From Burkholderia sp. NRF60-BP8 (lineage in GTDB: Bacteria; Pseudomonadota; Gammaproteobacteria; Burkholderiales; Burkholderiaceae): a stretch of 64,000 nucleotides of DNA. This document shows positions 1 through 64,000 of this stretch, in pieces. The notes beneath the pieces were generated by a model, which ran no database searches, was not told the DNA's origin, and was given only the letters and a program-made list of their open reading frames with translations. The position numbers and the translations under genes were made by a program. Within the stretch, counting starts at the first letter, position 1. Each line of letters begins with the position of its first letter. The stretch covers positions 1,674,001-1,738,000 of the forward strand of contig NZ_CP013372.1 in NCBI RefSeq assembly GCF_001522585.2. Direction: 5' to 3'.

Positions 1-199
1 GCAATACCCTGCCTTGCGCCACGACAAATTTGAGATAAATTGATTGAAGGACTACGCCGTCGTTTGCGTATTCCCGTTATTTCCGGATTTTCGCTCAAGA
101 GGTTCGATGAAGTTGCCGTTTACGCATTCAGCACCGCAGCGTTGACGGACTGCCATTCGAGCGGCCCCGCTGCGACGCGCTTCTTCTCTGGAGCCTGTC

Positions 200-535
200 A
201 TGAAGCATCGCCTGTTCGCCGCCTCGTTCGCCCTGGCTGCCTCGCTTCTGGCCACGTCCTCTTCATTTGCCGCCGGCACGTCCGGCATCATCTACTTCAC
301 CGGCATGATCGTCGAGCCTCCGTGCTCGTTCGCGCTCGACGCGGCCGGCACCGCGCCCGCGCGCGTGCGCGCCGACTGCCCGCGCCCCGCGACCGGGCAG
401 ATCGCGTTCGTCGATGCGGCGAGCATGCAGGCCGTGAAGACCACGACCTTCACCCAGGCTTCTCGCGCAATCGTTTTACCGAATCGTCCGGGCAACGACC
501 ACACGCCGATGATCGCCGTCGTCACGTATCAGTAA
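200..535 (+). CDS. small exported fimbrial-like protein
   Basis: A predicted exported protein of 111 residues. Residues 1-25 form a signal peptide ending SFAA. The mature N-terminus (G-I-I-Y-F-T-G-x-I-V-E-x-x-C) resembles the start of type 1-like fimbrial subunits. Cys42 and Cys60 could form the usual disulfide, and the protein ends V-V-T-Y-Q, like the tyrosine-bearing last strand of such subunits. It is clearly shorter than normal pilins (150-180 residues), and no chaperone or usher gene is nearby. The start has a GGAG seven bases upstream. It could be a reduced pilin-fold protein or an unrelated small periplasmic protein; the function is not established. Confidence 0.7.
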   Translation: MKHRLFAASFALAASLLATSSSFAAGTSGIIYFTGMIVEPPCSFALDAAGTAPARVRADCPRPATGQIAFVDAASMQAVKTTTFTQASRAIVLPNRPGNDHTPMIAVVTYQ

Positions 536-599
536 CGCCCGGCGCCGGTGCGGCATGCAAGAGGTTCCGCGCGTCCGGTTCGCGCCGTGAAATCGCCCG

Positions 600-1472
600 T
601 CAGTCGCGATGGCAGGCGATCCAGTCGCTGAACGCGCGGATCTTCTGCTGGCTGCCGAGGTTCTCCGGATAGACGAAGTAGTAGCGTGCGCCGGTTTCGA
701 GCACGATGTCGAACGGCCGTTCGAGCCGGCGCGCGCTGACGTCGTCGTCGACGAGCGTCACGTCGCCGATCGCGACGCCGAAGCCCTGCATCGCCGCGTT
801 CGTCGCGAGATCGAGCGTGTCGAACGTCGGCCCGCGCGCGGGATCCACACGACGCTCGCCCGCATGCTCGAGCCATGCGCGCCAGTCGCGATGGTCGCGC
901 GTCGGATGCAGCAGCGTATGGCGCGCGAGATCGCCGGTTGCGTCGAGCGGCGACGCCTGCCGCAGTTCGGGCGCACATACGGGTGTCAGCCGTTCGTCGA
1001 ACAGCGGCAGCGCGACGACGCCCGGACCCGGCGACATCCCGTAGACGATCGCCGCATCGAACGGCTCGCTCGAAAAATCGACGACGTGCTGCCACGCGGT
1101 CGTGATCTGCACGTGGAGATCGGGATGCTCGCCCTGAAAGCGCATGATGCGCGGCAGCATCCAGCGGATCACGCAGGTCGGCACCTTCAGCGCGAGATCG
1201 GTGCGTTGCCGCGTGAGCTTCATCGAGATGTCCTCGATGCGCGCGAAGCTTTCGTCGACCACCGGCAACAACTGCTCGCCCTCGGCCGTCAGCGTGAGGC
1301 CCTTCGCATGCCGCTTGAACAGCGGAAAACCGTAATGCGCCTCGAGCGTCTGGATCTGCCGGCTCACGGCGCCCTGCGTGAGACACAGCTGCTCGGCCGC
1401 ACGCGTGAAGCTGCGGTGGCGAGCCACCGTCGAGAAGATCTGCAGCGCGTGCAGGGGCGGAAGTCGGCGCAT
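600..1472 (-). CDS. LysR-family transcriptional regulator (GcvA/AmpR-like)
   Basis: A DNA-binding regulator of 290 residues. The N-terminal winged helix-turn-helix covers about residues 5-65 (SFTRAAEQLCLTQGAVSRQI). The rest is the periplasmic-binding-like effector domain. The HTH and linker look like the GcvA/AmpR branch. It lies 116 bp downstream of the beta-lactamase-like gene on the same strand, not divergent from it as ampR/penR genes usually are, so I do not call it penR. The ATG at 1472 matches the usual LysR N-terminus (M-R-R-L-P-P-L-H-A-L-Q). The target is unknown; the gene may read through from the nlpD/beta-lactamase-like transcript. Confidence 0.9.
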   Translation of the reverse strand: MRRLPPLHALQIFSTVARHRSFTRAAEQLCLTQGAVSRQIQTLEAHYGFPLFKRHAKGLTLTAEGEQLLPVVDESFARIEDISMKLTRQRTDLALKVPTCVIRWMLPRIMRFQGEHPDLHVQITTAWQHVVDFSSEPFDAAIVYGMSPGPGVVALPLFDERLTPVCAPELRQASPLDATGDLARHTLLHPTRDHRDWRAWLEHAGERRVDPARGPTFDTLDLATNAAMQGFGVAIGDVTLVDDDVSARRLERPFDIVLETGARYYFVYPENLGSQQKIRAFSDWIACHRD

Positions 1473-1588
1473 GGCGAACGGGAAACAGGAAACGGCGAGG
1501 AAACGGCACGGAAGGACCGCGCGTCGAGCCGACGCGCGCTGTTCGACACGATAAGCCAAACGCCGGCTTTGCGCGAGACGCTGAATGC

Positions 1589-2488
1589 TCAGGCCGTCGC
1601 GGTCAGCGCGCCCGCCGCGATGCGCGCCGCCGCTGCGACGACATCCGCGCGCGCGGCGGCGGCAGCCTCCGGCTGCGTGAACGACACGGCCATCACGATC
1701 GGTGCGCGCGACGGCGGCCACAGCACCGCGACGTCCGTCGTCGTGCCGAAGCCGCCGTTGCCGGCCTTGTCGGCCACGCGCCAGCCGGGCGGCACGCCCG
1801 CCGCGATGCCGGTCGCCCCGCGTGCGCCGCCGACCATCCATTCCGTCAGTTGCGCGCGCTGCGGCTCGCGCAGCGCGTCGCCGAGCAGCAACCGCTGCAG
1901 CGTGTCGACCATCGCGACCGGCGTCGACGTGTCGCGCTCGTCGCCGGGCGTCGCCTGGTTCAGTTCGGGTTCCCAGTGATCGAGGCGGAAGGTCGTGTCG
2001 CCGCTTTCGCGCGCGAACGCGGTGACGGCCTGCGGGCCGCCGAGCACGCCCATCAGCAGGTTGCCCGCGCTCTTGTCGCCCGACTGCAGCATCGCCGCGC
2101 ACAGCTGCGCGATCGTCATGCCGGTGTCGACGTGGCTTTCCGTAATCGGCGAGCCGGACACGATTTCATAGCGGCGGTACAGGATGCGGCGCGGCAGCAG
2201 CGATGCGTCGAGCGAGCCGCGCGCGAGCATCGCGGCGGCCGCCATGACCGCATACGTGCCGCACAGCGGGAAGCGCTCGCGCGCATGGTGCGCGATGCGC
2301 ACGCCGTTCGACGTATCGAGCGCGGCGACGCCGAGCCGCCCGTTCGATGCTTTTTCGAGCGCGGCGAGTTCGGCTTGTGCGGTGCGTGCGCGCCCCTGGT
2401 CGGCGACCGGCGCGGACGTGCACGCGGCAACGAACGGCGCGGCAACGGCGGCGAGCAACAGCGAGCGGCGTGTCGGAGAGTGTTCCAT
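1589..2488 (-). CDS. class A beta-lactamase-like Tat lipoprotein with degenerate active site
   Basis: A 299-residue homologue of Burkholderia PenA, colinear with it as far as I can align by eye. Residues 1-23 hold a twin-arginine signal (R7-R8-S) and a lipobox ending at Cys23, as in the PenA lipoproteins. Own numbering minus 7 gives Ambler numbering. The catalytic Ser70 is Gly77 and Lys73 is Ala80 (C-G-T-Y-A). The S-D-N triad is G137-D138-K139, and K-T-G is K241-A242-G243. Glu166 (E173) and Asn170 (N177) are kept. The frame is fully open, so this reads as a pseudoenzyme, not a decayed gene. It follows the NlpD-like gene, the order known for nlpD1-penA in B. pseudomallei. A role in binding peptidoglycan or in regulation is only a guess. 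Confidence 0.9.
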   Translation of the reverse strand: MEHSPTRRSLLLAAVAAPFVAACTSAPVADQGRARTAQAELAALEKASNGRLGVAALDTSNGVRIAHHARERFPLCGTYAVMAAAAMLARGSLDASLLPRRILYRRYEIVSGSPITESHVDTGMTIAQLCAAMLQSGDKSAGNLLMGVLGGPQAVTAFARESGDTTFRLDHWEPELNQATPGDERDTSTPVAMVDTLQRLLLGDALREPQRAQLTEWMVGGARGATGIAAGVPPGWRVADKAGNGGFGTTTDVAVLWPPSRAPIVMAVSFTQPEAAAAARADVVAAAARIAAGALTATA

Positions 2489-2699
2489 GAATGAGGTCTG
2501 TTCTGTCGGAAACGATGGCTCGAAGCAACGCGGCCGCGCGTCGGCGACGCGCGACCGTTCACGCCGACGGGCGGCCCGCGACGGCATTCGCCGCGCATCC
2601 CCGAAAGACACCCGTCGGCCCCGCGCGAAGGCGGGATTCGCATGAACAGACCCTAGCGTAGCAGCGACCGCCGTCGCGTTCCAGCGAAACGGCCGCGCG

Positions 2700-3557
2700 T
2701 CACCCTTGCGACGAAGGCAGATACGGCATCGGATTCACCGGCTTGCCGTCGCGTCGCACCTCGAACAGCAGCGCGACGCGCGAGTTGTCGAGATCGCCCA
2801 TCTCGGCGATCGCATCGCCCTGATGCACGATGTCGCCGGTCTTCACGAGCAGCTTGCGGTTGTGCGCATAGGCAGTCAGAAAATCGGCGTTGTGCTGGAC
2901 GATGATCAGGCTGCCGTAATCGTTCAGGCCGGTGCCCGCATACATCACGCGGCCGTCGGCCGCGGCGCGAACCGGGTCGCCCGGCCGGCCGGCGATCTGG
3001 ATGCCGCGGTTCTGCCCGGGCCGGAACCCGTCGACGACCTTGCCGGTCGCGGGCCACTTGAGCGCGACGCGGCCCGCATGACGCCTGGTTTCCTTGACGA
3101 CCTCGCGATCGCTCGCGGTCGACGCGGCGGCTTGCGAATTGGCCTGCGCGGTTGCCTGGTTACCCACCGCGCCATTGCTCGCCACGGCTTGCGTGTCCGC
3201 CGCGCGCGCCGGCGGCAGCGGCTGCTGCTTGACGATGCGCAGCACCTGCCCCATGCGCAGCCTGCCGTTGGCGGTCAGCTTGTTCCAGGTGCGCAAGTCG
3301 GCCACGCTGCAATCGTTGGCGGATGCGATGCCCGTCAGCGTGTCGCCGCGTTTCACGACGTACTTTTGCGCGACGAGAATCGGCGCAGGCGGCATCGCGG
3401 CGGCCGACGGAGCGACGGGCGGGCTCGAATCGGAAGGCTGCCCCGCCAGCGTGTCGCTCGGCGGAACGGACTGGGGACTTGCACAACCGGCCATCACGAG
3501 CACGGCGGCCAGGCCCGACAGCCACGCCGCCTTGCGGTGAATCTCGCGCGTTTTCAT
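2700..3557 (-). CDS. nlpD: NlpD-like LysM/M23 lipoprotein, amidase activator
   Basis: A 285-residue outer-membrane lipoprotein with a lipobox at Cys25. A LysM peptidoglycan-binding module lies near residues 85-135 (YVVKRGDTLTGIA). An Ala/Gln-rich linker follows, and a LytM/M23 domain fills the C-terminal 130 residues. The zinc-ligand positions are lost (N-R-G-I for H-x-G-I, L-L-F for L-H-F), as in E. coli NlpD, which activates the amidase AmiC instead of cutting peptidoglycan. It is the first gene of a minus-strand group with the beta-lactamase-like gene 211 bp downstream, matching nlpD1-penA of B. pseudomallei. The start at 3557 puts the signal peptide at the N-terminus. Confidence 0.9.
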   Translation of the reverse strand: MKTREIHRKAAWLSGLAAVLVMAGCASPQSVPPSDTLAGQPSDSSPPVAPSAAAMPPAPILVAQKYVVKRGDTLTGIASANDCSVADLRTWNKLTANGRLRMGQVLRIVKQQPLPPARAADTQAVASNGAVGNQATAQANSQAAASTASDREVVKETRRHAGRVALKWPATGKVVDGFRPGQNRGIQIAGRPGDPVRAAADGRVMYAGTGLNDYGSLIIVQHNADFLTAYAHNRKLLVKTGDIVHQGDAIAEMGDLDNSRVALLFEVRRDGKPVNPMPYLPSSQG

Positions 3558-3793
3558 GGACGATCCGACTCCGGTTTGACAATCTTTCAAGCATCTCAAA
3601 AACGGAACGGCCGACGTGTAACCGGATGCAAACAATGATGACAAACGATCACGGACCGGATGCAGGCCGGCATTCGCTACCGGTAATACGGTCCGATCCG
3701 GAAAAACTTGATGGTCTTTTCGCAGAAAAACGGAAGAATTTTCGTTGCCGAAAACTATGGCCGGGATGTTTCAATAGGCGCAAGCCACGCCAT

Positions 3794-3904
3794 TCATCGC
3801 AACCATGCGACGAATTCGGCGCCGGCCCATGCGACGCCGATGCACAGGAACAGCAGATGCAGCGCGATCTTGAACGACACGCCCCAGGACGAATCGATCT
3901 GCAT
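3794..3904 (-). CDS. small single-pass membrane protein, 36 residues
   Basis: A short reading frame of 36 codons that encodes a polar N-terminus (M-Q-I-D-S-S-W) followed by one hydrophobic helix of about 22 residues (from A-L-H-L-L-F to F-V-A-W-L), ending in Arg. A strong Shine-Dalgarno sequence (GAGGGAG) sits six bases before the ATG at 3904, which is the main reason to accept it. It lies alone between the divergent nlpD-like and LysR genes. I do not recognise the family. Sequence alone cannot show that it is translated. Confidence 0.5.
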   Translation of the reverse strand: MQIDSSWGVSFKIALHLLFLCIGVAWAGAEFVAWLR

Positions 3905-3979
3905 GACGGGCTCCCTCGATTGATGTGCGTCCATCATCGGCCATCGATCGCGCCCCGAAAATGCGGAAGCGGCGAACCG

Positions 3980-4002
3980 GGTCTCAGGCTGCCCCTGAGA
4001 CC
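3980..4002. repeat. perfect inverted repeat upstream of LysR gene
   Basis: GGTCTCAGG, a 5-base spacer (CTGCC), then CCTGAGACC: 9-bp perfect arms. It ends 54 bases before the start of the LysR gene at 4057 and lacks a T-run, so an operator (perhaps for autoregulation) is more likely than a terminator. Confidence 0.5.
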
Positions 4003-4056
4003 GGCACGGCGGTTCCTGCTAACTTATCGGCCATTCTCTCCATCGCTTCGCCCATC

Positions 4057-4953
4057 ATGCGCTTCGACCTGACCGACCTGCGGCTTTTCCTGAACATCTG
4101 CGAAGCCGGCACGATCACGAGCGGCGCCGAACGCACGCACATCACGCTGCAGGCGGCGAGCGAACGCATTCGCGGGATGGAGGACGAACTCGGCGTGCCG
4201 CTGCTGCACCGGACCAAGTCGGGCGCGCAGGCGACCGATGCGGGCCGCGCGCTCGAACATCACGCACGCACCGTGCTGCAGCAGATCGATCACATGCGCG
4301 GCGAACTGCAGCAATACGGCCAGGGGCTGCGCGGCCATATCCGGCTGCTGTGCAACACCGCGTCGCTGAGCGAATACTTGCCGGACGCACTGGCCGAGTA
4401 CCTGCCGCATCACCCCAGGCTGTCGATCAGCGTCGAGGAACGCTCGAGCCAGGAGATCGTGCATGCGATCCGCAACAAGACGGCCGAGGTCGGCATCGTC
4501 GCCGATTCGGTCGGGCTCGGCGGGCTCGAACAGAAGCCGTTCCGCGAAGACTGGCTGATCGCCGTCGTGCCGGCCGCGCATCCGCTCGCGTCGCGCGACA
4601 AGGTCGCGTTCGACGACATCGCCGGCGAAGACTTCATCGGCCTCACCGACGGGAGCGCGCTGCAAGTGCATCTGGCCGACCAGGCACGCGCGCTCGGCAA
4701 ACGGATCCGCTATCGCGTGCAGTTGAAGAGCTTCGACGCGATCTGCCGCGTGATCGCGAGCGGCGTGGGGATCGGCATCGTGTCGCGGCACGCGGCCGAG
4801 CGCGCGATGCAGACGATGGATGTGCGGCTCGTCGAACTGTCCGATCCGTGGAGCCATCGGAAACTGACGCTCTGCGCGCGGTCGTTCGATGCGCTGCCGA
4901 AGTACACGCGCGAGTTCGTCACATTCCTGTCGGGCGACGCACCGCCGCCGTAA
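4057..4953 (+). CDS. LysR-family transcriptional regulator
   Basis: A 298-residue LysR protein. The HTH is in residues 5-62 (M-R-F-D-L-T-D-L-R-L-F-L-N-I-C-E-A-G start; TLQAASERI recognition region). The effector-binding domain follows at about 90-290. The ATG at 4057 fits the family N-terminus; the upstream in-frame stretch has no family character. A SnoaL-like gene follows 45 bp downstream on the same strand and is probably cotranscribed. A 9-bp inverted repeat lies just upstream of the start. The ligand and target are unknown. Confidence 0.92.
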   Translation: MRFDLTDLRLFLNICEAGTITSGAERTHITLQAASERIRGMEDELGVPLLHRTKSGAQATDAGRALEHHARTVLQQIDHMRGELQQYGQGLRGHIRLLCNTASLSEYLPDALAEYLPHHPRLSISVEERSSQEIVHAIRNKTAEVGIVADSVGLGGLEQKPFREDWLIAVVPAAHPLASRDKVAFDDIAGEDFIGLTDGSALQVHLADQARALGKRIRYRVQLKSFDAICRVIASGVGIGIVSRHAAERAMQTMDVRLVELSDPWSHRKLTLCARSFDALPKYTREFVTFLSGDAPPP

Positions 4954-4998
4954 CGCGCGCCGCCTCGATTCGCCCCATCGACATACGGAGACAAGGCC

Positions 4999-5385
4999 AT
5001 GACCGATATCGATCTCGCAACCCGCTATCGTGCGTATATCGACTGCCTGAACCGGCAGGACTGGGCGGCGCTCGGCGAGTACGTGTCCGACGACGTGATC
5101 CACAACGACCGGCCGCTGGGCCTCGCCGGTTACCGCGCGATGCTGGAGCAGGACTTCCGCGACATTCCCGATCTCCGTTTCGAGATCCGGTTGCTCGCGT
5201 GCGACCCGCCGCACGTCGCGTGCCGCCTGCGCTTCGCGTGTTCGCCGAAAGGGACGTTCATGGGCCTCGCCGTCGACGGCCGCAAGGTCACGTTCGCCGA
5301 GAACGTGTTCTACGAGTTTCACGAAGGCAAGATCCGCCAGGTGTGGTCGGTGATCGACAAGGCGGCGATCGAAAAGCAGCTTTGA
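4999..5385 (+). CDS. SnoaL-like / NTF2-fold ester cyclase family protein
   Basis: A 128-residue protein with the NTF2-like cone fold typical of SnoaL-type polyketide or ester cyclases. It opens with a helix and W-A-A-L-G-E-Y-V-S-D-D-V, then the family pattern D-F-R-D-I-P-D-L-R-F-E-I, and ends with strands (E-N-V-F-Y-E-F, G-K-I-R-Q-V-W-S-V-I-D). Family members act on small ketones or esters, but many have no known substrate and none can be assigned here. A GGAGA stands seven bases before the start. It follows the LysR gene at short distance, so that regulator may control it. Confidence 0.85.
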   Translation: MTDIDLATRYRAYIDCLNRQDWAALGEYVSDDVIHNDRPLGLAGYRAMLEQDFRDIPDLRFEIRLLACDPPHVACRLRFACSPKGTFMGLAVDGRKVTFAENVFYEFHEGKIRQVWSVIDKAAIEKQL

Positions 5386-5697
5386 ACCTCGTCGAAGCGG
5401 GGGCGTCGCCCGCGGCGGCCGCGGCGGCCGGTGGGCAGCGGCGGCTCAATGCATTTCGATTCTTATGGATAACGTTTTCTCTCGTCATCCATCGAGAACC
5501 CGTTTCCATGCGATGCGCCCTTGCGCCGCTGTAAAGCCGCTCCCTCCCGCGCGACGAACACTCGATCGTCAAGAAAAGCCCCGACGATTCCGTCGTAATC
5601 CTCATTCCATTTCGCCGCCTCCGCTCCCGCCATTCGGGTTTCTACCGGCGTCTCCGATGTGAAAGTTGATTGACATCGCGCAGATCGATGCCTAAAT
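5386..5697. other. intergenic region with degenerate AACGTT site
   Basis: No convincing gene. Around 5467-5481 there is an imperfect copy (GGATAACGTTTTCTC) of the perfect palindrome at 5698-5715. It could be a weak second operator about 230 bp upstream of the first. Nothing else is recognised. Confidence 0.35.
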
Positions 5698-5715
5698 TTG
5701 GAAAACGTTTTCCAA
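5698..5715. promoter_or_regulatory. perfect LacI/GalR-type operator palindrome
   Basis: TTGGAAAACGTTTTCCAA is an 18-bp perfect palindrome with the central CG typical of LacI/GalR-family operators. It lies 180 bases upstream of the lipoprotein gene at 5895 and downstream of no gene on that strand. No LacI-type regulator is encoded in this window. Confidence 0.6.
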
Positions 5716-5894
5716 TGCCGAAGCGCGACGCCGGTCTCGGCCCGCGCAGGGGAAACGCTTGCCCGCTCGATTTGCGATTCAGGCCGTCCGTCTTCAGGGA
5801 ACAGGGTTGCAAGGCGGAAGCCGGGTACGGGCATCGAGCGCGGCATCGGCCACACGCGCCCGTTCCTTCACCACTATTCAAAACCGGAGACACC

Positions 5895-8057
5895 ATGCAT
5901 CAGCGCAGCAGATTCGCGCTCGGCGCCGCGCTCAGCGCCCTTTCCGTCGTGCTCGTCAGCGCATGCGGCGGCAACGACGTGACCGACACGCCGCCGTCGC
6001 CCCCTTCGTCCACCCCGCCCGCGCTCGCAGCGAACTCGCTGCAGGCGCTCGTCTACGGCGCGCCCGACACCAGCGTGCCGGCCGGCACGAACGTTCCGCT
6101 CACGATGATGGGGCAGATGCGCGCACTGTTCGACCTGATCCGGAAATCGCCCGACTTCACGCAGGTCGTGATGGATCTCGGCGACGGCACGCCCGTCCAC
6201 GTGCTCGACACGAATACCGGCGACAAATTCCTGCCCGGCAAGCTCGCGCTCGGCCTGTCGTACATCCTGATCGACATGAAGTCGAAGAACGACCCGCAAT
6301 ACGCGAGCTACCTCGCGACGTACCAGACGATCACGACCGCGATGATGGCGCAGTCGGGCAGCAACTACACGTATGCGAACACGTCGTGGGGCGAGTACTA
6401 CTACCTCGTCGCGCTGAACAACCTGAAGGCGCACGGGATGCTCAACGAAGTCTTCAGCGATGCGATGCTCGCGACGCTGCAGCAGCGGCTCACCTTCTGC
6501 GACATGTTCGGCCCCGATGCGAGCGGCAAGACCACGACGTGCCCGGCCGCCGGCACGCCGATCGACATCGCGTCGCTCAACACCGCGCAGAACTACTATG
6601 CGGTGTCCTACGGCATCGCCGGGCTGCGCCAGAAGCTCGGCTGGAGCAGCCCGACGTTCGCGTCGAAGACCGATCCGGCGGTCGCGACGATGAGCGCGCG
6701 CGACGCACTGCTGTACACGCTGACGAACCACATCCGCAACGACTCGTCGGGCGGATTCTCCGACGAAGCGTCGAACACGCACACGACCTACTACGATCAG
6801 GCGCGCTTCGACCGCTACAGCACGCTGCTGATCGGCGAAGTAGTCGAGCGCACGTTCGAGATGGGCAACGAAGCGAATCTCACGCCGGAGCTGAAGGGCT
6901 ATCTGCGCAAGTCGGTCGACCTGATCCTGCCGCAACTGAACGCCGACGGCCAGGGCTTCAACTACGGCCGCTCGATCGGCCCTTACGGCGATTCCGCGTT
7001 CATGGAGGTGCTGACGGCCGCGGCCAATGCCGGCGTGCTCACCGATCGCGAGAAACAGGTTGCGTATGCATTCATCTACCAGGCCGCGCGTCGTTTCGAC
7101 ACGTACTGGTACGACCCGTCGCTGCCGACGCCGTCGGTCAACATGTGGGTCAAGGGCCGCGGCACCGACGCGTATCGCGGCAAGCCGCGCGTGATGGGCG
7201 AGAACTTCAGCCTGCTGCATCAGTACCTGTACGTGAACGCGTGGTGGAACAAGCTCGGCTTCGGCGGTCAGGCGCCGATGGCCGATGCGGACTACCGCGC
7301 GTGGCTCGACGCGCTGCCGCGCTACACGCTCACCTGGTACAACCAGCCGGGCGACGCCGCGCATCCGTACAGCGCCGCGCTGCTCACCGTGCGCGACGGC
7401 CGGCGCGTGATCAACCTGAACCTCAGCCAGGCGCCCGACTACAACTCGTACACGCCGTATTACCCGGTGCCGTTCTCCGACAAGCTGATCTACGGCACGA
7501 CCGACCTCGGCTATGCGCTGCTGCTCCCGCAGGTGACGTACAACGCGAAGACCTACATTCCCGTCACGTACTACAAGAACCTGAACGTGCAGCAAAGCAA
7601 CGGCCAGGTGATCGTGTCGTTCGATACGACGAAGTTCCGCCTCGCGTCGAAGAACGCCGCTTACACGACGGATCTCGACCTGCAGGTGCACACGGTATTG
7701 ACGTTCGCGCACGGCACGATCTCGCGCAGCGATACGCTGAGTTCGGGCACGCTCGCGGGCAACCTCGCGGTCGAAACGGACTTCACGTCGTTCGCGGATT
7801 TCGCGTCGACGCAGGCCAACGGGGACGGCGTGTCGGTGACGTATGCGAACAGCGCCGCGACCGGCTATGCGGCATCCGGGTTCGACAACTGCACGCTGTC
7901 CGCCTTCGACACGGCAAACGGCACGACGAATCCGCTGTCGACGACGCCGATCGGGCAGTTGCATTCGAACTTCGCCTGCACGACGAAGCCGTTCGCACTC
8001 GGCGCGGGCGCGACCCGCACGGTCGGATGGACGCTGAGGTACGCCGATCCGGCGTAA
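5895..8057 (+). CDS. large secreted lipoprotein, possible polysaccharide-lyase fold
   Basis: A 720-residue protein with a lipoprotein signal (lipobox ending Cys24) and a Pro/Ser-rich linker. Residues about 60-500 are helix-rich with many aromatic residues (W-G-E-Y-Y-Y; Y-Y-D-Q-A-R-F-D-R-Y; M-G-E-N-F-S-L-L-H-Q-Y-L-Y). The last 220 residues look like beta-strands. A helical barrel followed by beta-sandwich is the layout of heparinase/alginate-lyase-like enzymes, but I see no diagnostic catalytic motif, so lyase activity is only a suggestion. It is monocistronic, with GGAGA before the ATG, and lies downstream of a LacI-type operator, which would fit control by a sugar. Confidence 0.8.
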   Translation: MHQRSRFALGAALSALSVVLVSACGGNDVTDTPPSPPSSTPPALAANSLQALVYGAPDTSVPAGTNVPLTMMGQMRALFDLIRKSPDFTQVVMDLGDGTPVHVLDTNTGDKFLPGKLALGLSYILIDMKSKNDPQYASYLATYQTITTAMMAQSGSNYTYANTSWGEYYYLVALNNLKAHGMLNEVFSDAMLATLQQRLTFCDMFGPDASGKTTTCPAAGTPIDIASLNTAQNYYAVSYGIAGLRQKLGWSSPTFASKTDPAVATMSARDALLYTLTNHIRNDSSGGFSDEASNTHTTYYDQARFDRYSTLLIGEVVERTFEMGNEANLTPELKGYLRKSVDLILPQLNADGQGFNYGRSIGPYGDSAFMEVLTAAANAGVLTDREKQVAYAFIYQAARRFDTYWYDPSLPTPSVNMWVKGRGTDAYRGKPRVMGENFSLLHQYLYVNAWWNKLGFGGQAPMADADYRAWLDALPRYTLTWYNQPGDAAHPYSAALLTVRDGRRVINLNLSQAPDYNSYTPYYPVPFSDKLIYGTTDLGYALLLPQVTYNAKTYIPVTYYKNLNVQQSNGQVIVSFDTTKFRLASKNAAYTTDLDLQVHTVLTFAHGTISRSDTLSSGTLAGNLAVETDFTSFADFASTQANGDGVSVTYANSAATGYAASGFDNCTLSAFDTANGTTNPLSTTPIGQLHSNFACTTKPFALGAGATRTVGWTLRYADPA

Positions 8058-8082
8058 GCGGCGTGACCGCGATCCCGTGACC

Positions 8083-8120
8083 GATCCCCGAAGCCGGTTG
8101 CCGAAACCGGCTTCGGGATC
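8083..8120. terminator. hairpin between convergent genes
   Basis: A long inverted repeat, roughly GATCCCCGAAGCCGGTT / AAACCGGCTTCGGGATC with one bulged C, around a short loop. It lies between the lipoprotein gene and the oppositely transcribed TauE gene. There is no clear T-run, but the stem is long enough to act in both directions. Confidence 0.6.
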
Positions 8121-8141
8121 ATTCGGCGGCCGGACGCGCGT

Positions 8142-8882
8142 TCACCTCCACCCCGCCCCCGCCATATACGCGCCGAGCGCAATCAGCCCGACGAAGAAGC
8201 AGCGCTTGAACGTCTTCTCGCTCATCACGCGCCGCGCATATTGCCCGCCGGCCATCCCCGCCAGCGCGGGCACGAGTGCGAGCGCCGACACGCCGAGGTC
8301 GATCGTCTGCAGTGCGCCCGTCACACGCAACTGCAGGCCGAGCACGATCGTCGACGCGGTGAACGACAGCCCGAGCGCCTGGATCAGATCGTCCTTCGAC
8401 AACCGCAGCGCCTGCAGGTACGGCACGGCAGGTACGACGAACACGCCGGTCGCGGCCGTCACGACGCCGGTCAGGTAGCCGACCACGGCCGACAGCCATT
8501 TTTCGTGACGGCCCGGCGCGGGCAGCCGCGCAGCCGCCAGCCCCCACAGCCCGTAAAGCACCAGCACCACGCCGAGCGCCGCGTGCGTCCACGTGCTGCC
8601 GGCCGCGAGCGCCGGCAGCCCGCCCGTCAGCGTGCCGACCGTCAGGCCCGCGAGCAGCGGCCACAGCCGGCGCAGCAGCGCGCCGAACGACGGGCCGAGC
8701 CCCAACTGCCACACGTTGGTGACGAACGACGGCACGAGCAGCAGGCTCGCCGCGGCCGACGGCGGCATCGCGAGCGTCAGCAGCCCCATCGCGATCGTCG
8801 GCAGCCCGAGTCCGATCATGCCCTTGACCGCGCCGGCCAGCAGGAAAACCAGCACGACGATCGTCAGCGTATGAGTTTGCAT
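8142..8882 (-). CDS. TauE/SafE-family membrane transporter
   Basis: A 246-residue inner-membrane protein with about eight hydrophobic segments. It carries the family's glycine- and proline-rich motifs in both halves: G-A-V-K-G-M-I-G-L-G-L-P in the first and V-V-G-Y-L-T-G-V-V-T-A-A-T-G in the second. The family includes putative exporters of sulfite, sulfonates and other anions; the substrate here is unknown. The ATG at 8882 starts directly before the first membrane helix. An ATG three codons upstream (8891) is an alternative. Confidence 0.9.
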   Translation of the reverse strand: MQTHTLTIVVLVFLLAGAVKGMIGLGLPTIAMGLLTLAMPPSAAASLLLVPSFVTNVWQLGLGPSFGALLRRLWPLLAGLTVGTLTGGLPALAAGSTWTHAALGVVLVLYGLWGLAAARLPAPGRHEKWLSAVVGYLTGVVTAATGVFVVPAVPYLQALRLSKDDLIQALGLSFTASTIVLGLQLRVTGALQTIDLGVSALALVPALAGMAGGQYARRVMSEKTFKRCFFVGLIALGAYMAGAGWR

Positions 8883-9013
8883 GGCAGGCATTCCGTCCGG
8901 TGAGTACGGCGCCGATGGTGCCTGCCCGTCATGCCGCCCGCCATCTGGTTTTGCCTGAGGCTGGCTCGGGCCCGTCGGACGGGTGTTCGGGCCGGTCGAT
9001 CCGGCCCCGTGAA

Positions 9014-10015
9014 TCACCCCCGACCCTGCTCGCTGTCGAGGTGAGCCATCTGAGCGGCCGGATAGCGCTCGCCGGCAGCCGCCCCGGCGGGAACCGCCGC
9101 TTCGATGCGAGCGAGATCATTGACCGTTAGTTGCAATTCAGTCGCCAGCAAACCGTCCTGCAGTTGCGTGCGCTTGCGCGCGCCGACCAGCGGCACGATG
9201 TCGGCACCGCGCGACAGCGCCCACGCGATGGCGATCTGCGCCGGATTGCTGCCCTTCTCGTCGGCGATCGCGCGCAGCGCATCGACGAGCGCGAGGTTGT
9301 GCGCGAGGTTCTCGCCCTGGAAGCGCGGGCTCGCCGCGCGGAAATCGCGCTCGCCCTGCCGCGCCGCGCTCCAGCGCCCGCCCAGCAGCCCGCGCGACAA
9401 CACGCCATAGGCCGTCACGCCGATGCCGAGCTCGCGGCATACGGGCAGAATCCCGGCCTCGATCCCGCGCGACAGCAACGAGTATTCGATCTGCAGATCG
9501 GCGATCGGCGCGACGGCGGCCGCGCGGCGGATCGTGTCCGCGCCGGCTTCGGACAGGCCGATATGACGCACGTACCCGGCCTTCACGAGATCGGCGATCG
9601 CGCCCACCGTCTCCTCGATCGGCACCGCCGGATCGACGCGTGCCGGGCGGTAGATGTCGAGGTAGTCGGTGCCGAGCCGCTTCAGCGAGTACGCGACGAA
9701 GTTCCGGATCGCCGCGGGCCGCGCGTCGTAGCCGACGAACCCGCCGGCCGGATCGCGCAGCGCGCCGAATTTCACGCTGATCAGCACCTGGTCGCGCGCC
9801 CGGCCGCGCAGCGCGTCGCGGATCAGCATCTCGTTGTCGCCCATGCCGTAAAAGTCGCCGGTATCGAGCAACGTGATCCCGTGATCGAGCGCCGCGTGCA
9901 GCGTCGCGATGCTTTCGTCGCGGTCGGCCGGCCCGTACAAGTCCGACATCCCCATGCAGCCGAGTCCGATCGCCGATACCTGCGGGCCGGTGCGGCCCAG
10001 TTGACGCATGTCCAT
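9014..10015 (-). CDS. aldo/keto reductase (His-to-Ala variant)
   Basis: A 333-residue NAD(P)H-dependent oxidoreductase with the TIM-barrel AKR sequence ([19 protein letters not shown]). Catalytic Asp and Tyr lie in L-D-T-G-D-F-Y-G and Lys in I-S-V-K-F-G. The usual catalytic His, in Y-x-x-H-R-x-D-P, is Ala (Y-R-P-A-R-V-D-P). The surrounding V-P-I-E-E-T-V-G is typical of the AKR subfamily close to YghZ/pyridoxal reductases. The gene is divergent from a LysR gene, with 141 bp between them, so that regulator probably controls it. The substrate is unknown. Confidence 0.9.
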
Positions 10016-10156
10016 GTCCGTTTCCTTCGAATGGTGAGTGGATGAAACGGATTCTGGATGCGCGACGCCGCGCGATAAACGCGAAACGCGCCACCAAACC
10101 ATTCGACGCTGATTAACAATGGAGTCTTTCCGTTTTCCGCCAAGGCCCTCGCCCGC

Positions 10157-11062
10157 ATGGACCACCTGCAAGCAATGCGCATCTTCGCGCGCGTCGCCCA
10201 TCTCGGCAGCTTCACGAAAGCGGCCGAGCAACTCCAGCTGCCGCGCCCGACGGTCAGCAACGCCGTCCAGTATCTGGAAAAGCACCTGAAGATCCGCCTG
10301 TTGCAACGCACGACGCGGCGCGTCGCGCTGACCGCCGAGGGCGCGACCTATTACGAGCGCTGCGTGCAGTTGCTGGCCGATCTCGACGATGCGGAAACGC
10401 TGTTCGAGGATGCCGGCGCGTCGCCGCGCGGCGTGATCCGCGTCGACCTGCCCGAACGTTTCGCGCTGACCCGGGTGATTCCGGCGCTGCCGGATTTTCA
10501 CGCGCGCTATCCCGATCTGCGCGTCGCGATCAGCACGACCGACCGCTTCGTCGATCTCGTCGCGGACGGCATCGACTGCGCGGTGCGGGTCGGCGTGCTG
10601 TCCGACACGTCGCTCGTCGCGCGGCGCGTCGGCGAGATGGCCCAGATCAACTGCGCGTCGCCGGCCTATCTCGCGCGCCACGGCACGCCGCGCTCGCCGG
10701 ACGAGCTGCCGGACCACGTCGCGGTCGGCTATTTCTCGAGCCGGACGGGCCGCGAGCTGGACTGGGAATATGCGGACATGGATTCGGGCGAGATGCACAC
10801 GGTGAAGATGCACAGCATCGTGTCGGTCAACAGCTCGCAGGCGTATCTCGCGTGCTGCATCGCGGGCCTCGGGCTGATCCAGGCGCCGCGCGACGGGCTC
10901 GCGCCGCTGCTCGCAGACGGTTCGCTGGTCGAGGTGCTGCCGGAATGGAATGCCGGGCCGCTGCCCGTATCGGTGGTGTTTCCGTACGGCCGGCATCTCG
11001 CGCCGCGCGTGCGGATCTTCGTCGACTGGCTCGCGGAAACGCTCGGCGGCCGGGCGGACTGA
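10157..11062 (+). CDS. LysR-family transcriptional regulator
   Basis: A 301-residue LysR regulator of the CrgA/DmlR type. The HTH is at residues 1-60 ([26 protein letters not shown]) and the effector domain at about 90-295. It is divergent from the aldo/keto reductase gene and shares its promoter region, the usual arrangement for a regulator and its target. The ATG at 10157 opens directly into the conserved M-D-x-L-x-A-M start. Confidence 0.92.
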
Positions 11063-11073
11063 CCGGCGGCAGT

Positions 11074-11094
11074 GCCGGGGTTTTGCGCCCCGGC
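11074..11094. terminator. short hairpin between convergent LysR and porin genes
   Basis: GCCGGGG, a 7-base loop, then CCCCGGC. It lies between the two stop codons. It could end either transcript, though no T-run follows the stem. Confidence 0.45.
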
Positions 11095-11108
11095 CGCCGG
11101 CGCCCGGG

Positions 11109-12263
11109 TCAGAACTTGTGGCGGATCGCGGCGCGCACCGCGAACTGGTTCGACGACGCCGACGGGCCGTCCGTCCCGACGACATAGCCGCCGTCGGCCG
11201 CCGTGCCCGTCTTGTCGCCGCCCACCTTCTGCCACGCGCCCTGCAGGTACACGTCGGTACGCTTCGACAGGCTGTAGTCGGCCATCAGGCCGACCGTGTG
11301 GTACTTCGGCTTGAACGAGCCGGCCGCGGCATCGTACTTGCCGTCCGTATACACGTACTGCGCGCCGAGGTAGAAATCGGGCGTGAGCTGGTACTTGCCG
11401 TTGATCTCGAAGTTCTGGAACTTCGTCGCGGTCAGCCCGAGGCCGGCGAACGTCGACGCCGGCAGGTAGACCGTCGATACGGGATTCTTCACGTCGGTCT
11501 TCGTATAGACGATGCCGACCGTGGCCGGGCCGAACGTGTAGTTGACGCCGCCGCCGAAGATGCGCAGCCGATCGGCGACGAAATTCGCGTCGTCGGCCGC
11601 GATCGCGCCCGCGCTGCCGATGCCGGGGTTGTTCGCCTGCAGGTACGCGGCCGCGACCTGCAGCCCGGCCAGCGAATATTGCGCGCCGATGCTGTACTGG
11701 CGGTTGTTCGAGAAGCCCGTGCCGTTGCTGAAGCTGTACGTGCCGCCGAACGTCAGGCCGTTCCAGTCGGGGCTCGCGTACTTGACCGTGTTGTTGACGC
11801 GGAACGAGTTGTCCGTGTTGTCGTTGTCGAACGGGTGCGAAAACAGCGTGCCGCCCCAGTTGCCGTTCGCGGTAAGCGGCGCCAGATAGTCGACGACGGA
11901 ATCGTACTGACGGCCGAGCGTCAGCGTGCCGAAGCGCGACTCGGAAAGCCCGACGAACGCCTGACGGCCGAACATGCGGCCGCCCTGGCCGAGCCGGCCG
12001 TTGTTCACGTCGAACCCGTTTTCCAGCGTGAAGATCGCCTTCAGCCCGCCGCCGAGATCCTCGCTGCCCTTCAGGCCCCACCGGCTGCCCTGCGCATAGC
12101 CGCTCGCGAGCTGGTAATTCGTCTTTCCGACCCCATTGACGTTGACGTTGTTCGTGTAATTGAAGCCTTCGTCGATCACGCCGTACAGCGTCACGCTGCT
12201 CTCGGCAAAGGCCGGCGCGGCGAATGCGGCGAGCGCGGCGGCAAAAATGACGTGCTTCTTCAT
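11109..12263 (-). CDS. Gram-negative porin, Burkholderia type
   Basis: A 384-residue outer-membrane porin. The signal peptide is residues 1-20 (ending A-F-A). The mature start [12 protein letters not shown] and the loop motif [13 protein letters not shown] are hallmarks of the beta-proteobacterial trimeric porin family, and the protein ends R-H-K-F, the terminal Phe needed for BAM recognition. It is one of three related porins in the window (also 24244-25419 and 30723-31892). It is monocistronic and convergent with the LysR gene. The solute preference cannot be read from sequence. Confidence 0.95.
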
Positions 12264-12643
12264 GACGGATCTCCGGAGCCGAGGACCGGGCAGGCCGAAC
12301 GCCCGGCGAATGTTTGGTCTGTGTATAAGTGGCCCGCAGGGCGGACGACGCGGTGTGCGGCCGCGTGAGGACAAAATGGTGTCACGTCGCAAACCTTCCG
12401 TCCATCGGGTGCGGGTCGTCGCGCGCAAAGCGTTGCGCTCGTCCAACTGCCCCGTTGCGCGGAGAGCCTGACCGGGCTTATCGGCAGCGGCACGCCGGCC
12501 GGCCATCCGCGTAAACCCGATGGGCGTCGCATCGGTGGCACAATGCGCATCCGTTCGTCATTTCTTCACGAAGTCATGCTTCACCCCGATTCATGCGCGG
12601 CGCGCGCCGGCCGCGCCCGCGGCCCGCGCCGGAAGGCGCGCCG
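12264..12643. other. divergent promoter region between porin and OpgC-like genes
   Basis: 380 bases without a gene. A TATACA on the minus strand near 12322-12327 could be the -10 box for the porin; I could not fix a -35 box. Nothing else is recognised. Confidence 0.3.
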
Positions 12644-13741
12644 ATGACCGCGCCGGCCCGCGCCGGCCGCTACGCCGAGCTCGATTTCTTCCGCGGCCTC
12701 GTGCTGCTCGTCATCGTCGTCGACCACATCGGCGGCAGCATTCTGTCGCGCGTCACGCTGCACGCGTACGCGCTGTGCGACGCGGCCGAGGTATTCGTGT
12801 TCCTCGGCGGCTTCGCGACCGCCATTGCGTACAACTCGCTCGCCGAGCGGCACGACGAGGCCGCCGCGCGCCAGCGTTTCATCCGGCGTGCATTCGAAAT
12901 CTACCGCGCGTTCCTCGTGACGGCCGGCCTGATGCTGCTGATCACGGCCGTGCTGAATGCGTTCGCGATCGACGGCCCGAACATGCCGACCAACGATCTC
13001 GACGGGCTGCTGCACAAACCACTCGCCGCGCTGCGCGACATCCTGCTGTTCCGCCGCCAGCCGTACCTTGCGTCGGTGCTGCCGATGTACGCGTTCTTCG
13101 CGCTGCTCGTCCCGCTCGCGCTGCCGCTCGCGCGCACGCAGCCATGGCTGATGCTCGCGTTCAGCGGATCGCTATGGTTTGCGGCGCCGCACGTCGCACG
13201 CTTCCTGCCGACCGTCGAAGGCGCGCCGTGGGATTTCAATCCGTTCGCGTGGCAATTCCTGTTCGTGCTCGGCGTGATCGCACGCTGCCAGCCCGTCTAC
13301 CAGACGCTCTCGCCCAAGCCGCAGGGCTGGCTGCTGACGGCCGCGTCGCTCGCGATCGTCGCGGCCGGCGCGTACTACCGGCTGCGCATCGAGCCGTTCC
13401 CCACCGATCCGTCGATCAAGCAGAACCTCGGCGTGCTGCGGCTCGTGAACTTCCTCGCGATCGCGTGGCTCGCCGCCAAGCTCGTGCACCTCGGCTGGAT
13501 GAAGAAGGTCGCGCACGCGATGCCGTGGATCGGCACGATCGGCCGGCAGGGGCTGCTGTGCTTCGTCGCGGGCACCGGCATCTCGCTCGCGGTCGATTCG
13601 CTGCTCTACCAGGCGACCGAAGGCTATCTCGACGTGCCGCTGGGCCTGACCGCCGACGCCGTCGCGATGGGGCTGCTGTATCTCGTCGCCAAGCTCTACG
13701 GGCCGCTCGTCGCGCGGCTGTCGTTCCGTTCGCGGCAATGA
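12644..13741 (+). CDS. OpgC-like membrane protein
   Basis: A 365-residue integral membrane protein with about ten hydrophobic helices, matching the OpgC family. Members of that family are acyltransferase-like and in some bacteria transfer succinyl groups to periplasmic glucans. The N-terminal motif Y-A-E-L-D-F-F-R-G-L-V-L-L, followed by V-D-H-I-G-G-S, is the usual start of this family, with the catalytic-type His in the second helix. The ATG at 12644 has GGAAGG nearby and begins just before the motif. The esterase gene follows 61 bp downstream, so the two may form an operon acting on an envelope or secreted glycan. Confidence 0.85.
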   Translation: MTAPARAGRYAELDFFRGLVLLVIVVDHIGGSILSRVTLHAYALCDAAEVFVFLGGFATAIAYNSLAERHDEAAARQRFIRRAFEIYRAFLVTAGLMLLITAVLNAFAIDGPNMPTNDLDGLLHKPLAALRDILLFRRQPYLASVLPMYAFFALLVPLALPLARTQPWLMLAFSGSLWFAAPHVARFLPTVEGAPWDFNPFAWQFLFVLGVIARCQPVYQTLSPKPQGWLLTAASLAIVAAGAYYRLRIEPFPTDPSIKQNLGVLRLVNFLAIAWLAAKLVHLGWMKKVAHAMPWIGTIGRQGLLCFVAGTGISLAVDSLLYQATEGYLDVPLGLTADAVAMGLLYLVAKLYGPLVARLSFRSRQ

Positions 13742-13802
13742 CGCGCCGCGCCGTCATGCGCCGCTGCTACGATAGCCGGCGCCTCTCCTGAAACGATTCG
13801 CC

Positions 13803-14741
13803 ATGCGCCGACTCGCCCTTCCGTTCGCCCTCGCCCTGTTCGCCGGCGCCATCGCCGCCGCCCATGCCGCGCCGCCGGCGGCGCCTGCTCCGGCCGTATC
13901 GACCGCGCCACCGGCCGTCCAGACCGCGACGACGCCGTCCTCCGCGCCGGAGCCGTCCGTCAATCCGGGCAGCAGCGTCGTGCTGCGCACGTTCCGGTCG
14001 GCGTCGTTGAAGCGCGACTGGTCGTACACGGTCTACCTGCCGCCCGGCTACAACGCGGAAGGCGCACGCTACCCGGTGATGTACCTGCTGCACGGCAACG
14101 CGGGCAACGCGAACGACTGGGTCACGCAGGGCCGGCTGCAGGCCACCGCCGATACGCTGATCGAGCGCCACGACATCCCGCCCGTCGTGATCGTGATGCC
14201 GCAGGGCGGCACCGACTGGTACGTCGATCGCAAGGAGAAGATGCAGAGCGCGTTCCTCAACGACCTGCTGCCCGAAGTCGAAGCGCACTTCGCGGTGTCG
14301 AACCAGCGCGCGGGCCGCGCGATCGGCGGCGTGTCGATGGGCGGCTTCGGCGCGCTGCGCTTCTCGCTGCTCGAACCGGGCCTGTTCTGCGGCGCGATGC
14401 TGCTGAGCCCCGCGATCTATGCGAACGAGCCGCCGCTCAATTCCGCCGCGCGCTACGTCGGCGTGTTCGGCGACCGCCAGTTCGATTCGCGCGTGTGGCA
14501 CGAGCTCAATTATCCGGCGCTGCTGCGCGGCTATTTCGCGCGCAACTGGCGCGTGCCGATGTTCATCGCGGCCGGCGACGACGACCTGACGATCCAGGCG
14601 GAATCGAGCGTGCTGTACACGCACCTGCGCCGTGCGCAGAACCCGGCCGAGCTGCGCATCGTCGACGGCGGGCATACGTGGGACGTCTGGCGCGGGCTGC
14701 TCGGGCAGGGGTTGAAGTATGCGCTGGAGTGCGTGAAGTGA
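13803..14741 (+). CDS. exported alpha/beta-hydrolase, esterase D-like
   Basis: A 312-residue exported hydrolase. The signal peptide is residues 1-22 (ending A-H-A). An Ala/Pro-rich linker runs to about residue 58. The alpha/beta-hydrolase domain has the oxyanion region Y-L-L-H-G-N-A-G-N, the nucleophile elbow G-G-V-S-M-G-G (Ser is the nucleophile), an acid in A-A-G-D-D-D, and the catalytic His in V-D-G-G-H-T-W. It belongs with the mycolyltransferase/esterase D superfamily. It lies close behind the OpgC-like acyltransferase, so deacylation of an envelope glycan or ester is possible but unproven. Confidence 0.88.
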
Positions 14742-14922
14742 CGGCCGGCGGGCGTGGCAGGAAAGCCGCGCCCGGCCGGAAGAAAGGGGCGCCGCCGTCT
14801 CGTGGAGCACGTTTCACGATGTCGCTCGAATCCGGGCATCGCGCATTTCGACTACAGTGCCGAAGTGGCGACGGCATCGACCGGCCGCCTCTCCCGTCAC
14901 TCAACCCGCAGGGTATCCCGCC

Positions 14923-15681
14923 ATGTCCGACTCGAAGAAATTCGCCGCCGTCACGGGCGCCGGCTCCGGCATCGGTCGCGCCGCGGCCATCGCGCTCGCC
15001 CGGGCCGGCTTCATCGTCGCGCTGCTCGGACGCACGGAGGCGTCGCTGCGCGACACGCAGGACGCCATCCGCGCCGCCGGCGGCGACGCCGACGTGTTTC
15101 CCGTCGACGTCGCCGACGAAGCCTCGGTCGATCACGCGTTCGCGCAGATCGCGCAACGGTTCGGCCGGCTCGATGTGCTGTTCAACAACGCCGGCCGCAA
15201 TGCTCCGGTCGTTTCTCTCGACGAATACGAACTCGACGTGTGGAACAGCGTCGTCGCGACGAACCTGACCGGCGTCTTTCTGTGCGCGCGGGCCGCGTGG
15301 CGACTGATGAAAACGCAGACGCCGCAGGGCGGCCGAATCATCAACAACGGCTCGATCTCGGCACACGCGCCGCGCCCCGACACGATCGCGTACACGGCCA
15401 CCAAGCACGCGGTCACCGGGATCACGAAGTCGCTCGCGCTGGATGGCCGCCGGTACAACATCGCGTGCGGCCAGATCGACATCGGCAACGCGGCCACCGC
15501 GCTCACCGAACGGATGACGCAAGGCGTCCCGCAAGCGGACGGCAGCCTCGCGCCCGAGGCGCGGATGGACGTCGCGCATGTCGCGAATGCGGTCGTCCAG
15601 ATGGCGAATCTGCCGCTCGACGCGAACATCCTCAACATGACGATCATGGCGACCGCGATGCCGTTCGTCGGGCGCGGATAG
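14923..15681 (+). CDS. short-chain dehydrogenase/reductase
   Basis: A 252-residue NAD(P)-dependent SDR. The nucleotide-binding motif T-G-A-G-S-G-I-G is at residues 9-16 and N-N-A-G near 88. The catalytic Ser is in N-N-G-S-I-S and the Tyr-x-x-x-Lys in Y-T-A-T-K. The substrate loop is ordinary. The start at 14923 is chosen because the Rossmann strand begins six residues later. It stands alone on the plus strand after the esterase, with 181 bp between them. The substrate is unknown. Confidence 0.92.
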
Positions 15682-15783
15682 CGCGTGGTGCGCGCCCGCG
15701 CGGACGACGGCGTTCACGCACGGGCCGCTGCCGAACCGATCCCTGGCGACGGCGCCGAATGCCCGCGCGTTCGCGACGCACAT

Positions 15784-16158
15784 TCAGTGAGGCAGGCCGA
15801 TCGCTTGCTGCTCGTCCTCGAGCAGCTGCGTCAGCGAACCCTGCAACCGCTCGAGGCTGCGCGGCGGGAGTGCGAAGCTGGCCCAGCCAAGCCCGCTATG
15901 ACGCAGCAACAGCACCACGCCGCCCTCCAGCGGATGGCGCTCGGCATACCAGCAAGGATCCATCTCCGTCACGAATTGCTGCGCGTGCGGCGGACGTTCC
16001 GGCACCGCAGGCTGCATCGACGCGCGCAACAGGCTCAGGTACTGGATGACTGCGTCCACGTCTTCCGGATCGAGCACCGCCGCGCCCCGTTCGATCGACA
16101 TCAACACGACGGGCTTGCCGCGCTCTTCGATCATCTTGATGCTCAACGGTTGTGCCAT
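15784..16158 (-). CDS. conserved hypothetical protein, 124 residues
   Basis: A cytoplasmic protein of 124 residues with no signal peptide or membrane helix. It has acidic stretches (L-D-P-E-D-V-D-A-V-I-Q-Y-L) and a mid-region with Trp and Cys (D-P-C-W-Y-A-E-R-H-P-L). I do not recognise a domain. The ATG at 16158 has AAGGA upstream. It is divergent from the LysR gene at 16476 and separated from it by an AT-rich region holding a promoter-terminator pair on the other strand. Confidence 0.75.
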   Translation of the reverse strand: MAQPLSIKMIEERGKPVVLMSIERGAAVLDPEDVDAVIQYLSLLRASMQPAVPERPPHAQQFVTEMDPCWYAERHPLEGGVVLLLRHSGLGWASFALPPRSLERLQGSLTQLLEDEQQAIGLPH

Positions 16159-16169
16159 TTCTGTCGTCC

Positions 16170-16198
16170 TTGCCACGGTTACGGGAACCCATTATCGA
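16170..16198 (+). promoter_or_regulatory. predicted sigma-70 promoter on plus strand
   Basis: TTGCCA (16170-16175), a 17-base spacer, then TATCGA (16193-16198). A transcript from here would start near 16205 and meet a hairpin-plus-T terminator at 16222-16253, giving an RNA of only about 50 bases unless it reads through. Confidence 0.4.
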
Positions 16199-16221
16199 TC
16201 TCGGTACACGTCTGCCGCCTG

Positions 16222-16253
16222 AAGATTCGTGATCCGCGCATGAATCTTTTTTT
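16222..16253 (+). terminator. intrinsic terminator in divergent promoter region
   Basis: AAGATTCGTG, a 7-base loop, then CATGAATCTT followed by five T: a 10-bp stem with one G-U pair and a U tail on the plus strand. The nearest upstream plus-strand gene ends at 15681, so this may end a short RNA from the promoter at 16170 or an antisense transcript over the 124-residue gene. Confidence 0.6.
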
Positions 16254-16475
16254 AGAAATTTTTCAGAAAACGCGCCGCGCGATCGTCTGTCGAGGCTCCG
16301 CCGCTTTCTAAACGAAATTTCATCCGGCCAGCACTGTTTTTTTAGCGTCCCGCATCCGCGTGCCTTCCATAATGAATTCGCTGCCCGCCCCGGCAGGCGC
16401 CGCGCGATGCGTCGACGTAGCCCGCCGAAGACGGACGCGCCCCCGTATTTCCGGCACATCCATTCCTCGCCGATC

Positions 16476-17399
16476 ATGAACCAACTGCAAGCGATGCGTG
16501 TCTTCACGCGTGTGGTCGAATTATCGAGCTTCAGCCTCGCCGCGCGTCAGCTCGGCATGTCGGCCGCCGCGGTCACGCGCAGCGTCGGCATGCTCGAGGC
16601 ACATCTGAACATGCGCCTGTTGAATCGGACCACGCGCAGCCTGTCGCTCACCGAGACGGGCCGCGAATATCTCGACGGCTGCCGCGCGATCATCGAGAAG
16701 CTCGACGAGATCGAATCGAATCTCGCGCAGGTCAATCGCGACCCGCACGGTACGCTGCGCATCGCCGCGTCGGCAACCTCGGTTGCGGCCGGGCTTGGCG
16801 CGCTGCTGTCCACGTATCGCGTCGCGCATCCGCGCGTGCGATTCGACGTGACGACCTTCGATATCCAGGTCGACATGGTGGAAGGCGGCTACGACGTGTG
16901 CTTCTGCGACGATCACCGCCTCGTCAACTCGACCTTCGTGTCGCGCACGTTGACGAACGTTCGCGACGTGATCGTCGCGTCTCCCGACTACCTCGCGCGC
17001 CACGGCACGCCGGTCGAGCCGGTCGAACTGAATACGCACTGCCTGCTGACCGTGTCGAACGGCGCCGCGCGCAATTGGGCGTTCTCGGACGTCGACGGGT
17101 GCGCTCGCATCGATACCGGCAATGCGCTGGCGTCGACCAGCAACACGATGGTGCGGATCGCGGCGCTCAATCACATGGGCATCGCGCAATTGCCGCATCC
17201 GCTCGTTGCCGACGATCTCGCGCGCGGCACCCTGGTGCCGGTTCTCGAACGCTACGACGTGAACGGCGGGCCGCGCTGCGTATCGATCCTCTACCCGAGC
17301 CGCAATTACCTGTCCACGAAAGTGCGCAGCTTCATCGACTACGTGGTCGATCACTATCGCACGCCCGAGCGCATGGCCATGCAGCTTGCCGCGGCCTGA
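16476..17399 (+). CDS. LysR-family transcriptional regulator
   Basis: A 307-residue LysR regulator with an M-N-Q-L-Q-A-M-R-V-F start and HTH F-S-L-A-A-R-Q-L-G-M-S-A-A-A-V-T-R-S. The effector domain holds a Cys-rich strand (Y-D-V-C-F-C-D-D). It ends 20 bp before an OmpR-type regulator gene, so the two are probably cotranscribed; the RND efflux operon follows. A LysR plus an orphan response regulator before efflux genes suggests joint control of the pump. Confidence 0.92.
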   Translation: MNQLQAMRVFTRVVELSSFSLAARQLGMSAAAVTRSVGMLEAHLNMRLLNRTTRSLSLTETGREYLDGCRAIIEKLDEIESNLAQVNRDPHGTLRIAASATSVAAGLGALLSTYRVAHPRVRFDVTTFDIQVDMVEGGYDVCFCDDHRLVNSTFVSRTLTNVRDVIVASPDYLARHGTPVEPVELNTHCLLTVSNGAARNWAFSDVDGCARIDTGNALASTSNTMVRIAALNHMGIAQLPHPLVADDLARGTLVPVLERYDVNGGPRCVSILYPSRNYLSTKVRSFIDYVVDHYRTPERMAMQLAAA

Positions 17400-17419
17400 T
17401 TCCGCCGATCGCGTACGCC

Positions 17420-18094
17420 ATGGCCCACATCCTGACGATCGAAGACGATCCGCTGATCGCGGATCACATCGCGCACACGCTGCGTGCCGAAGGCCACCGG
17501 ATCGACATCGCGCGCACCGGCCGCGACGGCATGGCCCGCGCGATGAGCGCGAACTACGACGTCGTCACGCTCGATCGCATGCTGCCCGACCTCGACGGGC
17601 TGACGATCCTCGCGACGATGCGCGGCGTCGGCCTCGATACGCCGGTACTCGTGATGAGTTCGCTGGCCGACGTCGACCAGCGTATCCAGGGGCTGCGCGC
17701 AGGCGGCGACGACTACCTCGTCAAGCCGTTCTCGCTCGAAGAAATGTGCGCACGCATCGACGTGCTGATTCGCCGGCGGCCGCGCGGCACGCACGTCGAG
17801 ACGGTGCTGCGCGCCGGCGAGCTGGCGCTCGACCTGGTGCGGCGACGCGCCACGCTGGGCGCGCGCGAGCTCGCGCTGCTGCCGACCGAATCCCGCGTGC
17901 TCGAATTCATGATGCGCAACGCCGGCCGCGTGCTCACGCGCACGATGATCTTCGAGGCCGTGTGGGGCTGCCGCTTCGATCCCGGTACGAACCTGATCGA
18001 CGTGCACATCGGCCGCCTGCGCAAGAAGGTGAACCGGCCGGGCGCGGCGCCCCTGATCCGCACGATCCGGGGCTCGGGCTACATGCTCGGTTGA
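17420..18094 (+). CDS. OmpR-family response regulator, no adjacent kinase
   Basis: A 224-residue two-component regulator. The receiver keeps E8-D9-D10, the phospho-acceptor Asp52 (V-V-T-L-D-R-M-L-P) and the Lys in L-V-K-P-F. The C-terminal winged helix of the OmpR type covers about 130-224 and ends G-S-G-Y-M-L-G. It closely resembles the regulator at 28466-29212 (T-I-E-D-D, G-R-D-G-M-A-R-A, D-R-M-L-P, L-R-A-G-G-D-D-Y-L), so the kinase at 27055 may be its partner too; that is inference. It lies between a LysR gene and the RND operon, the likely target. Confidence 0.92.
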   Translation: MAHILTIEDDPLIADHIAHTLRAEGHRIDIARTGRDGMARAMSANYDVVTLDRMLPDLDGLTILATMRGVGLDTPVLVMSSLADVDQRIQGLRAGGDDYLVKPFSLEEMCARIDVLIRRRPRGTHVETVLRAGELALDLVRRRATLGARELALLPTESRVLEFMMRNAGRVLTRTMIFEAVWGCRFDPGTNLIDVHIGRLRKKVNRPGAAPLIRTIRGSGYMLG

Positions 18095-18109
18095 CGCCGC
18101 CCGCTACTT

Positions 18110-18124
18110 AAAACTTGTTTCATC
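18110..18124. promoter_or_regulatory. copy 1 of shared motif RAAACNNNYTTCATC
   Basis: AAAACTTGTTTCATC lies 125 bases upstream of the RND permease gene. The same 15-bp pattern with the same internal spacing occurs at 25552-25566 and 29868-29882, always intergenic and near OmpR-type regulators. It is a candidate binding site for one of them. Confidence 0.5.
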
Positions 18125-18248
18125 TTTTTTGCGACCCGTTGTTAGGGGCTGCTCCGCAGAATGCGGTCGTCGGATGCGCATCGGTGTTTTCCCGAAGACG
18201 CGCACACCCGGCTCATCTTCACGACGATCTTGAACGGAGCAGCACCTC

Positions 18249-21200
18249 ATGCTGAAAATTGTCCGGCTCGCGCTCACGCGGCCCTATACGTTCGTCGTAC
18301 TGGCGCTGCTGATCCTGATCGCGGGCCCGCTCGCCGCAGTCCGAACGCCGATCGACATCTTCCCGGACATCCGCATCCCGGTGATCAGCGTCGTCTGGAA
18401 CTACGCCGGACTGCAGCCGGACGACATGTCCGGGCGCGTGATCACCTACTACGAGCGCACGCTCGGCACGACGGTCAACGACGTCCAGCATATCGAGTCG
18501 CAATCGTTTCGCGGCTACGGCATCGTGAAGATCTTCTTCCAGCCGACCGTCGATATCCGCACCGCGACCGCGCAGGTCACCTCGATCTCGCAGACGGTGC
18601 TCAAGCAGATGCCGCCCGGCACCACGCCGCCGCAGATCCTCAACTACAACGCGTCGACCGTGCCCGTGCTGCAGATCGCACTGACCAGCGACACGCTCGA
18701 CGAACAGAAGCTGGGCGATTACGCGGTCAACTTCATTCGGCCGCAGCTGCTGTCGGTGCCGGGCGTCGCGATTCCGACGCCGTACGGCGGCAAGACGCGC
18801 GAAGTCCAGATCGACCTCGACCCGCAGGCGCTGCAATCGAAAGGGCTGTCGGCGCAGGACGTCGCGCACGCGCTCGCGCAGCAGAATCAGATCATCCCGG
18901 CCGGCACGCAGAAGATCGGCCGCTTCGAATACAACATCAAGCTCAACAACAGCCCGCTCGCGCTCGACGCGTTGAACGACCTGCCGATCAAGTCGGTCGG
19001 CGGCACGACGATTTACATCCGCGACGTCGCCCACGTGCGCGACGGCTACCCGCCGCAGGGCAACATCGTGCGCGTGGACGGCCACCGCGCGGTATTGATG
19101 AGCATCCTGAAGAACGGTTCGGCATCGACGCTCGACATCATCGCGGGCGTGAAGGCGAAGCTGCCGCTGGTCGAGCAGACGCTGCCGCCGGGCCTGAAGC
19201 TCGTCACGATGGGCGACCAGTCGACCTTCGTGAACGGCGCCGTCAGCGGCGTGGCGCGCGAAGGCATCATCGCGGCCGCGCTGACCTCGCTGATGATCCT
19301 GCTGTTCCTCGGCTCGTGGCGCTCGACGCTGATCATCGCCGCGTCGATCCCGCTGGCCGTGCTCTCGGCGATCGCGCTGCTCGCGGCCACCGGCGAAACG
19401 CTGAACGTGATGACGCTCGGCGGCCTCGCGCTCGCGGTCGGGATCCTCGTCGACGATGCGACGGTGACGATCGAGAACGTGAACTGGCACCTCGAACAGG
19501 GCAAGGACACGCGCACCGCGATCGTCGACGGCGCGAAACAGATCGTGATGCCGGCGCTCGTCTCGCTGATGTGCATCTGCATCGTGTTCGTGCCGATGCT
19601 GATGCTCGACGGCATCTCGCGCTTTCTGTTCGTGCCGATGGCCAAGGCGGTGATCTTCTCGATGGTGTCGTCGTTCGTGCTGTCGCGCACCTTCGTGCCG
19701 ATGCTCGCGCAATATCTGCTCAAGCCGCATGCGTCGGCCGGTCACGCATCGGGCGAACTGGCCGCGGTGATGGACCCGCACGCGGGTCACCCTGGCGCGC
19801 ACGACGTCCCGCCGTCGCGCAATCCGCTGGTGCGGTTCCAGCGTGCGTTCGAGCGCCGCTTCGAGTCCGTGCGCGCGTCGTACCGGATCCTGCTGGGCCT
19901 CGCGCTCACGCGCCGCAAGCCGTTCGTCGTCGCCTTCCTCTGCATCGTGGCCGCGTCCTTCCTGCTCGCCCCGTCGCTTGGCCGCAATTTCTTCCCGACC
20001 ATCGATTCCGGCGAGATCGCGCTGCACGTGCGCGCGCCGGTCGGCACGCGTGTCGAGGAAACCGCCGCCGAGCTCGACCGCATCGAAAACACGATTCGCG
20101 GCGTGATTCCTCCCGCGCAATTGCGCGAAGTGATCGACAACATCGGCTTGCCGAACAGCGGGATCAACCTGACCTACAACAACAGCGGCACGCTCGGGCC
20201 GCAGGACGGCGACATCCTGATCTCGCTGTCGCGCGATCACGCGCCGACCGCCGACTACGTGCACACGCTGCGCGAACGCCTGCCGCGCGCCTATCCGGGC
20301 ACCACGTTCTCGTTCCTGCCCGCCGACATCGTCAGCCAGATCCTCAACTTCGGCGCACCGGCCCCGGTCGACCTGCAGGTGGCCGGCCCCGACCAGCAGG
20401 CCAACCTCGCTTATGCGCGCGAGCTGTACCGCAAGCTGCGCCTGATCGCGGGGGTCGCCGACCCGCGCATCCAGCAGGCCAGCACCTATCCGCAGTTCAC
20501 GGTGACGGTCGACCGCACGCGCGCCGACCAGCTCGGCATCACCGAGCAGGACGTGACGAACTCGGTGGTCGCGACGCTCGCCGGCACGAGCCAGGTCGAC
20601 CCGACCTACTGGCTCAACCCGCGCAACGGCGTGTCCTATCCGATCGTCGCGCAAACGCCGCAGTACAGGATGACCACGCTGTCGGCGCTGCGGAACCTGC
20701 CGGTCACCGGCGCGAACGGCCAGTCCCAGCTGCTGGGCGGCCTGGCCACGATCACGCGGGGGGTCGGTAACGCGGTGGTGTCGCACTACAACATCGAACC
20801 GCTGTTCGACATCTACGCGACCACCCAGGGGCGCGACCTCGGCGCGGTCGCGGCCGACATCGACGATATCGTCAAGGCCACCGCGAAGGACGTGCCCAAG
20901 GGCTCGACCGTCACGCTGCGCGGCCAGGTGCAGACCATGAACGGCGCATTCGCCGGCCTGCTGCTCGGCCTCGTGGGCGCGATCGTGCTGATCTACCTGC
21001 TGATCGTCGTGAACTTCCACTCGTGGGCCGACGCATTCGTGATCGTCTCGGCACTGCCGGCGGCGCTGGCCGGCATCGTCTGGATGCTGTTCACCACGCA
21101 TACGCCGCTGTCGGTGCCGGCGCTGACCGGCGCGATCCTGTGCATGGGCGTGGCCACCGCCAACTCGATCCTCGTCGTCAGTTTCGCGCGCGAGCGCCTG

Positions 21201-21503
21201 GCGGAAACGGGCAACGCGCTGGCCTCCGCGCTCGAAGCCGGTTTCACGCGTTTCCGCCCGGTGCTGATGACCGCGCTCGCGATGATCATCGGCATGGCGC
21301 CGATGGCGCTCGGTCTCGGCGACGGCGGCGAGCAGAACGCGCCGCTCGGCCGCGCCGTGATCGGCGGCCTCGCGTGCGCGACGATCGCGACGCTGTTCTT
21401 CGTTCCCGTCGTGTTCAGCCTCGTGCATCGGCGCGACGCGCTGAAGCACGACGCGTCCCGCGCTTCCTCCCCTTCCGCGTCCGGAGCTTCCCATGTCCAC
21501 TGA
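18249..21503 (+). CDS. RND-family efflux permease
   Basis: A 1084-residue inner-membrane proton-driven exporter with 12 membrane helices in two repeats and two large periplasmic loops. The proton-relay Asp pair is D402-D403 in G-I-L-V-D-D-A-T-V-T-I-E-N (MexB has D407/D408). Between the two membrane halves, roughly residues 495-535, is a cytoplasmic insert rich in His and Gly (K-P-H-A-S-A-G-H-A-S-G; P-H-A-G-H-P-G-A-H-D), which is unusual. It heads an operon whose adaptor overlaps its end by 11 bases. Having the permease first, ahead of the adaptor, is not the commonest order. The substrate class is unknown. Confidence 0.95.
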   Translation: MLKIVRLALTRPYTFVVLALLILIAGPLAAVRTPIDIFPDIRIPVISVVWNYAGLQPDDMSGRVITYYERTLGTTVNDVQHIESQSFRGYGIVKIFFQPTVDIRTATAQVTSISQTVLKQMPPGTTPPQILNYNASTVPVLQIALTSDTLDEQKLGDYAVNFIRPQLLSVPGVAIPTPYGGKTREVQIDLDPQALQSKGLSAQDVAHALAQQNQIIPAGTQKIGRFEYNIKLNNSPLALDALNDLPIKSVGGTTIYIRDVAHVRDGYPPQGNIVRVDGHRAVLMSILKNGSASTLDIIAGVKAKLPLVEQTLPPGLKLVTMGDQSTFVNGAVSGVAREGIIAAALTSLMILLFLGSWRSTLIIAASIPLAVLSAIALLAATGETLNVMTLGGLALAVGILVDDATVTIENVNWHLEQGKDTRTAIVDGAKQIVMPALVSLMCICIVFVPMLMLDGISRFLFVPMAKAVIFSMVSSFVLSRTFVPMLAQYLLKPHASAGHASGELAAVMDPHAGHPGAHDVPPSRNPLVRFQRAFERRFESVRASYRILLGLALTRRKPFVVAFLCIVAASFLLAPSLGRNFFPTIDSGEIALHVRAPVGTRVEETAAELDRIENTIRGVIPPAQLREVIDNIGLPNSGINLTYNNSGTLGPQDGDILISLSRDHAPTADYVHTLRERLPRAYPGTTFSFLPADIVSQILNFGAPAPVDLQVAGPDQQANLAYARELYRKLRLIAGVADPRIQQASTYPQFTVTVDRTRADQLGITEQDVTNSVVATLAGTSQVDPTYWLNPRNGVSYPIVAQTPQYRMTTLSALRNLPVTGANGQSQLLGGLATITRGVGNAVVSHYNIEPLFDIYATTQGRDLGAVAADIDDIVKATAKDVPKGSTVTLRGQVQTMNGAFAGLLLGLVGAIVLIYLLIVVNFHSWADAFVIVSALPAALAGIVWMLFTTHTPLSVPALTGAILCMGVATANSILVVSFARERLAETGNALASALEAGFTRFRPVLMTALAMIIGMAPMALGLGDGGEQNAPLGRAVIGGLACATIATLFFVPVVFSLVHRRDALKHDASRASSPSASGASHVH

Positions 21504-22698
21504 GATCGATATCAAGTCGCCGAAACGGCTGCCCAACCTCAAGCTCGTCGCCACGCTCACCGCGCTGATCGCGGTCGGCATCGTGGCGACCGGCATCGTC
21601 GGCCGCGCGCACGCGAAACGGGAAATGACCCGGTGGTCCGCCGAACAAGCGGTGCCGACCGTGGTCGCGTACACGCCGTCGACCGGCGGCGACGGCGCAA
21701 CGCTCGTGCTGCCCGGCCACCTGTCCGCGTTCGAGCGCGCGCCGATCCACGCGCAGGTGTCGGGCTACCTGCATGCGTGGTACGCCGATATCGGCGCGCA
21801 CGTGAAGTCGGGGCAGTTGCTCGGGCTGATCGATACGCCCGAACTCGACCAGCAACTGCAGCAGGCGCGCGCCGACCTGCAGAGCGCGCTCGCCAACGAG
21901 AAGCTTGCCGCGTCCACGGCCGCGCGCTGGACCAGGATGCTCGCGCAGGATTCGGTGTCGCAGCAGGAAACCGACGAAAAGACCAGCGACCTCGCGGCCA
22001 AGCAGGCGATCGTCGCCGCCAACGAGGCCAACGTGCGACGCCTCGACGCGCTCGAGGCGTTCAAGCGTATCGTCGCGCCGTTCGACGGCGTCGTCACCGC
22101 GCGCAAGACCGACATCGGCCAGTTGATCTCGGCCGGCGGCGGCGCCGGCCCGGAGCTGTTCGCCGTGTCCGACGTCCACCGCATGCGCGTCTACGTGAGC
22201 GTGCCGCAGAACGAGGCCGCCGCGATCCGTCCCGGCATGACGGCCACGTTGACCGTGCCGGAGCATCCGGGCGAGACCTTCCGTGCGACGCTCGCCGACA
22301 CCGACGACTCGATCGCCGATTCGACCGGCACGCTGCTCGTGCAGTTGATGGTCGACAACCCTGCAGGCAAGCTGATTCCCGGCGAATACACCGAAGTGCA
22401 TTTCGCGCTGCCGGCCGGCAGCGCCCAAGCGTTGACGATTCCGGCCAGCTCGTTGATCTTCCGGCAGGCCGGCCTGCAGGTCGCCGTGGTCGGCAAGGAC
22501 AATCGCGCGGTATTCAAACCCGTGACGATCGCGACCGACCTCGGTACGCACGTGCAGATCGCGACCGGCCTCGCGCCGGACGATCGCGTGATCGACAACC
22601 CGCCCGACTCGCTCGCGGCCGGCGATCCGGTCAGGCTCGCGGCGCCGGCCCGCACCGTCGCGTCGGCCGCGCGCGACACGGAGCGCTCGCATGGCTAA
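21493..22698 (+). CDS. RND efflux periplasmic adaptor (membrane fusion protein)
   Basis: A 401-residue adaptor with an N-terminal membrane anchor (residues about 17-40) and no lipobox. The lipoyl-like half-motifs are A-P-I-H-A-Q-V-S-G-Y and R-I-V-A-P-F-D-G-V-V. An alpha-helical hairpin lies between them (about 110-190), and beta-barrel and membrane-proximal domains follow. It bridges the RND permease and the outer-membrane channel. It overlaps the permease gene by 11 bases and the channel gene by 8, so all three are translationally coupled. Confidence 0.95.
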   Translation: MSTEIDIKSPKRLPNLKLVATLTALIAVGIVATGIVGRAHAKREMTRWSAEQAVPTVVAYTPSTGGDGATLVLPGHLSAFERAPIHAQVSGYLHAWYADIGAHVKSGQLLGLIDTPELDQQLQQARADLQSALANEKLAASTAARWTRMLAQDSVSQQETDEKTSDLAAKQAIVAANEANVRRLDALEAFKRIVAPFDGVVTARKTDIGQLISAGGGAGPELFAVSDVHRMRVYVSVPQNEAAAIRPGMTATLTVPEHPGETFRATLADTDDSIADSTGTLLVQLMVDNPAGKLIPGEYTEVHFALPAGSAQALTIPASSLIFRQAGLQVAVVGKDNRAVFKPVTIATDLGTHVQIATGLAPDDRVIDNPPDSLAAGDPVRLAAPARTVASAARDTERSHG

Positions 22699-24157
22699 CC
22701 GGCTTCGGCTCTGCGCGCTGCTCGCCGGCGTCGCGTTCTTGTCCGCGTGCTCGTTCGCGCCCGCCTATCACGCGCCGCGGACGGCGCTGCCGGCCAGCTT
22801 CAAGGAAGCGGACGGCTGGCAGGCCGCGCAGCCGGCCGACCGCATCGCGCGCGACGGCTGGTGGAAGGCGTTCCGCGATCCCGTGCTCGACCGGCTCGAA
22901 GCACAGGTGAGCGTGGCCAACCCGGACGTGGCCGCGGCCGTGGCCCGCCACGACGAAGCGGCCGCGCTGTTCGATCAGGCGCGCTCGGGGCTGTTCCCGA
23001 CCATCGGCCTCGGCGCGCAGGTCTCGAGCAACCGTCAGTCGGCCACGCGGCCGCTGCGCGGCTCGAACCAGCCGAACGTCTATGGCGCCGACACGCTCGA
23101 CGCCGGCTTCGACTACGACCTCGACTTGTGGGGGAAAGTCCGCAACGAGGTCGCGGCCGGGCGAGCCGACGCCCAGGCCAGCGCCGACGATCTCGCGTCG
23201 GTGCGGCTGAGTCTGCAGGCGAGCCTCGCAAGCGCGTACTTCAGCCTGCGCGGGCTCGATCAGCAGCAACGGCTGCTGACCGACACGATCGACACCTACC
23301 GGCGCGCGCTGCGCCTGACGATGAGCCGGCACGCGGGCGGCATCGCGTCCGACCTCGACGTCTCGCGCGCGCGAACGCAGCTCGATGCGGCCCGCGCGTC
23401 GGCCGAGGACGTCCGGGCGCGGCGCGCGCTCTACGAGCACTCGATCGCGACGCTCGCGGGTGTGCCGGCGTCGTCGTTCTCGCTGACGCCGGATCTGAAT
23501 GCGGCATATCTGCCGACGATCCCGCCCGGCATTCCCGCAACGCTGCTGCAGCGGCGTCCCGACGTGGCGGCCGCCGAGCGGCGCATGGCCGCCGCCAACG
23601 CGAAGATCGGCGTGGTGCGCGCGGCGTTCTTCCCCGACATCACGCTCGGGCTGGTCGGCGGCTATCAGAGCTCGGGCCTCGGTCACTGGCTCAGCGCGCC
23701 GAACGAGATCTGGTCGATCGGGCCCAGCCTCGCGCTGACGCTGTTCGATGGCGGCCGGCGCCAGGCGCTCACCGACCAGGCGCGCGCGCAGTTGGCCGAG
23801 AACGGCGCGAAATACCGCGCGGTGGTACTCGACGCATGCCGGCAGGTGGAAGACAACCTCGCACTCACGCACCACCTCGGCGACGAAGCCGATCGCGAGC
23901 AGGAAGCGCTCGACGCGGCCGAACGCACGTTGCAGCTGTCGATGTCGCGCTATCGGGACGGCGTCGTCAGCTATCTCGACGTGGTGACGGCGCAGGCCAC
24001 CGAGCTGGATACGAAGGTCGCGATGCTGGAGCTGAACACGCGCCGGCAACTGGCGGCGGTAGGGTTGATCGCCGCGCTGGGCGGCGGGTGGTCGGCAGAT
24101 GAAGCCGCGGCCGATACGCAAGCACCGGCCGCGCTGCCGGCTCGTTCAACGAACTGA
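22691..24157 (+). CDS. outer-membrane efflux lipoprotein, NodT/OprM type
   Basis: A 488-residue TolC-like channel. The lipobox ends at Cys20 (L-S-A-C), followed by the family start S-F-A-P-A-Y-H-A-P. Two repeats of the outer-membrane efflux domain contain the typical R-A-D-A-Q-A-S-A-D-D-L-A-S-V-R-L-S and R-R-P-D-V-A-A-A-E-R-R segments. It completes the tripartite RND pump and is the last gene of the operon, which ends in a strong terminator at 24195. Confidence 0.95.
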   Translation: MANRLRLCALLAGVAFLSACSFAPAYHAPRTALPASFKEADGWQAAQPADRIARDGWWKAFRDPVLDRLEAQVSVANPDVAAAVARHDEAAALFDQARSGLFPTIGLGAQVSSNRQSATRPLRGSNQPNVYGADTLDAGFDYDLDLWGKVRNEVAAGRADAQASADDLASVRLSLQASLASAYFSLRGLDQQQRLLTDTIDTYRRALRLTMSRHAGGIASDLDVSRARTQLDAARASAEDVRARRALYEHSIATLAGVPASSFSLTPDLNAAYLPTIPPGIPATLLQRRPDVAAAERRMAAANAKIGVVRAAFFPDITLGLVGGYQSSGLGHWLSAPNEIWSIGPSLALTLFDGGRRQALTDQARAQLAENGAKYRAVVLDACRQVEDNLALTHHLGDEADREQEALDAAERTLQLSMSRYRDGVVSYLDVVTAQATELDTKVAMLELNTRRQLAAVGLIAALGGGWSADEAAADTQAPAALPARSTN

Positions 24158-24194
24158 ATCCTTCGCGACATGGACGACGCGTGTCGCATTTCAA

Positions 24195-24227
24195 GGCACC
24201 CGTCGCGATGACGGGTGCCGTTTTTTT
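24195..24227 (+). terminator. rho-independent terminator of the RND operon
   Basis: GGCACCCGTC, loop GCGAT, GACGGGTGCC, one G, then seven T. The 10-bp perfect stem with a U tail lies 37 bases after the channel gene and just before the convergent porin stop. Confidence 0.9.
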
Positions 24228-24243
24228 ACGCCGGACTGGCGGC

Positions 24244-25419
24244 TCAGAACTTGTGGCGGATGCCGGCTGCGACCACGGCCTGACGATCGTTGCCTGATGC
24301 TGCCAGGTTGAAGATCCCCGCGTTGCCGAGCACCGCGACGCCGTCGGCGCCTGTCACGCGCTGGTACACGCCTTCCAGATAGAGGTCGGTGCGGCGCGAC
24401 AGCGCATAGTCGGCCTGCAGCATGAACTGGTTCCACTTCGGCGCGATGCTGCGGCCCGCATCGTCGAAACGGCCCTGCGTGAACGTATAGGCGCCGCCCA
24501 GCGAGAAAGCCGGCGTGACGAAGTAGCGTCCGTTCAGTTCGTAGTTGCTGAAGGTCAGCAACTGGCCGTTCACATGGCCGTATGCGCCGCCCTGCGACAG
24601 CTCGCGCGGGTCGTTCAGGATCGTTCTGGTGTAGACCAGGCCGATCGACGCATGGTCGAACGCATAGTGCGCGCCGGCGCCGAACGTGCGCCAGCGGCCG
24701 CCGGCCAGCATCGCGTCGCCATCCGAACTGCTCAACGAGCCGCCGGTGTTCTGCGGCGCGTTCACGCCGCCCGGCTGGTTCGACTGCAGGTACGCGACGG
24801 CGAGGTCGACCGGGCCGTTCGCATACTGCGCGCCGACGCTGTATGCGTTGTCGTTGCTGAACCCGCCGCCCTGATTGCTGAAGCCGTACGCGCCGCCGAA
24901 CGTGAAGCCGCCGTAGTTCGCACTGCGGAACTTCACCGCGTTGTTCATCCGCGTGTCGTTGGCGAGGTTGTCGTTGTCGTACGGATGATCGGCGAGGTTG
25001 CCGCCGAATCCCGACCCCGTCGCCGACAGCGGCGCGACGAAGTCGACCAGGAAATCGTATTGGCGGCCGAGCGTGACCGTGCCCCACCGGCGGCTCGCGA
25101 GGCCGACCCACGCCTGGCGGCCGAACTCGTCGCCGCCGTTGCCGAGCTTGCCGTTCGCGACGTTGAAGCCGTTCTCGAGCGTGAACACGGCGGCCAGGCC
25201 GCCGCCGAGATCCTCGTTGCCGCGCAGCCCCCAGCGCGACGTGCTGACGTTGCCGCTCTGCAGGCCGTAGACGGGCCCCGCGCCTGCGGCCGATTTCTGG
25301 TTGCTGATGTAGTCCAGGCCCGCGTCGATCGTGCCGTACAGCGTCACGCTGCTCTGCGCATGCGCCGAACTCGCCAGCAGGCACGCGACGGCTGCCGGAA
25401 TTGCCAGATATTTCTTCAT
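24244..25419 (-). CDS. Gram-negative porin, Burkholderia type
   Basis: A 391-residue porin. The signal peptide is residues 1-22 (ending A-H-A), the mature start is Q-S-S-V-T-L-Y-G-T-I-D-A-G, the loop motif is R-W-G-L-R-G-N-E-D-L-G, and the C-terminus is I-R-H-K-F. It is a paralogue of the other two porins in the window, convergent with the RND operon and divergent from a DUF4148 gene. The shared 15-bp motif at 25552 lies 133 bases upstream, so it may belong to the same regulon as the pump: less influx and more efflux under one signal is a plausible but untested link. Confidence 0.95.
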   Translation of the reverse strand: MKKYLAIPAAVACLLASSAHAQSSVTLYGTIDAGLDYISNQKSAAGAGPVYGLQSGNVSTSRWGLRGNEDLGGGLAAVFTLENGFNVANGKLGNGGDEFGRQAWVGLASRRWGTVTLGRQYDFLVDFVAPLSATGSGFGGNLADHPYDNDNLANDTRMNNAVKFRSANYGGFTFGGAYGFSNQGGGFSNDNAYSVGAQYANGPVDLAVAYLQSNQPGGVNAPQNTGGSLSSSDGDAMLAGGRWRTFGAGAHYAFDHASIGLVYTRTILNDPRELSQGGAYGHVNGQLLTFSNYELNGRYFVTPAFSLGGAYTFTQGRFDDAGRSIAPKWNQFMLQADYALSRRTDLYLEGVYQRVTGADGVAVLGNAGIFNLAASGNDRQAVVAAGIRHKF

Positions 25420-25551
25420 GATGGTTTCGTTGGAGTGGATCGGTCTGCTCGCATCGCCGGCCCGCGCGACATGGCCGCTCGTGCGCGATGCGATGGCGCC
25501 CAATTTAGGCAGCGGGCATGACAGCGCCGTTATCGAAACGGCCCGAAAAAT

Positions 25552-25566
25552 GAAACCTGCTTCATC
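25552..25566. promoter_or_regulatory. copy 2 of shared motif RAAACNNNYTTCATC
   Basis: GAAACCTGCTTCATC lies between the porin start (25419, minus) and the DUF4148 start (25750, plus). The surrounding ATGAA(N6)TTCAT is also an inverted repeat. Compare 18110 and 29868. Confidence 0.5.
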
Positions 25567-25749
25567 TTGACGACATCCCGGTTTCACGTCCCCGCGAATG
25601 CGCGCCGGTGCATGAATTTCTTTTCACGTTGCGTATGCCGATCCGTTAACGCCCCTCCTCTATGCTCGTCCTCAACCCCGGCGCGATGCCGATATCGACA
25701 CGCCGCGCCGCGGGGAGATGCCCAGTCGATCATCATGAGGACTCCAAAC

Positions 25750-26022
25750 ATGAAAACCACCAGCATCGTCGCCGCCGCCATGCTTGCGGCAATCGGCACG
25801 CTGTCCGTTCCCGCGTTTGCCCTGACCGGCAGCCAGCCGATCCCGATGTCGCCGGCCGCCACCAAGGACGGCGCGCCCGGCACTCAGGCCGCCGGCCAGT
25901 GGGTGCCGCCCTACGGCCAGCCGATCCACGAGAAGACCCGCGCCGAAGTCCATGCCGAGCTCGTGCAGGCCGAACAGGACGGGCAGCTCAAGTACCTGAA
26001 CTCCACGCTCTATGCGCATTGA
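25750..26022 (+). CDS. DUF4148 exported protein
   Basis: A 90-residue periplasmic protein. The signal peptide is residues 1-24 (ending A-F-A), followed by the DUF4148 core K-T-R-A-E-V-H-A-E-L-V-Q-A-E-Q-D-G near the C-terminus. This family is abundant in Burkholderiales and has no known function. AGGACTCC stands before the start. The upstream region holds the shared motif at 25552. A small lipoprotein gene follows 66 bp downstream, probably in the same transcript. Confidence 0.85.
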   Translation: MKTTSIVAAAMLAAIGTLSVPAFALTGSQPIPMSPAATKDGAPGTQAAGQWVPPYGQPIHEKTRAEVHAELVQAEQDGQLKYLNSTLYAH

Positions 26023-26088
26023 CGGGTGCGACCGTGCGGCCGGGCGCTGCCCGGCGCACGCCGGCTGCCCCCGAATGGCTCGCCATCC

Positions 26089-26244
26089 ATGAAGCTGCTT
26101 TCTCTGCTCGCCCGTTCCGCCCGTCTCACGCTCGTCGCGCTTGCCGCCGGCGTCATGTTGTCCGCCTGTGCCGCCGCGCAGCCCGACGGCCCCGGCAATT
26201 GTGTCGGCCCGCCCGACTTCTGCGTGCCCTTCTTCGGCTCGTAA
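26089..26244 (+). CDS. small lipoprotein, 51 residues
   Basis: A short lipoprotein. Residues 1-27 are a signal peptide with lipobox L-S-A-C ending at Cys27. The mature part is only about 25 residues, is rich in Pro and Gly, and has two further Cys (G-N-C-V-G-P-P-D-F-C-V-P-F-F-G-S). It is too short to hold an enzyme domain and may be an envelope-stress or entericidin-like lipoprotein. It follows the DUF4148 gene and ends at a strong hairpin. Confidence 0.65.
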   Translation: MKLLSLLARSARLTLVALAAGVMLSACAAAQPDGPGNCVGPPDFCVPFFGS

Positions 26245-26250
26245 ACGCAC

Positions 26251-26283
26251 GACGGGCGCGCTGCCGCCGGCAGAGCGCCCGTC
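26251..26283. terminator. 15-bp hairpin between convergent genes
   Basis: GACGGGCGCGCTGCC, loop GCC, GGCAGAGCGCCCGTC: one mismatch in 15 bp. It lies between the small lipoprotein and the minus-strand regulator and can serve both directions. There is no T-run. Confidence 0.65.
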
Positions 26284-26312
26284 GCGTCGGTCGCGCGGCC
26301 GACACCGCGCGC

Positions 26313-26996
26313 TCATGCGTCCGGCAGCGTCACCTGGTAGCCATAGCGGCTCACCGTATCGATGCGGACGTCGGGCAGATGCCGCGCGAGCTTACGGCGT
26401 AGTCGCGACACCACGAGATTGACGCTCGACGGATCGACATCCTCCTTGTCCTGCCATACATAGCGGATCAATTGGTCGCGCGGCACCGGCGCGTTCGGAT
26501 GGCGCATCAGGCATTCGAGCAACAGGAATTCCCGGCGCGTCACGGCGAGGCGCAGCTTGCCGTCCTTGAGCTCGCGCGCGAGTGTCCCGACGGCGGACGC
26601 ACCCGCGATCGAACGACCCGCATCGCGCGGCCCGGCCAGCCGCTGCAACGCCTCCAGGCGTTCGTGCAGCTCGATGAACGAATACGGTGCGCAGAAACAC
26701 GCATCGGCGCCCGCGCGCAACATATGGATGCGTTCGCGCGCCGACGCCTCGCCGAACAGCACCACGAGCGCGGCGCCGCCGCCGTCGGCAACGAAACGCG
26801 GCAGCATCCCGAGCAACGCGGCCTCGCCGCCGGGCTCGAACGCGGTCGCGACGATCGCGTCGAACGCCTCCTGCGACGCGAGGAACAGGCCGTCGCGCGG
26901 ATCGTCGGCGCGCTGCACGCTGTGCCCGCTTTCCTGCAGCGCCTTGTGCAGCCACGACGCTTCCGGATGCGGCGAAGTCACGAGCAGGATGCGCAT
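26313..26996 (-). CDS. OmpR-family regulator with degenerate (pseudo-) receiver
   Basis: A 227-residue protein. Residues 1-115 have the receiver fold, but every phosphorylation residue is replaced: E-D-D after strand 1 is T-S-P, the phospho-acceptor Asp is Thr51 (I-V-A-T-A-F-E-P), and the switch Lys is Ala (C-A-P-Y-S-F). The C-terminal winged helix (about 130-225) is intact (L-T-R-R-E-F-L-L-L-E-C-L equivalent, V-S-R-L-R-R-K-L, S-R-Y-G-Y-Q-V). It should therefore bind DNA without aspartyl phosphorylation. It lies 58 bp downstream of the kinase gene on the same strand and is likely cotranscribed with that kinase/regulator pair. Confidence 0.88.
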   Translation of the reverse strand: MRILLVTSPHPEASWLHKALQESGHSVQRADDPRDGLFLASQEAFDAIVATAFEPGGEAALLGMLPRFVADGGGAALVVLFGEASARERIHMLRAGADACFCAPYSFIELHERLEALQRLAGPRDAGRSIAGASAVGTLARELKDGKLRLAVTRREFLLLECLMRHPNAPVPRDQLIRYVWQDKEDVDPSSVNLVVSRLRRKLARHLPDVRIDTVSRYGYQVTLPDA

Positions 26997-27054
26997 CGTC
27001 AGGCGGCCTCGCGGCTGCAACATGCGATCGCGTGCAGCGTCGTCCGGACGGCCG

Positions 27055-28473
27055 TCATCCCAGCGACCTCGGCCAGCATTCGATCGTCACGCGCGTGCCG
27101 GGCGCGGCATTGCCGATCCGCAGCGTGAAATCGTGCACGTTGACGACCGTCGACACGATGCTCAGGCCGAGGCCGGCCCCGGCGAGATGCCCGGTGCGGC
27201 GGCTGCGGTACCGATACCGCAGCACCGCGTCGCGTTCGTCGGCTGCGATGCCCGGGCCGTTGTCGATCACGTCGATGCGCGGGCCGGACGGCGTGTCGTG
27301 AAGTTCCAGGCGCACTGTATCGCCCGCCGTCGTGTACTTGAGCGCGTTGTCGAGCAGGTTGCTCAGCGCCTCGAACAACAGCGCGCGATCGCCGTGAATC
27401 CGCGCCACCGGCTCGACCGACTGCACGAAGTGGATCGCGCGGCTGTCCGCGAGCGGTTCGAACAACTGCCCGATGTCCACCACCAGATCCTCCAGCGACA
27501 GCTCCGCAAATCCGCCGCGCCGCTGCAACGAACCGATTTCGGCGATACGCAGCATCGCCCGGAAACGATCGAGCAACACGTCGGTCTCGTTGCGTGCACG
27601 CGAGACGAGACGCGCCAGCACGGCATCGTCGAACCGCTCCGCGCGCTGCGCCGCCTGCGCGAGCAGCGTGTGCACGTGTGCGAGCGGCGTCCGCAAGTCA
27701 TGCGCGATGCCGTCGCAGACACCCTTTACCTCGTTCATCAACCGCTCGATCTCCTCGAGCATGTGATTGACGAGATGGGACAGCAGATCGATCTCGTCGT
27801 GTCCGCCCACCGGCAGCCGCTGGCCGAGATCGCCCTGCGCAATGCACTGGGTGATGTGCCGAACTTCCTTCAGACGCCGCATTTGCCGCACGCTGAGCAT
27901 CAGGCCGCCCACGACGCCCGTGCCAAGACAGAGCAGCCCGCCGCCGACCAGCGCCTGGATGATCGCCGCGCGGATTCGCAGGATGTGCGTGAGGTCGCGT
28001 CCGAGCACCAGCACGTCGCCGTTTGCACGCCGCTCCGCCATCGTGCGGACGACCGGCGGCACCTGGTCTCCCGCGATCGGCATCGTGTGATCGAGCGTCA
28101 CGCCGCTGCGGTTCGGCTGCAGGCCGGCGGGCAACGCCAGCACGTCGCCGGCAATATGCGTGCCGTCCGCGGTAAAGAGCCCGTAGTAGTTGGTATGCAT
28201 CCGCTCGTGCTCGATCCGGTGCAGGATCGCGGCAGCAAGCTGGTCGTCCCGTATCGAATCGAAATAGATCATCTGCCAATCGATCACCGTGTCGGTTTCC
28301 CGCTCCATGTCGTGCGTGATCACCGATGCGATGAAACCGAGCAGCAGCATGACCGACACGGAGAACGTGACGGCATAGACCGACACCAGCCGAAACGTAC
28401 TCGAGTACCAGCGTCGCGCGGGTGCCGGCTGGACCTGATGGGCGGCGCACGCCGCGGTAGCCGGCTCAGCCAA
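27055..28473 (-). CDS. sensor histidine kinase
   Basis: A 472-residue membrane kinase. TM1 is at about 25-53, the periplasmic sensor at 54-166, TM2 at 167-195, HAMP at 196-250, phospho-acceptor His258 in G-I-A-H-D-L-R-T-P-L, and the HATPase domain with N-L-L-D-N-A-L-K-Y, D-N-G-P-G-I and G-A-G-L-G-L-S-I-V. The likely start is a TTG at 28473 that overlaps the regulator's stop codon by 8 bases; no ATG fits upstream of TM1. It pairs with the regulator at 28466-29212 and may also signal to the orphan regulator at 17420. Confidence 0.93.
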   Translation of the reverse strand: MAEPATAACAAHQVQPAPARRWYSSTFRLVSVYAVTFSVSVMLLLGFIASVITHDMERETDTVIDWQMIYFDSIRDDQLAAAILHRIEHERMHTNYYGLFTADGTHIAGDVLALPAGLQPNRSGVTLDHTMPIAGDQVPPVVRTMAERRANGDVLVLGRDLTHILRIRAAIIQALVGGGLLCLGTGVVGGLMLSVRQMRRLKEVRHITQCIAQGDLGQRLPVGGHDEIDLLSHLVNHMLEEIERLMNEVKGVCDGIAHDLRTPLAHVHTLLAQAAQRAERFDDAVLARLVSRARNETDVLLDRFRAMLRIAEIGSLQRRGGFAELSLEDLVVDIGQLFEPLADSRAIHFVQSVEPVARIHGDRALLFEALSNLLDNALKYTTAGDTVRLELHDTPSGPRIDVIDNGPGIAADERDAVLRYRYRSRRTGHLAGAGLGLSIVSTVVNVHDFTLRIGNAAPGTRVTIECWPRSLG

Positions 28474-29212
28474 GGCGATACCCCGCGCCGCGTACCGTCT
28501 GGATCATCTGCTTCGCATCGGGGGGATCGATCTTCTTGCGCAACCGGCCCATGTGCACTTCGATCAGGTTCGTGCCGGGATCGAAGTGATAGCCCCATAC
28601 GGCCTCGAACAACATCGTCCGCGTAATGGTTTGCCCGGCATTGCGCATCATGTATTCGAGCACGCGATACTCGGTCGGCAACAGCACGATTTCCTCGCCG
28701 TCGCGGAACGCCTTGCGCGAGATCAGGTCGAGCTTGAGGGGGCCGACGACCAGCGTCGTGTCGAACGGAGCCGGCGCGGCCTGGCTCCGGCGCAGCAGCA
28801 CCTCCAGGCGCGCGGCCATTTCCTCGGGGTCGAACGGCTTGGTCAGGTAGTCGTCGCCCCCCGCGCGCAGCCCGCGCACCCGTTCGTCGACATCGCCGAG
28901 CGCGCTCAGCATCAGCACGGGTGTGCGCACGCCGACGCTGCGCATCGTGGTCAGGATCGTGAGGCCATCGACGACCGGCAGCATCCGGTCGAGCGTGATC
29001 ACGTCGAACTCGTTGCCGAGCGCACGCGCCATCCCATCGCGCCCGTTCGCCACCCATTCGACCGTAAAGCCGCGCCCCTCCAGCTCCCTGACTATTTCGT
29101 TCGCGGTGATTTCGTCGTCCTCGATCGTTAGGACGTGCGCGATGGCCGTACGCTCCTCGGCCAGCGTGTCACGCGAGATGGGCTCGTGGCCCGGGGAAGC
29201 GGATGATGCCAT
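28466..29212 (-). CDS. OmpR-family response regulator (kinase partner)
   Basis: A 248-residue regulator. The receiver keeps I-E-D-D, the acceptor Asp in V-I-T-L-D-R-M-L-P and Lys in L-T-K-P-F. The OmpR-type winged helix fills the C-terminus (ends G-A-G-Y-R-L-G). About 25 extra residues precede the receiver; no ATG lies closer, so a shorter start would need a rare codon. Its stop overlaps the kinase start, giving a regulator-kinase operon that probably continues into the pseudo-receiver regulator. It is very similar to the orphan regulator at 17420. Confidence 0.93.
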   Translation of the reverse strand: MASSASPGHEPISRDTLAEERTAIAHVLTIEDDEITANEIVRELEGRGFTVEWVANGRDGMARALGNEFDVITLDRMLPVVDGLTILTTMRSVGVRTPVLMLSALGDVDERVRGLRAGGDDYLTKPFDPEEMAARLEVLLRRSQAAPAPFDTTLVVGPLKLDLISRKAFRDGEEIVLLPTEYRVLEYMMRNAGQTITRTMLFEAVWGYHFDPGTNLIEVHMGRLRKKIDPPDAKQMIQTVRGAGYRLG

Positions 29213-29504
29213 GTACGATTCTCGTCTTCGTCGAAGGGACGTATGCGCGTCGATATCCGACGACCGAACGCGCTCGTGCAGAGCTTATGCGTGCACGCGT
29301 AAAAGATGCACATCGGCTTCGTGAAGAAAGTTTCATATCCGGCAGCATGGCGTCCAGGCCGTCTTCGATCCCGGCCGGTGCGCCGTCGCAACGGAGACCG
29401 GGAACGACGCGGCATGCGGGCCCTTGCGACACGATGCCGTACCGCGACCATTCATGCGCACCGGACGGCGCGACCGGCTGCGAACCGAGCGCCGCAACGC
29501 GCGA

Positions 29505-29714
29505 TCAGCGCGGGCGAGATCGTGTGCCCGATCCGTCCGCACGATGCGACGCGAGATCGCGTGCGGCATCGATCGCGCGATCCGTCCGTTCGGCTTTCGC
29601 ATGCGCGAGCGTCACGTCGGCGATCGCGAGCCCGGTTCCCTGCACCTTCGCGAATGCCGGCAGCGACGCACACATCAGCGCGACCAGTCCAGTCGTCATG
29701 ACCGTCGATTTCAT
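29505..29714 (-). CDS. small periplasmic protein, 69 residues
   Basis: A short exported protein. The signal peptide is residues 1-22 (M-K-S-T-V-M-T-T-G; ends A-F-A) and the mature part is about 47 mostly charged residues. The start at 29714 is chosen because it places the signal peptide at the N-terminus and has a GGGG about 10 bases upstream. It is divergent from the DUF4148 gene at 29987, and the shared 15-bp motif lies between them. The family is not recognised. Confidence 0.55.
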   Translation of the reverse strand: MKSTVMTTGLVALMCASLPAFAKVQGTGLAIADVTLAHAKAERTDRAIDAARDLASHRADGSGTRSRPR

Positions 29715-29867
29715 TGCATTACCCCAGTGTGTACCGCGCGGCGCACGGCATCGATCGAGTGTCGCTCGACGATACGCCGCGGCGCCTAACCATCCGGAAA
29801 CACGCACATGAAGGATTCTTTAGATTCCCATGCGGCAGCCGAGGCATGGACGGAACCGCGCTTGCCT

Positions 29868-29882
29868 AAAACATCTTTCATC
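29868..29882. promoter_or_regulatory. copy 3 of shared motif RAAACNNNYTTCATC
   Basis: AAAACATCTTTCATC, with TAGATA (29897-29902) 15 bases after the TTTCAT. The motif thus covers the -35 position of a promoter reading toward the DUF4148 gene at 29987, as expected for an activator site. Confidence 0.5.
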
Positions 29883-29986
29883 ATCGCGCTGCCGTTTAGA
29901 TAGTCCGCCGTGCCTAATCTTCGTCTCGCGGCCGACGCAGGCATCCTGCCGTACGGCCTCTACCCAACGCTATCCAGGAGCCGAAG

Positions 29987-30292
29987 ATGAATCATCCCGT
30001 CCGTTACGTCGTCTGTGCCGCCATGCTCGCATTGAGCGTCTCCGCGCATGCCGAGACGAAGCTCACGTCGGCGCAATGTCATGACTATCCGTTCGTGCAT
30101 ACGAAAGGCCCGGTCTCTCACCGGCAGCTCGTCAACGAACTGAACGAGCTGGAGTCCGTCGGTTACAACCCGTCGTCCGGCGACGAGAGCAGCTATCCGG
30201 ACGACATCGATTCGGCACAGGCGCGCCTGATGCAGAAGTATCAGCACGATTGTGCCGGTGCAGCCAATACCGTCGCGTCGAACGGCAACTGA
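29987..30292 (+). CDS. DUF4148-like exported protein
   Basis: A 101-residue periplasmic protein. The signal peptide is residues 1-22 (ending A-H-A). The mature part carries the DUF4148-type core S-H-R-Q-L-V-N-E-L-N-E-L-E-S-V-G-Y, then D-I-D-S-A-Q-A-R-L, with two Cys (at about 31 and 89). GGAGCC precedes the ATG. The upstream promoter holds copy 3 of the shared motif. A terminator follows 30 bases after the stop, so it is monocistronic. Confidence 0.8.
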   Translation: MNHPVRYVVCAAMLALSVSAHAETKLTSAQCHDYPFVHTKGPVSHRQLVNELNELESVGYNPSSGDESSYPDDIDSAQARLMQKYQHDCAGAANTVASNGN

Positions 30293-30321
30293 ATCGTCTG
30301 CGGCACACGTTCTCCGAGTTT

Positions 30322-30354
30322 GCGCGCGAGCCTCGCGGCCGCGCGCGTTTTTTT
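30322..30354 (+). terminator. rho-independent terminator after DUF4148 gene
   Basis: GCGCGCG, an 11-base loop, CGCGCGC, one G, then seven T. Confidence 0.8.
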
Positions 30355-30722
30355 GGATTGATGTGACTCGGTCGTCGACGGCACACGCGACCGTGTCCTC
30401 GTGCGCTTTGCCCCGACATTCCGTTCCGATATGTCGACGTGTCACGCGAATAAAATCTTCATGTCAACCGGCGAACGACAGAAAACGACACATCGCAAAG
30501 CGTGCGATACGTCAGATGACTCCGAAGCACCCCTATCTTTGCGCGCGACGTCCATCGCCGCACGAGACTTTCGAATACTGAAAGAGAGTCTTTCCATGAA
30601 CGTTGCGGCGCCCGCTTTTCCTCTGCCTACACTGCTTCGTCCGCCGAGATCGCATTTCGGGACGACATCGACGTCGGTGCCATCCGGCGCCGACTACCCA
30701 ACCACACCATCAGAGCAACGAA
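30355..30722. other. upstream region of porin 3
   Basis: About 370 bases, fairly AT-rich for this genome. CTTTC(N7)GAAAG occurs near 30567-30583. No gene is convincing here; the region should hold the promoter of the porin gene. Confidence 0.35.
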
Positions 30723-31892
30723 ATGAAACGTCAATCTATGAAACCGCGCTGGTTCGCATTCGCGCCGGCACTCCTGCTCGCCGGTGCGGCGCATGCCCAG
30801 CAGAGCATCACGCTGTACGGGCTGATAGACGAAGGGCTCAACTTCACGAGCAACGCAGGCGGCCATCGCGCATGGCAGATGTCGAGCGGAGACACGTTCG
30901 GCAGCCGATGGGGCTTGAAAGGCAGTGAAGACCTGGGCGGCGGCGACAAGGCCATCTTTCAGCTCGAAAACGGCTTCAACGTGAACAGCGGCAAGCTCGG
31001 TCAGGACTCGAGCATGTTCGGCCGCCAGGCGTTCGTGGGCCTGTCGTCTTCACGGTATGGCACGCTCACGCTCGGACGCCAGTACGACACCAGCGTCGAC
31101 GCGCTCGGCTTCGGCGGTATCACGGCGGCCGGCAACTGGGCGGGCGACATCGCTACCCACCCGTTCGACAACGACAATACGGACTGGGATTTCCGCGTCG
31201 ACAATGCCGTCAAATATGTCACTCCGACATACCGCGGACTCACGGCGGAAGCGATGTACGGCTTCAGCAACCAGCCCGGCGGATTCTCGGACAATCGCGT
31301 CTGGGGCGCCACGCTGAACTACCAGAGCGGCAACCTGACCGCGGCGGCGTCCTACCTGAAGCTCGACAATCCGGGGCTCGCCGCGGGTGGCGCGGTCAAC
31401 GGTGGCGATCTCTTCAACGGGTCGTCGCAGCAGGACGTCGGCGTGGCGGCTTCCTACCAGTTTACCCACGTACTCGTCGGCGCCGCGTGGTCCCGTGTCG
31501 ATGTCTACAACCCCACCGGCAATGCATGGATCGACGATTCCACCCTGCAGAACGGCGCGACGTGGAATGCGTGGAAATTCGACAACTTCGAACTCAATGC
31601 TCAGTACTACTTCACTCACGCCCTATGGCTGGGCGCGTCCTACACGTTCACCATCGCGCATCTGTACACGTCCGACACGAAATATGTCCCCAAGTGGCAC
31701 CAGATCGGCATGATGCTCGACTATGACCTGAGCAAGCGCACTTCGCTGTATCTGCAAGGTGCGTGGCAGCATGTCGTCAGCGCTCGTACCGGCACCGGCT
31801 TTGACGAAGCACAGATCGTGGACGCATCGGCTGGCGCGTCGTCCGGGCCGAACCAGATGGTTTATCGCATCGGCATGTTGCATCGCTTCTAG
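30723..31892 (+). CDS. Gram-negative porin, Burkholderia type
   Basis: A 389-residue porin. The signal peptide is residues 1-25 (ending A-H-A), the mature start is Q-Q-S-I-T-L-Y-G-L-I-D-E-G, the loop motif is [11 protein letters not shown], and the C-terminus is L-H-R-F. A second ATG five codons later (30738) is also possible. It is closest in layout to the porin at 11109. It lies at the edge of the envelope-control region, followed by a hairpin and then the polysaccharide-degradation genes. Confidence 0.95.
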   Translation: MKRQSMKPRWFAFAPALLLAGAAHAQQSITLYGLIDEGLNFTSNAGGHRAWQMSSGDTFGSRWGLKGSEDLGGGDKAIFQLENGFNVNSGKLGQDSSMFGRQAFVGLSSSRYGTLTLGRQYDTSVDALGFGGITAAGNWAGDIATHPFDNDNTDWDFRVDNAVKYVTPTYRGLTAEAMYGFSNQPGGFSDNRVWGATLNYQSGNLTAAASYLKLDNPGLAAGGAVNGGDLFNGSSQQDVGVAASYQFTHVLVGAAWSRVDVYNPTGNAWIDDSTLQNGATWNAWKFDNFELNAQYYFTHALWLGASYTFTIAHLYTSDTKYVPKWHQIGMMLDYDLSKRTSLYLQGAWQHVVSARTGTGFDEAQIVDASAGASSGPNQMVYRIGMLHRF

Positions 31893-31902
31893 CCCGCGAT
31901 AC

Positions 31903-31942
31903 GCCCGCACCGGAACCCGCTCGGCGCGGCTTCGGTGCGGGC
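31903..31942. terminator. hairpin after porin 3
   Basis: GCCCGCACCG ... CGGTGCGGGC, 10-bp perfect arms with a 20-base interior, 11 bases after the stop. There is no T-run. Confidence 0.5.
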
Positions 31943-32145
31943 GCCGGCTTGTCGATCGGCATTCGATGCGAATCATCGTCATGAATGCGCTTGATTACAC
32001 GCGGGCACACGTGCTCAGTCCTCGTGCGGGATGCCTTCGATCGGACACGCCGGCGTGCCGGGCGTAGCGCGCGTCAGCGCTTCGACACGGCGACGCGTGC
32101 GCATCGCCGGCCCGGCGTCTGCGTCGCATGAATGCCCGACGGGAA

Positions 32146-32238
32146 CTACCCGATGTCCATCACTGCCTTGCCCGACTGGCGGCGCTCGTCGAGCGCGGCA
32201 TGCGCTTCTTCGGACATGCGGCCGATGTTGCGCTGCTC
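32146..32238 (-). pseudogene. 3' remnant of an MDR-type quinone oxidoreductase gene
   Basis: About 30 codons ending in TAG read like the last segment of a zinc-type alcohol dehydrogenase/quinone oxidoreductase ([22 protein letters not shown]; compare D-A-H-R-L-L-E-S-R-A-T-T-G in the intact gene at 54018). Upstream of this, similarity stops and within about 110 bases the GH74 gene begins its 3' end. The rest of the oxidoreductase gene is missing, so it was probably removed when the neighbouring genes arrived. Confidence 0.5.
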
Positions 32239-32344
32239 GGATCGGACCCGCTGACAAGGACGAGATCCTCGTCCGTGTCGCCGTTCAACCACGCGCTCCG
32301 TCCGGTTGCAAACCGCAACCGGACGGCCGACAGGCCGATCGCCC

Positions 32345-34681
32345 TCAATTGCTGAAGATCAGACCGCGAGCGGCGCCATTGACGTAAATCCGGCCGTATG
32401 TGTTCCAGTCGCCGGCCATCACGCCGGAGTCGCCGAATTGGTGCGTGTCGTCGTTGAAGCGCGCCCACGTTGCGCCGCCGTCGTCGGAATGGTAAATGCC
32501 CCAGACGCCGTTCACCGTGCCTTCCACATAGACCGCGGCCGAGTACGGCGACCCGGTCGGCGCCTTGCCCAACGCGATCACGGTGGCGCCCGGCGTGCCG
32601 TTGACCGACGCAAAGGCGCCGAGCTTCGTCCAGGTCGCCCCCGAGTCCACCGAGTGGTACACGGCGGTGCCGTCGGCCAGCCAAAGATCGCCCTCCGCGT
32701 TCGGATTGACCGCCATCGACGTATCCCGCCACGCATTCCACGCCAGATTCGCGTTCACCGAGCCCTGGCTCAGCGTGAACGTATGGCCGCCGTCGTTCGA
32801 CACGTAGATCTTGCCGCGCTGCCAGCTCCACGACGCACCGCCCGAATCGTACGCATAGACCTTGTTCGGGTTCTGGCGGTCCGCGGCCAGTCGATAGGCA
32901 CGCGGGAAGCCGTTCCAGGTGGCGCCGAACGCCGGCAGGTTGGTCGCCGTCCAGCTGGCGCCATTGTCGGTGGTGTACGACGGCACCGAGTCCGGCGGTG
33001 CCCAGGTCACGTTGTTGCGGGACGAGACCGCCAGGTTGCCCACGTTGCTCTGGCTTGCCGCGGCGCCGTTGGGCAGCGACGCGAAGGTCGCCCAGCTATT
33101 GCCGCCGTCGCCCGACCAGAAGCCCTTGGTGGCATGGCCGTTGGCGTTGTCGACGCCCGCGGCGGCGATGTACGTCGGATCGGACCACGACATATCGGCC
33201 GAATTGCCGCTGCTCCACGTGTTCAACGGGCCTTTCGTCGGCCTCGTCGACAGGTCCGTATTGACCCACGTGCCGATGTCGCCGGCGCTGTTGATGAAGT
33301 TGTACGACGCACCGGGCGGCGCCGTGACGAGCGCGAGCGTCACGGTTTCCTCGAGGTTGTCGACCTTGGGGTTCCAGGTCGGCGTGGGCGACGACGCGTT
33401 CATGGTTTCACAGATACCGCCGCCGTGGACGTGCATGATGTGATCGCGATTGGCGGGGTCGATGGCGACGCTTTCCACCCAGCCGGCGCAACCATCCGAC
33501 GCAGTGCCCGTATGCGGCATGCCGGCCTCGATTTCGCGCCACGTGCTGCCGCCGTCGTCGGACAGCTGGATGGTCTTGCTGGTGTCGCTCCAGCCTGTCA
33601 TGCCCAGTGCGATTCGGGCGGACGAGCCGAGACCGGAGACGGACAGGCCGCCAAAGCCGTTGCCGTTGGAACGGTTGAGCAGCGTCCAGTTGCCGTCGTT
33701 GCTGCCGCCGAACTTGTAGAGATAGCTCGGTCCGCCGATGCCCTGGCCGACGCCCGCGTTGAACACCACGTAGAAGTTGCCGTCGGACGTGCGCACGACG
33801 TGCGGGATGTAGTAGCCGGACACCGTCGGCGGGACGGGCACCGGGGTCCACGAGAAGCCGCCGTTGGTGGACTTGTACAGCGTCGACGTCAGGCCCGCCG
33901 CGTTGGCGTAGTCCGGGGCGACGGTGGCCCACATGATCCAGGTCGGCTGACCGCTACCCTTGCCCGACGTATCGAAGATCACCTGTTCGACGCCGATCGG
34001 GGAATTGCCGCCGCCGATCGTGGTGGAGGACAGACCCGTGACCTGCGCCCACGTGCGGCCCGAATCGGTACTCTTCCACAGGCCGGCCGTGCGCGATCCA
34101 TAGAACAGCGTCGACGGATTGTTCGGGTCCACCTGCAGGCGCTCGCCGGTGGCCCGGCCGTTGTCGTTGCCGCCCACCGGGAACGGTAGATCGTAGTGCG
34201 TCCAGCTGTTGCCACGATCGCTGGAGATGTAGATGCGGCCGTTGTGACCCTGCGTCACGGTAACGCCGGCCATCATGTAGACGAGCTGATCGTCGTTCGG
34301 GTCGAGCGCGAGGCTTTCGATGCCGTGGAAATCACCCTCCCCTGCGCCGAAACCAATGCCGTCGGTGATAGGCGTCCACGTCGAGCTGGTCGCATTCCAG
34401 CGGTATGCGCCGCCAACGTCGGTGCGTGCGTACAGCAGGCTCGCGTTGGTCGGATGATAGATCAGGCCGGTGACGTAGCCGCCCCCGCCCCACTTGACGC
34501 TGGTCCAGCTGGCCGCCGGCTGATTGCTGCCGCTGCCGATTCCGCCGATCTGGCCGCGATTGGCGGCTACATTGGCACCCAAATTGGTCACGCCCGTCGC
34601 GCTATCGGATCCGTCACCACAGCCCCATAACGTACACGCCATCGCCGCAGCGGCAATCCATCGCCGAGAAAACATAGTCAT
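32345..34681 (-). CDS. GH74-family xyloglucanase-like lipoprotein
   Basis: A 778-residue secreted protein. The signal has a lipobox ending at the Cys of T-L-W-G-C. The catalytic region opens with the GH74 pattern W-T-S-V-K-W-G-G-G-G-Y-V-T-G, then L-L-Y-A-R-T-D-V-G-G-A-Y-R-W. Many Asp-box repeats (S-x-D-x-G-x-T-W, e.g. S-S-D-R-G-N-S-W, S-T-D-S-G-R-T-W, S-D-D-G-G-S-T-W) build two seven-bladed propellers. GH74 enzymes cut xyloglucan, a plant cell-wall glucan. AAGGA lies upstream of the ATG at 34681. The alginate-lyase-like gene is 58 bp upstream on the same strand, so the two likely form an operon. Confidence 0.9.
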   Translation of the reverse strand: MTMFSRRWIAAAAMACTLWGCGDGSDSATGVTNLGANVAANRGQIGGIGSGSNQPAASWTSVKWGGGGYVTGLIYHPTNASLLYARTDVGGAYRWNATSSTWTPITDGIGFGAGEGDFHGIESLALDPNDDQLVYMMAGVTVTQGHNGRIYISSDRGNSWTHYDLPFPVGGNDNGRATGERLQVDPNNPSTLFYGSRTAGLWKSTDSGRTWAQVTGLSSTTIGGGNSPIGVEQVIFDTSGKGSGQPTWIMWATVAPDYANAAGLTSTLYKSTNGGFSWTPVPVPPTVSGYYIPHVVRTSDGNFYVVFNAGVGQGIGGPSYLYKFGGSNDGNWTLLNRSNGNGFGGLSVSGLGSSARIALGMTGWSDTSKTIQLSDDGGSTWREIEAGMPHTGTASDGCAGWVESVAIDPANRDHIMHVHGGGICETMNASSPTPTWNPKVDNLEETVTLALVTAPPGASYNFINSAGDIGTWVNTDLSTRPTKGPLNTWSSGNSADMSWSDPTYIAAAGVDNANGHATKGFWSGDGGNSWATFASLPNGAAASQSNVGNLAVSSRNNVTWAPPDSVPSYTTDNGASWTATNLPAFGATWNGFPRAYRLAADRQNPNKVYAYDSGGASWSWQRGKIYVSNDGGHTFTLSQGSVNANLAWNAWRDTSMAVNPNAEGDLWLADGTAVYHSVDSGATWTKLGAFASVNGTPGATVIALGKAPTGSPYSAAVYVEGTVNGVWGIYHSDDGGATWARFNDDTHQFGDSGVMAGDWNTYGRIYVNGAARGLIFSN

Positions 34682-34739
34682 CCGAAAAGTCCTTGAAGGA
34701 AGAGGTCCATCGCAGGGCCCGCCACCGGGCCCTGCGCAA

Positions 34740-37037
34740 TCAATTCGCCATGAGCGATGCAATCTGCGCAGCGTCGAGCGCACCGCGATAGATGCGGAAA
34801 TCGTCGATCAGGCCGTTGAACGTGGCGTCGGCACTGTATTGCGATTTGCCCAGCCAGTTCTGCGTGGTACCGCCGAGGCGGAACGGCGCCTGGAACATCG
34901 CCGTGTTGGTGCTGACGGGCGTGCCGTCCACGTAGATCGTGCCGGTCGACCCCGACAGCGTGACGGCCACATGCACCCATCGCTTGCTCGGCAACTCGGC
35001 GGGGGCGTCGATGATCTGTTCCGGAGGGCCGTCGCCGGGGCCGTTGGCCGTCATCGCGAAGCGCATGCCGGCCCAGCCGTTGCGCGACTGCCCGCGTGGC
35101 GTGAACATCATGTAGCGGTGGAAGCCCGTGCCGAAGTCGAACAGGCGTGCCCACGTCTGCGAGCCGTTCCAGAACACCCAGCTGGCGATGGTGAAGTCCG
35201 ACACATCGGTCAGCACATCGTCGGGCAACGCCACATACGCGCCCGAGCCATTGAGCGAGACCGCGTTGCCGTTGCGCCCCGCTGCCCACGTTGCGCCGTT
35301 GAGCGTGCCGTTGCGCCCGTTGCCCGAACGATCGGCGGCCGTGGCGCCGCTGCCTTCATCGAAGGTGAGGTGCGCAAGCAGTTGCTGCGCCGTGATCACT
35401 TTCACTTCGTTGGAGTGCGCCGATTCGCCCGCAATCGTTTGCGCTGTCACGACATAAAAATACGTACCGGCACCGGCTGGCATGTCGGTATAGGTCAGCA
35501 GATCGGTGATCCCGCTCTGGATGGTGCTGTACGGTCCACCGGCAATGGTCGCGCGCTTGACGTTGTAGCTCGTGGCATCGCTGCTGCCCCACCACGACAG
35601 CACCACCTTGCCCGCGCTGGCGTAGCCGGTCAGGCCGGTCGGCGTGGCGGCAGCGGGGCCGGGGTCGAGCGTGCAGGTGAGCGTGCCGTAGCCGAGCTGG
35701 TCGAAGCCGCCGCTGTTGGGGCCGTAGTTGCCGCCGCCGCCTTCCGGCGCCACGAGTTCGGCTGCGCGCTTGGTGTAAGGCGCCGCCAGGCCTTTGCGGT
35801 TGATGTAATGGTTGGCCACCAGCGCCCAGCAGGGCCGCCCCAGCGCGCCGCCTTGCCCGCCGGCGGCGAACTGCGTCTGGATGACGCCGGCGCTGTTCTG
35901 GTACGTGACGAAAGGCACCGTGTAGAACGCGCCGTCTGCCTGCTTCAGGTTGGCCTTGGCCACGTATTCGGCGCCCGCCAGAAAGCGGTTGTTGTCGTAG
36001 CCGTACAGGTCGATGCCCTGATTCCACGCCATTTCGCAAATGGCACCCGTCAATGCAATGCCCAGCACACTGTGCCCCTGGTCCCGGCCGGCTTCCTGCC
36101 ATTGCCCGAGGTTGCCGGGGTGCATGTAGTACACGGCTTGCCGGATACAGCCGTTACTGCCGCCGGTCTTGAAATGGGTGACGGCCTCGTCGACGAGCCC
36201 GGCATCGTCGCACAGCACGCCGATGGCCAGGACGCACGCGACGTTGGCCAGTCCCCAGTTGGCCCAGTAGTGCGTGTCCATCGCGGTATCGATACGGGTC
36301 AGGAAAGCATGGCTGACCGGGTAGAAGACATTGCGCATCATCGCCTGAAACGCGGCGAGGCCGGCCGGGCTCCAGCCGCTGTAGCTGCGCATGATTTCGG
36401 CTACGTTGGCGAACTCGTAGCCATAGATGCCGGCGGCGAGTGCCACGTCGCTGCCGCCGAGCGTCGTCAGCGTCGAGGCCCATCGGTCCAGATACTCCAC
36501 TGCCTTGTCGGCGTAGCGCTTGTCGTCCGACACCTTCCAGCGCAGCGCGTCGCCGTAAGCGGCGGCGATGTCGTTGTAGAGGGCGCCGTAGTTCTGACCA
36601 TGCGTCGGATCGTTGCCGCGATAGATGCCGACCTGCGGGTTAGGGTTGTTCGTCAGGCGCGTGTGACCGTTGGCAACGAGCACGTTCCAGCTGTCGATCC
36701 ACGGGGAAGCTTGCGCGCCGACTTTCGCGCGCATGCGTTCGAAATCCGCGTCGGTATGCAGCAAGCCAGGATGCACGAAGGTGCGGGTTTGGGCAGTGCC
36801 TGCCGCCGTCGCACCCGCGCCGATACCGTCCGAAGCCGGGGCCACTGCGGACGCTTGGCCGCCGTTGTTTGCCGATGCACGCTCACCGCCTGTCACCGTG
36901 TTCCCGCCGTCACCGCCGCATCCGGCCAGAAGCGTTGCACCGAGCCCCATCACGAAATGGCGTCGGGCAATATTGTCGATGTCGCCGAGTGCGACGATTT
37001 CCTCGGACAGCATCGTCGATGCTCCTTTGTCTCGCAT
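34740..37037 (-). CDS. alginate-lyase-like, fibronectin-III and LamG multidomain lipoprotein
   Basis: A 765-residue exported protein. The N-terminus has a twin-arginine motif (A-R-R-H-F-V-M-G) followed by lipobox L-L-A-G-C. Residues about 85-440 match the alginate-lyase-type helical domain (H-Y-W-A-N-W-G; E-A-G-R-D-Q-G-H-S; A-W-N-Q-G-I-D-L-Y). A fibronectin-III-like domain follows at about 460-550 and a LamG/concanavalin-like domain at 555-765. It probably degrades an acidic polysaccharide outside the cell, with LamG binding the substrate; the exact sugar is unknown. It is the first gene of the pair with GH74. Confidence 0.88.
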   Translation of the reverse strand: MRDKGASTMLSEEIVALGDIDNIARRHFVMGLGATLLAGCGGDGGNTVTGGERASANNGGQASAVAPASDGIGAGATAAGTAQTRTFVHPGLLHTDADFERMRAKVGAQASPWIDSWNVLVANGHTRLTNNPNPQVGIYRGNDPTHGQNYGALYNDIAAAYGDALRWKVSDDKRYADKAVEYLDRWASTLTTLGGSDVALAAGIYGYEFANVAEIMRSYSGWSPAGLAAFQAMMRNVFYPVSHAFLTRIDTAMDTHYWANWGLANVACVLAIGVLCDDAGLVDEAVTHFKTGGSNGCIRQAVYYMHPGNLGQWQEAGRDQGHSVLGIALTGAICEMAWNQGIDLYGYDNNRFLAGAEYVAKANLKQADGAFYTVPFVTYQNSAGVIQTQFAAGGQGGALGRPCWALVANHYINRKGLAAPYTKRAAELVAPEGGGGNYGPNSGGFDQLGYGTLTCTLDPGPAAATPTGLTGYASAGKVVLSWWGSSDATSYNVKRATIAGGPYSTIQSGITDLLTYTDMPAGAGTYFYVVTAQTIAGESAHSNEVKVITAQQLLAHLTFDEGSGATAADRSGNGRNGTLNGATWAAGRNGNAVSLNGSGAYVALPDDVLTDVSDFTIASWVFWNGSQTWARLFDFGTGFHRYMMFTPRGQSRNGWAGMRFAMTANGPGDGPPEQIIDAPAELPSKRWVHVAVTLSGSTGTIYVDGTPVSTNTAMFQAPFRLGGTTQNWLGKSQYSADATFNGLIDDFRIYRGALDAAQIASLMAN

Positions 37038-37086
37038 GTCTGGATCCCCTGTTTTTAGCTTTCGTCAACGCGATAAAATGTACTAT

Positions 37087-37110
37087 CCGTTCCGTATTCA
37101 TCAGGAACGG
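37087..37110. repeat. inverted repeat upstream of polysaccharide operon
   Basis: CCGTTCC, a 10-base spacer, GGAACGG. It begins 50 bases upstream of the start at 37037, in the place of a promoter or operator. Confidence 0.45.
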
Positions 37111-37163
37111 GGTGCATTCTATCCAGTGAGATAGGGATCCAATCAAGCGGAAAATAACAAATT

Positions 37164-37193
37164 CACCGATGACACGCACTTGTCACATCGGTG
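37164..37193. repeat. inverted repeat CACCGATG/CATCGGTG
   Basis: CACCGATG(N14)CATCGGTG; with the inner ACA/TGT it can pair over 11 bp with a two-base bulge. It lies in the gene-free stretch 37038-37424 between two minus-strand operons. Regulatory function is possible; there is no T-run. Confidence 0.4.
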
Positions 37194-37424
37194 ATGCAGG
37201 GAGCGAGGAATGCGCGAAGCGGTCGGGTACAGCCGCAGAACCGAGCAAAGGTCGTCATCGTTTGCGAAGTACGAATGTCGCTTCATCGGCCGACACCGAC
37301 GCGAAACCTGAAAACTTCCACGGAATCCAGTCCATTTCCATTCGTGCTACGAAATAAAATCGTCACTGGCCATGATGTCGCGAAAGGCGGCGTCAATTCC
37401 CCCTGCAACGCCGGCACCGCCTCC

Positions 37425-38615
37425 CTACCGCCCCAACACCCGCTCCACCAACCTCACGAAATAACTCGCCCCCACCGGCAGCAACGCATCGTTGAAGTCG
37501 TAACTGGCGTTGTGCAGCAGGCAAGGCCCGCCGCCATGCCCATGCAAACGATGATCTCCCGCGCCATTCCCGAGAAACGCATAACAACCCGGCTTCTCGC
37601 GCAGCATGAACGAGAAATCCTCCGCCGCCATGGTCGGATCGACGGCTGCGTTCACATGCGCGTCGCCCACCAGCTCACGCATCACCGCCACCGCCACCGC
37701 AGTCTGCTCGGCGTCGTTCACGGTGGCCGGATACTGGCGCTGGAAATCCACCTCGCTCTCGCAATCGAAGGCTGCGGCCGTCGCGGCCACCACGGCGCGC
37801 ATGCGCGTCTCGATCAGGTCGAGCGTCGCATCGGAGAAAGTCCGCACCGTGCCGCCGAGCCACGCATCGGTCGGCACCACGTTCATCGCCTCGCCCGCAT
37901 GCACCTGCGTGACCGACAGCACCGCGCCGTCGATCGGATTTCGGTTGCGCGTGACGATCCCCTGCAGCGCATTCAGCACCTGGCCCGCCGCGAACACCGG
38001 ATCGCGGCCCAGGTGCGGCATGGCCGCGTGGCAGCCGGCACCGCGCAAGTCGATCCGGAACAGGCTGGTCGAGGCCATCAGCGGCCCCGGCCGCACCGCG
38101 AAATCGCCGGCCGCGATGCCGGGCCAGTTGTGCAACCCGAACACGGCATCCACCGGGAAACGCTCGAACAGGCCGTCGTCGATCATCGCGCGCGCGCCGC
38201 CGCCCGCTTCCTCGGCCGGCTGGAAGAACAACTGCACGGTGCCGTTGAACTCGCCATGCCGCGCCAGATGGCGCGCGGCCCCCAGCAGCATGGCGGTGTG
38301 GCCGTCGTGGCCGCACGCATGCATCGCGCCGGGCACCGTCGAACGATGCGCGAAGGTGTTGGCCTCCTGCACGGGCAGCGCATCCATGTCGGCGCGCAGG
38401 CCGATCGCGCGCGGGCCGCTGCCGCGCTTCAAGGTGCCGACCACGCCGGTGCGGCCGACGCCGCGCGTGACGGCATAACCCCATTGCTCGAGCCGCCCGG
38501 CAACGAGTTCGGCAGTGCGGAGCACGTCGAAGCCCACCTCGGGATGGGCGTGAATATCGCGGCGGATCGCCGTCAGTTCGTCTGCGTGCGCGACGATGGA
38601 ATCGATCAGTTTCAT
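37425..38615 (-). CDS. M20-family amidohydrolase (HipO/IAA-amino acid hydrolase type)
   Basis: A 396-residue metal-dependent amidohydrolase. The metal ligands are in A-C-G-H-D-G-H, F-Q-P-A-E-E (Glu pair), and the His of L-H-N-W; the lid/dimerisation domain lies in the middle (about 180-290). Relatives hydrolyse N-acyl amino acids, hippurate or auxin conjugates. It is the last gene of a four-gene operon with a dehydrogenase pair and a DUF3100 membrane protein, 78 bp behind the latter. An N-acylated substrate imported and then oxidised is the simplest reading, but it is unproven. Confidence 0.92.
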   Translation of the reverse strand: MKLIDSIVAHADELTAIRRDIHAHPEVGFDVLRTAELVAGRLEQWGYAVTRGVGRTGVVGTLKRGSGPRAIGLRADMDALPVQEANTFAHRSTVPGAMHACGHDGHTAMLLGAARHLARHGEFNGTVQLFFQPAEEAGGGARAMIDDGLFERFPVDAVFGLHNWPGIAAGDFAVRPGPLMASTSLFRIDLRGAGCHAAMPHLGRDPVFAAGQVLNALQGIVTRNRNPIDGAVLSVTQVHAGEAMNVVPTDAWLGGTVRTFSDATLDLIETRMRAVVAATAAAFDCESEVDFQRQYPATVNDAEQTAVAVAVMRELVGDAHVNAAVDPTMAAEDFSFMLREKPGCYAFLGNGAGDHRLHGHGGGPCLLHNASYDFNDALLPVGASYFVRLVERVLGR

Positions 38616-38693
38616 GCGGAGGGAAGCGCTTTTGTCGTCGTCGCGATACGGCGGCGGGCCGGTCCATGCCGGTCGCCGCCGCGCCGCGAGGCA

Positions 38694-40028
38694 TCAGATA
38701 TGGAACAGTTGCGCCACCAGGGTCGCGCCGATGAAGGTACCGGCATTGGCCACGAAGGACACCAGCACGATGCGCCAGCCGAGCCGACGGAACGCCGGGA
38801 TGTCCTTGGCGATCGACAGCCCCGCGAATACCAGCATCGGCGTGGTCACCCCGAGGAAATCGTTGTGCGAGCTGAGCGCGGCGATCTGCGAAGCCCACGG
38901 GCACCACGGCGAGGTCAGGAACATCGCCACCACCGATACCCAGCAGACCGCCGGAATCCGTCGCCCCGTCACACGCGCCAGCGCATCGCCGACGATCGTC
39001 GCGCACACCATGATCGCGATTCCCGGCAGTCCCGCGAGCGGCGTGGTGCCGTGGGCGATCCAGTCGCACACCAGCGCCATCGCGGCCGTCACGATCCAGG
39101 CCAGCAGCTTGCCGCCGTAGCCGAGCGCCGGCGCCTCGGTCCGCACGTCGCCCAGCGACGGGCTGGCCGCCTCGGGCTGCGCCGAGGCCTTGGTGGTGCG
39201 GCCGATCAGCGGCTCCAGCACGCGATAGCCCCAGACCGCGAGCGGCAGCGAGATGAACAGCGTGAAGTAGGTACCGATGGTGGTGGTGATCAGGTTGCTG
39301 GCCGCGGCGAACGCGAGCACCGATTTCGCCGTCTCCGGGCCCTGCTGCGCGGCGATCGCGCCCGAGGCGGCCGCCATCATGCTGCCCGAGCCGACGCCGG
39401 AGCCCATCGCCAGCGCGAGCGGATCGAAGATGCCGAGGCTGCTCACGAAACCCGCGAACACGGCGATGAACACTGCACCGAACACGGTGCCGGTCAGGTA
39501 CTCGGCCAGCACGCCGCGGCCCTCGGCCGAATCCATCCCGTACTTCTCGCCGATGATCGCCAGGCTCGGCTCGCGGCCCACCGAGAAGGTCGCGCCGATC
39601 GCCTCGCGTTTGATGCCGAGCAGCAACGCGAGCGGCAGGCCGAGCAGGATGGTGCCGACGAAGTGGCCGAATTCCTGGAAGGCCAGCGCCCAGCCCGCCG
39701 ACGCCAGCTTGGGCAGCGCGCTGCCCACCATCAGCCCGAGCTTGGAGACGAACAGCAGCAGCGCCGGCTGCAGGATCGCGGCCGCGAAGAATTGGTCGGG
39801 CACGCTCAGGCGCGCACTGCCGTTCCAGCGCGCGCTGGCCAGCCCTACCGCCGCGCCGAGCAGCAGCGCCCAGATCATCGGCAGCAGCACGACCTTGCCC
39901 GGCCCGAGCTTGAACGTGAACGAGCCGATCCATTCGGCGACCAGCAGGATGCCGGCCGCGTATAGCAGAACCTTGGCGGTGGCCGCGCCGCCCAGTTCGC
40001 GGCGCTCGATACCCAGTGCGTGTTCCAT
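38694..40028 (-). CDS. DUF3100 multi-pass membrane protein
   Basis: A 444-residue inner-membrane protein with about 12 hydrophobic segments, matching the DUF3100 family. Conserved stretches include G-P-G-K-V-V-L-L-P-M-I-W-A-L-L-L-G, F-S-V-G-R-E-P-S-L-A-I-I and G-S-G-V-G-S-G-S-M-M-A-A. The function is unknown; its place between catabolic enzymes points to transport of the operon's substrate. Confidence 0.85.
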   Translation of the reverse strand: MEHALGIERRELGGAATAKVLLYAAGILLVAEWIGSFTFKLGPGKVVLLPMIWALLLGAAVGLASARWNGSARLSVPDQFFAAAILQPALLLFVSKLGLMVGSALPKLASAGWALAFQEFGHFVGTILLGLPLALLLGIKREAIGATFSVGREPSLAIIGEKYGMDSAEGRGVLAEYLTGTVFGAVFIAVFAGFVSSLGIFDPLALAMGSGVGSGSMMAAASGAIAAQQGPETAKSVLAFAAASNLITTTIGTYFTLFISLPLAVWGYRVLEPLIGRTTKASAQPEAASPSLGDVRTEAPALGYGGKLLAWIVTAAMALVCDWIAHGTTPLAGLPGIAIMVCATIVGDALARVTGRRIPAVCWVSVVAMFLTSPWCPWASQIAALSSHNDFLGVTTPMLVFAGLSIAKDIPAFRRLGWRIVLVSFVANAGTFIGATLVAQLFHI

Positions 40029-40076
40029 GACGAGTCTCCCCTTGAAGCCCGGCTGCCGTCGAATGCGGGCCGGTGG

Positions 40077-41594
40077 TTACAGATAACCGAACGCGGTGGG
40101 CGGCGCTTCGGCCGTCTCGACCCACACGCTCTTGGTCTGCGTGTATTCGTACAGCGCCTCGACCCCGCTCGAGCGGCCGTAGCCGCTCATGCCGTAGCCG
40201 CCGAACGGCGATGCCACGTTGATGGTCTTGTAACCGTTGACCCAGAAGGTGCCGGCCTTCACCTGCGCGGCCACACGATGCGCGCGCGCCACGTCGGTGG
40301 TCCACGCCGCGCCGGCCAGGCCGAAGTCGGTGTCGTTGGCGATCGCGATCGCCTCATCCTCGGTGTCGAACGGGATGGCGGCCACCACCGGCCCGAAGAT
40401 CTCGGTGCGCGCCACATCCATCGCGTTCGACACGCCGGCCAGCACGGTGGGCGCCACGAAGTAGCCGCCGCTGCCCTCCGCGACGCGCCCGGGCGAGCCG
40501 CTGGCGAGCGTGGCGCCCGCCGCCACGCCGCTCTCGATCATCGACATCACGTGGTCGTACTGCTTGCGATTGTTGATCGGGCCCACCTCGGTCGCCTCGT
40601 CGAGCGGCGCGCCGACACGGATCTTCTTCGCCCCAGCCGCTACCATCGCGACGAACTCGTCGTAGACGGCGCGCTGCACCAGCAGACGCGAGCCGGCCAC
40701 GCAGCTCTGGCCCGCGCCGGCGAAGATCGCCGCCTGGGCAGTCAGCGCGGCGCGCTTGAGGTCGGCATCGGCGAACACGATATTGGCCGACTTGCCGCCC
40801 AGCTCCAGCACGCACGGCAGCACGCGGCGCGCGGCGGCCTCGGCGATGCGCGCGCCGGTGGCCGGCGAACCGACGAACACCACCTTGCCGACCACGCGAT
40901 GCGCGATCGCGGCCTGCCCGGCGGTGTGACCGAAACCGGCCAGCACGTTGACCAGGCCGCGCGGCAGCCCGGCCCGCTCGCCGAGCCTGGCGACCGCCAG
41001 CGACGTGAAGGGCGTCAGTTCCGAGGGCTTGAGCAGCACGCCGTTGCCCATCGCCACCGCGGGCGCCACCTGCCAGCCGCAGGTAAACACCGGCGCGTTC
41101 CAGGGCGTGATCTGCAGCACCACGCCGGCCGGCTCGCGGCGCGTGTAATTGAGGTGCGAGGTCGGCACCGGGATCACGCTGCCGTAGAACTTGTCGGTCC
41201 AGCCCGCGTAGTACTCGAACATCTCGGCGACCTTGCCCACCTCGCCCCGGCAGTCGCGGATCGGCTTGCCCGAGCCCAGCGCCTCCAGCCGCGCGATCGC
41301 CTCGGCCTCGGCGCGGATCGCGCGCGCCACCTCCTGCATCACGCGGCCGCGCGCGGCATGCGTGAGCGCCCACCATTCGCGCTGCGCGCGGCGCGCGCTT
41401 TCGGCCGCGTGGTCGATCGCGGCTGCGCCGGCGTCGCGATAGGCGAGCGTGGCCTCGCCCGTCGCCGCATCGTAAAGCTGGATCGTGTCGCCCCGGCCGG
41501 CGACGAGCTCGCCGTCGACATACGAGCCGATCGTGGCGGCACCGGGGAAGAAATGCGCGAAGGCGGCAAGCAACTGGTCTGCGTGCTGGGTCAT
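40077..41594 (-). CDS. NAD(P)-dependent aldehyde dehydrogenase
   Basis: A 505-residue ALDH. The oxyanion Asn is in I-T-P-W-N-A-P, the general-base Glu in L-E-L-G-G-K-S-A-N, and the catalytic Cys in G-Q-S-C-V-A-G-S-R. The C-terminal P-F-G-G-Y-G-M-S-G-Y-G-R is normal. It resembles the betaine-aldehyde/2-aminomuconate-semialdehyde branch. It is second in the operon, 54 bp after the hydroxyisobutyrate-type dehydrogenase. An alcohol-to-aldehyde-to-acid route with that partner is plausible. Confidence 0.93.
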   Translation of the reverse strand: MTQHADQLLAAFAHFFPGAATIGSYVDGELVAGRGDTIQLYDAATGEATLAYRDAGAAAIDHAAESARRAQREWWALTHAARGRVMQEVARAIRAEAEAIARLEALGSGKPIRDCRGEVGKVAEMFEYYAGWTDKFYGSVIPVPTSHLNYTRREPAGVVLQITPWNAPVFTCGWQVAPAVAMGNGVLLKPSELTPFTSLAVARLGERAGLPRGLVNVLAGFGHTAGQAAIAHRVVGKVVFVGSPATGARIAEAAARRVLPCVLELGGKSANIVFADADLKRAALTAQAAIFAGAGQSCVAGSRLLVQRAVYDEFVAMVAAGAKKIRVGAPLDEATEVGPINNRKQYDHVMSMIESGVAAGATLASGSPGRVAEGSGGYFVAPTVLAGVSNAMDVARTEIFGPVVAAIPFDTEDEAIAIANDTDFGLAGAAWTTDVARAHRVAAQVKAGTFWVNGYKTINVASPFGGYGMSGYGRSSGVEALYEYTQTKSVWVETAEAPPTAFGYL

Positions 41595-41648
41595 GTCAGG
41601 TGTCCGTGTATGTGAGTCGAGCGGGATCGCGGCGCGGGCTGCCGGGCC

Positions 41649-42521
41649 TCACGCCGGGTCGAGGAAGTCGACGATGCGGTTGAAGTCCTCGCCGTCGGCG
41701 ACGGATCCCTCGCTGGCGGCCCACACGCGCGCCGCCTCGCGCGCCACCGGCGCGACGCTGTCGAACTGGTCGAGCAGGCCCAGCGCGAGCCGCACGTCCT
41801 TGCGCATCAACTTCATCGTGAAACCGGAATCGAACTTGCCGTTGAAGATCCAGGTCGGGTAGTTCGTCAGCGTCGCGCTGTTGCGGCCGGAGCCGCCGTT
41901 GAGCGCCTCGACCAGCTTTTCCGGATCGACGCCGGCCGCGCGCGCGGTGCGCACCGCCTCGCTGGCGGCCAGCAGGTGCACGCCGGTCAGCAGGTTGTTG
42001 AGCAGCTTGGTGACGTGACCGGCGCCCACCGGGCCCACATGAACGCGCTTGGCGCTGATCGTCGCGAGAATCGGCTCGATGGCGGCGATATCGCTGTCCG
42101 AGCCGCCGAGCACCATGGTCATGGTGGCGGTAGCCGCGCCTTTCGGGCCGCCGCTCACCGGGCCGTCGACGAACCCAATGCCGCGCTCGGCCAGGGCCGC
42201 CGCCACGCGCCGCGTGCTGTCCGGATCGGCCGTGGTGGTGTCGATCACGATGGTGCCCGGTTTCGCGTGCTCGAGCACGCCGCCCGCGCCCAGCACCACC
42301 GCCTCGACCACCGCCGAGGTCGGCAGCGACAGCAGCAGCACGTCGGCGTCGCGCGCGATCTCGGCCACCGAATCGCGCGCCGACAGCACCGCCTGTTCGG
42401 CCAGCGCGAGCGCCACGCCGGGCGCCGCGTCATAGCCGAGCACCGTGTAGTCGCCGCGCCGCAGCGAACCCGCCATGCCGCGCCCCATGTTGCCCAGACC
42501 GATCACGCCCACCGTTTTCAT
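41649..42521 (-). CDS. 3-hydroxyisobutyrate dehydrogenase-family oxidoreductase
   Basis: A 290-residue beta-hydroxyacid dehydrogenase. The Rossmann motif is G-V-I-G-L-G-N-M-G-R-G, the substrate loop D-G-P-V-S-G-G-P-K-G-A, and the catalytic Lys lies in V-T-K-L-L-N-N. The family includes 3-hydroxyisobutyrate dehydrogenase and tartronate semialdehyde reductase; the exact substrate is not clear. It is the first gene of the four-gene operon, with GGGAG before the ATG, divergent from its likely regulator at 42666. Confidence 0.92.
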   Translation of the reverse strand: MKTVGVIGLGNMGRGMAGSLRRGDYTVLGYDAAPGVALALAEQAVLSARDSVAEIARDADVLLLSLPTSAVVEAVVLGAGGVLEHAKPGTIVIDTTTADPDSTRRVAAALAERGIGFVDGPVSGGPKGAATATMTMVLGGSDSDIAAIEPILATISAKRVHVGPVGAGHVTKLLNNLLTGVHLLAASEAVRTARAAGVDPEKLVEALNGGSGRNSATLTNYPTWIFNGKFDSGFTMKLMRKDVRLALGLLDQFDSVAPVAREAARVWAASEGSVADGEDFNRIVDFLDPA

Positions 42522-42625
42522 CCGACGACTCCCGATAGCTGTTGGTTCGAGGCCGGCGCGCCAGCTTGCGCCTACCCTGCATGGCTACGATGTTCGGTCC
42601 GGCGATCCGTATAATCAATCAACGC

Positions 42626-42655
42626 CAATATTGAGATTGTTCTCTTTTTTAGAAC
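42626..42655. promoter_or_regulatory. palindromes in divergent promoter
   Basis: CAATATTG (42626-42633) and GTTCT(N7)AGAAC (42639-42655) between the divergent LysR and dehydrogenase genes, where a LysR regulator would bind. Confidence 0.4.
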
Positions 42656-42665
42656 GCCAGGATCC

Positions 42666-43574
42666 ATGAGCGATACCCTCACCGACAGTCGGATCGTCTA
42701 TTTCTACGAGGCCGTGCGTTGCGGCACGATCCGCGCCGCGGCCGACTGGCTCGACGTGGCGCCCTCGGCCGTGAGCCGCCAGATCGGGCTGCTGGAGAAG
42801 GAGCTCGACGCCACGCTGATGGAGCGCCACGCGCGCGGCGTGACGCCCACCGAGGCGGGACGCTGCGTGATCGAGTATTTCCGCGAGCAGCTCGCGCACC
42901 GCGACGACCTGATCTCGCGTCTGCAGGAGCTGCGCGGGCTCAAGACCGGCCAGGTCAGCCTGGTGCTCGGCGAGGGCTTTGTCTCGGATCTACTGGCCGG
43001 GCCAATGCAGCAGTTCTGCCGGCAGTTCCCCGGGATCCGCGTCAACCTCGACGTGGGCAGCACCAACGACGTGATCCGCAAGATCTCGAACGACGAGGGC
43101 GAGATCGGCCTGGTGTACAACCCGCCCGCCGAGCCCAAGCTGGTGTCGCGCGCCTCGAAGCGGCAGCCGATGATGGCGATCGTCGGCCCCGATTTCCCGC
43201 GCCGCAGCCACAAGGTGCTGACGGTGCAGCAGCTCGCCACCTACCCGCTGGCGGCCACTCACCCGTCGTACGGCACACGACAGATGATGGAGGCCGTGGA
43301 ATACGCCGAGCGCGTGCGGCTCGCGCCGATCATCACCACCAATTCGTTCGCGATCCTGAAGGAGTTCGTGAAATCGGGGCTCGGCATCTCGGTGATGCCA
43401 GCCTTCGCGGTGACCGCCGAACTGCAGGCCAAGGAGCTGTTCGCGATCGAGATCGCGCATCCGATCCTCGAGAACGCCGAGGCGCACATGGTCACGCGCG
43501 TGGGCCGCAAGCTTTCGGTTGCCGCCAACAAGATGCTGCAGATGATGACGGGGCAGATGCGGGCGTTCCGGTAG
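42666..43574 (+). CDS. LysR-family transcriptional regulator
   Basis: A 302-residue LysR regulator with HTH T-I-R-A-A-A-D-W-L-D-V-A-P-S-A-V-S-R-Q-I and an effector domain with G-L-G-I-S-V-M-P-A-F-A. It is divergent from the dehydrogenase/ALDH/DUF3100/amidohydrolase operon and almost certainly controls it. AGGATCC precedes the ATG. Its Glu codons are nearly all GAG and its Ala codons mostly GCC, unlike the flanking genes, as in the operon it faces. Confidence 0.93.
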   Translation: MSDTLTDSRIVYFYEAVRCGTIRAAADWLDVAPSAVSRQIGLLEKELDATLMERHARGVTPTEAGRCVIEYFREQLAHRDDLISRLQELRGLKTGQVSLVLGEGFVSDLLAGPMQQFCRQFPGIRVNLDVGSTNDVIRKISNDEGEIGLVYNPPAEPKLVSRASKRQPMMAIVGPDFPRRSHKVLTVQQLATYPLAATHPSYGTRQMMEAVEYAERVRLAPIITTNSFAILKEFVKSGLGISVMPAFAVTAELQAKELFAIEIAHPILENAEAHMVTRVGRKLSVAANKMLQMMTGQMRAFR

Positions 43575-43704
43575 GGGGTTCTGGCCCGACTGGTGATTCT
43601 GCCCGCGACGCGAGGCTTCGGTCAGCGGCCTGCAACGGTCATCGAAGAAAAGGGAACGCTGCACGCCCGTGCCCTCATGGGCACATAACCAGAGCCAAAC
43701 GCCC

Positions 43705-44799
43705 TCACGCATCCGGATCCGGAATCCGCGCCGACTGAATCACCACCAGCGTATCGCCCGCCTCGATCCTGCACGGCGGATCCTCGTAAAACGAATGGAT
43801 CTTCCCGCCGCGATCGAGCCCGACCACGATCGCGCCCGGCACGACATTCGTCATGCAGCCGATCTCATGCGGCAACGCCTCGCGCTCCAGCAGCGTCGCG
43901 CGACCGCGCGTCGACAGCATGTCGTTCACGAACGGCACGATGTAGCGGCTATGGACCGCATCCGCCAGCAACAGCGCGCCGATCTTCGTCGACGACACGA
44001 TCACGTCCGCGCCGGCCTGCCGCAGTTGCCGCTGGTACAGGTTCTCCTGGATCCGCACGACGATCTTCGTATCGGGCGCGATGCTGCGCACCGACAGCGT
44101 CAGCAGGATCGCGGTCGGATCGTCGGTCACCGAAATGATCACGGCCTTCGCCGCGCGCACCTGCGCCTGCTGCAGCAGATCCTCGTGCGCCGGATCGCCG
44201 AGCAATCCCGTCACGCCGAGCGACGTCGCCGCCTCCAGGGCCTGCTGTTGCGAATCGATCACGATGATCGTGGCCGGATCGACGCCGCTCTCCAGCAACT
44301 CGCGCACCGCGATCGACCCCGACAGACCATAACCGCACACGACGATGTGATCGGACAGTTGCTTCTGCAGGCGTTTCATGCGGAATTCCTCGACGACGCG
44401 CTGGATCACGAACTGATACGCCGTGCCCAGGAAAATGAACCAGATGCCGATGCGGATCGGCACGATGAAGAACGCATCGAGCAGGCGCGCCCGCGCCGTG
44501 ACGGGCACGATATCGCCGTAGCCGACCGTCGCGACCGTGACCATCGTGAAGTACACGAGATCGGCCACGGTCATCGGCGTGCTCTTGGTCGAATCGCGCA
44601 GGCCGTCGCGATCGAGATACAGCACGAGAAACGCAAGCGTGCACAACAGCACGACCGCGCCGAGGCGGAACAGCAGCGTGCGGCGCGGCGACGTCGCGGG
44701 GCGCGTGAACAGCGTGCGTGCGCGCGGCGCCTGCCACGGATTGCGGGCGCGACGCAAACGCAGGCGCAACGAGCGGCGCTGATCGGATGGCGTTGCCAA
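43705..44799 (-). CDS. potassium channel with TrkA-N domain
   Basis: A 364-residue ion channel. TM1 is at about 45-62, the pore helix and selectivity filter are T-V-A-T-V-G-Y-G-D-I-V, and TM2 follows. The cytoplasmic Rossmann domain (H-I-V-V-C-G-Y-G-L-S-G) and a C-terminal RCK-C part complete it. It probably gates K+ by nucleotide or ion binding. The best start is TTG at 44799, eight bases after CAGGAGA; no ATG fits upstream of TM1. It is convergent with the LysR gene. Confidence 0.9.
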   Translation of the reverse strand: MATPSDQRRSLRLRLRRARNPWQAPRARTLFTRPATSPRRTLLFRLGAVVLLCTLAFLVLYLDRDGLRDSTKSTPMTVADLVYFTMVTVATVGYGDIVPVTARARLLDAFFIVPIRIGIWFIFLGTAYQFVIQRVVEEFRMKRLQKQLSDHIVVCGYGLSGSIAVRELLESGVDPATIIVIDSQQQALEAATSLGVTGLLGDPAHEDLLQQAQVRAAKAVIISVTDDPTAILLTLSVRSIAPDTKIVVRIQENLYQRQLRQAGADVIVSSTKIGALLLADAVHSRYIVPFVNDMLSTRGRATLLEREALPHEIGCMTNVVPGAIVVGLDRGGKIHSFYEDPPCRIEAGDTLVVIQSARIPDPDA

Positions 44800-44860
44800 C
44801 GGGAAATCTCCTGAAGGATGCGGGCTCGATTCTACGACGGGAACGCGTGCGCGCGGCCGC

Positions 44861-46195
44861 TCACAGCATGCTGCGCGGCCGCACCATCGTCCCGTCGACG
44901 AAACGCCGCGCGCGAAACGCCGACAGGTCGAGCGACGGCGCGCCCGTGTCGATCCATTCGGCGAGCAGCCGGCCGACGATCGGCCCCATCGCGAAACCGT
45001 GCCCGCAGAACCCGGTCGCAATCGCGAGCCCCGCGGGCGTGCCGGGCGCATCGATCACCGGAATGCCGTCGGGCAGCACGTCGATCAGGCCGGCCCATGC
45101 CTCGACGACCTGCGCATCCTTCAGCGCGGGAAAGATCGCCTTGAGCTTCGCGAGCGCGCGCGGCGCATGGGCGCGATTCGGCTGGGGCTGCGGATCGCGC
45201 GGCTCGATCGGCCCGGTCGAGCCGTCGATGCGTGCGAGCACGTCGCGCCATGCGGACGCACCCAGATGCAGCCGGAATTTGTCGCGTTGCGACCAGAATT
45301 CCGGCCAGAAGAGACTCAAGCCGCGCAGATGGCCGAGCGTCAGGTCGACGTCGACCTGCATGTCGTCGGCGAGATTGATCGCGCCGTTCTTGCGCTGCCG
45401 GATGCCGAGACCATGGCCCCACACCGTCGCCGCGGACACCGGCGCGACCACGTTGGTGCGCATGCAGGTGCCGCGCACGGCCTGCTGCGGCAGCCGGATG
45501 CCGACGCCGTCGAGCAGCCGGAAACTGGTCGCGCCGGCCGCGCAGATCACGCGACGCGTGCGGATCGTGCCGCGCTCGGTCGCGACGCCGACGACCGCGC
45601 CGCCGGCCGTCTCGATCGCGGTCACGCCGCAGCCTTCGAAGAAACGCGCGCCGGCCTCGGTCGCGCGCGCCGCGAATGCGGCGGCCACGCGACGCGGCTC
45701 GGCCTGCCCGTCGGTTGCCGTATACAGGCCGCCGAGGGTACGCGCGTGCGTCGACAGCCCTTGCACGCGCTCGTCGATCTGGGCGCGCGTCAGCGTGCGC
45801 GTGTCGAGCCCGTGCTCGCGCGCGACGGCGAGCCACGCCTGGAACGAGGCCCAGTCGTGTTCGTTGTCCGCCATGTAGAGGCAGCCGCCCTGCCGCCATT
45901 CGAGATCGAAGCCGAGCGCCTGCTCCAGGCCTTCCCATATCCGCATGCCGGCCATCATCAGCGGCACTTCGGCCGATTCGCGTCCCTGCTGTCGCACGAA
46001 GCCCCACGCGCGCGTCGATTGCTGGCCGGCGATGCGCGACTTGTCGAGTACGACGGCTTTCAGGCCGCGCAGGCCGAGGTAGTAAGCAGCCGCGCAGCCC
46101 ATGATGCCGGCGCCGGCGACGACGACGTCGGCTTCGGTCGGAAACGCCGTATCGGCGTGGCTCAATGCGTCGTGCAGCGGATAGGTGGTGGTCAT
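44861..46195 (-). CDS. FAD-dependent oxidoreductase, glycine/D-amino-acid oxidase family
   Basis: A 444-residue flavoprotein. The dinucleotide motif V-V-V-A-G-A-G-I-M-G-C-A-A is near residue 25, G-Q-Q-S-T-R-A-W-G-F-V-R follows, and the C-terminal FAD contact A-T-G-F-C-G-H-G-F-A-M-G-P is normal. It is of the DadA/sarcosine-oxidase type and oxidises an amino acid or N-methyl amine; the substrate is not clear. It lies 61 bp upstream of the potassium channel gene on the same strand and may be cotranscribed. Confidence 0.92.
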   Translation of the reverse strand: MTTTYPLHDALSHADTAFPTEADVVVAGAGIMGCAAAYYLGLRGLKAVVLDKSRIAGQQSTRAWGFVRQQGRESAEVPLMMAGMRIWEGLEQALGFDLEWRQGGCLYMADNEHDWASFQAWLAVAREHGLDTRTLTRAQIDERVQGLSTHARTLGGLYTATDGQAEPRRVAAAFAARATEAGARFFEGCGVTAIETAGGAVVGVATERGTIRTRRVICAAGATSFRLLDGVGIRLPQQAVRGTCMRTNVVAPVSAATVWGHGLGIRQRKNGAINLADDMQVDVDLTLGHLRGLSLFWPEFWSQRDKFRLHLGASAWRDVLARIDGSTGPIEPRDPQPQPNRAHAPRALAKLKAIFPALKDAQVVEAWAGLIDVLPDGIPVIDAPGTPAGLAIATGFCGHGFAMGPIVGRLLAEWIDTGAPSLDLSAFRARRFVDGTMVRPRSML

Positions 46196-46831
46196 TGTTT
46201 TCTGTCGGGGGTCGATGCATGCCCGGCAAAGCTTATCGTGGCGGCGACGTCACATGAAGCGATAAATTTCGAAAACCGTCATTCGGCCATTCCTTCGGGG
46301 TCCATCATCGCATCGACGCCGGTGCGGTGGCGCGGCCTGCCGACGCCACGGCGCCGCAGCCGCATGTCGCACCGCGACGGTTGCGCTCGCTTGCGCGTCG
46401 ATACCGGCAGCGGAGGAATTGTCGGCCGATGCCGGTGCTCCGACACCCGGCGCCGTTGCGGGAATTCGATCCGTAGATGCGGGCTCGCCAAGCGCAACGC
46501 GAACCGTTGCGTCGACAAGGCTCGACGCTCGACGCAATCGTTGACCGCCCAGCCGGATTCCTTATCGATGAGGATTGCGAATTTAACGGCGGACAATACC
46601 CGATCGATGCCGCAACCGTTCGCGCCGGATCGGTTCCGGCGGCTGTTGTCCGCCGGACGAGACGACGGCACGCCGTTCATGTCTATGCCCGATGTAGCGC
46701 GAACGCGCAATCGATGCGTGTCGGTTCGACGGCGTCGACGGCGACATGTCGAGCGCCCGACAACCACGCGGCCATTCATTCAGTCAGGACTTCGCGGCCT
46801 GCCCGGGGGAGCCGCCGCCACGCCGGCGTCC
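46196..46831. other. 636-bp region without a recognised gene
   Basis: Several open frames cross this stretch on both strands, but their translations are Arg-rich and lack domains, signal peptides or ribosome sites. The part around 46555-46610 is AT-richer than average. I see no repeats or RNA features. Confidence 0.3.
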
Positions 46832-47107
46832 TCAGTGCGAATAGCGCGTTTGAGTGCCTGCGGTGCGGTCGAACGGCTGCAGCCTCGCCAGCTGCTCGAT
46901 CGACATCGCGACGACTTCGAGAACGTGCCGCGCGATTTCGTCGTCGGCCATGCCCGCGATGATGTACCGCTCGATGCTCATCGTGCGGGGCGGATAGCTG
47001 CCGGCTTCGTCGTCGACGATGTCGATCCTGGCCGTACGCTGCTCAGGCGACAGCACGATCTGGACGGTTTTGCCGTGAACGACGGTCTGCATGCACAAAG
47101 TGGACAT
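46832..47107 (-). CDS. conserved hypothetical protein, 91 residues
   Basis: A 91-residue cytoplasmic protein with an acidic middle (I-D-I-V-D-D-E-A-G-S-Y) and a helix-rich second half (I-I-A-G-M-A-D-D-E-I-A-R-H-V-L-E-V-V). GGAGA lies seven bases before the ATG at 47107, which supports expression. No domain is recognised. An upstream gene on the same strand (47274) encodes another small conserved protein. Confidence 0.65.
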   Translation of the reverse strand: MSTLCMQTVVHGKTVQIVLSPEQRTARIDIVDDEAGSYPPRTMSIERYIIAGMADDEIARHVLEVVAMSIEQLARLQPFDRTAGTQTRYSH

Positions 47108-47273
47108 TCGCAGTCTCCGATTGCGTTGGCTTCGGACGATCGATACCTCACAACAGGAGTCGTCAATCTACAAATTTCCGCACGCATTCGCAACATTCAG
47201 ACACGAATTCCTCGTCGTTCGGGCGCAGCACCGCCGGTCGACCGATGCCCGCATTGCACGGGCATGCGCTGCG

Positions 47274-47483
47274 CTACGCATAGCGGCTCAGCCATTCTTC
47301 GGAGAATTGTCTCGCGTACGCGACCGCTTCGGCTTCGGTGTCGAATTCGCCCAGCTTGCGGAATGCAGCCTCACGGCTGAAACCCACCTTCGTGACCTCG
47401 ACCTGCGCGGCATATTTGCCCGTCTCCGTCACGCGCGGCTCGCAGTTCATTTCGTATCCGCGCATCAAGAATTTCTTCTGCAT
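47274..47483 (-). CDS. small conserved protein, 69 residues
   Basis: A 69-residue protein with the pattern G-Y-x-(M)-x-C-E-P ... G-K-Y-A-A-Q-V ... E-F-D-T-E-A-E-A-V-A-Y-A-R ... W. The same layout (G-Y ... P ... D-G-Y-F ... F-A-S-E-A-Q-A-L-A-H-S-A-R-W) is found in the protein at 58382, so the two look like paralogues of one small Burkholderia family. The start at 47483 is chosen from this alignment. The function is unknown. Confidence 0.7.
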   Translation of the reverse strand: MQKKFLMRGYEMNCEPRVTETGKYAAQVEVTKVGFSREAAFRKLGEFDTEAEAVAYARQFSEEWLSRYA

Positions 47484-47800
47484 CGGTTCAACACGTTTTT
47501 GAAACGGCGGAATCGTAGCAGCAGCTGCGCTGACCTGAAAAGTGTCCGCGTCGGTCTCACTAGAGGAAACCGTCGATGGATCGCCTTCCAGGGACTTCGA
47601 CGATCCGTCGTGCGATATCCTGAAAAAATGGGGCGGATACGTCGGTCCGGCGCGTCCGCGCCCTGCGTTGGTGCATCGTGCGGCGATTACCCGCCGCTTC
47701 GTGTGGAATCGCATTCGGGCCGACCGGAATACGGACCGGAAGATGTCGAACGCGCCATCACCGGCACGCGCCGCGTCAAGCCGGGCGTAACGTCATGACA

Positions 47801-47827
47801 CACCTTTCACACAAACGCACCTTTCAC
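47801..47827. repeat. direct repeat CACCTTTCAC upstream of BetR-type gene
   Basis: CACCTTTCAC at 47801-47810 and again at 47818-47827, a 17-base period, in an AT-richer stretch 140 bases before the regulator at 47967. It is a candidate binding site. No gene is evident in 47484-47966. Confidence 0.45.
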
Positions 47828-47966
47828 CACACTGAATGACGACCATTTTGCGGTAAAGTTATCTTTTCCGTGCGTGGCCGGTCGGCTCGCCATTGGACGT
47901 CATGAAGACTGTCCGCCGAGACTGCCGCAAGGCGTCGTTCTGAACGTCACGATCCGTTCCCGTAGC

Positions 47967-48821
47967 ATGACCACTGAAGCAATCACCACGGATTCCCTCG
48001 CGGTTGCCGAGCGCGTGCGCGAGCTGATGACCCGCAACGGCATCGGCAAGCGCCAGCAGACCACCGAGCTGTGCCGCATCCTCGATCTGAGTTTCTCGCA
48101 AGGCCACCGCAAGCTGCGCGGCAGCAGCCCCTGGACGCTCGCGCAGATCAAGAAAGTCGCCGAAGCGTACGGCGAACCGGCCGCGCAGTTGTTCGGCGCG
48201 CAAACGCTCGACCCCGGCATGGTCGGCGCCTATTCCCAGGAAGCCGTCCTGTATGCGGGCGTCGCCGAGATTCCGTGCACCGCCTGGATCGGCGCGCCGC
48301 TCGAAGCCGGTGCGCGCCCCGAGTTCGTCGCGTACGAACAGAACGGCCGCTGGCGCGTGCTGCGCCATACCGGCGTGCTGTACCAGAACGCGTACGACGT
48401 GCACAAGATCGAGATCTACCCGCGCCGTGCGGAGAGCGACAAGCTCGTCGTCGCGGTGATCGATCCCGATCGCGTCAGCGCGACCGAGCTGTGCCGCTAT
48501 CTCGAACGGCAGGGTTTCGCGACGGCCGCGTTCGACGGGCTCGCCGCATTCGTCGACGCGCTGCAGGGCCAGGCCTTCGACGCGGTCCTGACCGAATGGC
48601 TGTTCGACGACGGGACGGCCGCGACCGCAATCAAGGCCGTGCGCACGTCCGACAATCCGGGCGCGCCGATTTTCGTGCTGACGGGCGACCTGCTCACCGG
48701 CCGCGCGAGCGAAGCCGACATCAGCGAAGTGATCCGCGCGTTCGACGTGGTGTGCTACGAAAAACCCGCACGCATGGCGATCCTCAGCGCCGATCTCGCG
48801 AAGCGTCTCGCGCGCGGCTGA
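47967..48821 (+). CDS. BetR-type HTH regulator with Asp-to-Glu receiver
   Basis: A 284-residue regulator. Residues 12-77 are a BetR-like helix-turn-helix (R-V-R-E-L-M-x-R-N-G-I-G-K-R-Q-Q; G-H-R-K-L-R-G). A middle region follows at 85-155, and residues 158-284 form a receiver-like domain. The receiver has D166/D168 and the switch Lys266 (Y-E-K-P), but the phospho-acceptor is Glu210 (V-L-T-E-W-L-F-D-D-G). Glu at this place often mimics phosphorylation, so the protein may be constitutively active. It stands 118 bp upstream of the NERD helicase gene on the same strand. Confidence 0.85.
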   Translation: MTTEAITTDSLAVAERVRELMTRNGIGKRQQTTELCRILDLSFSQGHRKLRGSSPWTLAQIKKVAEAYGEPAAQLFGAQTLDPGMVGAYSQEAVLYAGVAEIPCTAWIGAPLEAGARPEFVAYEQNGRWRVLRHTGVLYQNAYDVHKIEIYPRRAESDKLVVAVIDPDRVSATELCRYLERQGFATAAFDGLAAFVDALQGQAFDAVLTEWLFDDGTAATAIKAVRTSDNPGAPIFVLTGDLLTGRASEADISEVIRAFDVVCYEKPARMAILSADLAKRLARG

Positions 48822-48939
48822 CGTCCGCCGGGCCGGCCGCCCGTCGAATGGCCAACGCATGCGCCGCGGGCATGAACCGGTTCCTCAGTACAATAGCCGC
48901 ACCCGTTCACGCGCACGCCGGCATCCGCCGCCCGACTCC

Positions 48940-50607
48940 ATGGCCCGCCTCATCCCCGACGACTGGAAAAGCCTCGCCGCGACCGGCGCGGCCGAACGCG
49001 AGCGCGAAACGCTCGCCGCGCTCGAGCACGCGCTGCCCGACAGCTACACCGTGTATCACGGCGTCCACTGGACGCGCGCCGACCAGGCGTTCTCGGTGTT
49101 CGGCGAAGCCGCGTTCGTCGTCGTGAGCCCGGCCGGCCGCGTGCTGCTGATCGAACAGAAGGCCGGTTTCCTGCGCGAAACCCCGAAAGGGCTCGTGAAG
49201 GTCTACCTGCAAAAGGAACGCAATGTCCCGATCCAGCTCGCGCGCACGCAGGAGACGCTGCACCGGCGCCTGACGGCCGCGCTCGGCGCGGGCGTCTACG
49301 GCGTCGAGGCGCTGCTGTACTGCCCCGACTATTCGATCCGCGACGCATCGATCGCCGGCGTCGCGCCCGAGCGCATCGTCGACGCGTCGCGCAAGACGCA
49401 GCTCGCGCAAGTGATCCTGCAAGTCCTGCCCGAGGACGACGCGCCGTTTCCGAACGCGCCGAAGCTCCACCATTTCCTCGCGGACGAGCTCGCGCTCACG
49501 CCCGACACGAGCGCGCTCGTCGGACAGGCCGGCACGCTCGTCACCCGGCTGTCGGGCGGGCTCGCCGCATGGGCGCGCCAGCTCGCGTTCACGCCGTTCC
49601 GGCTGCGCGTCACCGGCACCGCGGGTTCGGGCAAGACACAGCTCGCGGTGCAGGTGATGCGCGATGCGGTCGCGGCCGGCCAGCGCGTGCTCTACGTATG
49701 CTTCAACCGGCCGCTCGCCGACTACATCGCGCGCATCGCGCCGCCCGGCGCGAAGATCGCGAATTACCACCAGCTGTGCGACTGGGTCGCGCGCGACGGC
49801 GGCTATACGCCCGACTTCCAGGCGCCCGGCGAATTCGAACGGCTCGAGGCGCGCTTCGCGCAAACGCCGATTCCCGAACGCTGGCGCTTCGACGTGCTGG
49901 TCGTCGACGAAGGGCAGGATTTCCACGCGCCGTGGGCGGCCGCGCTGGAGCGCCTGCTCGCGCCGGACGGCGCATGGTGGTGGCTGGAAGATCCGCTGCA
50001 GAACCTGTACATGCGCGAACCCGTCGCGCTGCCCGGCTGGGTCACGCTGAAGGCGCTCACCAATTACCGCAGCCCGCGCGACCTGCTCGAATTCGTGCGC
50101 GACATCGTCGGCCGGGCCGAGCCGCTCGCGGCCGAATTGCGCTCGGGCAGCCCGTTCGACGGCTCCGATCCGTCGGTGTCGGCATACGGGGAAGACGGCG
50201 CGTCGGGCGACGCGCTGGCGCAAGCCTGCATCGACGCGACCAAGCGTGCGATCACGCACGCGCTGTCGCTCGGCTTTCGCAAGCAGGACATCGCGGTGCT
50301 GTCGTACCGGGGCCGCGAAGGCTCGGTGCTGGCATCCCTCGACCAGCTCGGCCCGCACCGGATCAAGCGCTTCACCGGCAAGTACGACCTGTTCGGCAAC
50401 CCCGAGTATCGCGACGGCGACGTGCTGCTCGATTCGATCTACCGTTTCAAGGGCCAATCGGCGCCGTGCGTGATCCTGGCCGAAGTCGACTTCGACACGC
50501 TCGACGCGCGCGCCGCGCGCAAGCTGTTCGTCGGCGCGACGCGCGCGACGATGAAGCTGCTGATCGTCGCATCGTCGCGCGCGGCCGCGCAACTCGCGGC
50601 CGGTTGA
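48940..50607 (+). CDS. NERD-domain superfamily 1 helicase-like protein
   Basis: A 555-residue protein. Residues about 15-140 are a NERD (nuclease-related) domain with the E-x-K pair E72-Q-K74 in L-L-I-E-Q-K-A-G. A UvrD-type ATPase follows: Walker A G-T-A-G-S-G-K-T (Lys232), Walker B V-V-D-E-G-Q-D-F (Asp323-Glu324) and C-terminal motifs Y-R-F-K-G-Q-S and V-G-A-T-R-A. It combines a possible DNA-cutting domain with a DNA translocase and could act in repair or in defence against foreign DNA. No partner genes of known defence systems are nearby. Confidence 0.9.
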   Translation: MARLIPDDWKSLAATGAAERERETLAALEHALPDSYTVYHGVHWTRADQAFSVFGEAAFVVVSPAGRVLLIEQKAGFLRETPKGLVKVYLQKERNVPIQLARTQETLHRRLTAALGAGVYGVEALLYCPDYSIRDASIAGVAPERIVDASRKTQLAQVILQVLPEDDAPFPNAPKLHHFLADELALTPDTSALVGQAGTLVTRLSGGLAAWARQLAFTPFRLRVTGTAGSGKTQLAVQVMRDAVAAGQRVLYVCFNRPLADYIARIAPPGAKIANYHQLCDWVARDGGYTPDFQAPGEFERLEARFAQTPIPERWRFDVLVVDEGQDFHAPWAAALERLLAPDGAWWWLEDPLQNLYMREPVALPGWVTLKALTNYRSPRDLLEFVRDIVGRAEPLAAELRSGSPFDGSDPSVSAYGEDGASGDALAQACIDATKRAITHALSLGFRKQDIAVLSYRGREGSVLASLDQLGPHRIKRFTGKYDLFGNPEYRDGDVLLDSIYRFKGQSAPCVILAEVDFDTLDARAARKLFVGATRATMKLLIVASSRAAAQLAAG

Positions 50608-50655
50608 CGCGGCGGGCGGTGCGCCTGCCCGCCGCCGCGCCGCCGTCATTTCGCT

Positions 50656-52215
50656 TCAAGCCACCCGAAACGCCCCCACCGCGCGGCGCAGCCCATCCGC
50701 CTGCTCCTCGAGCGACGCGGCCGCCGCGGCCGCCTGCTCGACCAGCGCCGCGTTCTGCTGCGACACCTGATCCATCTGCGACACCGCGCGGTTCACCTGC
50801 TCGATCCCGTCGCGCTGCTCGCTCGATGCGGCCGCGATCTCCGTCATGATGCCCGTCACGCGCCCGATCGCCTGCTGGATGTCCTGCATCGTCGCGCCGG
50901 CCGTACCGACGAGCCGCGAGCCGGTCGCGACACGCTCGACCGATTCGCCGATCAGCGTGCGGATTTCCTTCGCCGCGGACGCCGAGCGTTGCGCCAGCGT
51001 GCGCACCTCGCCCGCGACCACCGCGAAGCCACGGCCCTGCTCGCCCGCGCGCGCGGCTTCGACCGCCGCATTCAGCGCGAGGATGTTGGTCTGGAACGCG
51101 ATGCCTTCGATCGTGCCGATGATGTCGGCGACCTTCTGCGAACTCCGGTCGATCTCGTTCATCGTGCCGATCACCTCGCCGACGACCGTCGCGCCGCGCG
51201 TCGCGATCTCGCTCGCGCTGTCCGCGCAGGCCTGCGCCTCGAGCGCGTGGTCGGCGTTCTGCTTCACGGTCGCCGTCAATTGCTCCATGCTCGCGGCCGT
51301 CTGCTGCAGCGCCGACGCCTGTTCCTCGGTGCGCTGCGACAGGTCGGTGTTGCCGGCCGCGATCTGGTGCGTCGCCGTCGAGATCGCTTCGGAACCCTGG
51401 CTCACCTGGCGCACCGTATCCGCGAGGCTGCGCTGCATGCCGGTCACGCCCTTGACCAGTTCGGCCATCTCGTCGCGCGACGACCAGTGCACTTCCGACG
51501 TGAGGTCGCCGTCCGACAGCCGACGGAAATGCGACAGCAGGCAATTCACCGGCTGCGTGATCGCGAAATGCAGGCCGATCGCGCAACCGAGGCACGCGGC
51601 CAAACCAAACGCGATGCCCGCGATCGCGCCCGTGCGCATCCAGCCGTAATAGGTCTGCGCGGTGTCGTACACGTCCTTGCCGCGCGCGGCCTGGTACGCA
51701 TCGAGCGCATCGCTCGCCTGCGTGAGCGCGACCGACAGCGGCGGCGCGACCGTCATCAGCAACCGGTCGGCTTCGTCGCGCCGCCCTTCGCGAATCGCGT
51801 CGATCATCGGCTTCAACGCCTGTCCGATCAGCGCCTGGCGCGCGGCATCGAGGCGGCTCGCGAGCGGGCCCTCGTCGTCGCCGTGCGGCATCGCCGCGTA
51901 AGTGCGCCACGCCGTGTCCGCCTTCGCGAGATAGCCCTCGGCCTTCTTCACGAGATCGGGCACCTCCGGCGCTTCCGGATGCAGCAGCGCACGGTCGAGC
52001 GTCGTCCGCACGATCGTCAGATTCAGGCTCGCCGCGGACAGCGCGGTCTTCGCCGCGAGTTGCCGCGTATAGGCCTCGTCGAGGGCGCGGTTCGAGCTCT
52101 GCATGCCCGCGAGGCCGATCAGCCCCGACACGACGAGCAGCGCGGCGACGAGGCCGAGCGTGGAGAAAATCCGCGTACGGATCGAAAAACGGGAAAACAG
52201 GGCGTTCAGGTTCAT
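50656..52215 (-). CDS. methyl-accepting chemotaxis protein
   Basis: A 519-residue chemoreceptor. TM1 is at about 13-33, a four-helix-bundle periplasmic domain at 34-190, TM2 near 193-213, then HAMP, and a cytoplasmic coiled coil with the signalling tip G-I-A-F-Q-T-N-I-L-A-L-N-A-A. It lacks a C-terminal CheR/B pentapeptide. It senses an unknown small molecule and works through CheW/CheA, which are not in this window. It is divergent from the MFS exporter. Confidence 0.95.
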   Translation of the reverse strand: MNLNALFSRFSIRTRIFSTLGLVAALLVVSGLIGLAGMQSSNRALDEAYTRQLAAKTALSAASLNLTIVRTTLDRALLHPEAPEVPDLVKKAEGYLAKADTAWRTYAAMPHGDDEGPLASRLDAARQALIGQALKPMIDAIREGRRDEADRLLMTVAPPLSVALTQASDALDAYQAARGKDVYDTAQTYYGWMRTGAIAGIAFGLAACLGCAIGLHFAITQPVNCLLSHFRRLSDGDLTSEVHWSSRDEMAELVKGVTGMQRSLADTVRQVSQGSEAISTATHQIAAGNTDLSQRTEEQASALQQTAASMEQLTATVKQNADHALEAQACADSASEIATRGATVVGEVIGTMNEIDRSSQKVADIIGTIEGIAFQTNILALNAAVEAARAGEQGRGFAVVAGEVRTLAQRSASAAKEIRTLIGESVERVATGSRLVGTAGATMQDIQQAIGRVTGIMTEIAAASSEQRDGIEQVNRAVSQMDQVSQQNAALVEQAAAAAASLEEQADGLRRAVGAFRVA

Positions 52216-52407
52216 GACGGCACGTGAGCGATGAAAAGTGCCGCGGCAATCGGTCCGCGGCACGCTGTATTACGGTTTGCCTGCAAAAAACTTGAGTCCG
52301 TCCCTGCTTCGCGGCTGACCGCGATCAATTTTTCGGGCGGCAATGTCCCGTTACGACTGCAACATATTAAGTCTGGGCAGAAATTAACTAGTCAATCATC
52401 TATGGCT

Positions 52408-52446
52408 ATATTTCGACTCAATTTCCTGCCATGGCAGATATTTCGA
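52408..52446. promoter_or_regulatory. direct repeat and palindrome at the MFS gene start
   Basis: ATATTTCGA occurs at 52408-52416 and 52438-52446, exactly 30 bases apart, and flanks the 12-bp palindrome CTGCCATGGCAG (52426-52437) that contains the ATG at 52431. It is a candidate repressor site. Confidence 0.45.
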
Positions 52447-53960
52447 TGACGACCCATACGCTCCCTACTTCCCCGTCCGCCGACGCGGCCCGCCGCGACG
52501 CGCCGACCGGGCTGATCGTCGCCGCGCTGCTGCTCGTGATGCTGCTGTCCGCGCTCGACCAGACGATCGTGTCGACCGCGCTGCCGACGATCGTCGGCGA
52601 ACTCGGCGGGCTCGACCAGTTGTCGTGGGTCGTCACCGCGTACCTGCTGTCGTCGACCGTGGTGCTGCCGCTGTACGGCAAGCTCGGCGACCTGTACGGC
52701 CGCAAGATCGTGCTGCAGGTCGCGATCGTGCTGTTCCTCGCCGGCTCCGCGCTGTGCGGCGTCGCGCAGGACATGACGCAACTGATCGTGCTGCGCGCGC
52801 TGCAGGGGCTCGGCGGCGGCGGCCTGATGGTCGTCACGATGGCCGCGATCGGCGATCTGGTCCCGCCCGATCGCCGGGCGCGCTACCAGGGGATGTTCGG
52901 CGGCGTCTACGGCCTCGCGACGATCGTCGGCCCGCTGCTCGGCGGCTTCCTGGTCGAGCATCTTTCATGGCGCTGGATCTTCACGATCAACCTGCCGCTC
53001 GGTGTGCTCGCGCTCGCGGTGATCGGCATCGCGTTCCGGCCGCACACCGCGCACGTGAAGCACCGGATCGACTACATGGGCGCCGCGTTCCTCGCGACCG
53101 CGCTGACCTGCGTGATCCTGTTCACGAGCGAAGGCGGCTCGCTGCTGCCATGGACGTCGCCGCAGCTGTGGATGACGCTCGTGCTCGGTCTAGTCGCGAT
53201 CGGCGGCTTCATTTACGAGGAGCGCATCGCGGCCGAGCCGATCATGCCGCTCGACCTGTTCCGGCATCGCACCTTCGTGCTGGTCAGCCTGATCGGCTTC
53301 GTGGTCGGCATCGCGCTGTTCGGCTCGGTCACCTTCATCCCGCTCTACCTGCAGGTCGTGAAGGGCTCGACGCCGTCGCAGGCCGGCATGCAGCTGCTGC
53401 CGATGATGGGCGGGATGCTCGTGACGTCGATCGTCAGCGGGCGGCTGATCTCGCGGTTCGGCTCGTACCGGCTGTTCCCGATCGGGGGGACGCTGATGGG
53501 CGGCGTCGCGATGGCGTTGCTGTCGACGCTGACGCTCGATACGCCGCTGCACACGATGTACGCGTACATGGCGCTGCTCGGGATCGGGCTCGGGATGGTG
53601 ATGCCCGTGCTGACGCTCGCCGTGCAGAACACGGTCGAATTCCGGCACATGGGTGTGGCGACGTCGGGCGCGACGCTGTTCCGCTCGATCGGCGGCTCGC
53701 TCGGCGTCGCCGCATTCGGCGCGCTGTTTTCGCACGGGCTGCAGTCGCGGATGATGCACGCGCTGCCGGCCGGTACCGAACTGCCGCCCGCGCTCGGCCC
53801 GGCCGCCGTGCACCAGTTGCCGGATGCCGTGCGCGACGCGTACCTGCACGCGTTCGCCGGTTCGCTGCACGTCGTCTATCTGTCGGCCGCGGCGGTGATC
53901 GCGATCGCGTTCGTGCTCGCATGGTTCGTCGAGGATGCGCCGCTGCGCAAGCACCCCTGA
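52431..53960 (+). CDS. MFS drug:H+ antiporter, DHA2 (EmrB/QacA) type
   Basis: A 509-residue exporter with 14 predicted membrane helices. Motif A is G-K-L-G-D-L-Y-G-R-K, motif C is in G-P-L-L-G-G-F, and the first helix carries L-D-Q-T-I-V-S-T-A-L-P-T-I-V typical of this branch. It likely expels hydrophobic drugs or toxic metabolites. The start may be 52431 or the ATG at 52446; neither has a clear Shine-Dalgarno sequence. No adaptor or regulator gene is adjacent. Confidence 0.93.
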   Translation: MADISMTTHTLPTSPSADAARRDAPTGLIVAALLLVMLLSALDQTIVSTALPTIVGELGGLDQLSWVVTAYLLSSTVVLPLYGKLGDLYGRKIVLQVAIVLFLAGSALCGVAQDMTQLIVLRALQGLGGGGLMVVTMAAIGDLVPPDRRARYQGMFGGVYGLATIVGPLLGGFLVEHLSWRWIFTINLPLGVLALAVIGIAFRPHTAHVKHRIDYMGAAFLATALTCVILFTSEGGSLLPWTSPQLWMTLVLGLVAIGGFIYEERIAAEPIMPLDLFRHRTFVLVSLIGFVVGIALFGSVTFIPLYLQVVKGSTPSQAGMQLLPMMGGMLVTSIVSGRLISRFGSYRLFPIGGTLMGGVAMALLSTLTLDTPLHTMYAYMALLGIGLGMVMPVLTLAVQNTVEFRHMGVATSGATLFRSIGGSLGVAAFGALFSHGLQSRMMHALPAGTELPPALGPAAVHQLPDAVRDAYLHAFAGSLHVVYLSAAAVIAIAFVLAWFVEDAPLRKHP

Positions 53961-53967
53961 GCGCCAG

Positions 53968-54005
53968 CGGCTCGCGATGCGACCGCCGGGCCGTCGCGCG
54001 AGCCG
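53968..54005. terminator. hairpin between convergent genes
   Basis: CGGCTCGCG ... CGCGAGCCG, 9-bp arms around a 20-base loop, between the MFS and oxidoreductase stop codons. There is no T-run. Confidence 0.35.
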
Positions 54006-54017
54006 CCGCCCCCGTCG

Positions 54018-55016
54018 TCACGCCAGCAGCACGACCCCGCCCGTCGTCGCGCGCGACTCCAGCAACCGGTGCGCGTCGGCCGCCTGTTCGAGCGGCAGCC
54101 GCGCGCCGATCTCGACGTGCATGCCGCCCGCCAGCCGGTCGAGCGTCGCACGCGCGGCGTCCCGATACGCGCCGGCGTCGCGCGCGATGAAACCGAGCAC
54201 GCTCGGCCGCGCGAGCGCGATCGAACGGGCCGGGCCCAATTCGTCGAGCTCGAACGTCTGTCGCGCACCGATCGCGGCGACCTGCCCGATGCTCGCGACC
54301 ATGCCGAACGGACGAATCGCCCCGAGCGTACGGGTCAGCACGTCGCCGCCGATGCCGTCGATCGCGTAGTCGACGCCCGCGCCGCCGCCGAACGTACGCG
54401 CAGCCGCGACGAAATCCTCCTCGCGATAATCGACCACCGCTTCCGCGCCGTGCGCGCGCACGAGCGCGGCTTTCGCGGCCGATCCGACCGTACCGATCAC
54501 CCGCGCGCCGAGCGCACGCGCCCACTGCGTCGCGAGCAGCCCGACGCCGCCGGCCGCCGCATGCACGAGCACCGTGTCGCCGGCGCCGACCTGCCGGACG
54601 CGATGCAGCAGCATGTAGACGGTGATGCCCTTCAGCAGTCCCGCGGCGGCGGCTTCGTCGCTCAGCCCGTCGGGAATCGGCAGCACGCGCTCGGCCGGCA
54701 TCGTGCGCAGGCTCGCATAGCTGCCGGTCGGCAGGCCCGCATACGCGACGCGCTGCCCGGGCGCGAGATCCGTCACGCCCGGCCCGACCGCGTCGATCAC
54801 GCCGGCCGCCTCGACGCCGAGCGCCGCCGGCAGCGCGGGCAACGCGTGCGCGCCCGTCCTGAAATAGATGTCGACGAAATTCACGCCGATCGCGGTCTGG
54901 CGAATCCGCACTTCTCCGGGCCCGGGCGGCGCGACGGGCGCATCGACGCGGCGCAGCACGCCGGCGTCGCCGTAACGATCGATCCCGATCCGGATGGCAT
55001 GGGCGGTTTGGGTCAT
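54018..55016 (-). CDS. NADPH:quinone oxidoreductase (zeta-crystallin-like MDR)
   Basis: A 332-residue medium-chain oxidoreductase without zinc ligands. The N-terminal pattern is G-P-G-E-V-R-I-R-Q-T-A-I-G-V-N-F-V-D-I-Y, the NADPH motif V-H-A-A-A-G-G-V-G-L-L-A, and the C-terminus A-A-D-A-H-R-L-L-E-S-R-A-T-T-G. It reduces quinones or enones. GAGGAA precedes the ATG at 55016. It is divergent from the LysR gene at 55139, its likely regulator. Confidence 0.93.
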   Translation of the reverse strand: MTQTAHAIRIGIDRYGDAGVLRRVDAPVAPPGPGEVRIRQTAIGVNFVDIYFRTGAHALPALPAALGVEAAGVIDAVGPGVTDLAPGQRVAYAGLPTGSYASLRTMPAERVLPIPDGLSDEAAAAGLLKGITVYMLLHRVRQVGAGDTVLVHAAAGGVGLLATQWARALGARVIGTVGSAAKAALVRAHGAEAVVDYREEDFVAAARTFGGGAGVDYAIDGIGGDVLTRTLGAIRPFGMVASIGQVAAIGARQTFELDELGPARSIALARPSVLGFIARDAGAYRDAARATLDRLAGGMHVEIGARLPLEQAADAHRLLESRATTGGVVLLA

Positions 55017-55138
55017 GGCGTTCCTCGCTATCGAATGATGTGACACGATCATCTCATCGTGCATAATCGAACGGAATTCACGTTCAACGCCCATCTACTG
55101 TGCAAAATTCGACCGATCGAGAGACTGCCGGCGCGCCC

Positions 55139-56020
55139 ATGCTGCCGATGAGCTGGGACGACATTCGCTACTTCCTGGCGGTGATGCGCGGCGGTAGCCT
55201 GTCGGCCGCCGCCCGGGCGCTGCAGGTCCAGCATTCGACGGTCGCGCGGCGGATCGATGCGCTGGAGTCGGCGCTCGGGATCCGGCTGTTCGACCGGCTG
55301 CCGCGCGGCTGGCCGCCGACCGACGAGGGGCTGTACGTCGCCGAGCACGCCGCGCGCCTCGAAGCCGACGCGCATGCGTTCGCGCGCGCGGCGCAGGGCG
55401 CGGCCGCGCTCGACGGCGTGGTGCGCGTATCGGCGTCGCCGGTATTCGCCAGCCATTTCCTCGCGCCGCGCCTGGCCCGCGCGCAGCGCGCATGGCCGGC
55501 GTTGCGGATCGACCTGATGGGCGAGATGCATGCGGCGAACCTGTACGCACGCGAAGCCGATCTCGCGGTGCGGCTGTCGCGGCCGAGCGAACCGGGGCTC
55601 GCCGCGCGCCGGCTCGGCACGATGCGCTTCGCGCTGTGCGCGACCCGGGAATGGGCGGACGCGCCGCCCGATAGCTGGCCGTTCGTCGGCTACGACGATG
55701 CGCTCGCGCAAACGCCGCAGCAGCAATGGCTCGAACGCTTCGCGGCCGGGCGTCGTTTTGCGTTCATCGCCAACGACCTGGCCGCGCAGCATCGCGCGTG
55801 CACAGCCGGGGCCGGCGTCGCGCTGCTGCCGCGGTTTCTCGTCGACGATCCGGCCACGCACGCCGGCGCGCCGCTCGTCGAGCTGACGGCCGCGCCGCGC
55901 TGCGACATCGAGCGCGAGATTTGGCTCGTCGTCCACCCGGACGTGCGCCGCTCGCCGCGCGTGCAGCGCGTGGCCGACGCGATCGCCGATGCGGTCCACG
56001 CGGCGGACGGCCGGCTGTAA
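55139..56020 (+). CDS. LysR-family transcriptional regulator
   Basis: A 293-residue LysR regulator with W-D-D-I-R-Y-F-L-A-V-M-R at the N-terminus, HTH S-L-S-A-A-A-R-A-L-Q-V-Q-H-S-T-V-A-R-R and R-L-F-D-R-L-P-R-G-W. I choose the ATG at 55139; a GTG at 55100 would add 13 residues of no family character. It is divergent from the quinone oxidoreductase gene (123 bp between starts). Confidence 0.9.
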   Translation: MLPMSWDDIRYFLAVMRGGSLSAAARALQVQHSTVARRIDALESALGIRLFDRLPRGWPPTDEGLYVAEHAARLEADAHAFARAAQGAAALDGVVRVSASPVFASHFLAPRLARAQRAWPALRIDLMGEMHAANLYAREADLAVRLSRPSEPGLAARRLGTMRFALCATREWADAPPDSWPFVGYDDALAQTPQQQWLERFAAGRRFAFIANDLAAQHRACTAGAGVALLPRFLVDDPATHAGAPLVELTAAPRCDIEREIWLVVHPDVRRSPRVQRVADAIADAVHAADGRL

Positions 56021-56100
56021 GCCGCCGAAACCGCAAACGGCTTTACCAGCCGCGCCAGCAGCCGGCATAGTGGCGTTTTGACTTCGCTCGCCCTGCCGCC

Positions 56101-56661
56101 ATGCCTGCCGCCCCCGCCTGCGTCGTTCGCGACGCCACCGACGCCGACCTCGATGCGATTCACGCGATCTACGCGCACCACGTGCATCACAGCGTCGCGT
56201 CGTTCGAGGAAACGCCGCCCGACGTCGCCGAACTGCGCGCACGCCGCGACGCGGTGCTGCGCCACGGGTTGCCGTATCTCGTCGCCGAATGCGACGGCCG
56301 CGTGGCCGGCTACGCCTACGCGACGCCGTACCGCACGCGCAGCGCGTATCGCTTCGCGATCGAGGATTCGATCTACATCGACGAGGCGCAGCGTGGGCGC
56401 GGCATCGGCCGCGCGCTGCTCGCGGCGCTGATCGAGCACTGCGAACGCGGCCCGTGGCGGCAGATGATCGCGGTGATCGCCGACGGCGGCACCGGCGGCT
56501 CGACGTCGCTGCATCGCGCGTTCGGCTTCGAGCCGGCCGGCCTGCTGAAAGCGGTCGGTTTCAAGCACGGCCGCTGGATCGACACGGCGCTGCTGCAGCG
56601 CCCGCTCGGCGACGGCGCGAACACGCGCCCCGCCTCGCCCGAGCCTGGCGCGGCGCGCTAG
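56101..56661 (+). CDS. GNAT N-acetyltransferase, phosphinothricin acetyltransferase-like
   Basis: A 186-residue acetyltransferase. The acetyl-CoA loop is R-G-R-G-I-G-R-A-L-L, preceded by D-S-I-Y-I-D-E-A-Q. The region A-G-Y-A-Y-A-T-P-Y-R-T-R-S-A-Y-R-F and the later F-K-H-G-R-W-I-D-T are typical of the Pat/Bar subfamily, which acetylates phosphinothricin-like amino acids or methionine sulfone. The substrate here is unproven. It is 80 bp after the LysR gene, and the MerR gene starts 9 bp after it, so the last two are probably cotranscribed. Confidence 0.93.
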   Translation: MPAAPACVVRDATDADLDAIHAIYAHHVHHSVASFEETPPDVAELRARRDAVLRHGLPYLVAECDGRVAGYAYATPYRTRSAYRFAIEDSIYIDEAQRGRGIGRALLAALIEHCERGPWRQMIAVIADGGTGGSTSLHRAFGFEPAGLLKAVGFKHGRWIDTALLQRPLGDGANTRPASPEPGAAR

Positions 56662-56670
56662 AATGGCCGC

Positions 56671-57510
56671 ATGTCAAAACAGACTCATTCCACGCCCGAC
56701 GAGGCCACGCCGGATTCCCGCAACGAGTACACGGTCGACGAACTCGCGCGCGTGTCCGATACCACCGTGCGCAACGTCCGCGCCTATCAGGATCGCGGGC
56801 TGCTCGCGCCGCCGGAGAAACGCGGACGCGTCGGCATCTACGACGACACGCACGTCGCGCGCCTGAAGCTGATCAACCATCTGCTCGCGCGCGGCTATAC
56901 GCTGTCGAACATCCAGGACCTGATCAAGGCGATCGACGAAGGCCACGACCTGCGCTCGATCCTCGGCCTCGAAAACGCGATCGGCGGCCGCTGGTCGCAC
57001 GAGTTGCCGAAAACCTATTCGCTCGCCGCGCTCGCGCAGATGTTCGGCCCGCAGGCGACCACGCAACTGTCGCGCGTGACCGAGCTCGGGCTGCTCGAAC
57101 GGCGCGGCCTGTCGTTCGTCGCGAAAAGCCCCGCGCTGCTCGAGGCGGCGGCCGCGATGACGAAGGAAGGGATTCCGCCGCGCGAGCTGCTCGACGTGAT
57201 CAGCCTCGCGCGCCCGCATTTCGACGCGATCGCGCGGCTGCTCGTCGATCTCGTCGTGAAACGGCTCGACCGTTACGACGCCGACACGCTGCCGCCGGCC
57301 ACCGACGTGCCGGAACTGGTCGACGCGATCTGGCGCCTGCGCCCGCTCGCGGCCGTGTTCGTCGAGGCCGAGACGAACCGCGCGCTCGAAACGGCCGCCA
57401 GCGCGTATCTCGGCGGGCGGGTCGCGACGATCCTCGACAAGAAGCTCAGCGACGAAGCGGCGCGGCAGTCGGGTACGACCGATACGCAAGGCGACGGCGA
57501 CAACGCATAG
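56671..57510 (+). CDS. MerR-family regulator with long C-terminal domain
   Basis: A 279-residue regulator. The N-terminal MerR HTH is at about 19-88 (Y-T-V-D-E-L-A-R-V-S-D-T-T-V-R-N-V-R-A-Y; G-L-L-A-P-P). The remaining 190 residues are helical and not a classic metal-binding end; a second helix-turn-helix-like stretch (Y-S-L-A-A-L-A-Q-M-F-G) lies near 112. There are no Cys residues to bind metal. It starts 9 bp after the GNAT gene. The effector is unknown. Confidence 0.9.
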   Translation: MSKQTHSTPDEATPDSRNEYTVDELARVSDTTVRNVRAYQDRGLLAPPEKRGRVGIYDDTHVARLKLINHLLARGYTLSNIQDLIKAIDEGHDLRSILGLENAIGGRWSHELPKTYSLAALAQMFGPQATTQLSRVTELGLLERRGLSFVAKSPALLEAAAAMTKEGIPPRELLDVISLARPHFDAIARLLVDLVVKRLDRYDADTLPPATDVPELVDAIWRLRPLAAVFVEAETNRALETAASAYLGGRVATILDKKLSDEAARQSGTTDTQGDGDNA

Positions 57511-57724
57511 GGCCAGCCGCCCGCCGTCTTGCGTCGGTTCTTCACGAACGACGCGCGCGCATCCGGTTCGCGGAAGGACCGACGGCCGTTGCCGATGAGA
57601 AGCGCCGTTCGCCGGGACCGGCGCATGGCCGGCAGCGCCGTTCGACCGTCATTCCCGCCGGACGGCGCCGCATCGCGCCGCCCACGGTCACCGGCCGCGC
57701 CGCGAAACAGTTACAAGTTATCGG

Positions 57725-57753
57725 TTGACGTGAACCCGCCCGGCGGTTAGTGT
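57725..57753 (+). promoter_or_regulatory. predicted promoter of cspA
   Basis: TTGACG (57725-57730), a 17-base spacer, then TAGTGT (57748-57753). A start near 57760 would give a leader of about 137 bases, the usual length for cspA messages. Confidence 0.55.
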
Positions 57754-57759
57754 ATGCGT

Positions 57760-57896
57760 CGAAGTCCAAGAAGTCCGATTGCTGTTCATCAATTGCTCGC
57801 TCGCCCCTCAGCGGTATTCGTTGTCCTCTCCCTCCTTGACGCTTCAAGCGCTCTTTCACAGAGCAAATCCCCGTATATTTTTTTCAAGGAATCTTC
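57760..57896 (+). promoter_or_regulatory. structured 5' leader of cspA, possible temperature switch
   Basis: CCTTGA at 57834-57839 can pair with TCAAG at 57844-57848 (a local hairpin) or with TCAAGG at 57884-57889, which covers the Shine-Dalgarno AAGGA of cspA. A second hairpin GCTCT(N5)AGAGC lies at 57850-57864. The two pairings exclude each other, so the leader could hide or free the ribosome site with temperature. Confidence 0.4.
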
Positions 57897-58100
57897 ATGG
57901 ATACCGGTATCGTCAAGTGGTTCAACGACAGCAAAGGCTTTGGCTTCATCACGCCGGACAAGGGCGGTGACGACCTGTTCGCTCACTTCTCCGAAATCCG
58001 CGCCGACGGCTTCAAGACGCTGGCCGAGAATCAAAAAGTGAGCTTCGAAACGAAGCAAGGCCCGAAGGGTCTGCAAGCGGCCAACATCAAGCCGCTGTAA
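57897..58100 (+). CDS. cspA: cold shock protein CspA
   Basis: A 67-residue single cold-shock domain protein that binds single-stranded RNA/DNA and melts RNA structure. RNP1 (K-G-F-G-F-I) and RNP2 (D-L-F-A-H-F) are intact, and the length is standard. AAGGA stands six bases before the ATG. It is monocistronic with a long leader. A weak GC-rich hairpin follows near 58109-58139. Confidence 0.97.
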
Positions 58101-58381
58101 AGTTTGAAGGGCCCGGCCTCCCACGACGGACACCGGGTCGCAGCGACATCCCCACGGAGCTTCGTCTCCCAAAGTTGGCGCCATCGGCTCGATCTGCATC
58201 TGTTCAGTCAGCAGCTTGCCCGGCGTCACACGTCTCGTTGCACTTCATCCCCCCTCCGGCCGCAACGCCTTATTTTTCGCTTTCCGACTGCGTCAGATTC
58301 AGCTCGCAATGGCGTTGAATCGGCGTACCCGTGCGTATAACGCGCACGGCACGCGCGCACTCGACCATCATTAAAATTAAA

Positions 58382-58606
58382 ATGGACAACCAACGAATTC
58401 AACAGTACAACGGCTATGCCGTCCAACCCTCGGCGCATCGGCTGCCCGACGGGTATTTTTCATCCAACCTGCTGCTCGAACGTACCGACGGCACACACGG
58501 CGAAGGCCGCTACCAGTTCTATTCGCTCGATTACTTCGCGAGCGAAGCGCAGGCGCTGGCGCATTCGGCACGCTGGGCACGCAACTGGGTCGATACGCGC
58601 GGTTGA
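58382..58606 (+). CDS. small conserved protein, 74 residues
   Basis: A 74-residue protein, apparently a paralogue of the one at 47274 (G-Y ... P ... G-Y-F ... E-A-Q-A-L-A-H-S-A-R-W-A-R-N-W). The start at 58382 follows an AT-rich run with no strong Shine-Dalgarno sequence. It lies 281 bp downstream of cspA. The family function is unknown; a link to cold shock is only positional. Confidence 0.7.
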   Translation: MDNQRIQQYNGYAVQPSAHRLPDGYFSSNLLLERTDGTHGEGRYQFYSLDYFASEAQALAHSARWARNWVDTRG

Positions 58607-58818
58607 CGGCAGCGCCCCAGTACCCGCGCCCGCCCGGCATATGAGCCGTCGGCGCGATCGGTTCGAACTTCGCGATCGCCCGTCTCACGTCGTCGTCAAG
58701 CTGCACCCGCTCCGCGTGGACATTGGCGACGTACTGCGACATCAGCGCAGACGGCCATCGAGAAAACCGGCGGGCAACTGCCCACCGGCCTTCTGCACGA
58801 CACGTCCATTCACCGGCT

Positions 58819-59781
58819 TCACCGCCCCGCCACCTTCTTCTGCCGCCACAGGCACAGCAGATCGCAAGCCACGTGCGCGGCCGCGATCGCCGTGATATCC
58901 GCGTGATCGTACGCAGGCGCCACCTCCACCACATCCGCGCCGACCAGATTCACCGCCCCGAGCCCCCGCACGATCGCCAGCGCCTGCGCCGACGACAACC
59001 CGCCCGCGACCGGCGTCCCCGTTCCCGGCGCGAAGGCGGGATCGAGACAATCGATATCGAACGTCAGATACGCCGGCCGCTCGCCGACGATCTCGACGAT
59101 CCGCTCGACCGCCGCCCGCGCACCATGGTCATGCACCCACGCGGCATCGAGCCGCTCGATCCCGAGAAAGTCGTCGTTCCACGTGCGGATCCCGACCTGC
59201 ACCGACGTCGCGGGATCGATGAGCCCTTCCTTCACCGCCTTGTAGAACATCGTCCCGTGATTGAGGCTGTCCGGATCGTCGTCGGCCCACGTATCGCAGT
59301 GCGCGTCGAAATGGATCAGCGACAGCGGCTTGCCGTAGCGCTCCGCGTGCGCGACCAGCAGCGGATACGTGATGTAGTGGTCGCCGCCGAGCGTGAGCAT
59401 CTTCGCGCCCGAGCGCAGGATCGTGCGCGCATGCTCGACGATCGCGGGCTTGATCGACAGCGGGTTGTGCGCATCGAACCAGCAGTCGCCGTAGTCGACG
59501 GCCGCGAGGTCGTCGAACGGATCGAAGCCCCACGGATACGGATGGAGCTCCGCGAGCTGCACGCTCGCCGCACGAATCGCGGCCGGCCCGAGCCGCGCAC
59601 CGGAACGATAGGTCGTCGCGAGATCGAGCGGCACGCCGGAGATCGCGACGTCGATACCGTCGAGCGTGCGCGAGTAATTGCGGCGCATGAACGACAGCAC
59701 GCCCGCATAGGTGTTTTCGATCGAGGAGCCGTACGGCGTCGTGCGACGGATCGCGCCGTCGCCGTGAAGAAGTTCGGTCAT
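58819..59781 (-). CDS. speB: agmatinase
   Basis: A 320-residue ureohydrolase that splits agmatine to putrescine and urea. The Mn ligands are in G-G-D-H-Y-I-T, F-D-A-H-C-D-T and D-I-D-C-L-D-P-A-F-A-P-G-T-G-T-P. The length fits SpeB. Related guanidinobutyrases share these motifs, so another guanidino compound is possible. The start at 59781 is chosen over an upstream frame that lacks family sequence. It is divergent from the YhhN-type gene. Confidence 0.9.
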   Translation of the reverse strand: MTELLHGDGAIRRTTPYGSSIENTYAGVLSFMRRNYSRTLDGIDVAISGVPLDLATTYRSGARLGPAAIRAASVQLAELHPYPWGFDPFDDLAAVDYGDCWFDAHNPLSIKPAIVEHARTILRSGAKMLTLGGDHYITYPLLVAHAERYGKPLSLIHFDAHCDTWADDDPDSLNHGTMFYKAVKEGLIDPATSVQVGIRTWNDDFLGIERLDAAWVHDHGARAAVERIVEIVGERPAYLTFDIDCLDPAFAPGTGTPVAGGLSSAQALAIVRGLGAVNLVGADVVEVAPAYDHADITAIAAAHVACDLLCLWRQKKVAGR

Positions 59782-60072
59782 GGTCGGGTTCGGGTTCGTG
59801 GTGGCCGGGGCGCCCCGCTTCGAGCGAGCGCTCGGGCCGGGCACGGCGTGGATACGTCGGGCCTGCACCGGCTCGCGCATCCGGTCGCGAGGCGAGGCGG
59901 GACATCGACAGCGACAACGGCAATACCGCGGCGATCATAGCAAGCCGATTCGCAGCCGTTGCCCCGGTTCAGCCGGGGCAACGCGCGGAAAAATCCGCTG
60001 GCGGCGTCGCGGCGCGTCGCCGTCGTTTCCTAGAAGGATTCGCCGGTTTTCGCGCCCCCGTTCTTCCGGATA

Positions 60073-60813
60073 ATGGCCGGCAGCCGCGCCATCGACCGCG
60101 CGCCGTCCACCGCGGACGACAACGAACCGGAGACACCCGCCTTGATCGCCACGCTTCCCGCCGCCTACCGCCGGCTCCGGCCGCTCGCCATCGCCGCGGC
60201 GCTGCTGTACGGGCTGTCGCTCGCCGCCGCGCCCTATCCGGGCCAGGCCGCCGCAAAAGCCGCGATGGGCATCCTGCTGCTCGCGGCGGGCAGCACCTGC
60301 GGCGCGGCGCGCGAACGCACGTGGCTGTGCGCGGCGCTCGCGAGCGCCGTGCTCGGCGACGTGCTGCTCGCGCTGCCCGACTGGCCGCTGTCGTTCGTCC
60401 TCGGCCTCGGCGCGTTCCTGCTCACGCATCTGTGTTATTGCGCGATCTTCTTCCGGTGGCGCGCGCGGCCGCACGGCTGGCGCATCGTTGCGCTCGTCGG
60501 GCTGTGGATCGCCGCGCCGGCGTTTTACGTGGCGTTCTTCCCGCATCTCGGCGAGTTGCAGGCGCCGGTCGCCGTCTACATGCTCGTGCTGTGCGCGATG
60601 GCGAGCTTCGCGCTCGCCGCCCGCACGCATGGCCCGCTGGTCGCGCTCGGCAGCCTGGTCTTCGTCGGCTCCGACACGCTGATCGGCGTCGGCCGGTTCC
60701 TCGGCGGTTTTCCGGGTATCGACTATTTCATCTGGGGCCTCTATGCGCTCGCGCAGGTCACGATCGTGGCCGGGGTTTTCCATGAGACGGCCAACCGGTC
60801 GATCCGTCCCTGA
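60073..60813 (+). CDS. YhhN-family membrane protein, lysoplasmalogenase-like
   Basis: A 246-residue integral membrane protein with about eight hydrophobic helices. It matches the YhhN/TMEM86 family (lysoplasmalogenase in vertebrates): K-A-A-M-G-I-L-L-L, L-G-D-V-L-L-A-L, and F-V-G-S-D-T-L-I-G. The ATG at 60073 lacks a clear ribosome site; a TTG at 60142 has GGAGA eight bases upstream and may be the true start, giving 223 residues. The bacterial substrate is unknown. Confidence 0.85.
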   Translation: MAGSRAIDRAPSTADDNEPETPALIATLPAAYRRLRPLAIAAALLYGLSLAAAPYPGQAAAKAAMGILLLAAGSTCGAARERTWLCAALASAVLGDVLLALPDWPLSFVLGLGAFLLTHLCYCAIFFRWRARPHGWRIVALVGLWIAAPAFYVAFFPHLGELQAPVAVYMLVLCAMASFALAARTHGPLVALGSLVFVGSDTLIGVGRFLGGFPGIDYFIWGLYALAQVTIVAGVFHETANRSIRP

Positions 60814-61007
60814 TACCGTTTCAAACAGGTCGCCGCACGCCGGCGGCCCCGCTTCTTCCGTGTCTCGCCCTGTCGACGGCCTTTTCCGCTCATTCCGCAT
60901 CGCGGAAAGCGACCCGTTCCAAACCCCGCTCGGCCTTTTCCCGCCTGGCTTTCCGCCCTTAGAGCGCCGCTTCTAGCCTCTTGCGGTTTCTGGGTTCACG
61001 CACTATC

Positions 61008-61027
61008 GTTACATCAACCAATGTAAC
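61008..61027. promoter_or_regulatory. TetR-type operator-like palindrome
   Basis: GTTACAT(N6)ATGTAAC, 7-bp perfect arms, 33 bases before the monooxygenase start. This shape is typical of TetR-family sites. No TetR gene lies in the window. Confidence 0.55.
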
Positions 61028-61059
61028 ATTAAAAAATGAGCCAAATCGGAGACACCCGG

Positions 61060-62643
61060 ATGAATGCTCGCACGTTGCCTTTCGGTCCAGCCGGCCATGA
61101 CGGCCTGGACGAAACCATCGACATCGCCATCATCGGCACCGGCTTTGCCGGCCTCGGGATGGCGATCCGCCTGAAACAAACGGGCGTGACCGACTTCGTC
61201 GTCCTCGAGAAAGCTGCGTCGGTCGGCGGCACATGGCGCGACAATCATTACCCCGGGTGTGCATGCGACGTGCAATCGCACGTCTATTCGTTCTCGTTCG
61301 CGCCGAACCCGCGCTGGACGCGCATGTTCGCGCCGCAGCCGGAGATCCGCGCGTATCTGGAAGACTGCGTGCAGCGCTTCGGCGTCGGCCCGCACCTGCG
61401 GATGAATCACGAACTGCAGCGCGCCGAATACGACGAAGCCGCGCAACGCTGGCGCCTCACGTTCGCGAACGGCAAGCGGCTGTCCGCGCGCGTGCTGGTG
61501 TCGGGGATGGGCGGGCTGTCGCGCGCCGCGCTGCCGGCGATACCCGGCGTCGAAACCTTCCAGGGCCGCGCCTTCCATTCGCAGCAGTGGGATCACGATT
61601 ACGCGCTCGAAGGCAAACGCGTCGCGGTGATCGGCACCGGTGCGAGCGCGATCCAGTTCGTGCCGCAGATCGCGCCGCGCGTGAAGACGCTCGCGCTGTT
61701 CCAGCGCACGCCGCCGTGGATCATGCCGAAGCCCGACCGCAACCTGACCGGCTTCGAGAAATGGCTGTTCCGCACACTGCCGTTCACGCAGAAGGTCGTG
61801 CGCAGCGGCATCTACTGGATGCTCGAATCGCGCGTGCTCGGCTTCGCGATCCATTCGTCGCTGATGAAGAACGTGCAGAAGCTGGCGCTGCGCCACATCC
61901 GCAAGCAGATCCCCGATCCGGAGCTGCGCAAGACGGTCACGCCGAACTACACGCTCGGCTGCAAGCGCGTGCTGATCTCGAACGACTACTACCCGGCGCT
62001 GTCTCGCAAGAACGTCGACGTGATCACGACCGGCATCGATCGCATCGAAGCCGACGCGGTCGTGACGACCGACGGCAAGCGTCATGAAGTCGACTGCCTG
62101 ATCTACGGTACCGGCTTCCAGGTGGCCGACCCGTATCCGCGCGGGGCGATCATCGGCCGCGGCGGCCTCGACATCGTCGACGCGTGGCGCGACGGCGCGC
62201 ATGCGTATCTCGGCACGACGCTGCCGGGCTATCCGAACTTCTTCATGATCGTCGGCCCGAACACGGGCCTCGGTCACAACTCGATGGTGTTCATGATCGA
62301 GTCGCAGATCGAGTACATCCTCGGCGCGCTGCAGGCGATGCACCGCGAACGCGCCGATGCGATCGAGGTGCGCCCGCTCGTCGAGGCGCAGTTCAACAAC
62401 GACCTGCAGGGCAAGCTGAAAAAGGCGATCTGGTCGACGGGCGGCTGCAAGAGCTGGTACCTCGACCCGCGCACCGGCAAGAACACGACACTGTGGCCGG
62501 GCTTCACGTGGCGCTTCAGGCAGGCAACCGCGCACTTCTCGATCGCCGATTACCACGCGTATCGCGCGCCGCAGCACGACACGACCGCGCGGCCCGTCGC
62601 CGCGCCCGCCGCTTCCGCTTCCACGTCCGCCGAAGCGGCCTGA
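61060..62643 (+). CDS. flavin monooxygenase, Baeyer-Villiger type
   Basis: A 527-residue FAD/NADPH enzyme. The FAD motif I-I-G-T-G-F-A-G-L-G is near the N-terminus, the Baeyer-Villiger fingerprint F-Q-G-R-A-F-H-S-Q-Q-W-D in the middle, and the NADPH motif V-I-G-T-G-A-S-A follows. It likely inserts oxygen into a ketone or oxidises a heteroatom. I choose the ATG at 61060 because GGAGA lies seven bases upstream; 61036 is an alternative. It is the first gene of an operon with an SDR and a metal-dependent hydrolase. Confidence 0.92.
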   Translation: MNARTLPFGPAGHDGLDETIDIAIIGTGFAGLGMAIRLKQTGVTDFVVLEKAASVGGTWRDNHYPGCACDVQSHVYSFSFAPNPRWTRMFAPQPEIRAYLEDCVQRFGVGPHLRMNHELQRAEYDEAAQRWRLTFANGKRLSARVLVSGMGGLSRAALPAIPGVETFQGRAFHSQQWDHDYALEGKRVAVIGTGASAIQFVPQIAPRVKTLALFQRTPPWIMPKPDRNLTGFEKWLFRTLPFTQKVVRSGIYWMLESRVLGFAIHSSLMKNVQKLALRHIRKQIPDPELRKTVTPNYTLGCKRVLISNDYYPALSRKNVDVITTGIDRIEADAVVTTDGKRHEVDCLIYGTGFQVADPYPRGAIIGRGGLDIVDAWRDGAHAYLGTTLPGYPNFFMIVGPNTGLGHNSMVFMIESQIEYILGALQAMHRERADAIEVRPLVEAQFNNDLQGKLKKAIWSTGGCKSWYLDPRTGKNTTLWPGFTWRFRQATAHFSIADYHAYRAPQHDTTARPVAAPAASASTSAEAA

Positions 62644-62664
62644 GCCAGACAAGGAGCCACCGAC

Positions 62665-63591
62665 ATGAAAGATTTCGCCAACAAGGTCGCCGCGGTCACG
62701 GGCGCCGGCTCGGGCATGGGCCGCGCGCTCGCGATCCAGCTCGCGCAGGCCGGCTGCCACGTGTCGCTCGCCGACAAGAACGGCGTCGGCCTCGCCGAAA
62801 CCGAACGGATCGTCCGCGCGATCGCGCCGAACGTGCGCGTGTCGACGCGCGTGCTCGACGTCGGCGATCGCGACGCGATGTTCGCGTGGGCCGACGACAC
62901 CGCGAAGGAGCACGGCAAGGTCAACCTGATCTTCAACAATGCGGGCGTCGCGCTGTCGAGCACGATCGAGGGCATGGAATACGGCGATCTCGAGTGGATC
63001 GTGAACATCAACTTCTGGGGCGTCGTGCACGGCACGAAGGCGTTCCTGCCGCACCTGAAGGCATCGGGCGACGGCCACGTGATCAACACGTCGAGCATCT
63101 TCGGGATCTTCGCGCAGCCTGGCATGAGCGGCTACAACGCGACCAAGTTCGCGGTGCGCGGCTTCACCGAATCGCTGCGCCAGGAACTCGACATGATGAA
63201 GTGCGGCGTGTCGGCCACCTGCGTGCATCCGGGCGGCATCCGCACGAACATCGCGCAATCGAGCCGCGTCGCGAAGAACATGGTCGGCTTCATCGTCGAG
63301 AGCGAACAGCAAGGCAAGGACAGCTTCGAGAAGTTCTTCATCACGACCGCCGACGACGCCGCGCGCACGATCCTCGCCGGCGTGCGCAAGAACAAGCGCC
63401 GCGTGCTGATCGGCCGCGACGCGAAGGGCGCCGACTGGATGGCGCGCATCCTGCCGGCCGCCTACCAGGCGCTCGTCGTGCTCGCGACGCGCCGCGAGGC
63501 CGCGAAGGCCCGCCGCCATGCCGCACGAGGCACGTCGGCGCCGGTGCACGCCACCTACAACAATGCAGGCAACCAGGGAGAACAATCATGA
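62665..63591 (+). CDS. short-chain dehydrogenase/reductase
   Basis: A 308-residue SDR, longer than the classic 250. The motifs are T-G-A-G-S-G-M-G, N-N-A-G-V-A, N-T-S-S-I-F-G and Y-N-A-T-K, with an extra C-terminal 50 residues that are basic. It starts 21 bp after the monooxygenase gene and overlaps the next gene by four bases (ATGA), so the three are translationally linked. It may supply or remove the ketone used by the monooxygenase. Confidence 0.93.
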   Translation: MKDFANKVAAVTGAGSGMGRALAIQLAQAGCHVSLADKNGVGLAETERIVRAIAPNVRVSTRVLDVGDRDAMFAWADDTAKEHGKVNLIFNNAGVALSSTIEGMEYGDLEWIVNINFWGVVHGTKAFLPHLKASGDGHVINTSSIFGIFAQPGMSGYNATKFAVRGFTESLRQELDMMKCGVSATCVHPGGIRTNIAQSSRVAKNMVGFIVESEQQGKDSFEKFFITTADDAARTILAGVRKNKRRVLIGRDAKGADWMARILPAAYQALVVLATRREAAKARRHAARGTSAPVHATYNNAGNQGEQS

Positions 63592-64000
63592 CGACACCGA
63601 ACATGATGCCCGTGCGGCGCGACATCCGTTTCGCGCTGCCGCCCGAACGCGCGAAGGACTGGCATGTGCAAGGCGTGCCGGTCACGCATTTCATGAACGC
63701 GCTGTCGCTGCTGTTCCCGGCCGGCGAACGCTTCTTCATGGATTCGGTGCGCCACTACCGCGACCGGATCGAGGACCCCGAGCTGAAGAAGCAGGTGCTC
63801 GGCTTCATCGGGCAGGAAGCGATGCACACGCGCGAACACATCGAGTACAACGACCTGCTGCAAGCGTCCGGCCTGCCCGCGCACAAGCTCGACAAGCGCC
63901 TGTGGACGATCCTCGGCTGGTTCAAGAAGGTGCTGCCGCACTCGATGCAGCTGGCGATCACGATCGCGCTCGAGCACTACACGGCGATCCTCGCGAACCA
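63588..64000 (+). CDS. metal-dependent hydrolase family protein, 5' part
   Basis: A reading frame that starts inside the SDR stop (ATGA overlap) and runs off the window, at least 137 residues. The translation contains F-P-A-G-E-R-F-F, G-F-I-G-Q-E-A-M-H-T-R-E-H and L-A-I-T-I-A-L-E-H-Y-T-A, which are the conserved Glu/His ligand stretches of the predicted metal-dependent hydrolase family (ferritin-like helices). Its biochemical role is not settled. It is part of the monooxygenase/SDR operon. Confidence 0.85.
   Translation, partial: MTTPNMMPVRRDIRFALPPERAKDWHVQGVPVTHFMNALSLLFPAGERFFMDSVRHYRDRIEDPELKKQVLGFIGQEAMHTREHIEYNDLLQASGLPAHKLDKRLWTILGWFKKVLPHSMQLAITIALEHYTAILAN

What the first reader, a model, noticed from the sequence alone, without database searches (positions are those of the whole stretch)
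1589..2488. PenA-like beta-lactamase that has lost its catalytic residues
The protein aligns without gaps to class A PenA enzymes by eye (offset 7), yet Ser70, Lys73, Ser130, Asn132 and Thr235 are Gly, Ala, Gly, Lys and Ala. Glu166, Asn170, Lys234, the Tat signal and the lipobox are kept, and the frame is intact. It sits in the nlpD-penA position, so it may be a peptidoglycan-binding or regulatory pseudoenzyme kept beside an amidase activator.
Basis: partly seen in the sequence, partly recalled or inferred. Interest (0 to 1): 0.75.

Follow-up and report, generated by a model that had tools for sequence, protein, structure and literature searches.

The report
Dead PenA lactamase kept by selection
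Bacteria of the Burkholderia cepacia group keep, beside the gene of a predicted cell-wall-amidase activator, a relative of the antibiotic-destroying enzyme PenA whose catalytic residues are gone but whose protein sequence is under strong purifying selection, so it likely works by binding a partner rather than as an enzyme; the protein (PenA*) is already in print, but what it does is not known.

Summary
Observation confirmed: minus-strand gene 2488..1589 encodes a 299-aa class A fold protein with Ser70, Lys73, Ser130, Asn132 and Thr235 replaced by Gly, Ala, Gly, Lys and Ala. It is not new: it is PenA* of the Burkholderia cepacia complex (PMC7157819, 2020), reported inactive for B. ubonensis and solved as 5IHV and 5HX9. 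Added here: (1) 53 of 65 Burkholderia genomes carry it, 52 seen beside nlpD and one cut by a contig end; all 53 also carry an intact PenB; it is one clade. (3) The old cleft has lost the extra conservation it has in live enzymes, Tyr105 and Arg220 included, which speaks against muropeptide binding there. (4) Residues 93-107 (Ambler 86-100) became conserved in this clade. (5) A covarying hairpin lies in the leader. Best reading: an envelope pseudoenzyme that likely binds a partner through a new surface, perhaps in the NlpD1 amidase pathway. The partner is unproven; co-evolution with NlpD1 was not specific.

The parts
1589..2488 (-). penA*: class A beta-lactamase homologue without catalytic residues, 299 aa, stop included
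2420..2470 (-). residues 7-23: twin-arginine signal (RR) to lipobox cysteine C23
   Evidence: sequence; R7, R8 and C23 invariant in 53 of 53
2249..2260 (-). residues 77-80 GTYA at Ambler 70-73 (SxxK lost)
2153..2155 (-). residue 112, Gly at Ambler 105 (Gly in 51 of 53)
2072..2080 (-). residues 137-139 GDK at Ambler 130-132 (SDN lost)
1958..1972 (-). residues 173-177 EPELN, Ambler 166-170, kept
1808..1810 (-). residue 227, Gly at Ambler 220 (Gly in 53 of 53, Arg in 63 of 63 live)
1760..1768 (-). residues 241-243 KAG at Ambler 234-236
2168..2212 (-). residues 93-107, segment that slowed in the dead clade (LDASLLPRRILYRRY), proposed new contact surface
   Evidence: loop and short helix in the model
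2531..2557 (-). hairpin in the leader, ends 42 nt before the ATG, with compensatory changes
2700..3557 (-). nlpD1: LysM plus LytM (M23) lipoprotein, predicted amidase activator
600..1472 (-). GcvA/AmpR-like LysR regulator downstream, conserved neighbour

Best explanation
The gene at 2488..1589 is penA*, a class A beta-lactamase homologue without Ser70, Lys73, Ser130 and Asn132 that is under purifying selection, and its product is predicted to be a Tat-exported envelope lipoprotein that likely works by binding a partner protein or polymer through a new surface segment (residues 93-107) rather than through its former cleft. Shown by calls: the residue losses, the conserved locus, one clade, purifying selection, loss of the cleft's extra conservation, and the newly conserved segment. 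In print: the B. ubonensis protein does not hydrolyse nitrocefin or let E. coli grow on ampicillin. Inferred: that the segment is an exposed contact surface. Inferred and weaker: that the partner lies in the NlpD1 amidase-activation pathway, nlpD1 being the upstream gene (co-transcribed with penA in B. pseudomallei, not shown for this genome) and its product itself a LytM protein with replaced metal ligands. Likely history: a second active enzyme (PenB, PenR-linked) took over antibiotic defence, which freed the nlpD1-linked copy to be rebuilt as a non-enzyme.
For: Ser70, Lys73, Ser130 and Asn132 absent in 53 of 53 nlpD-site sequences of this clade, one clade 100/100. omega 0.094 against 0.119 (PenB), 0.110 (active nlpD-linked PenA), 0.133 (nlpD), 0.042 (lysR); omega fixed at 1 costs 1352 log units; close pairs give a median of 0.22 against 0.333 for PenB. 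Cleft conservation present in live relatives and absent in the dead clade for all four position sets tried. Segment 93-107 slowed, 0 of 2000 permutations at window 15; Ambler L86, D87, R93, L96, R98, R99 and Y100 are each 53 of 53 in the dead clade, and the same residue has 8 or fewer of 63 in live relatives for R93, R98, R99 and D87. 53 of 53 PenA* genomes carry PenB; 9 genomes with a live nlpD-linked gene have no second match at 1e-60, and 2 with a PenR-linked gene have nlpD followed by lysR with no bla between. nlpD beside penA* in 52 of 53, the other cut by a contig end; lysR in 53 of 53. Fold kept: model pLDDT 89.5; 5IHV TM 0.85 by query length and 0.97 by target length. Published nitrocefin and growth data (PMC7157819, passages).
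Against: No partner is shown. PenA* distances follow NlpD distances (partial 0.38) hardly better than PenB's do (0.32), and less well than PenA* follows PenB (0.57), so there is no specific co-evolution with NlpD1. The segment signal depends on window and subset: with all 53 rows 0 to 3 of 1000 permutations reach it at window 15, 6 to 31 at window 11 and 35 to 100 at window 21; in the nine deep lineages alone 49 to 58 of 1000 at window 15, and nothing at 11 or 21; in the other 44 rows 9 of 1000 at 15, 216 at 11, 102 at 21. RR at Ambler 93-94 is also seen in some active enzymes. The cleft evolves clearly faster than the rest only with the 28-position list that I chose after seeing (p 0.0098); with three narrower lists it is just not conserved (p 0.15 to 0.46). 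In B. thailandensis the penA orthologue is reported to respond from its own promoter, apart from nlpD1 (PMC9426598, passages), which weakens the operon argument. A genome-wide screen of B. cenocepacia K56-2 reported no fitness role for the other beta-lactamase-fold proteins in the conditions tested (PMC10412643, passages), and the B. ubonensis deletion did not affect the amoxicillin MIC. All 53 sequences descend from one event, so the PenB association is one or few events, not 53.
Confidence: 0.42

Rival explanations
1. The former active site still binds, without cutting, a peptidoglycan fragment or stem peptide, so PenA* is a muropeptide sensor or carrier.
For: Fold and omega loop kept; Lys234 kept in 47 of 53 and Lys132 in 50 of 53; in 5IHV an ethanediol from the crystallisation solution forms the contacts lost with Lys73 (PMC12073871, passages).
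Against: The cleft is not conserved above the rest of the protein; Tyr105, Arg220, Ser130 and mostly Thr235 are gone.
Confidence: 0.18
2. The rebuilt pocket (Glu166, Lys132, Asn170, Lys234) has a new catalytic activity on another substrate.
For: Glu166 53 of 53, Asn170 52 of 53, position 132 Lys/Arg/Gln 50/2/1.
Against: No nucleophile is seen in place of Ser70; the cleft as a whole is not conserved above background; Glu166, Asn170, Asn136 and Asp179 can be kept for the omega loop alone.
Confidence: 0.08
3. PenA* is a beta-lactam decoy or sensor that helps resistance by binding the drug.
For: Same export signals and locus as active PenA; beta-lactamase fold.
Against: Recognition residues gone; in the passages seen, the beta-lactamases named as meropenem-induced in J2315 are BCAM2165 (PenR-linked) and the class C BCAS0156 (PMC3155924); K56-2 screen negative; no amoxicillin MIC effect of deletion in B. 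ubonensis.
Confidence: 0.04
4. A relic in slow decay, kept only by linkage to nlpD1 and lysR.
For: Two genomes have no bla gene at this site; one listed cluster (P0025) does not match over the last quarter.
Against: omega 0.094 and 53 of 53 open frames across 53 species-level genomes; 91 invariant positions after residue 36.
Confidence: 0.03
5. The partner is the downstream LysR regulator's circuit, that is, PenA* tunes an AmpR-like induction system.
For: lysR neighbour in 53 of 53 and strongly conserved.
Against: The regulator is expected in the cytoplasm and the protein is predicted periplasmic; lysR stays in place where bla is absent and beside six of nine live nlpD-linked genes.
Confidence: 0.08

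Closest known systems
PenA* of the Burkholderia cepacia complex (Somprasong et al. 2020, PMC7157819, passages and section 10 read; said there to be first noted in B. multivorans by Becka et al. 2018, seen only as a reference)
   Same: Same protein: nlpD1-linked, Tat and lipobox kept, SxxK, SDN and Y/W105 lost with conserved replacements, ExxLN kept, K(T/R/A)G, PenB present elsewhere.
   Different: Nothing in kind. The paper compared five Bcc species; here 53 genomes, selection, cleft conservation, segment 93-107 and leader hairpin are added.
5IHV (B. ambifaria) and 5HX9 (B. vietnamiensis), deposited as beta-lactamases
   Same: 89% and 85% identity to the window protein, same fold; 5IHV is placed in an inactive beta-lactamase group by PMC12073871 (passages).
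   Different: No partner or function given in what I read.
PenA/PenI/PenL of the B. pseudomallei complex (active)
   Same: Behind nlpD, as here; operon with nlpD1 reported for B. pseudomallei (PMC6045580, passages).
   Different: Active-site residues present; the nine live nlpD-linked genes are 53-58% identical to the window protein.
PenB, PenR-linked class A enzyme of the cepacia complex
   Same: Same fold and similar export signals, same genomes.
   Different: Active-site residues intact; different locus; separate clade 100/99.
LRA-5, a metagenomic class A protein that confers no resistance as found (PMC12777564, search listing with start of abstract)
   Same: Class A protein without resistance activity as found.
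   Different: Different source and low identity to known enzymes; only the start of the abstract was seen.

Membership tests
Active class A beta-lactamase | Ser70 and Lys73 (SxxK) | tested here: not met
   Gly and Ala; absent in 53 of 53
Active class A beta-lactamase | SDN at 130-132 | tested here: not met
   GDK
Active class A beta-lactamase | Glu166 and Asn170 | tested here: met
   E173, N177
Active class A beta-lactamase | KTG at 234-236 | tested here: not met
   KAG here; Thr235 in 7 of 53
Active class A beta-lactamase | Hydrolysis of beta-lactams | not testable with these tools
   Published negative for B. ubonensis PenA*
Class A beta-lactamase fold | Profile and structure match | tested here: met
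   NF033103 292 bits over 200, PF13354, 5IHV TM 0.85/0.97
PenA* of the Bcc | Linked behind nlpD1 | tested here: met
   52 of 53, one cut by contig end
PenA* of the Bcc | Lacks SxxK, SDN and Y/W105, keeps ExxLN, Tat and lipobox | tested here: met
PenA* of the Bcc | Coexists with PenB | tested here: met
   Own genome; 53 of 53
Pseudoenzyme with a selected function | Purifying selection on the protein | tested here: met
   omega 0.094
Pseudoenzyme with a selected function | A demonstrated non-catalytic role | not testable with these tools
   none shown here or in the passages read
Muropeptide-binding cleft | Cleft conserved above background | tested here: not met

The most novel reading that the evidence does not exclude
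PenA* is a beta-lactamase turned adaptor: once PenB took over drug defence, the nlpD1-linked copy lost its cleft and built a new basic docking face (LDxxLLxRRxLYRRY, just before the Ambler 104-105 loop, near the loop-helix region that BLIP proteins are reported to grip on TEM-1), and with NlpD1, itself a LytM protein without the usual metal ligands, it forms a two-pseudoenzyme lipoprotein unit that switches cell-wall amidases.
Probability: 0.2. Interest if true: 0.7.

Novelty: already known. Interest (0 to 1): 0.38.

Why it matters
The authors of the 2020 paper wrote that they do not yet know why these bacteria maintain the protein. The numbers here say that the protein sequence itself is under selection, that the old pocket is probably not the reason, and which 15 residues to test first. 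It would be a case of an antibiotic-resistance enzyme recruited to another task. Practical point: the protein passes NCBI's class A beta-lactamase cut-off and is named so in databases, so resistance annotation counts a protein that is reported, for one species, to have no beta-lactamase activity.

Tried and rejected
Decay or sequencing error: rejected, 53 of 53 open frames and omega 0.094. Several origins: not supported, one clade 100/100. Dead relatives outside the genus: none seen; 29 of 29 Bradyrhizobium loci and 93 of 93 listed more distant proteins P0030-P0122 keep Ser70 and Lys73, whereas 27 of 27 closer clusters P0003-P0029 lack Ser70; only the best 120 of 1353 hits were listed and looked at, out of 8000 scored candidates. 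NlpD1 co-evolution by distance correlation (49 of 53 genomes used): not specific. Sigma-70 promoter scan of 500-3900: none found.

With three other lists the cleft is unconserved in the dead clade (0.552, 0.601 and 0.590 against 0.498, 0.499 and 0.494) but not clearly faster than the rest; live relatives stay conserved (0.243, 0.073, 0.363). I therefore claim loss of conservation, not acceleration, and moved the best explanation from 0.45 to 0.42 and the muropeptide rival from 0.15 to 0.18.

The leader hairpin scan was positive only in part: a stem ending 38 to 45 nt before the ATG was the best hairpin in 24 of the 52 PenA* leaders examined and in 1 of 9 live ones. The covariation count used 38 of the 53 leaders; the nine deep lineages and L031, L039 and L042 to L045 were left out, and the structure was taken from the window's own sequence. 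The permutation test of segment 93-107 was made first with window 15; windows 11 and 21 and subsets were then run and are reported as they came. Rows dropped: L066 and L070 (incomplete PenB) from tree and omega; L059 and L060 from the PenB omega set; L031 and L039 from the nlpD set.

Full report
What is there. The gene lies on the minus strand, 2488..1589, and encodes 299 aa with twin arginines at 7-8 and a lipobox cysteine at 23. It matches class A beta-lactamase profiles well above the curated cut-off (292 bits against 200; PF13354). Residue number minus 7 is the Ambler number at the motifs, so positions 70, 73, 130, 132 and 235 are Gly, Ala, Gly, Lys and Ala, and 166, 170 and 234 are Glu, Asn and Lys. 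The own genome holds one more class A match, at C1:2059288-2060127, outside the window, with CSTFK, SDN and KTG intact and a divergent LysR-type regulator beside it.

It is known. A paper on B. ubonensis (PMC7157819; passages, section 10) calls this protein PenA*, says that B. cepacia complex bacteria have PenA* and PenB, that PenA* lacks SxxK, SDN and Y/W105 with remarkably conserved replacements, that PenA* expressed in the E. coli periplasm gives neither growth on ampicillin nor nitrocefin hydrolysis, and that the authors do not yet know why it is maintained. Two crystal structures of the group exist: 5IHV from B. ambifaria and 5HX9 from B. vietnamiensis. [quoted passage not shown]

Distribution and origin. 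Of 65 genomes of the genus searched, 53 carry the dead form and 12 do not. Each of the 53 also carries an intact second gene (sets equal). Of the 12, nine have a live gene behind nlpD (L055-L058, L061-L065), two have a live PenR-linked gene (L059, L060) and, at the nlpD site, nlpD followed by lysR about 120 bases on with no bla match between, and one is an incomplete genome with a partial gene on a short contig (G057). The residues at 70, 73, 130, 132, 166, 170, 234 and 235 were intact in the 63 non-PenA* rows counted; the two incomplete rows L066 and L070 show the same motifs. In a tree of 121 rows the dead form is one clade with 100/100 support on a stem of 0.41, PenB another with 100/99. 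So among these genomes the nlpD-linked gene is live only where no second class A match is found, and dead or absent where there is one. This fits release by redundancy, but it rests on few independent events.

Selection. With one codon model, omega is 0.094 for 53 PenA* genes, 0.119 for 52 PenB, 0.110 for nine live nlpD-linked genes, 0.133 for 51 nlpD and 0.042 for 53 lysR. Fixing omega at 1 lowers the log-likelihood from -12230.8 to -13582.4 for PenA*. By a counting method on pairs with dS between 0.05 and 0.5, the median is 0.22 for PenA* (1262 pairs) and 0.333 for PenB (1322 pairs). The two methods differ in level but agree that PenA* is no less constrained than its active relatives.

Where the constraint sits. 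Counting the residues in 53 dead and 63 live sequences, the dead clade has replaced Ser70 (Gly 51, Ala 2), Lys73 (Ala 52, Thr 1), Tyr105 (Gly 51), Ser130 (Gly 50), Asn132 (Lys 50, Arg 2, Gln 1), Arg220 (Gly 53) and mostly Thr235 (Ala 38, Thr 7), Asn214 (Gly 42) and Asp276 (Ala 49). Glu166 (53), Asn170 (52), Asp131 (53), Asn136 (53), Asp179 (53), Cys69 and Cys123 (53 each) are kept. That set reads as fold and omega loop, not catalysis; the roles are recalled from class A enzymes. Site rates: in live relatives the cleft is conserved, in the dead clade it is not. With 28 cleft positions, listed after I had seen, the mean rate rank is 0.635 against 0.486 elsewhere in the dead clade (p 0.0098) and 0.378 against 0.517 in live relatives (p 0.016), and the same direction holds in the nine deep lineages and in the 44 others. 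With 17 recalled textbook positions it is 0.552 against 0.498 (p 0.46) in dead and 0.243 against 0.520 (p 0.0001) in live; with the eight catalytic positions 0.601 against 0.499 and 0.073 against 0.516. So the safe claim is that the extra conservation is lost, not that the cleft speeds up.

The new segment. Residues 93-107 (Ambler 86-100) slowed most: shift -0.41, reached in 0 of 2000 permutations at window 15. The same stretch is the top one against PenB alone (3 of 1000) and against live nlpD-linked genes alone (0 of 1000), while PenB against live nlpD-linked genes gives no significant stretch. It is weaker at window 11 (6 to 31 of 1000) and 21 (35 to 100 of 1000), and in subsets: nine deep lineages 49 to 58 of 1000 at window 15 and not significant at the others; 44 other rows 9, 216 and 102 of 1000 at windows 15, 11 and 21. 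The pattern LDxxLLxRRxLYRRY varies little through the listed PenA* rows and the 27 clusters (LM for LL in two). In the model it is a well-predicted loop and short helix between helix 79-93 and the Ambler 104-105 loop. [quoted passage not shown] that this region is next to Ambler 86-100 is my recollection of its numbering. Solvent exposure was not computed.

Expression. In B. pseudomallei penA is co-transcribed with nlpD1 and a 49-nt palindrome between them is reported as attenuator (PMC6045580, passages); in B. thailandensis the orthologue is reported to be induced from its own promoter (PMC9426598, passages). Here a 12-bp hairpin at 2531-2557 ends 42 nt before the ATG. In 38 leaders of the PenA* clade 93.3% of cells pair, with 30 cells changed on both sides against 8.9 by shuffling (0 of 500) and far fewer in slid registers; the number of pairs with a two-sided change is less striking (6 against 3.8, 38 of 500). 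So the leader element appears to be kept too. Whether it terminates, attenuates or is a DNA operator is untested.

Mechanism. The protein is predicted to be exported and anchored, is not expected to cut beta-lactams (published negative for B. ubonensis; Ser70 absent here), and is kept for something that needs the fold and a basic segment but apparently not the cleft. Binding of a partner through that segment is the simplest reading. The first partner to test is NlpD1 or its amidase, because of the shared locus and because NlpD1 is itself a LytM protein in which three metal-ligand positions (motif recalled) read N, Q/E/R and L/S instead of H, D and H in the six sequences aligned. Distance correlation gave no specific support: PenA*-NlpD 0.38, PenB-NlpD 0.32, PenA*-PenB 0.57 after removing lysR and penR. 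A transposon screen in K56-2 found no role for the other beta-lactamase-fold proteins under the conditions tested (PMC10412643, passages; that PenA* is among them is my inference).

Verdict. A real, conserved pseudoenzyme, already described as PenA*. The added content is quantitative: selection, one clade, exclusion with PenB, loss of extra conservation in the cleft, gain of conservation at 93-107, and a covarying leader hairpin. Papers were searched; the claim that no function is in print rests on these searches of an open-access library only.

Noticed in passing
[quoted passage not shown] position resembles the penA attenuator reported for B. pseudomallei.
   Followed up: partly
window 600-1472 (-): GcvA/AmpR-type LysR regulator next to penA* in 53 of 53 genomes, omega 0.042; also present in two genomes where the bla gene is absent; below cut-off for PenR (176 of 625 bits). 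Target unknown.
   Followed up: partly
L175 and L176 (genomes G052, G025): nlpD followed by lysR with no bla match between; the only class A match at 1e-60 in these genomes is PenR-linked.
   Followed up: partly
window 2700-3557 (-): NlpD1 LytM domain has other residues at three of the usual M23 metal-ligand positions (motif recalled), so two neighbouring envelope lipoproteins both look like degenerate enzymes.
   Followed up: partly
P0025: 371-aa cluster of one Burkholderia strain that matches penA* only over 75% of the query and not over its end; perhaps a rare broken allele.
   Followed up: no
databases: penA* passes the curated NCBI cut-off for class A beta-lactamase and carries that name; three JGI-sourced clusters are named class C. 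Resistance annotation is misleading here.
   Followed up: partly
window 200-535 (+): 111-aa protein with a signal-like N-terminus, conserved neighbour at the far side of lysR in 53 of 53 genomes, function not looked up.
   Followed up: no
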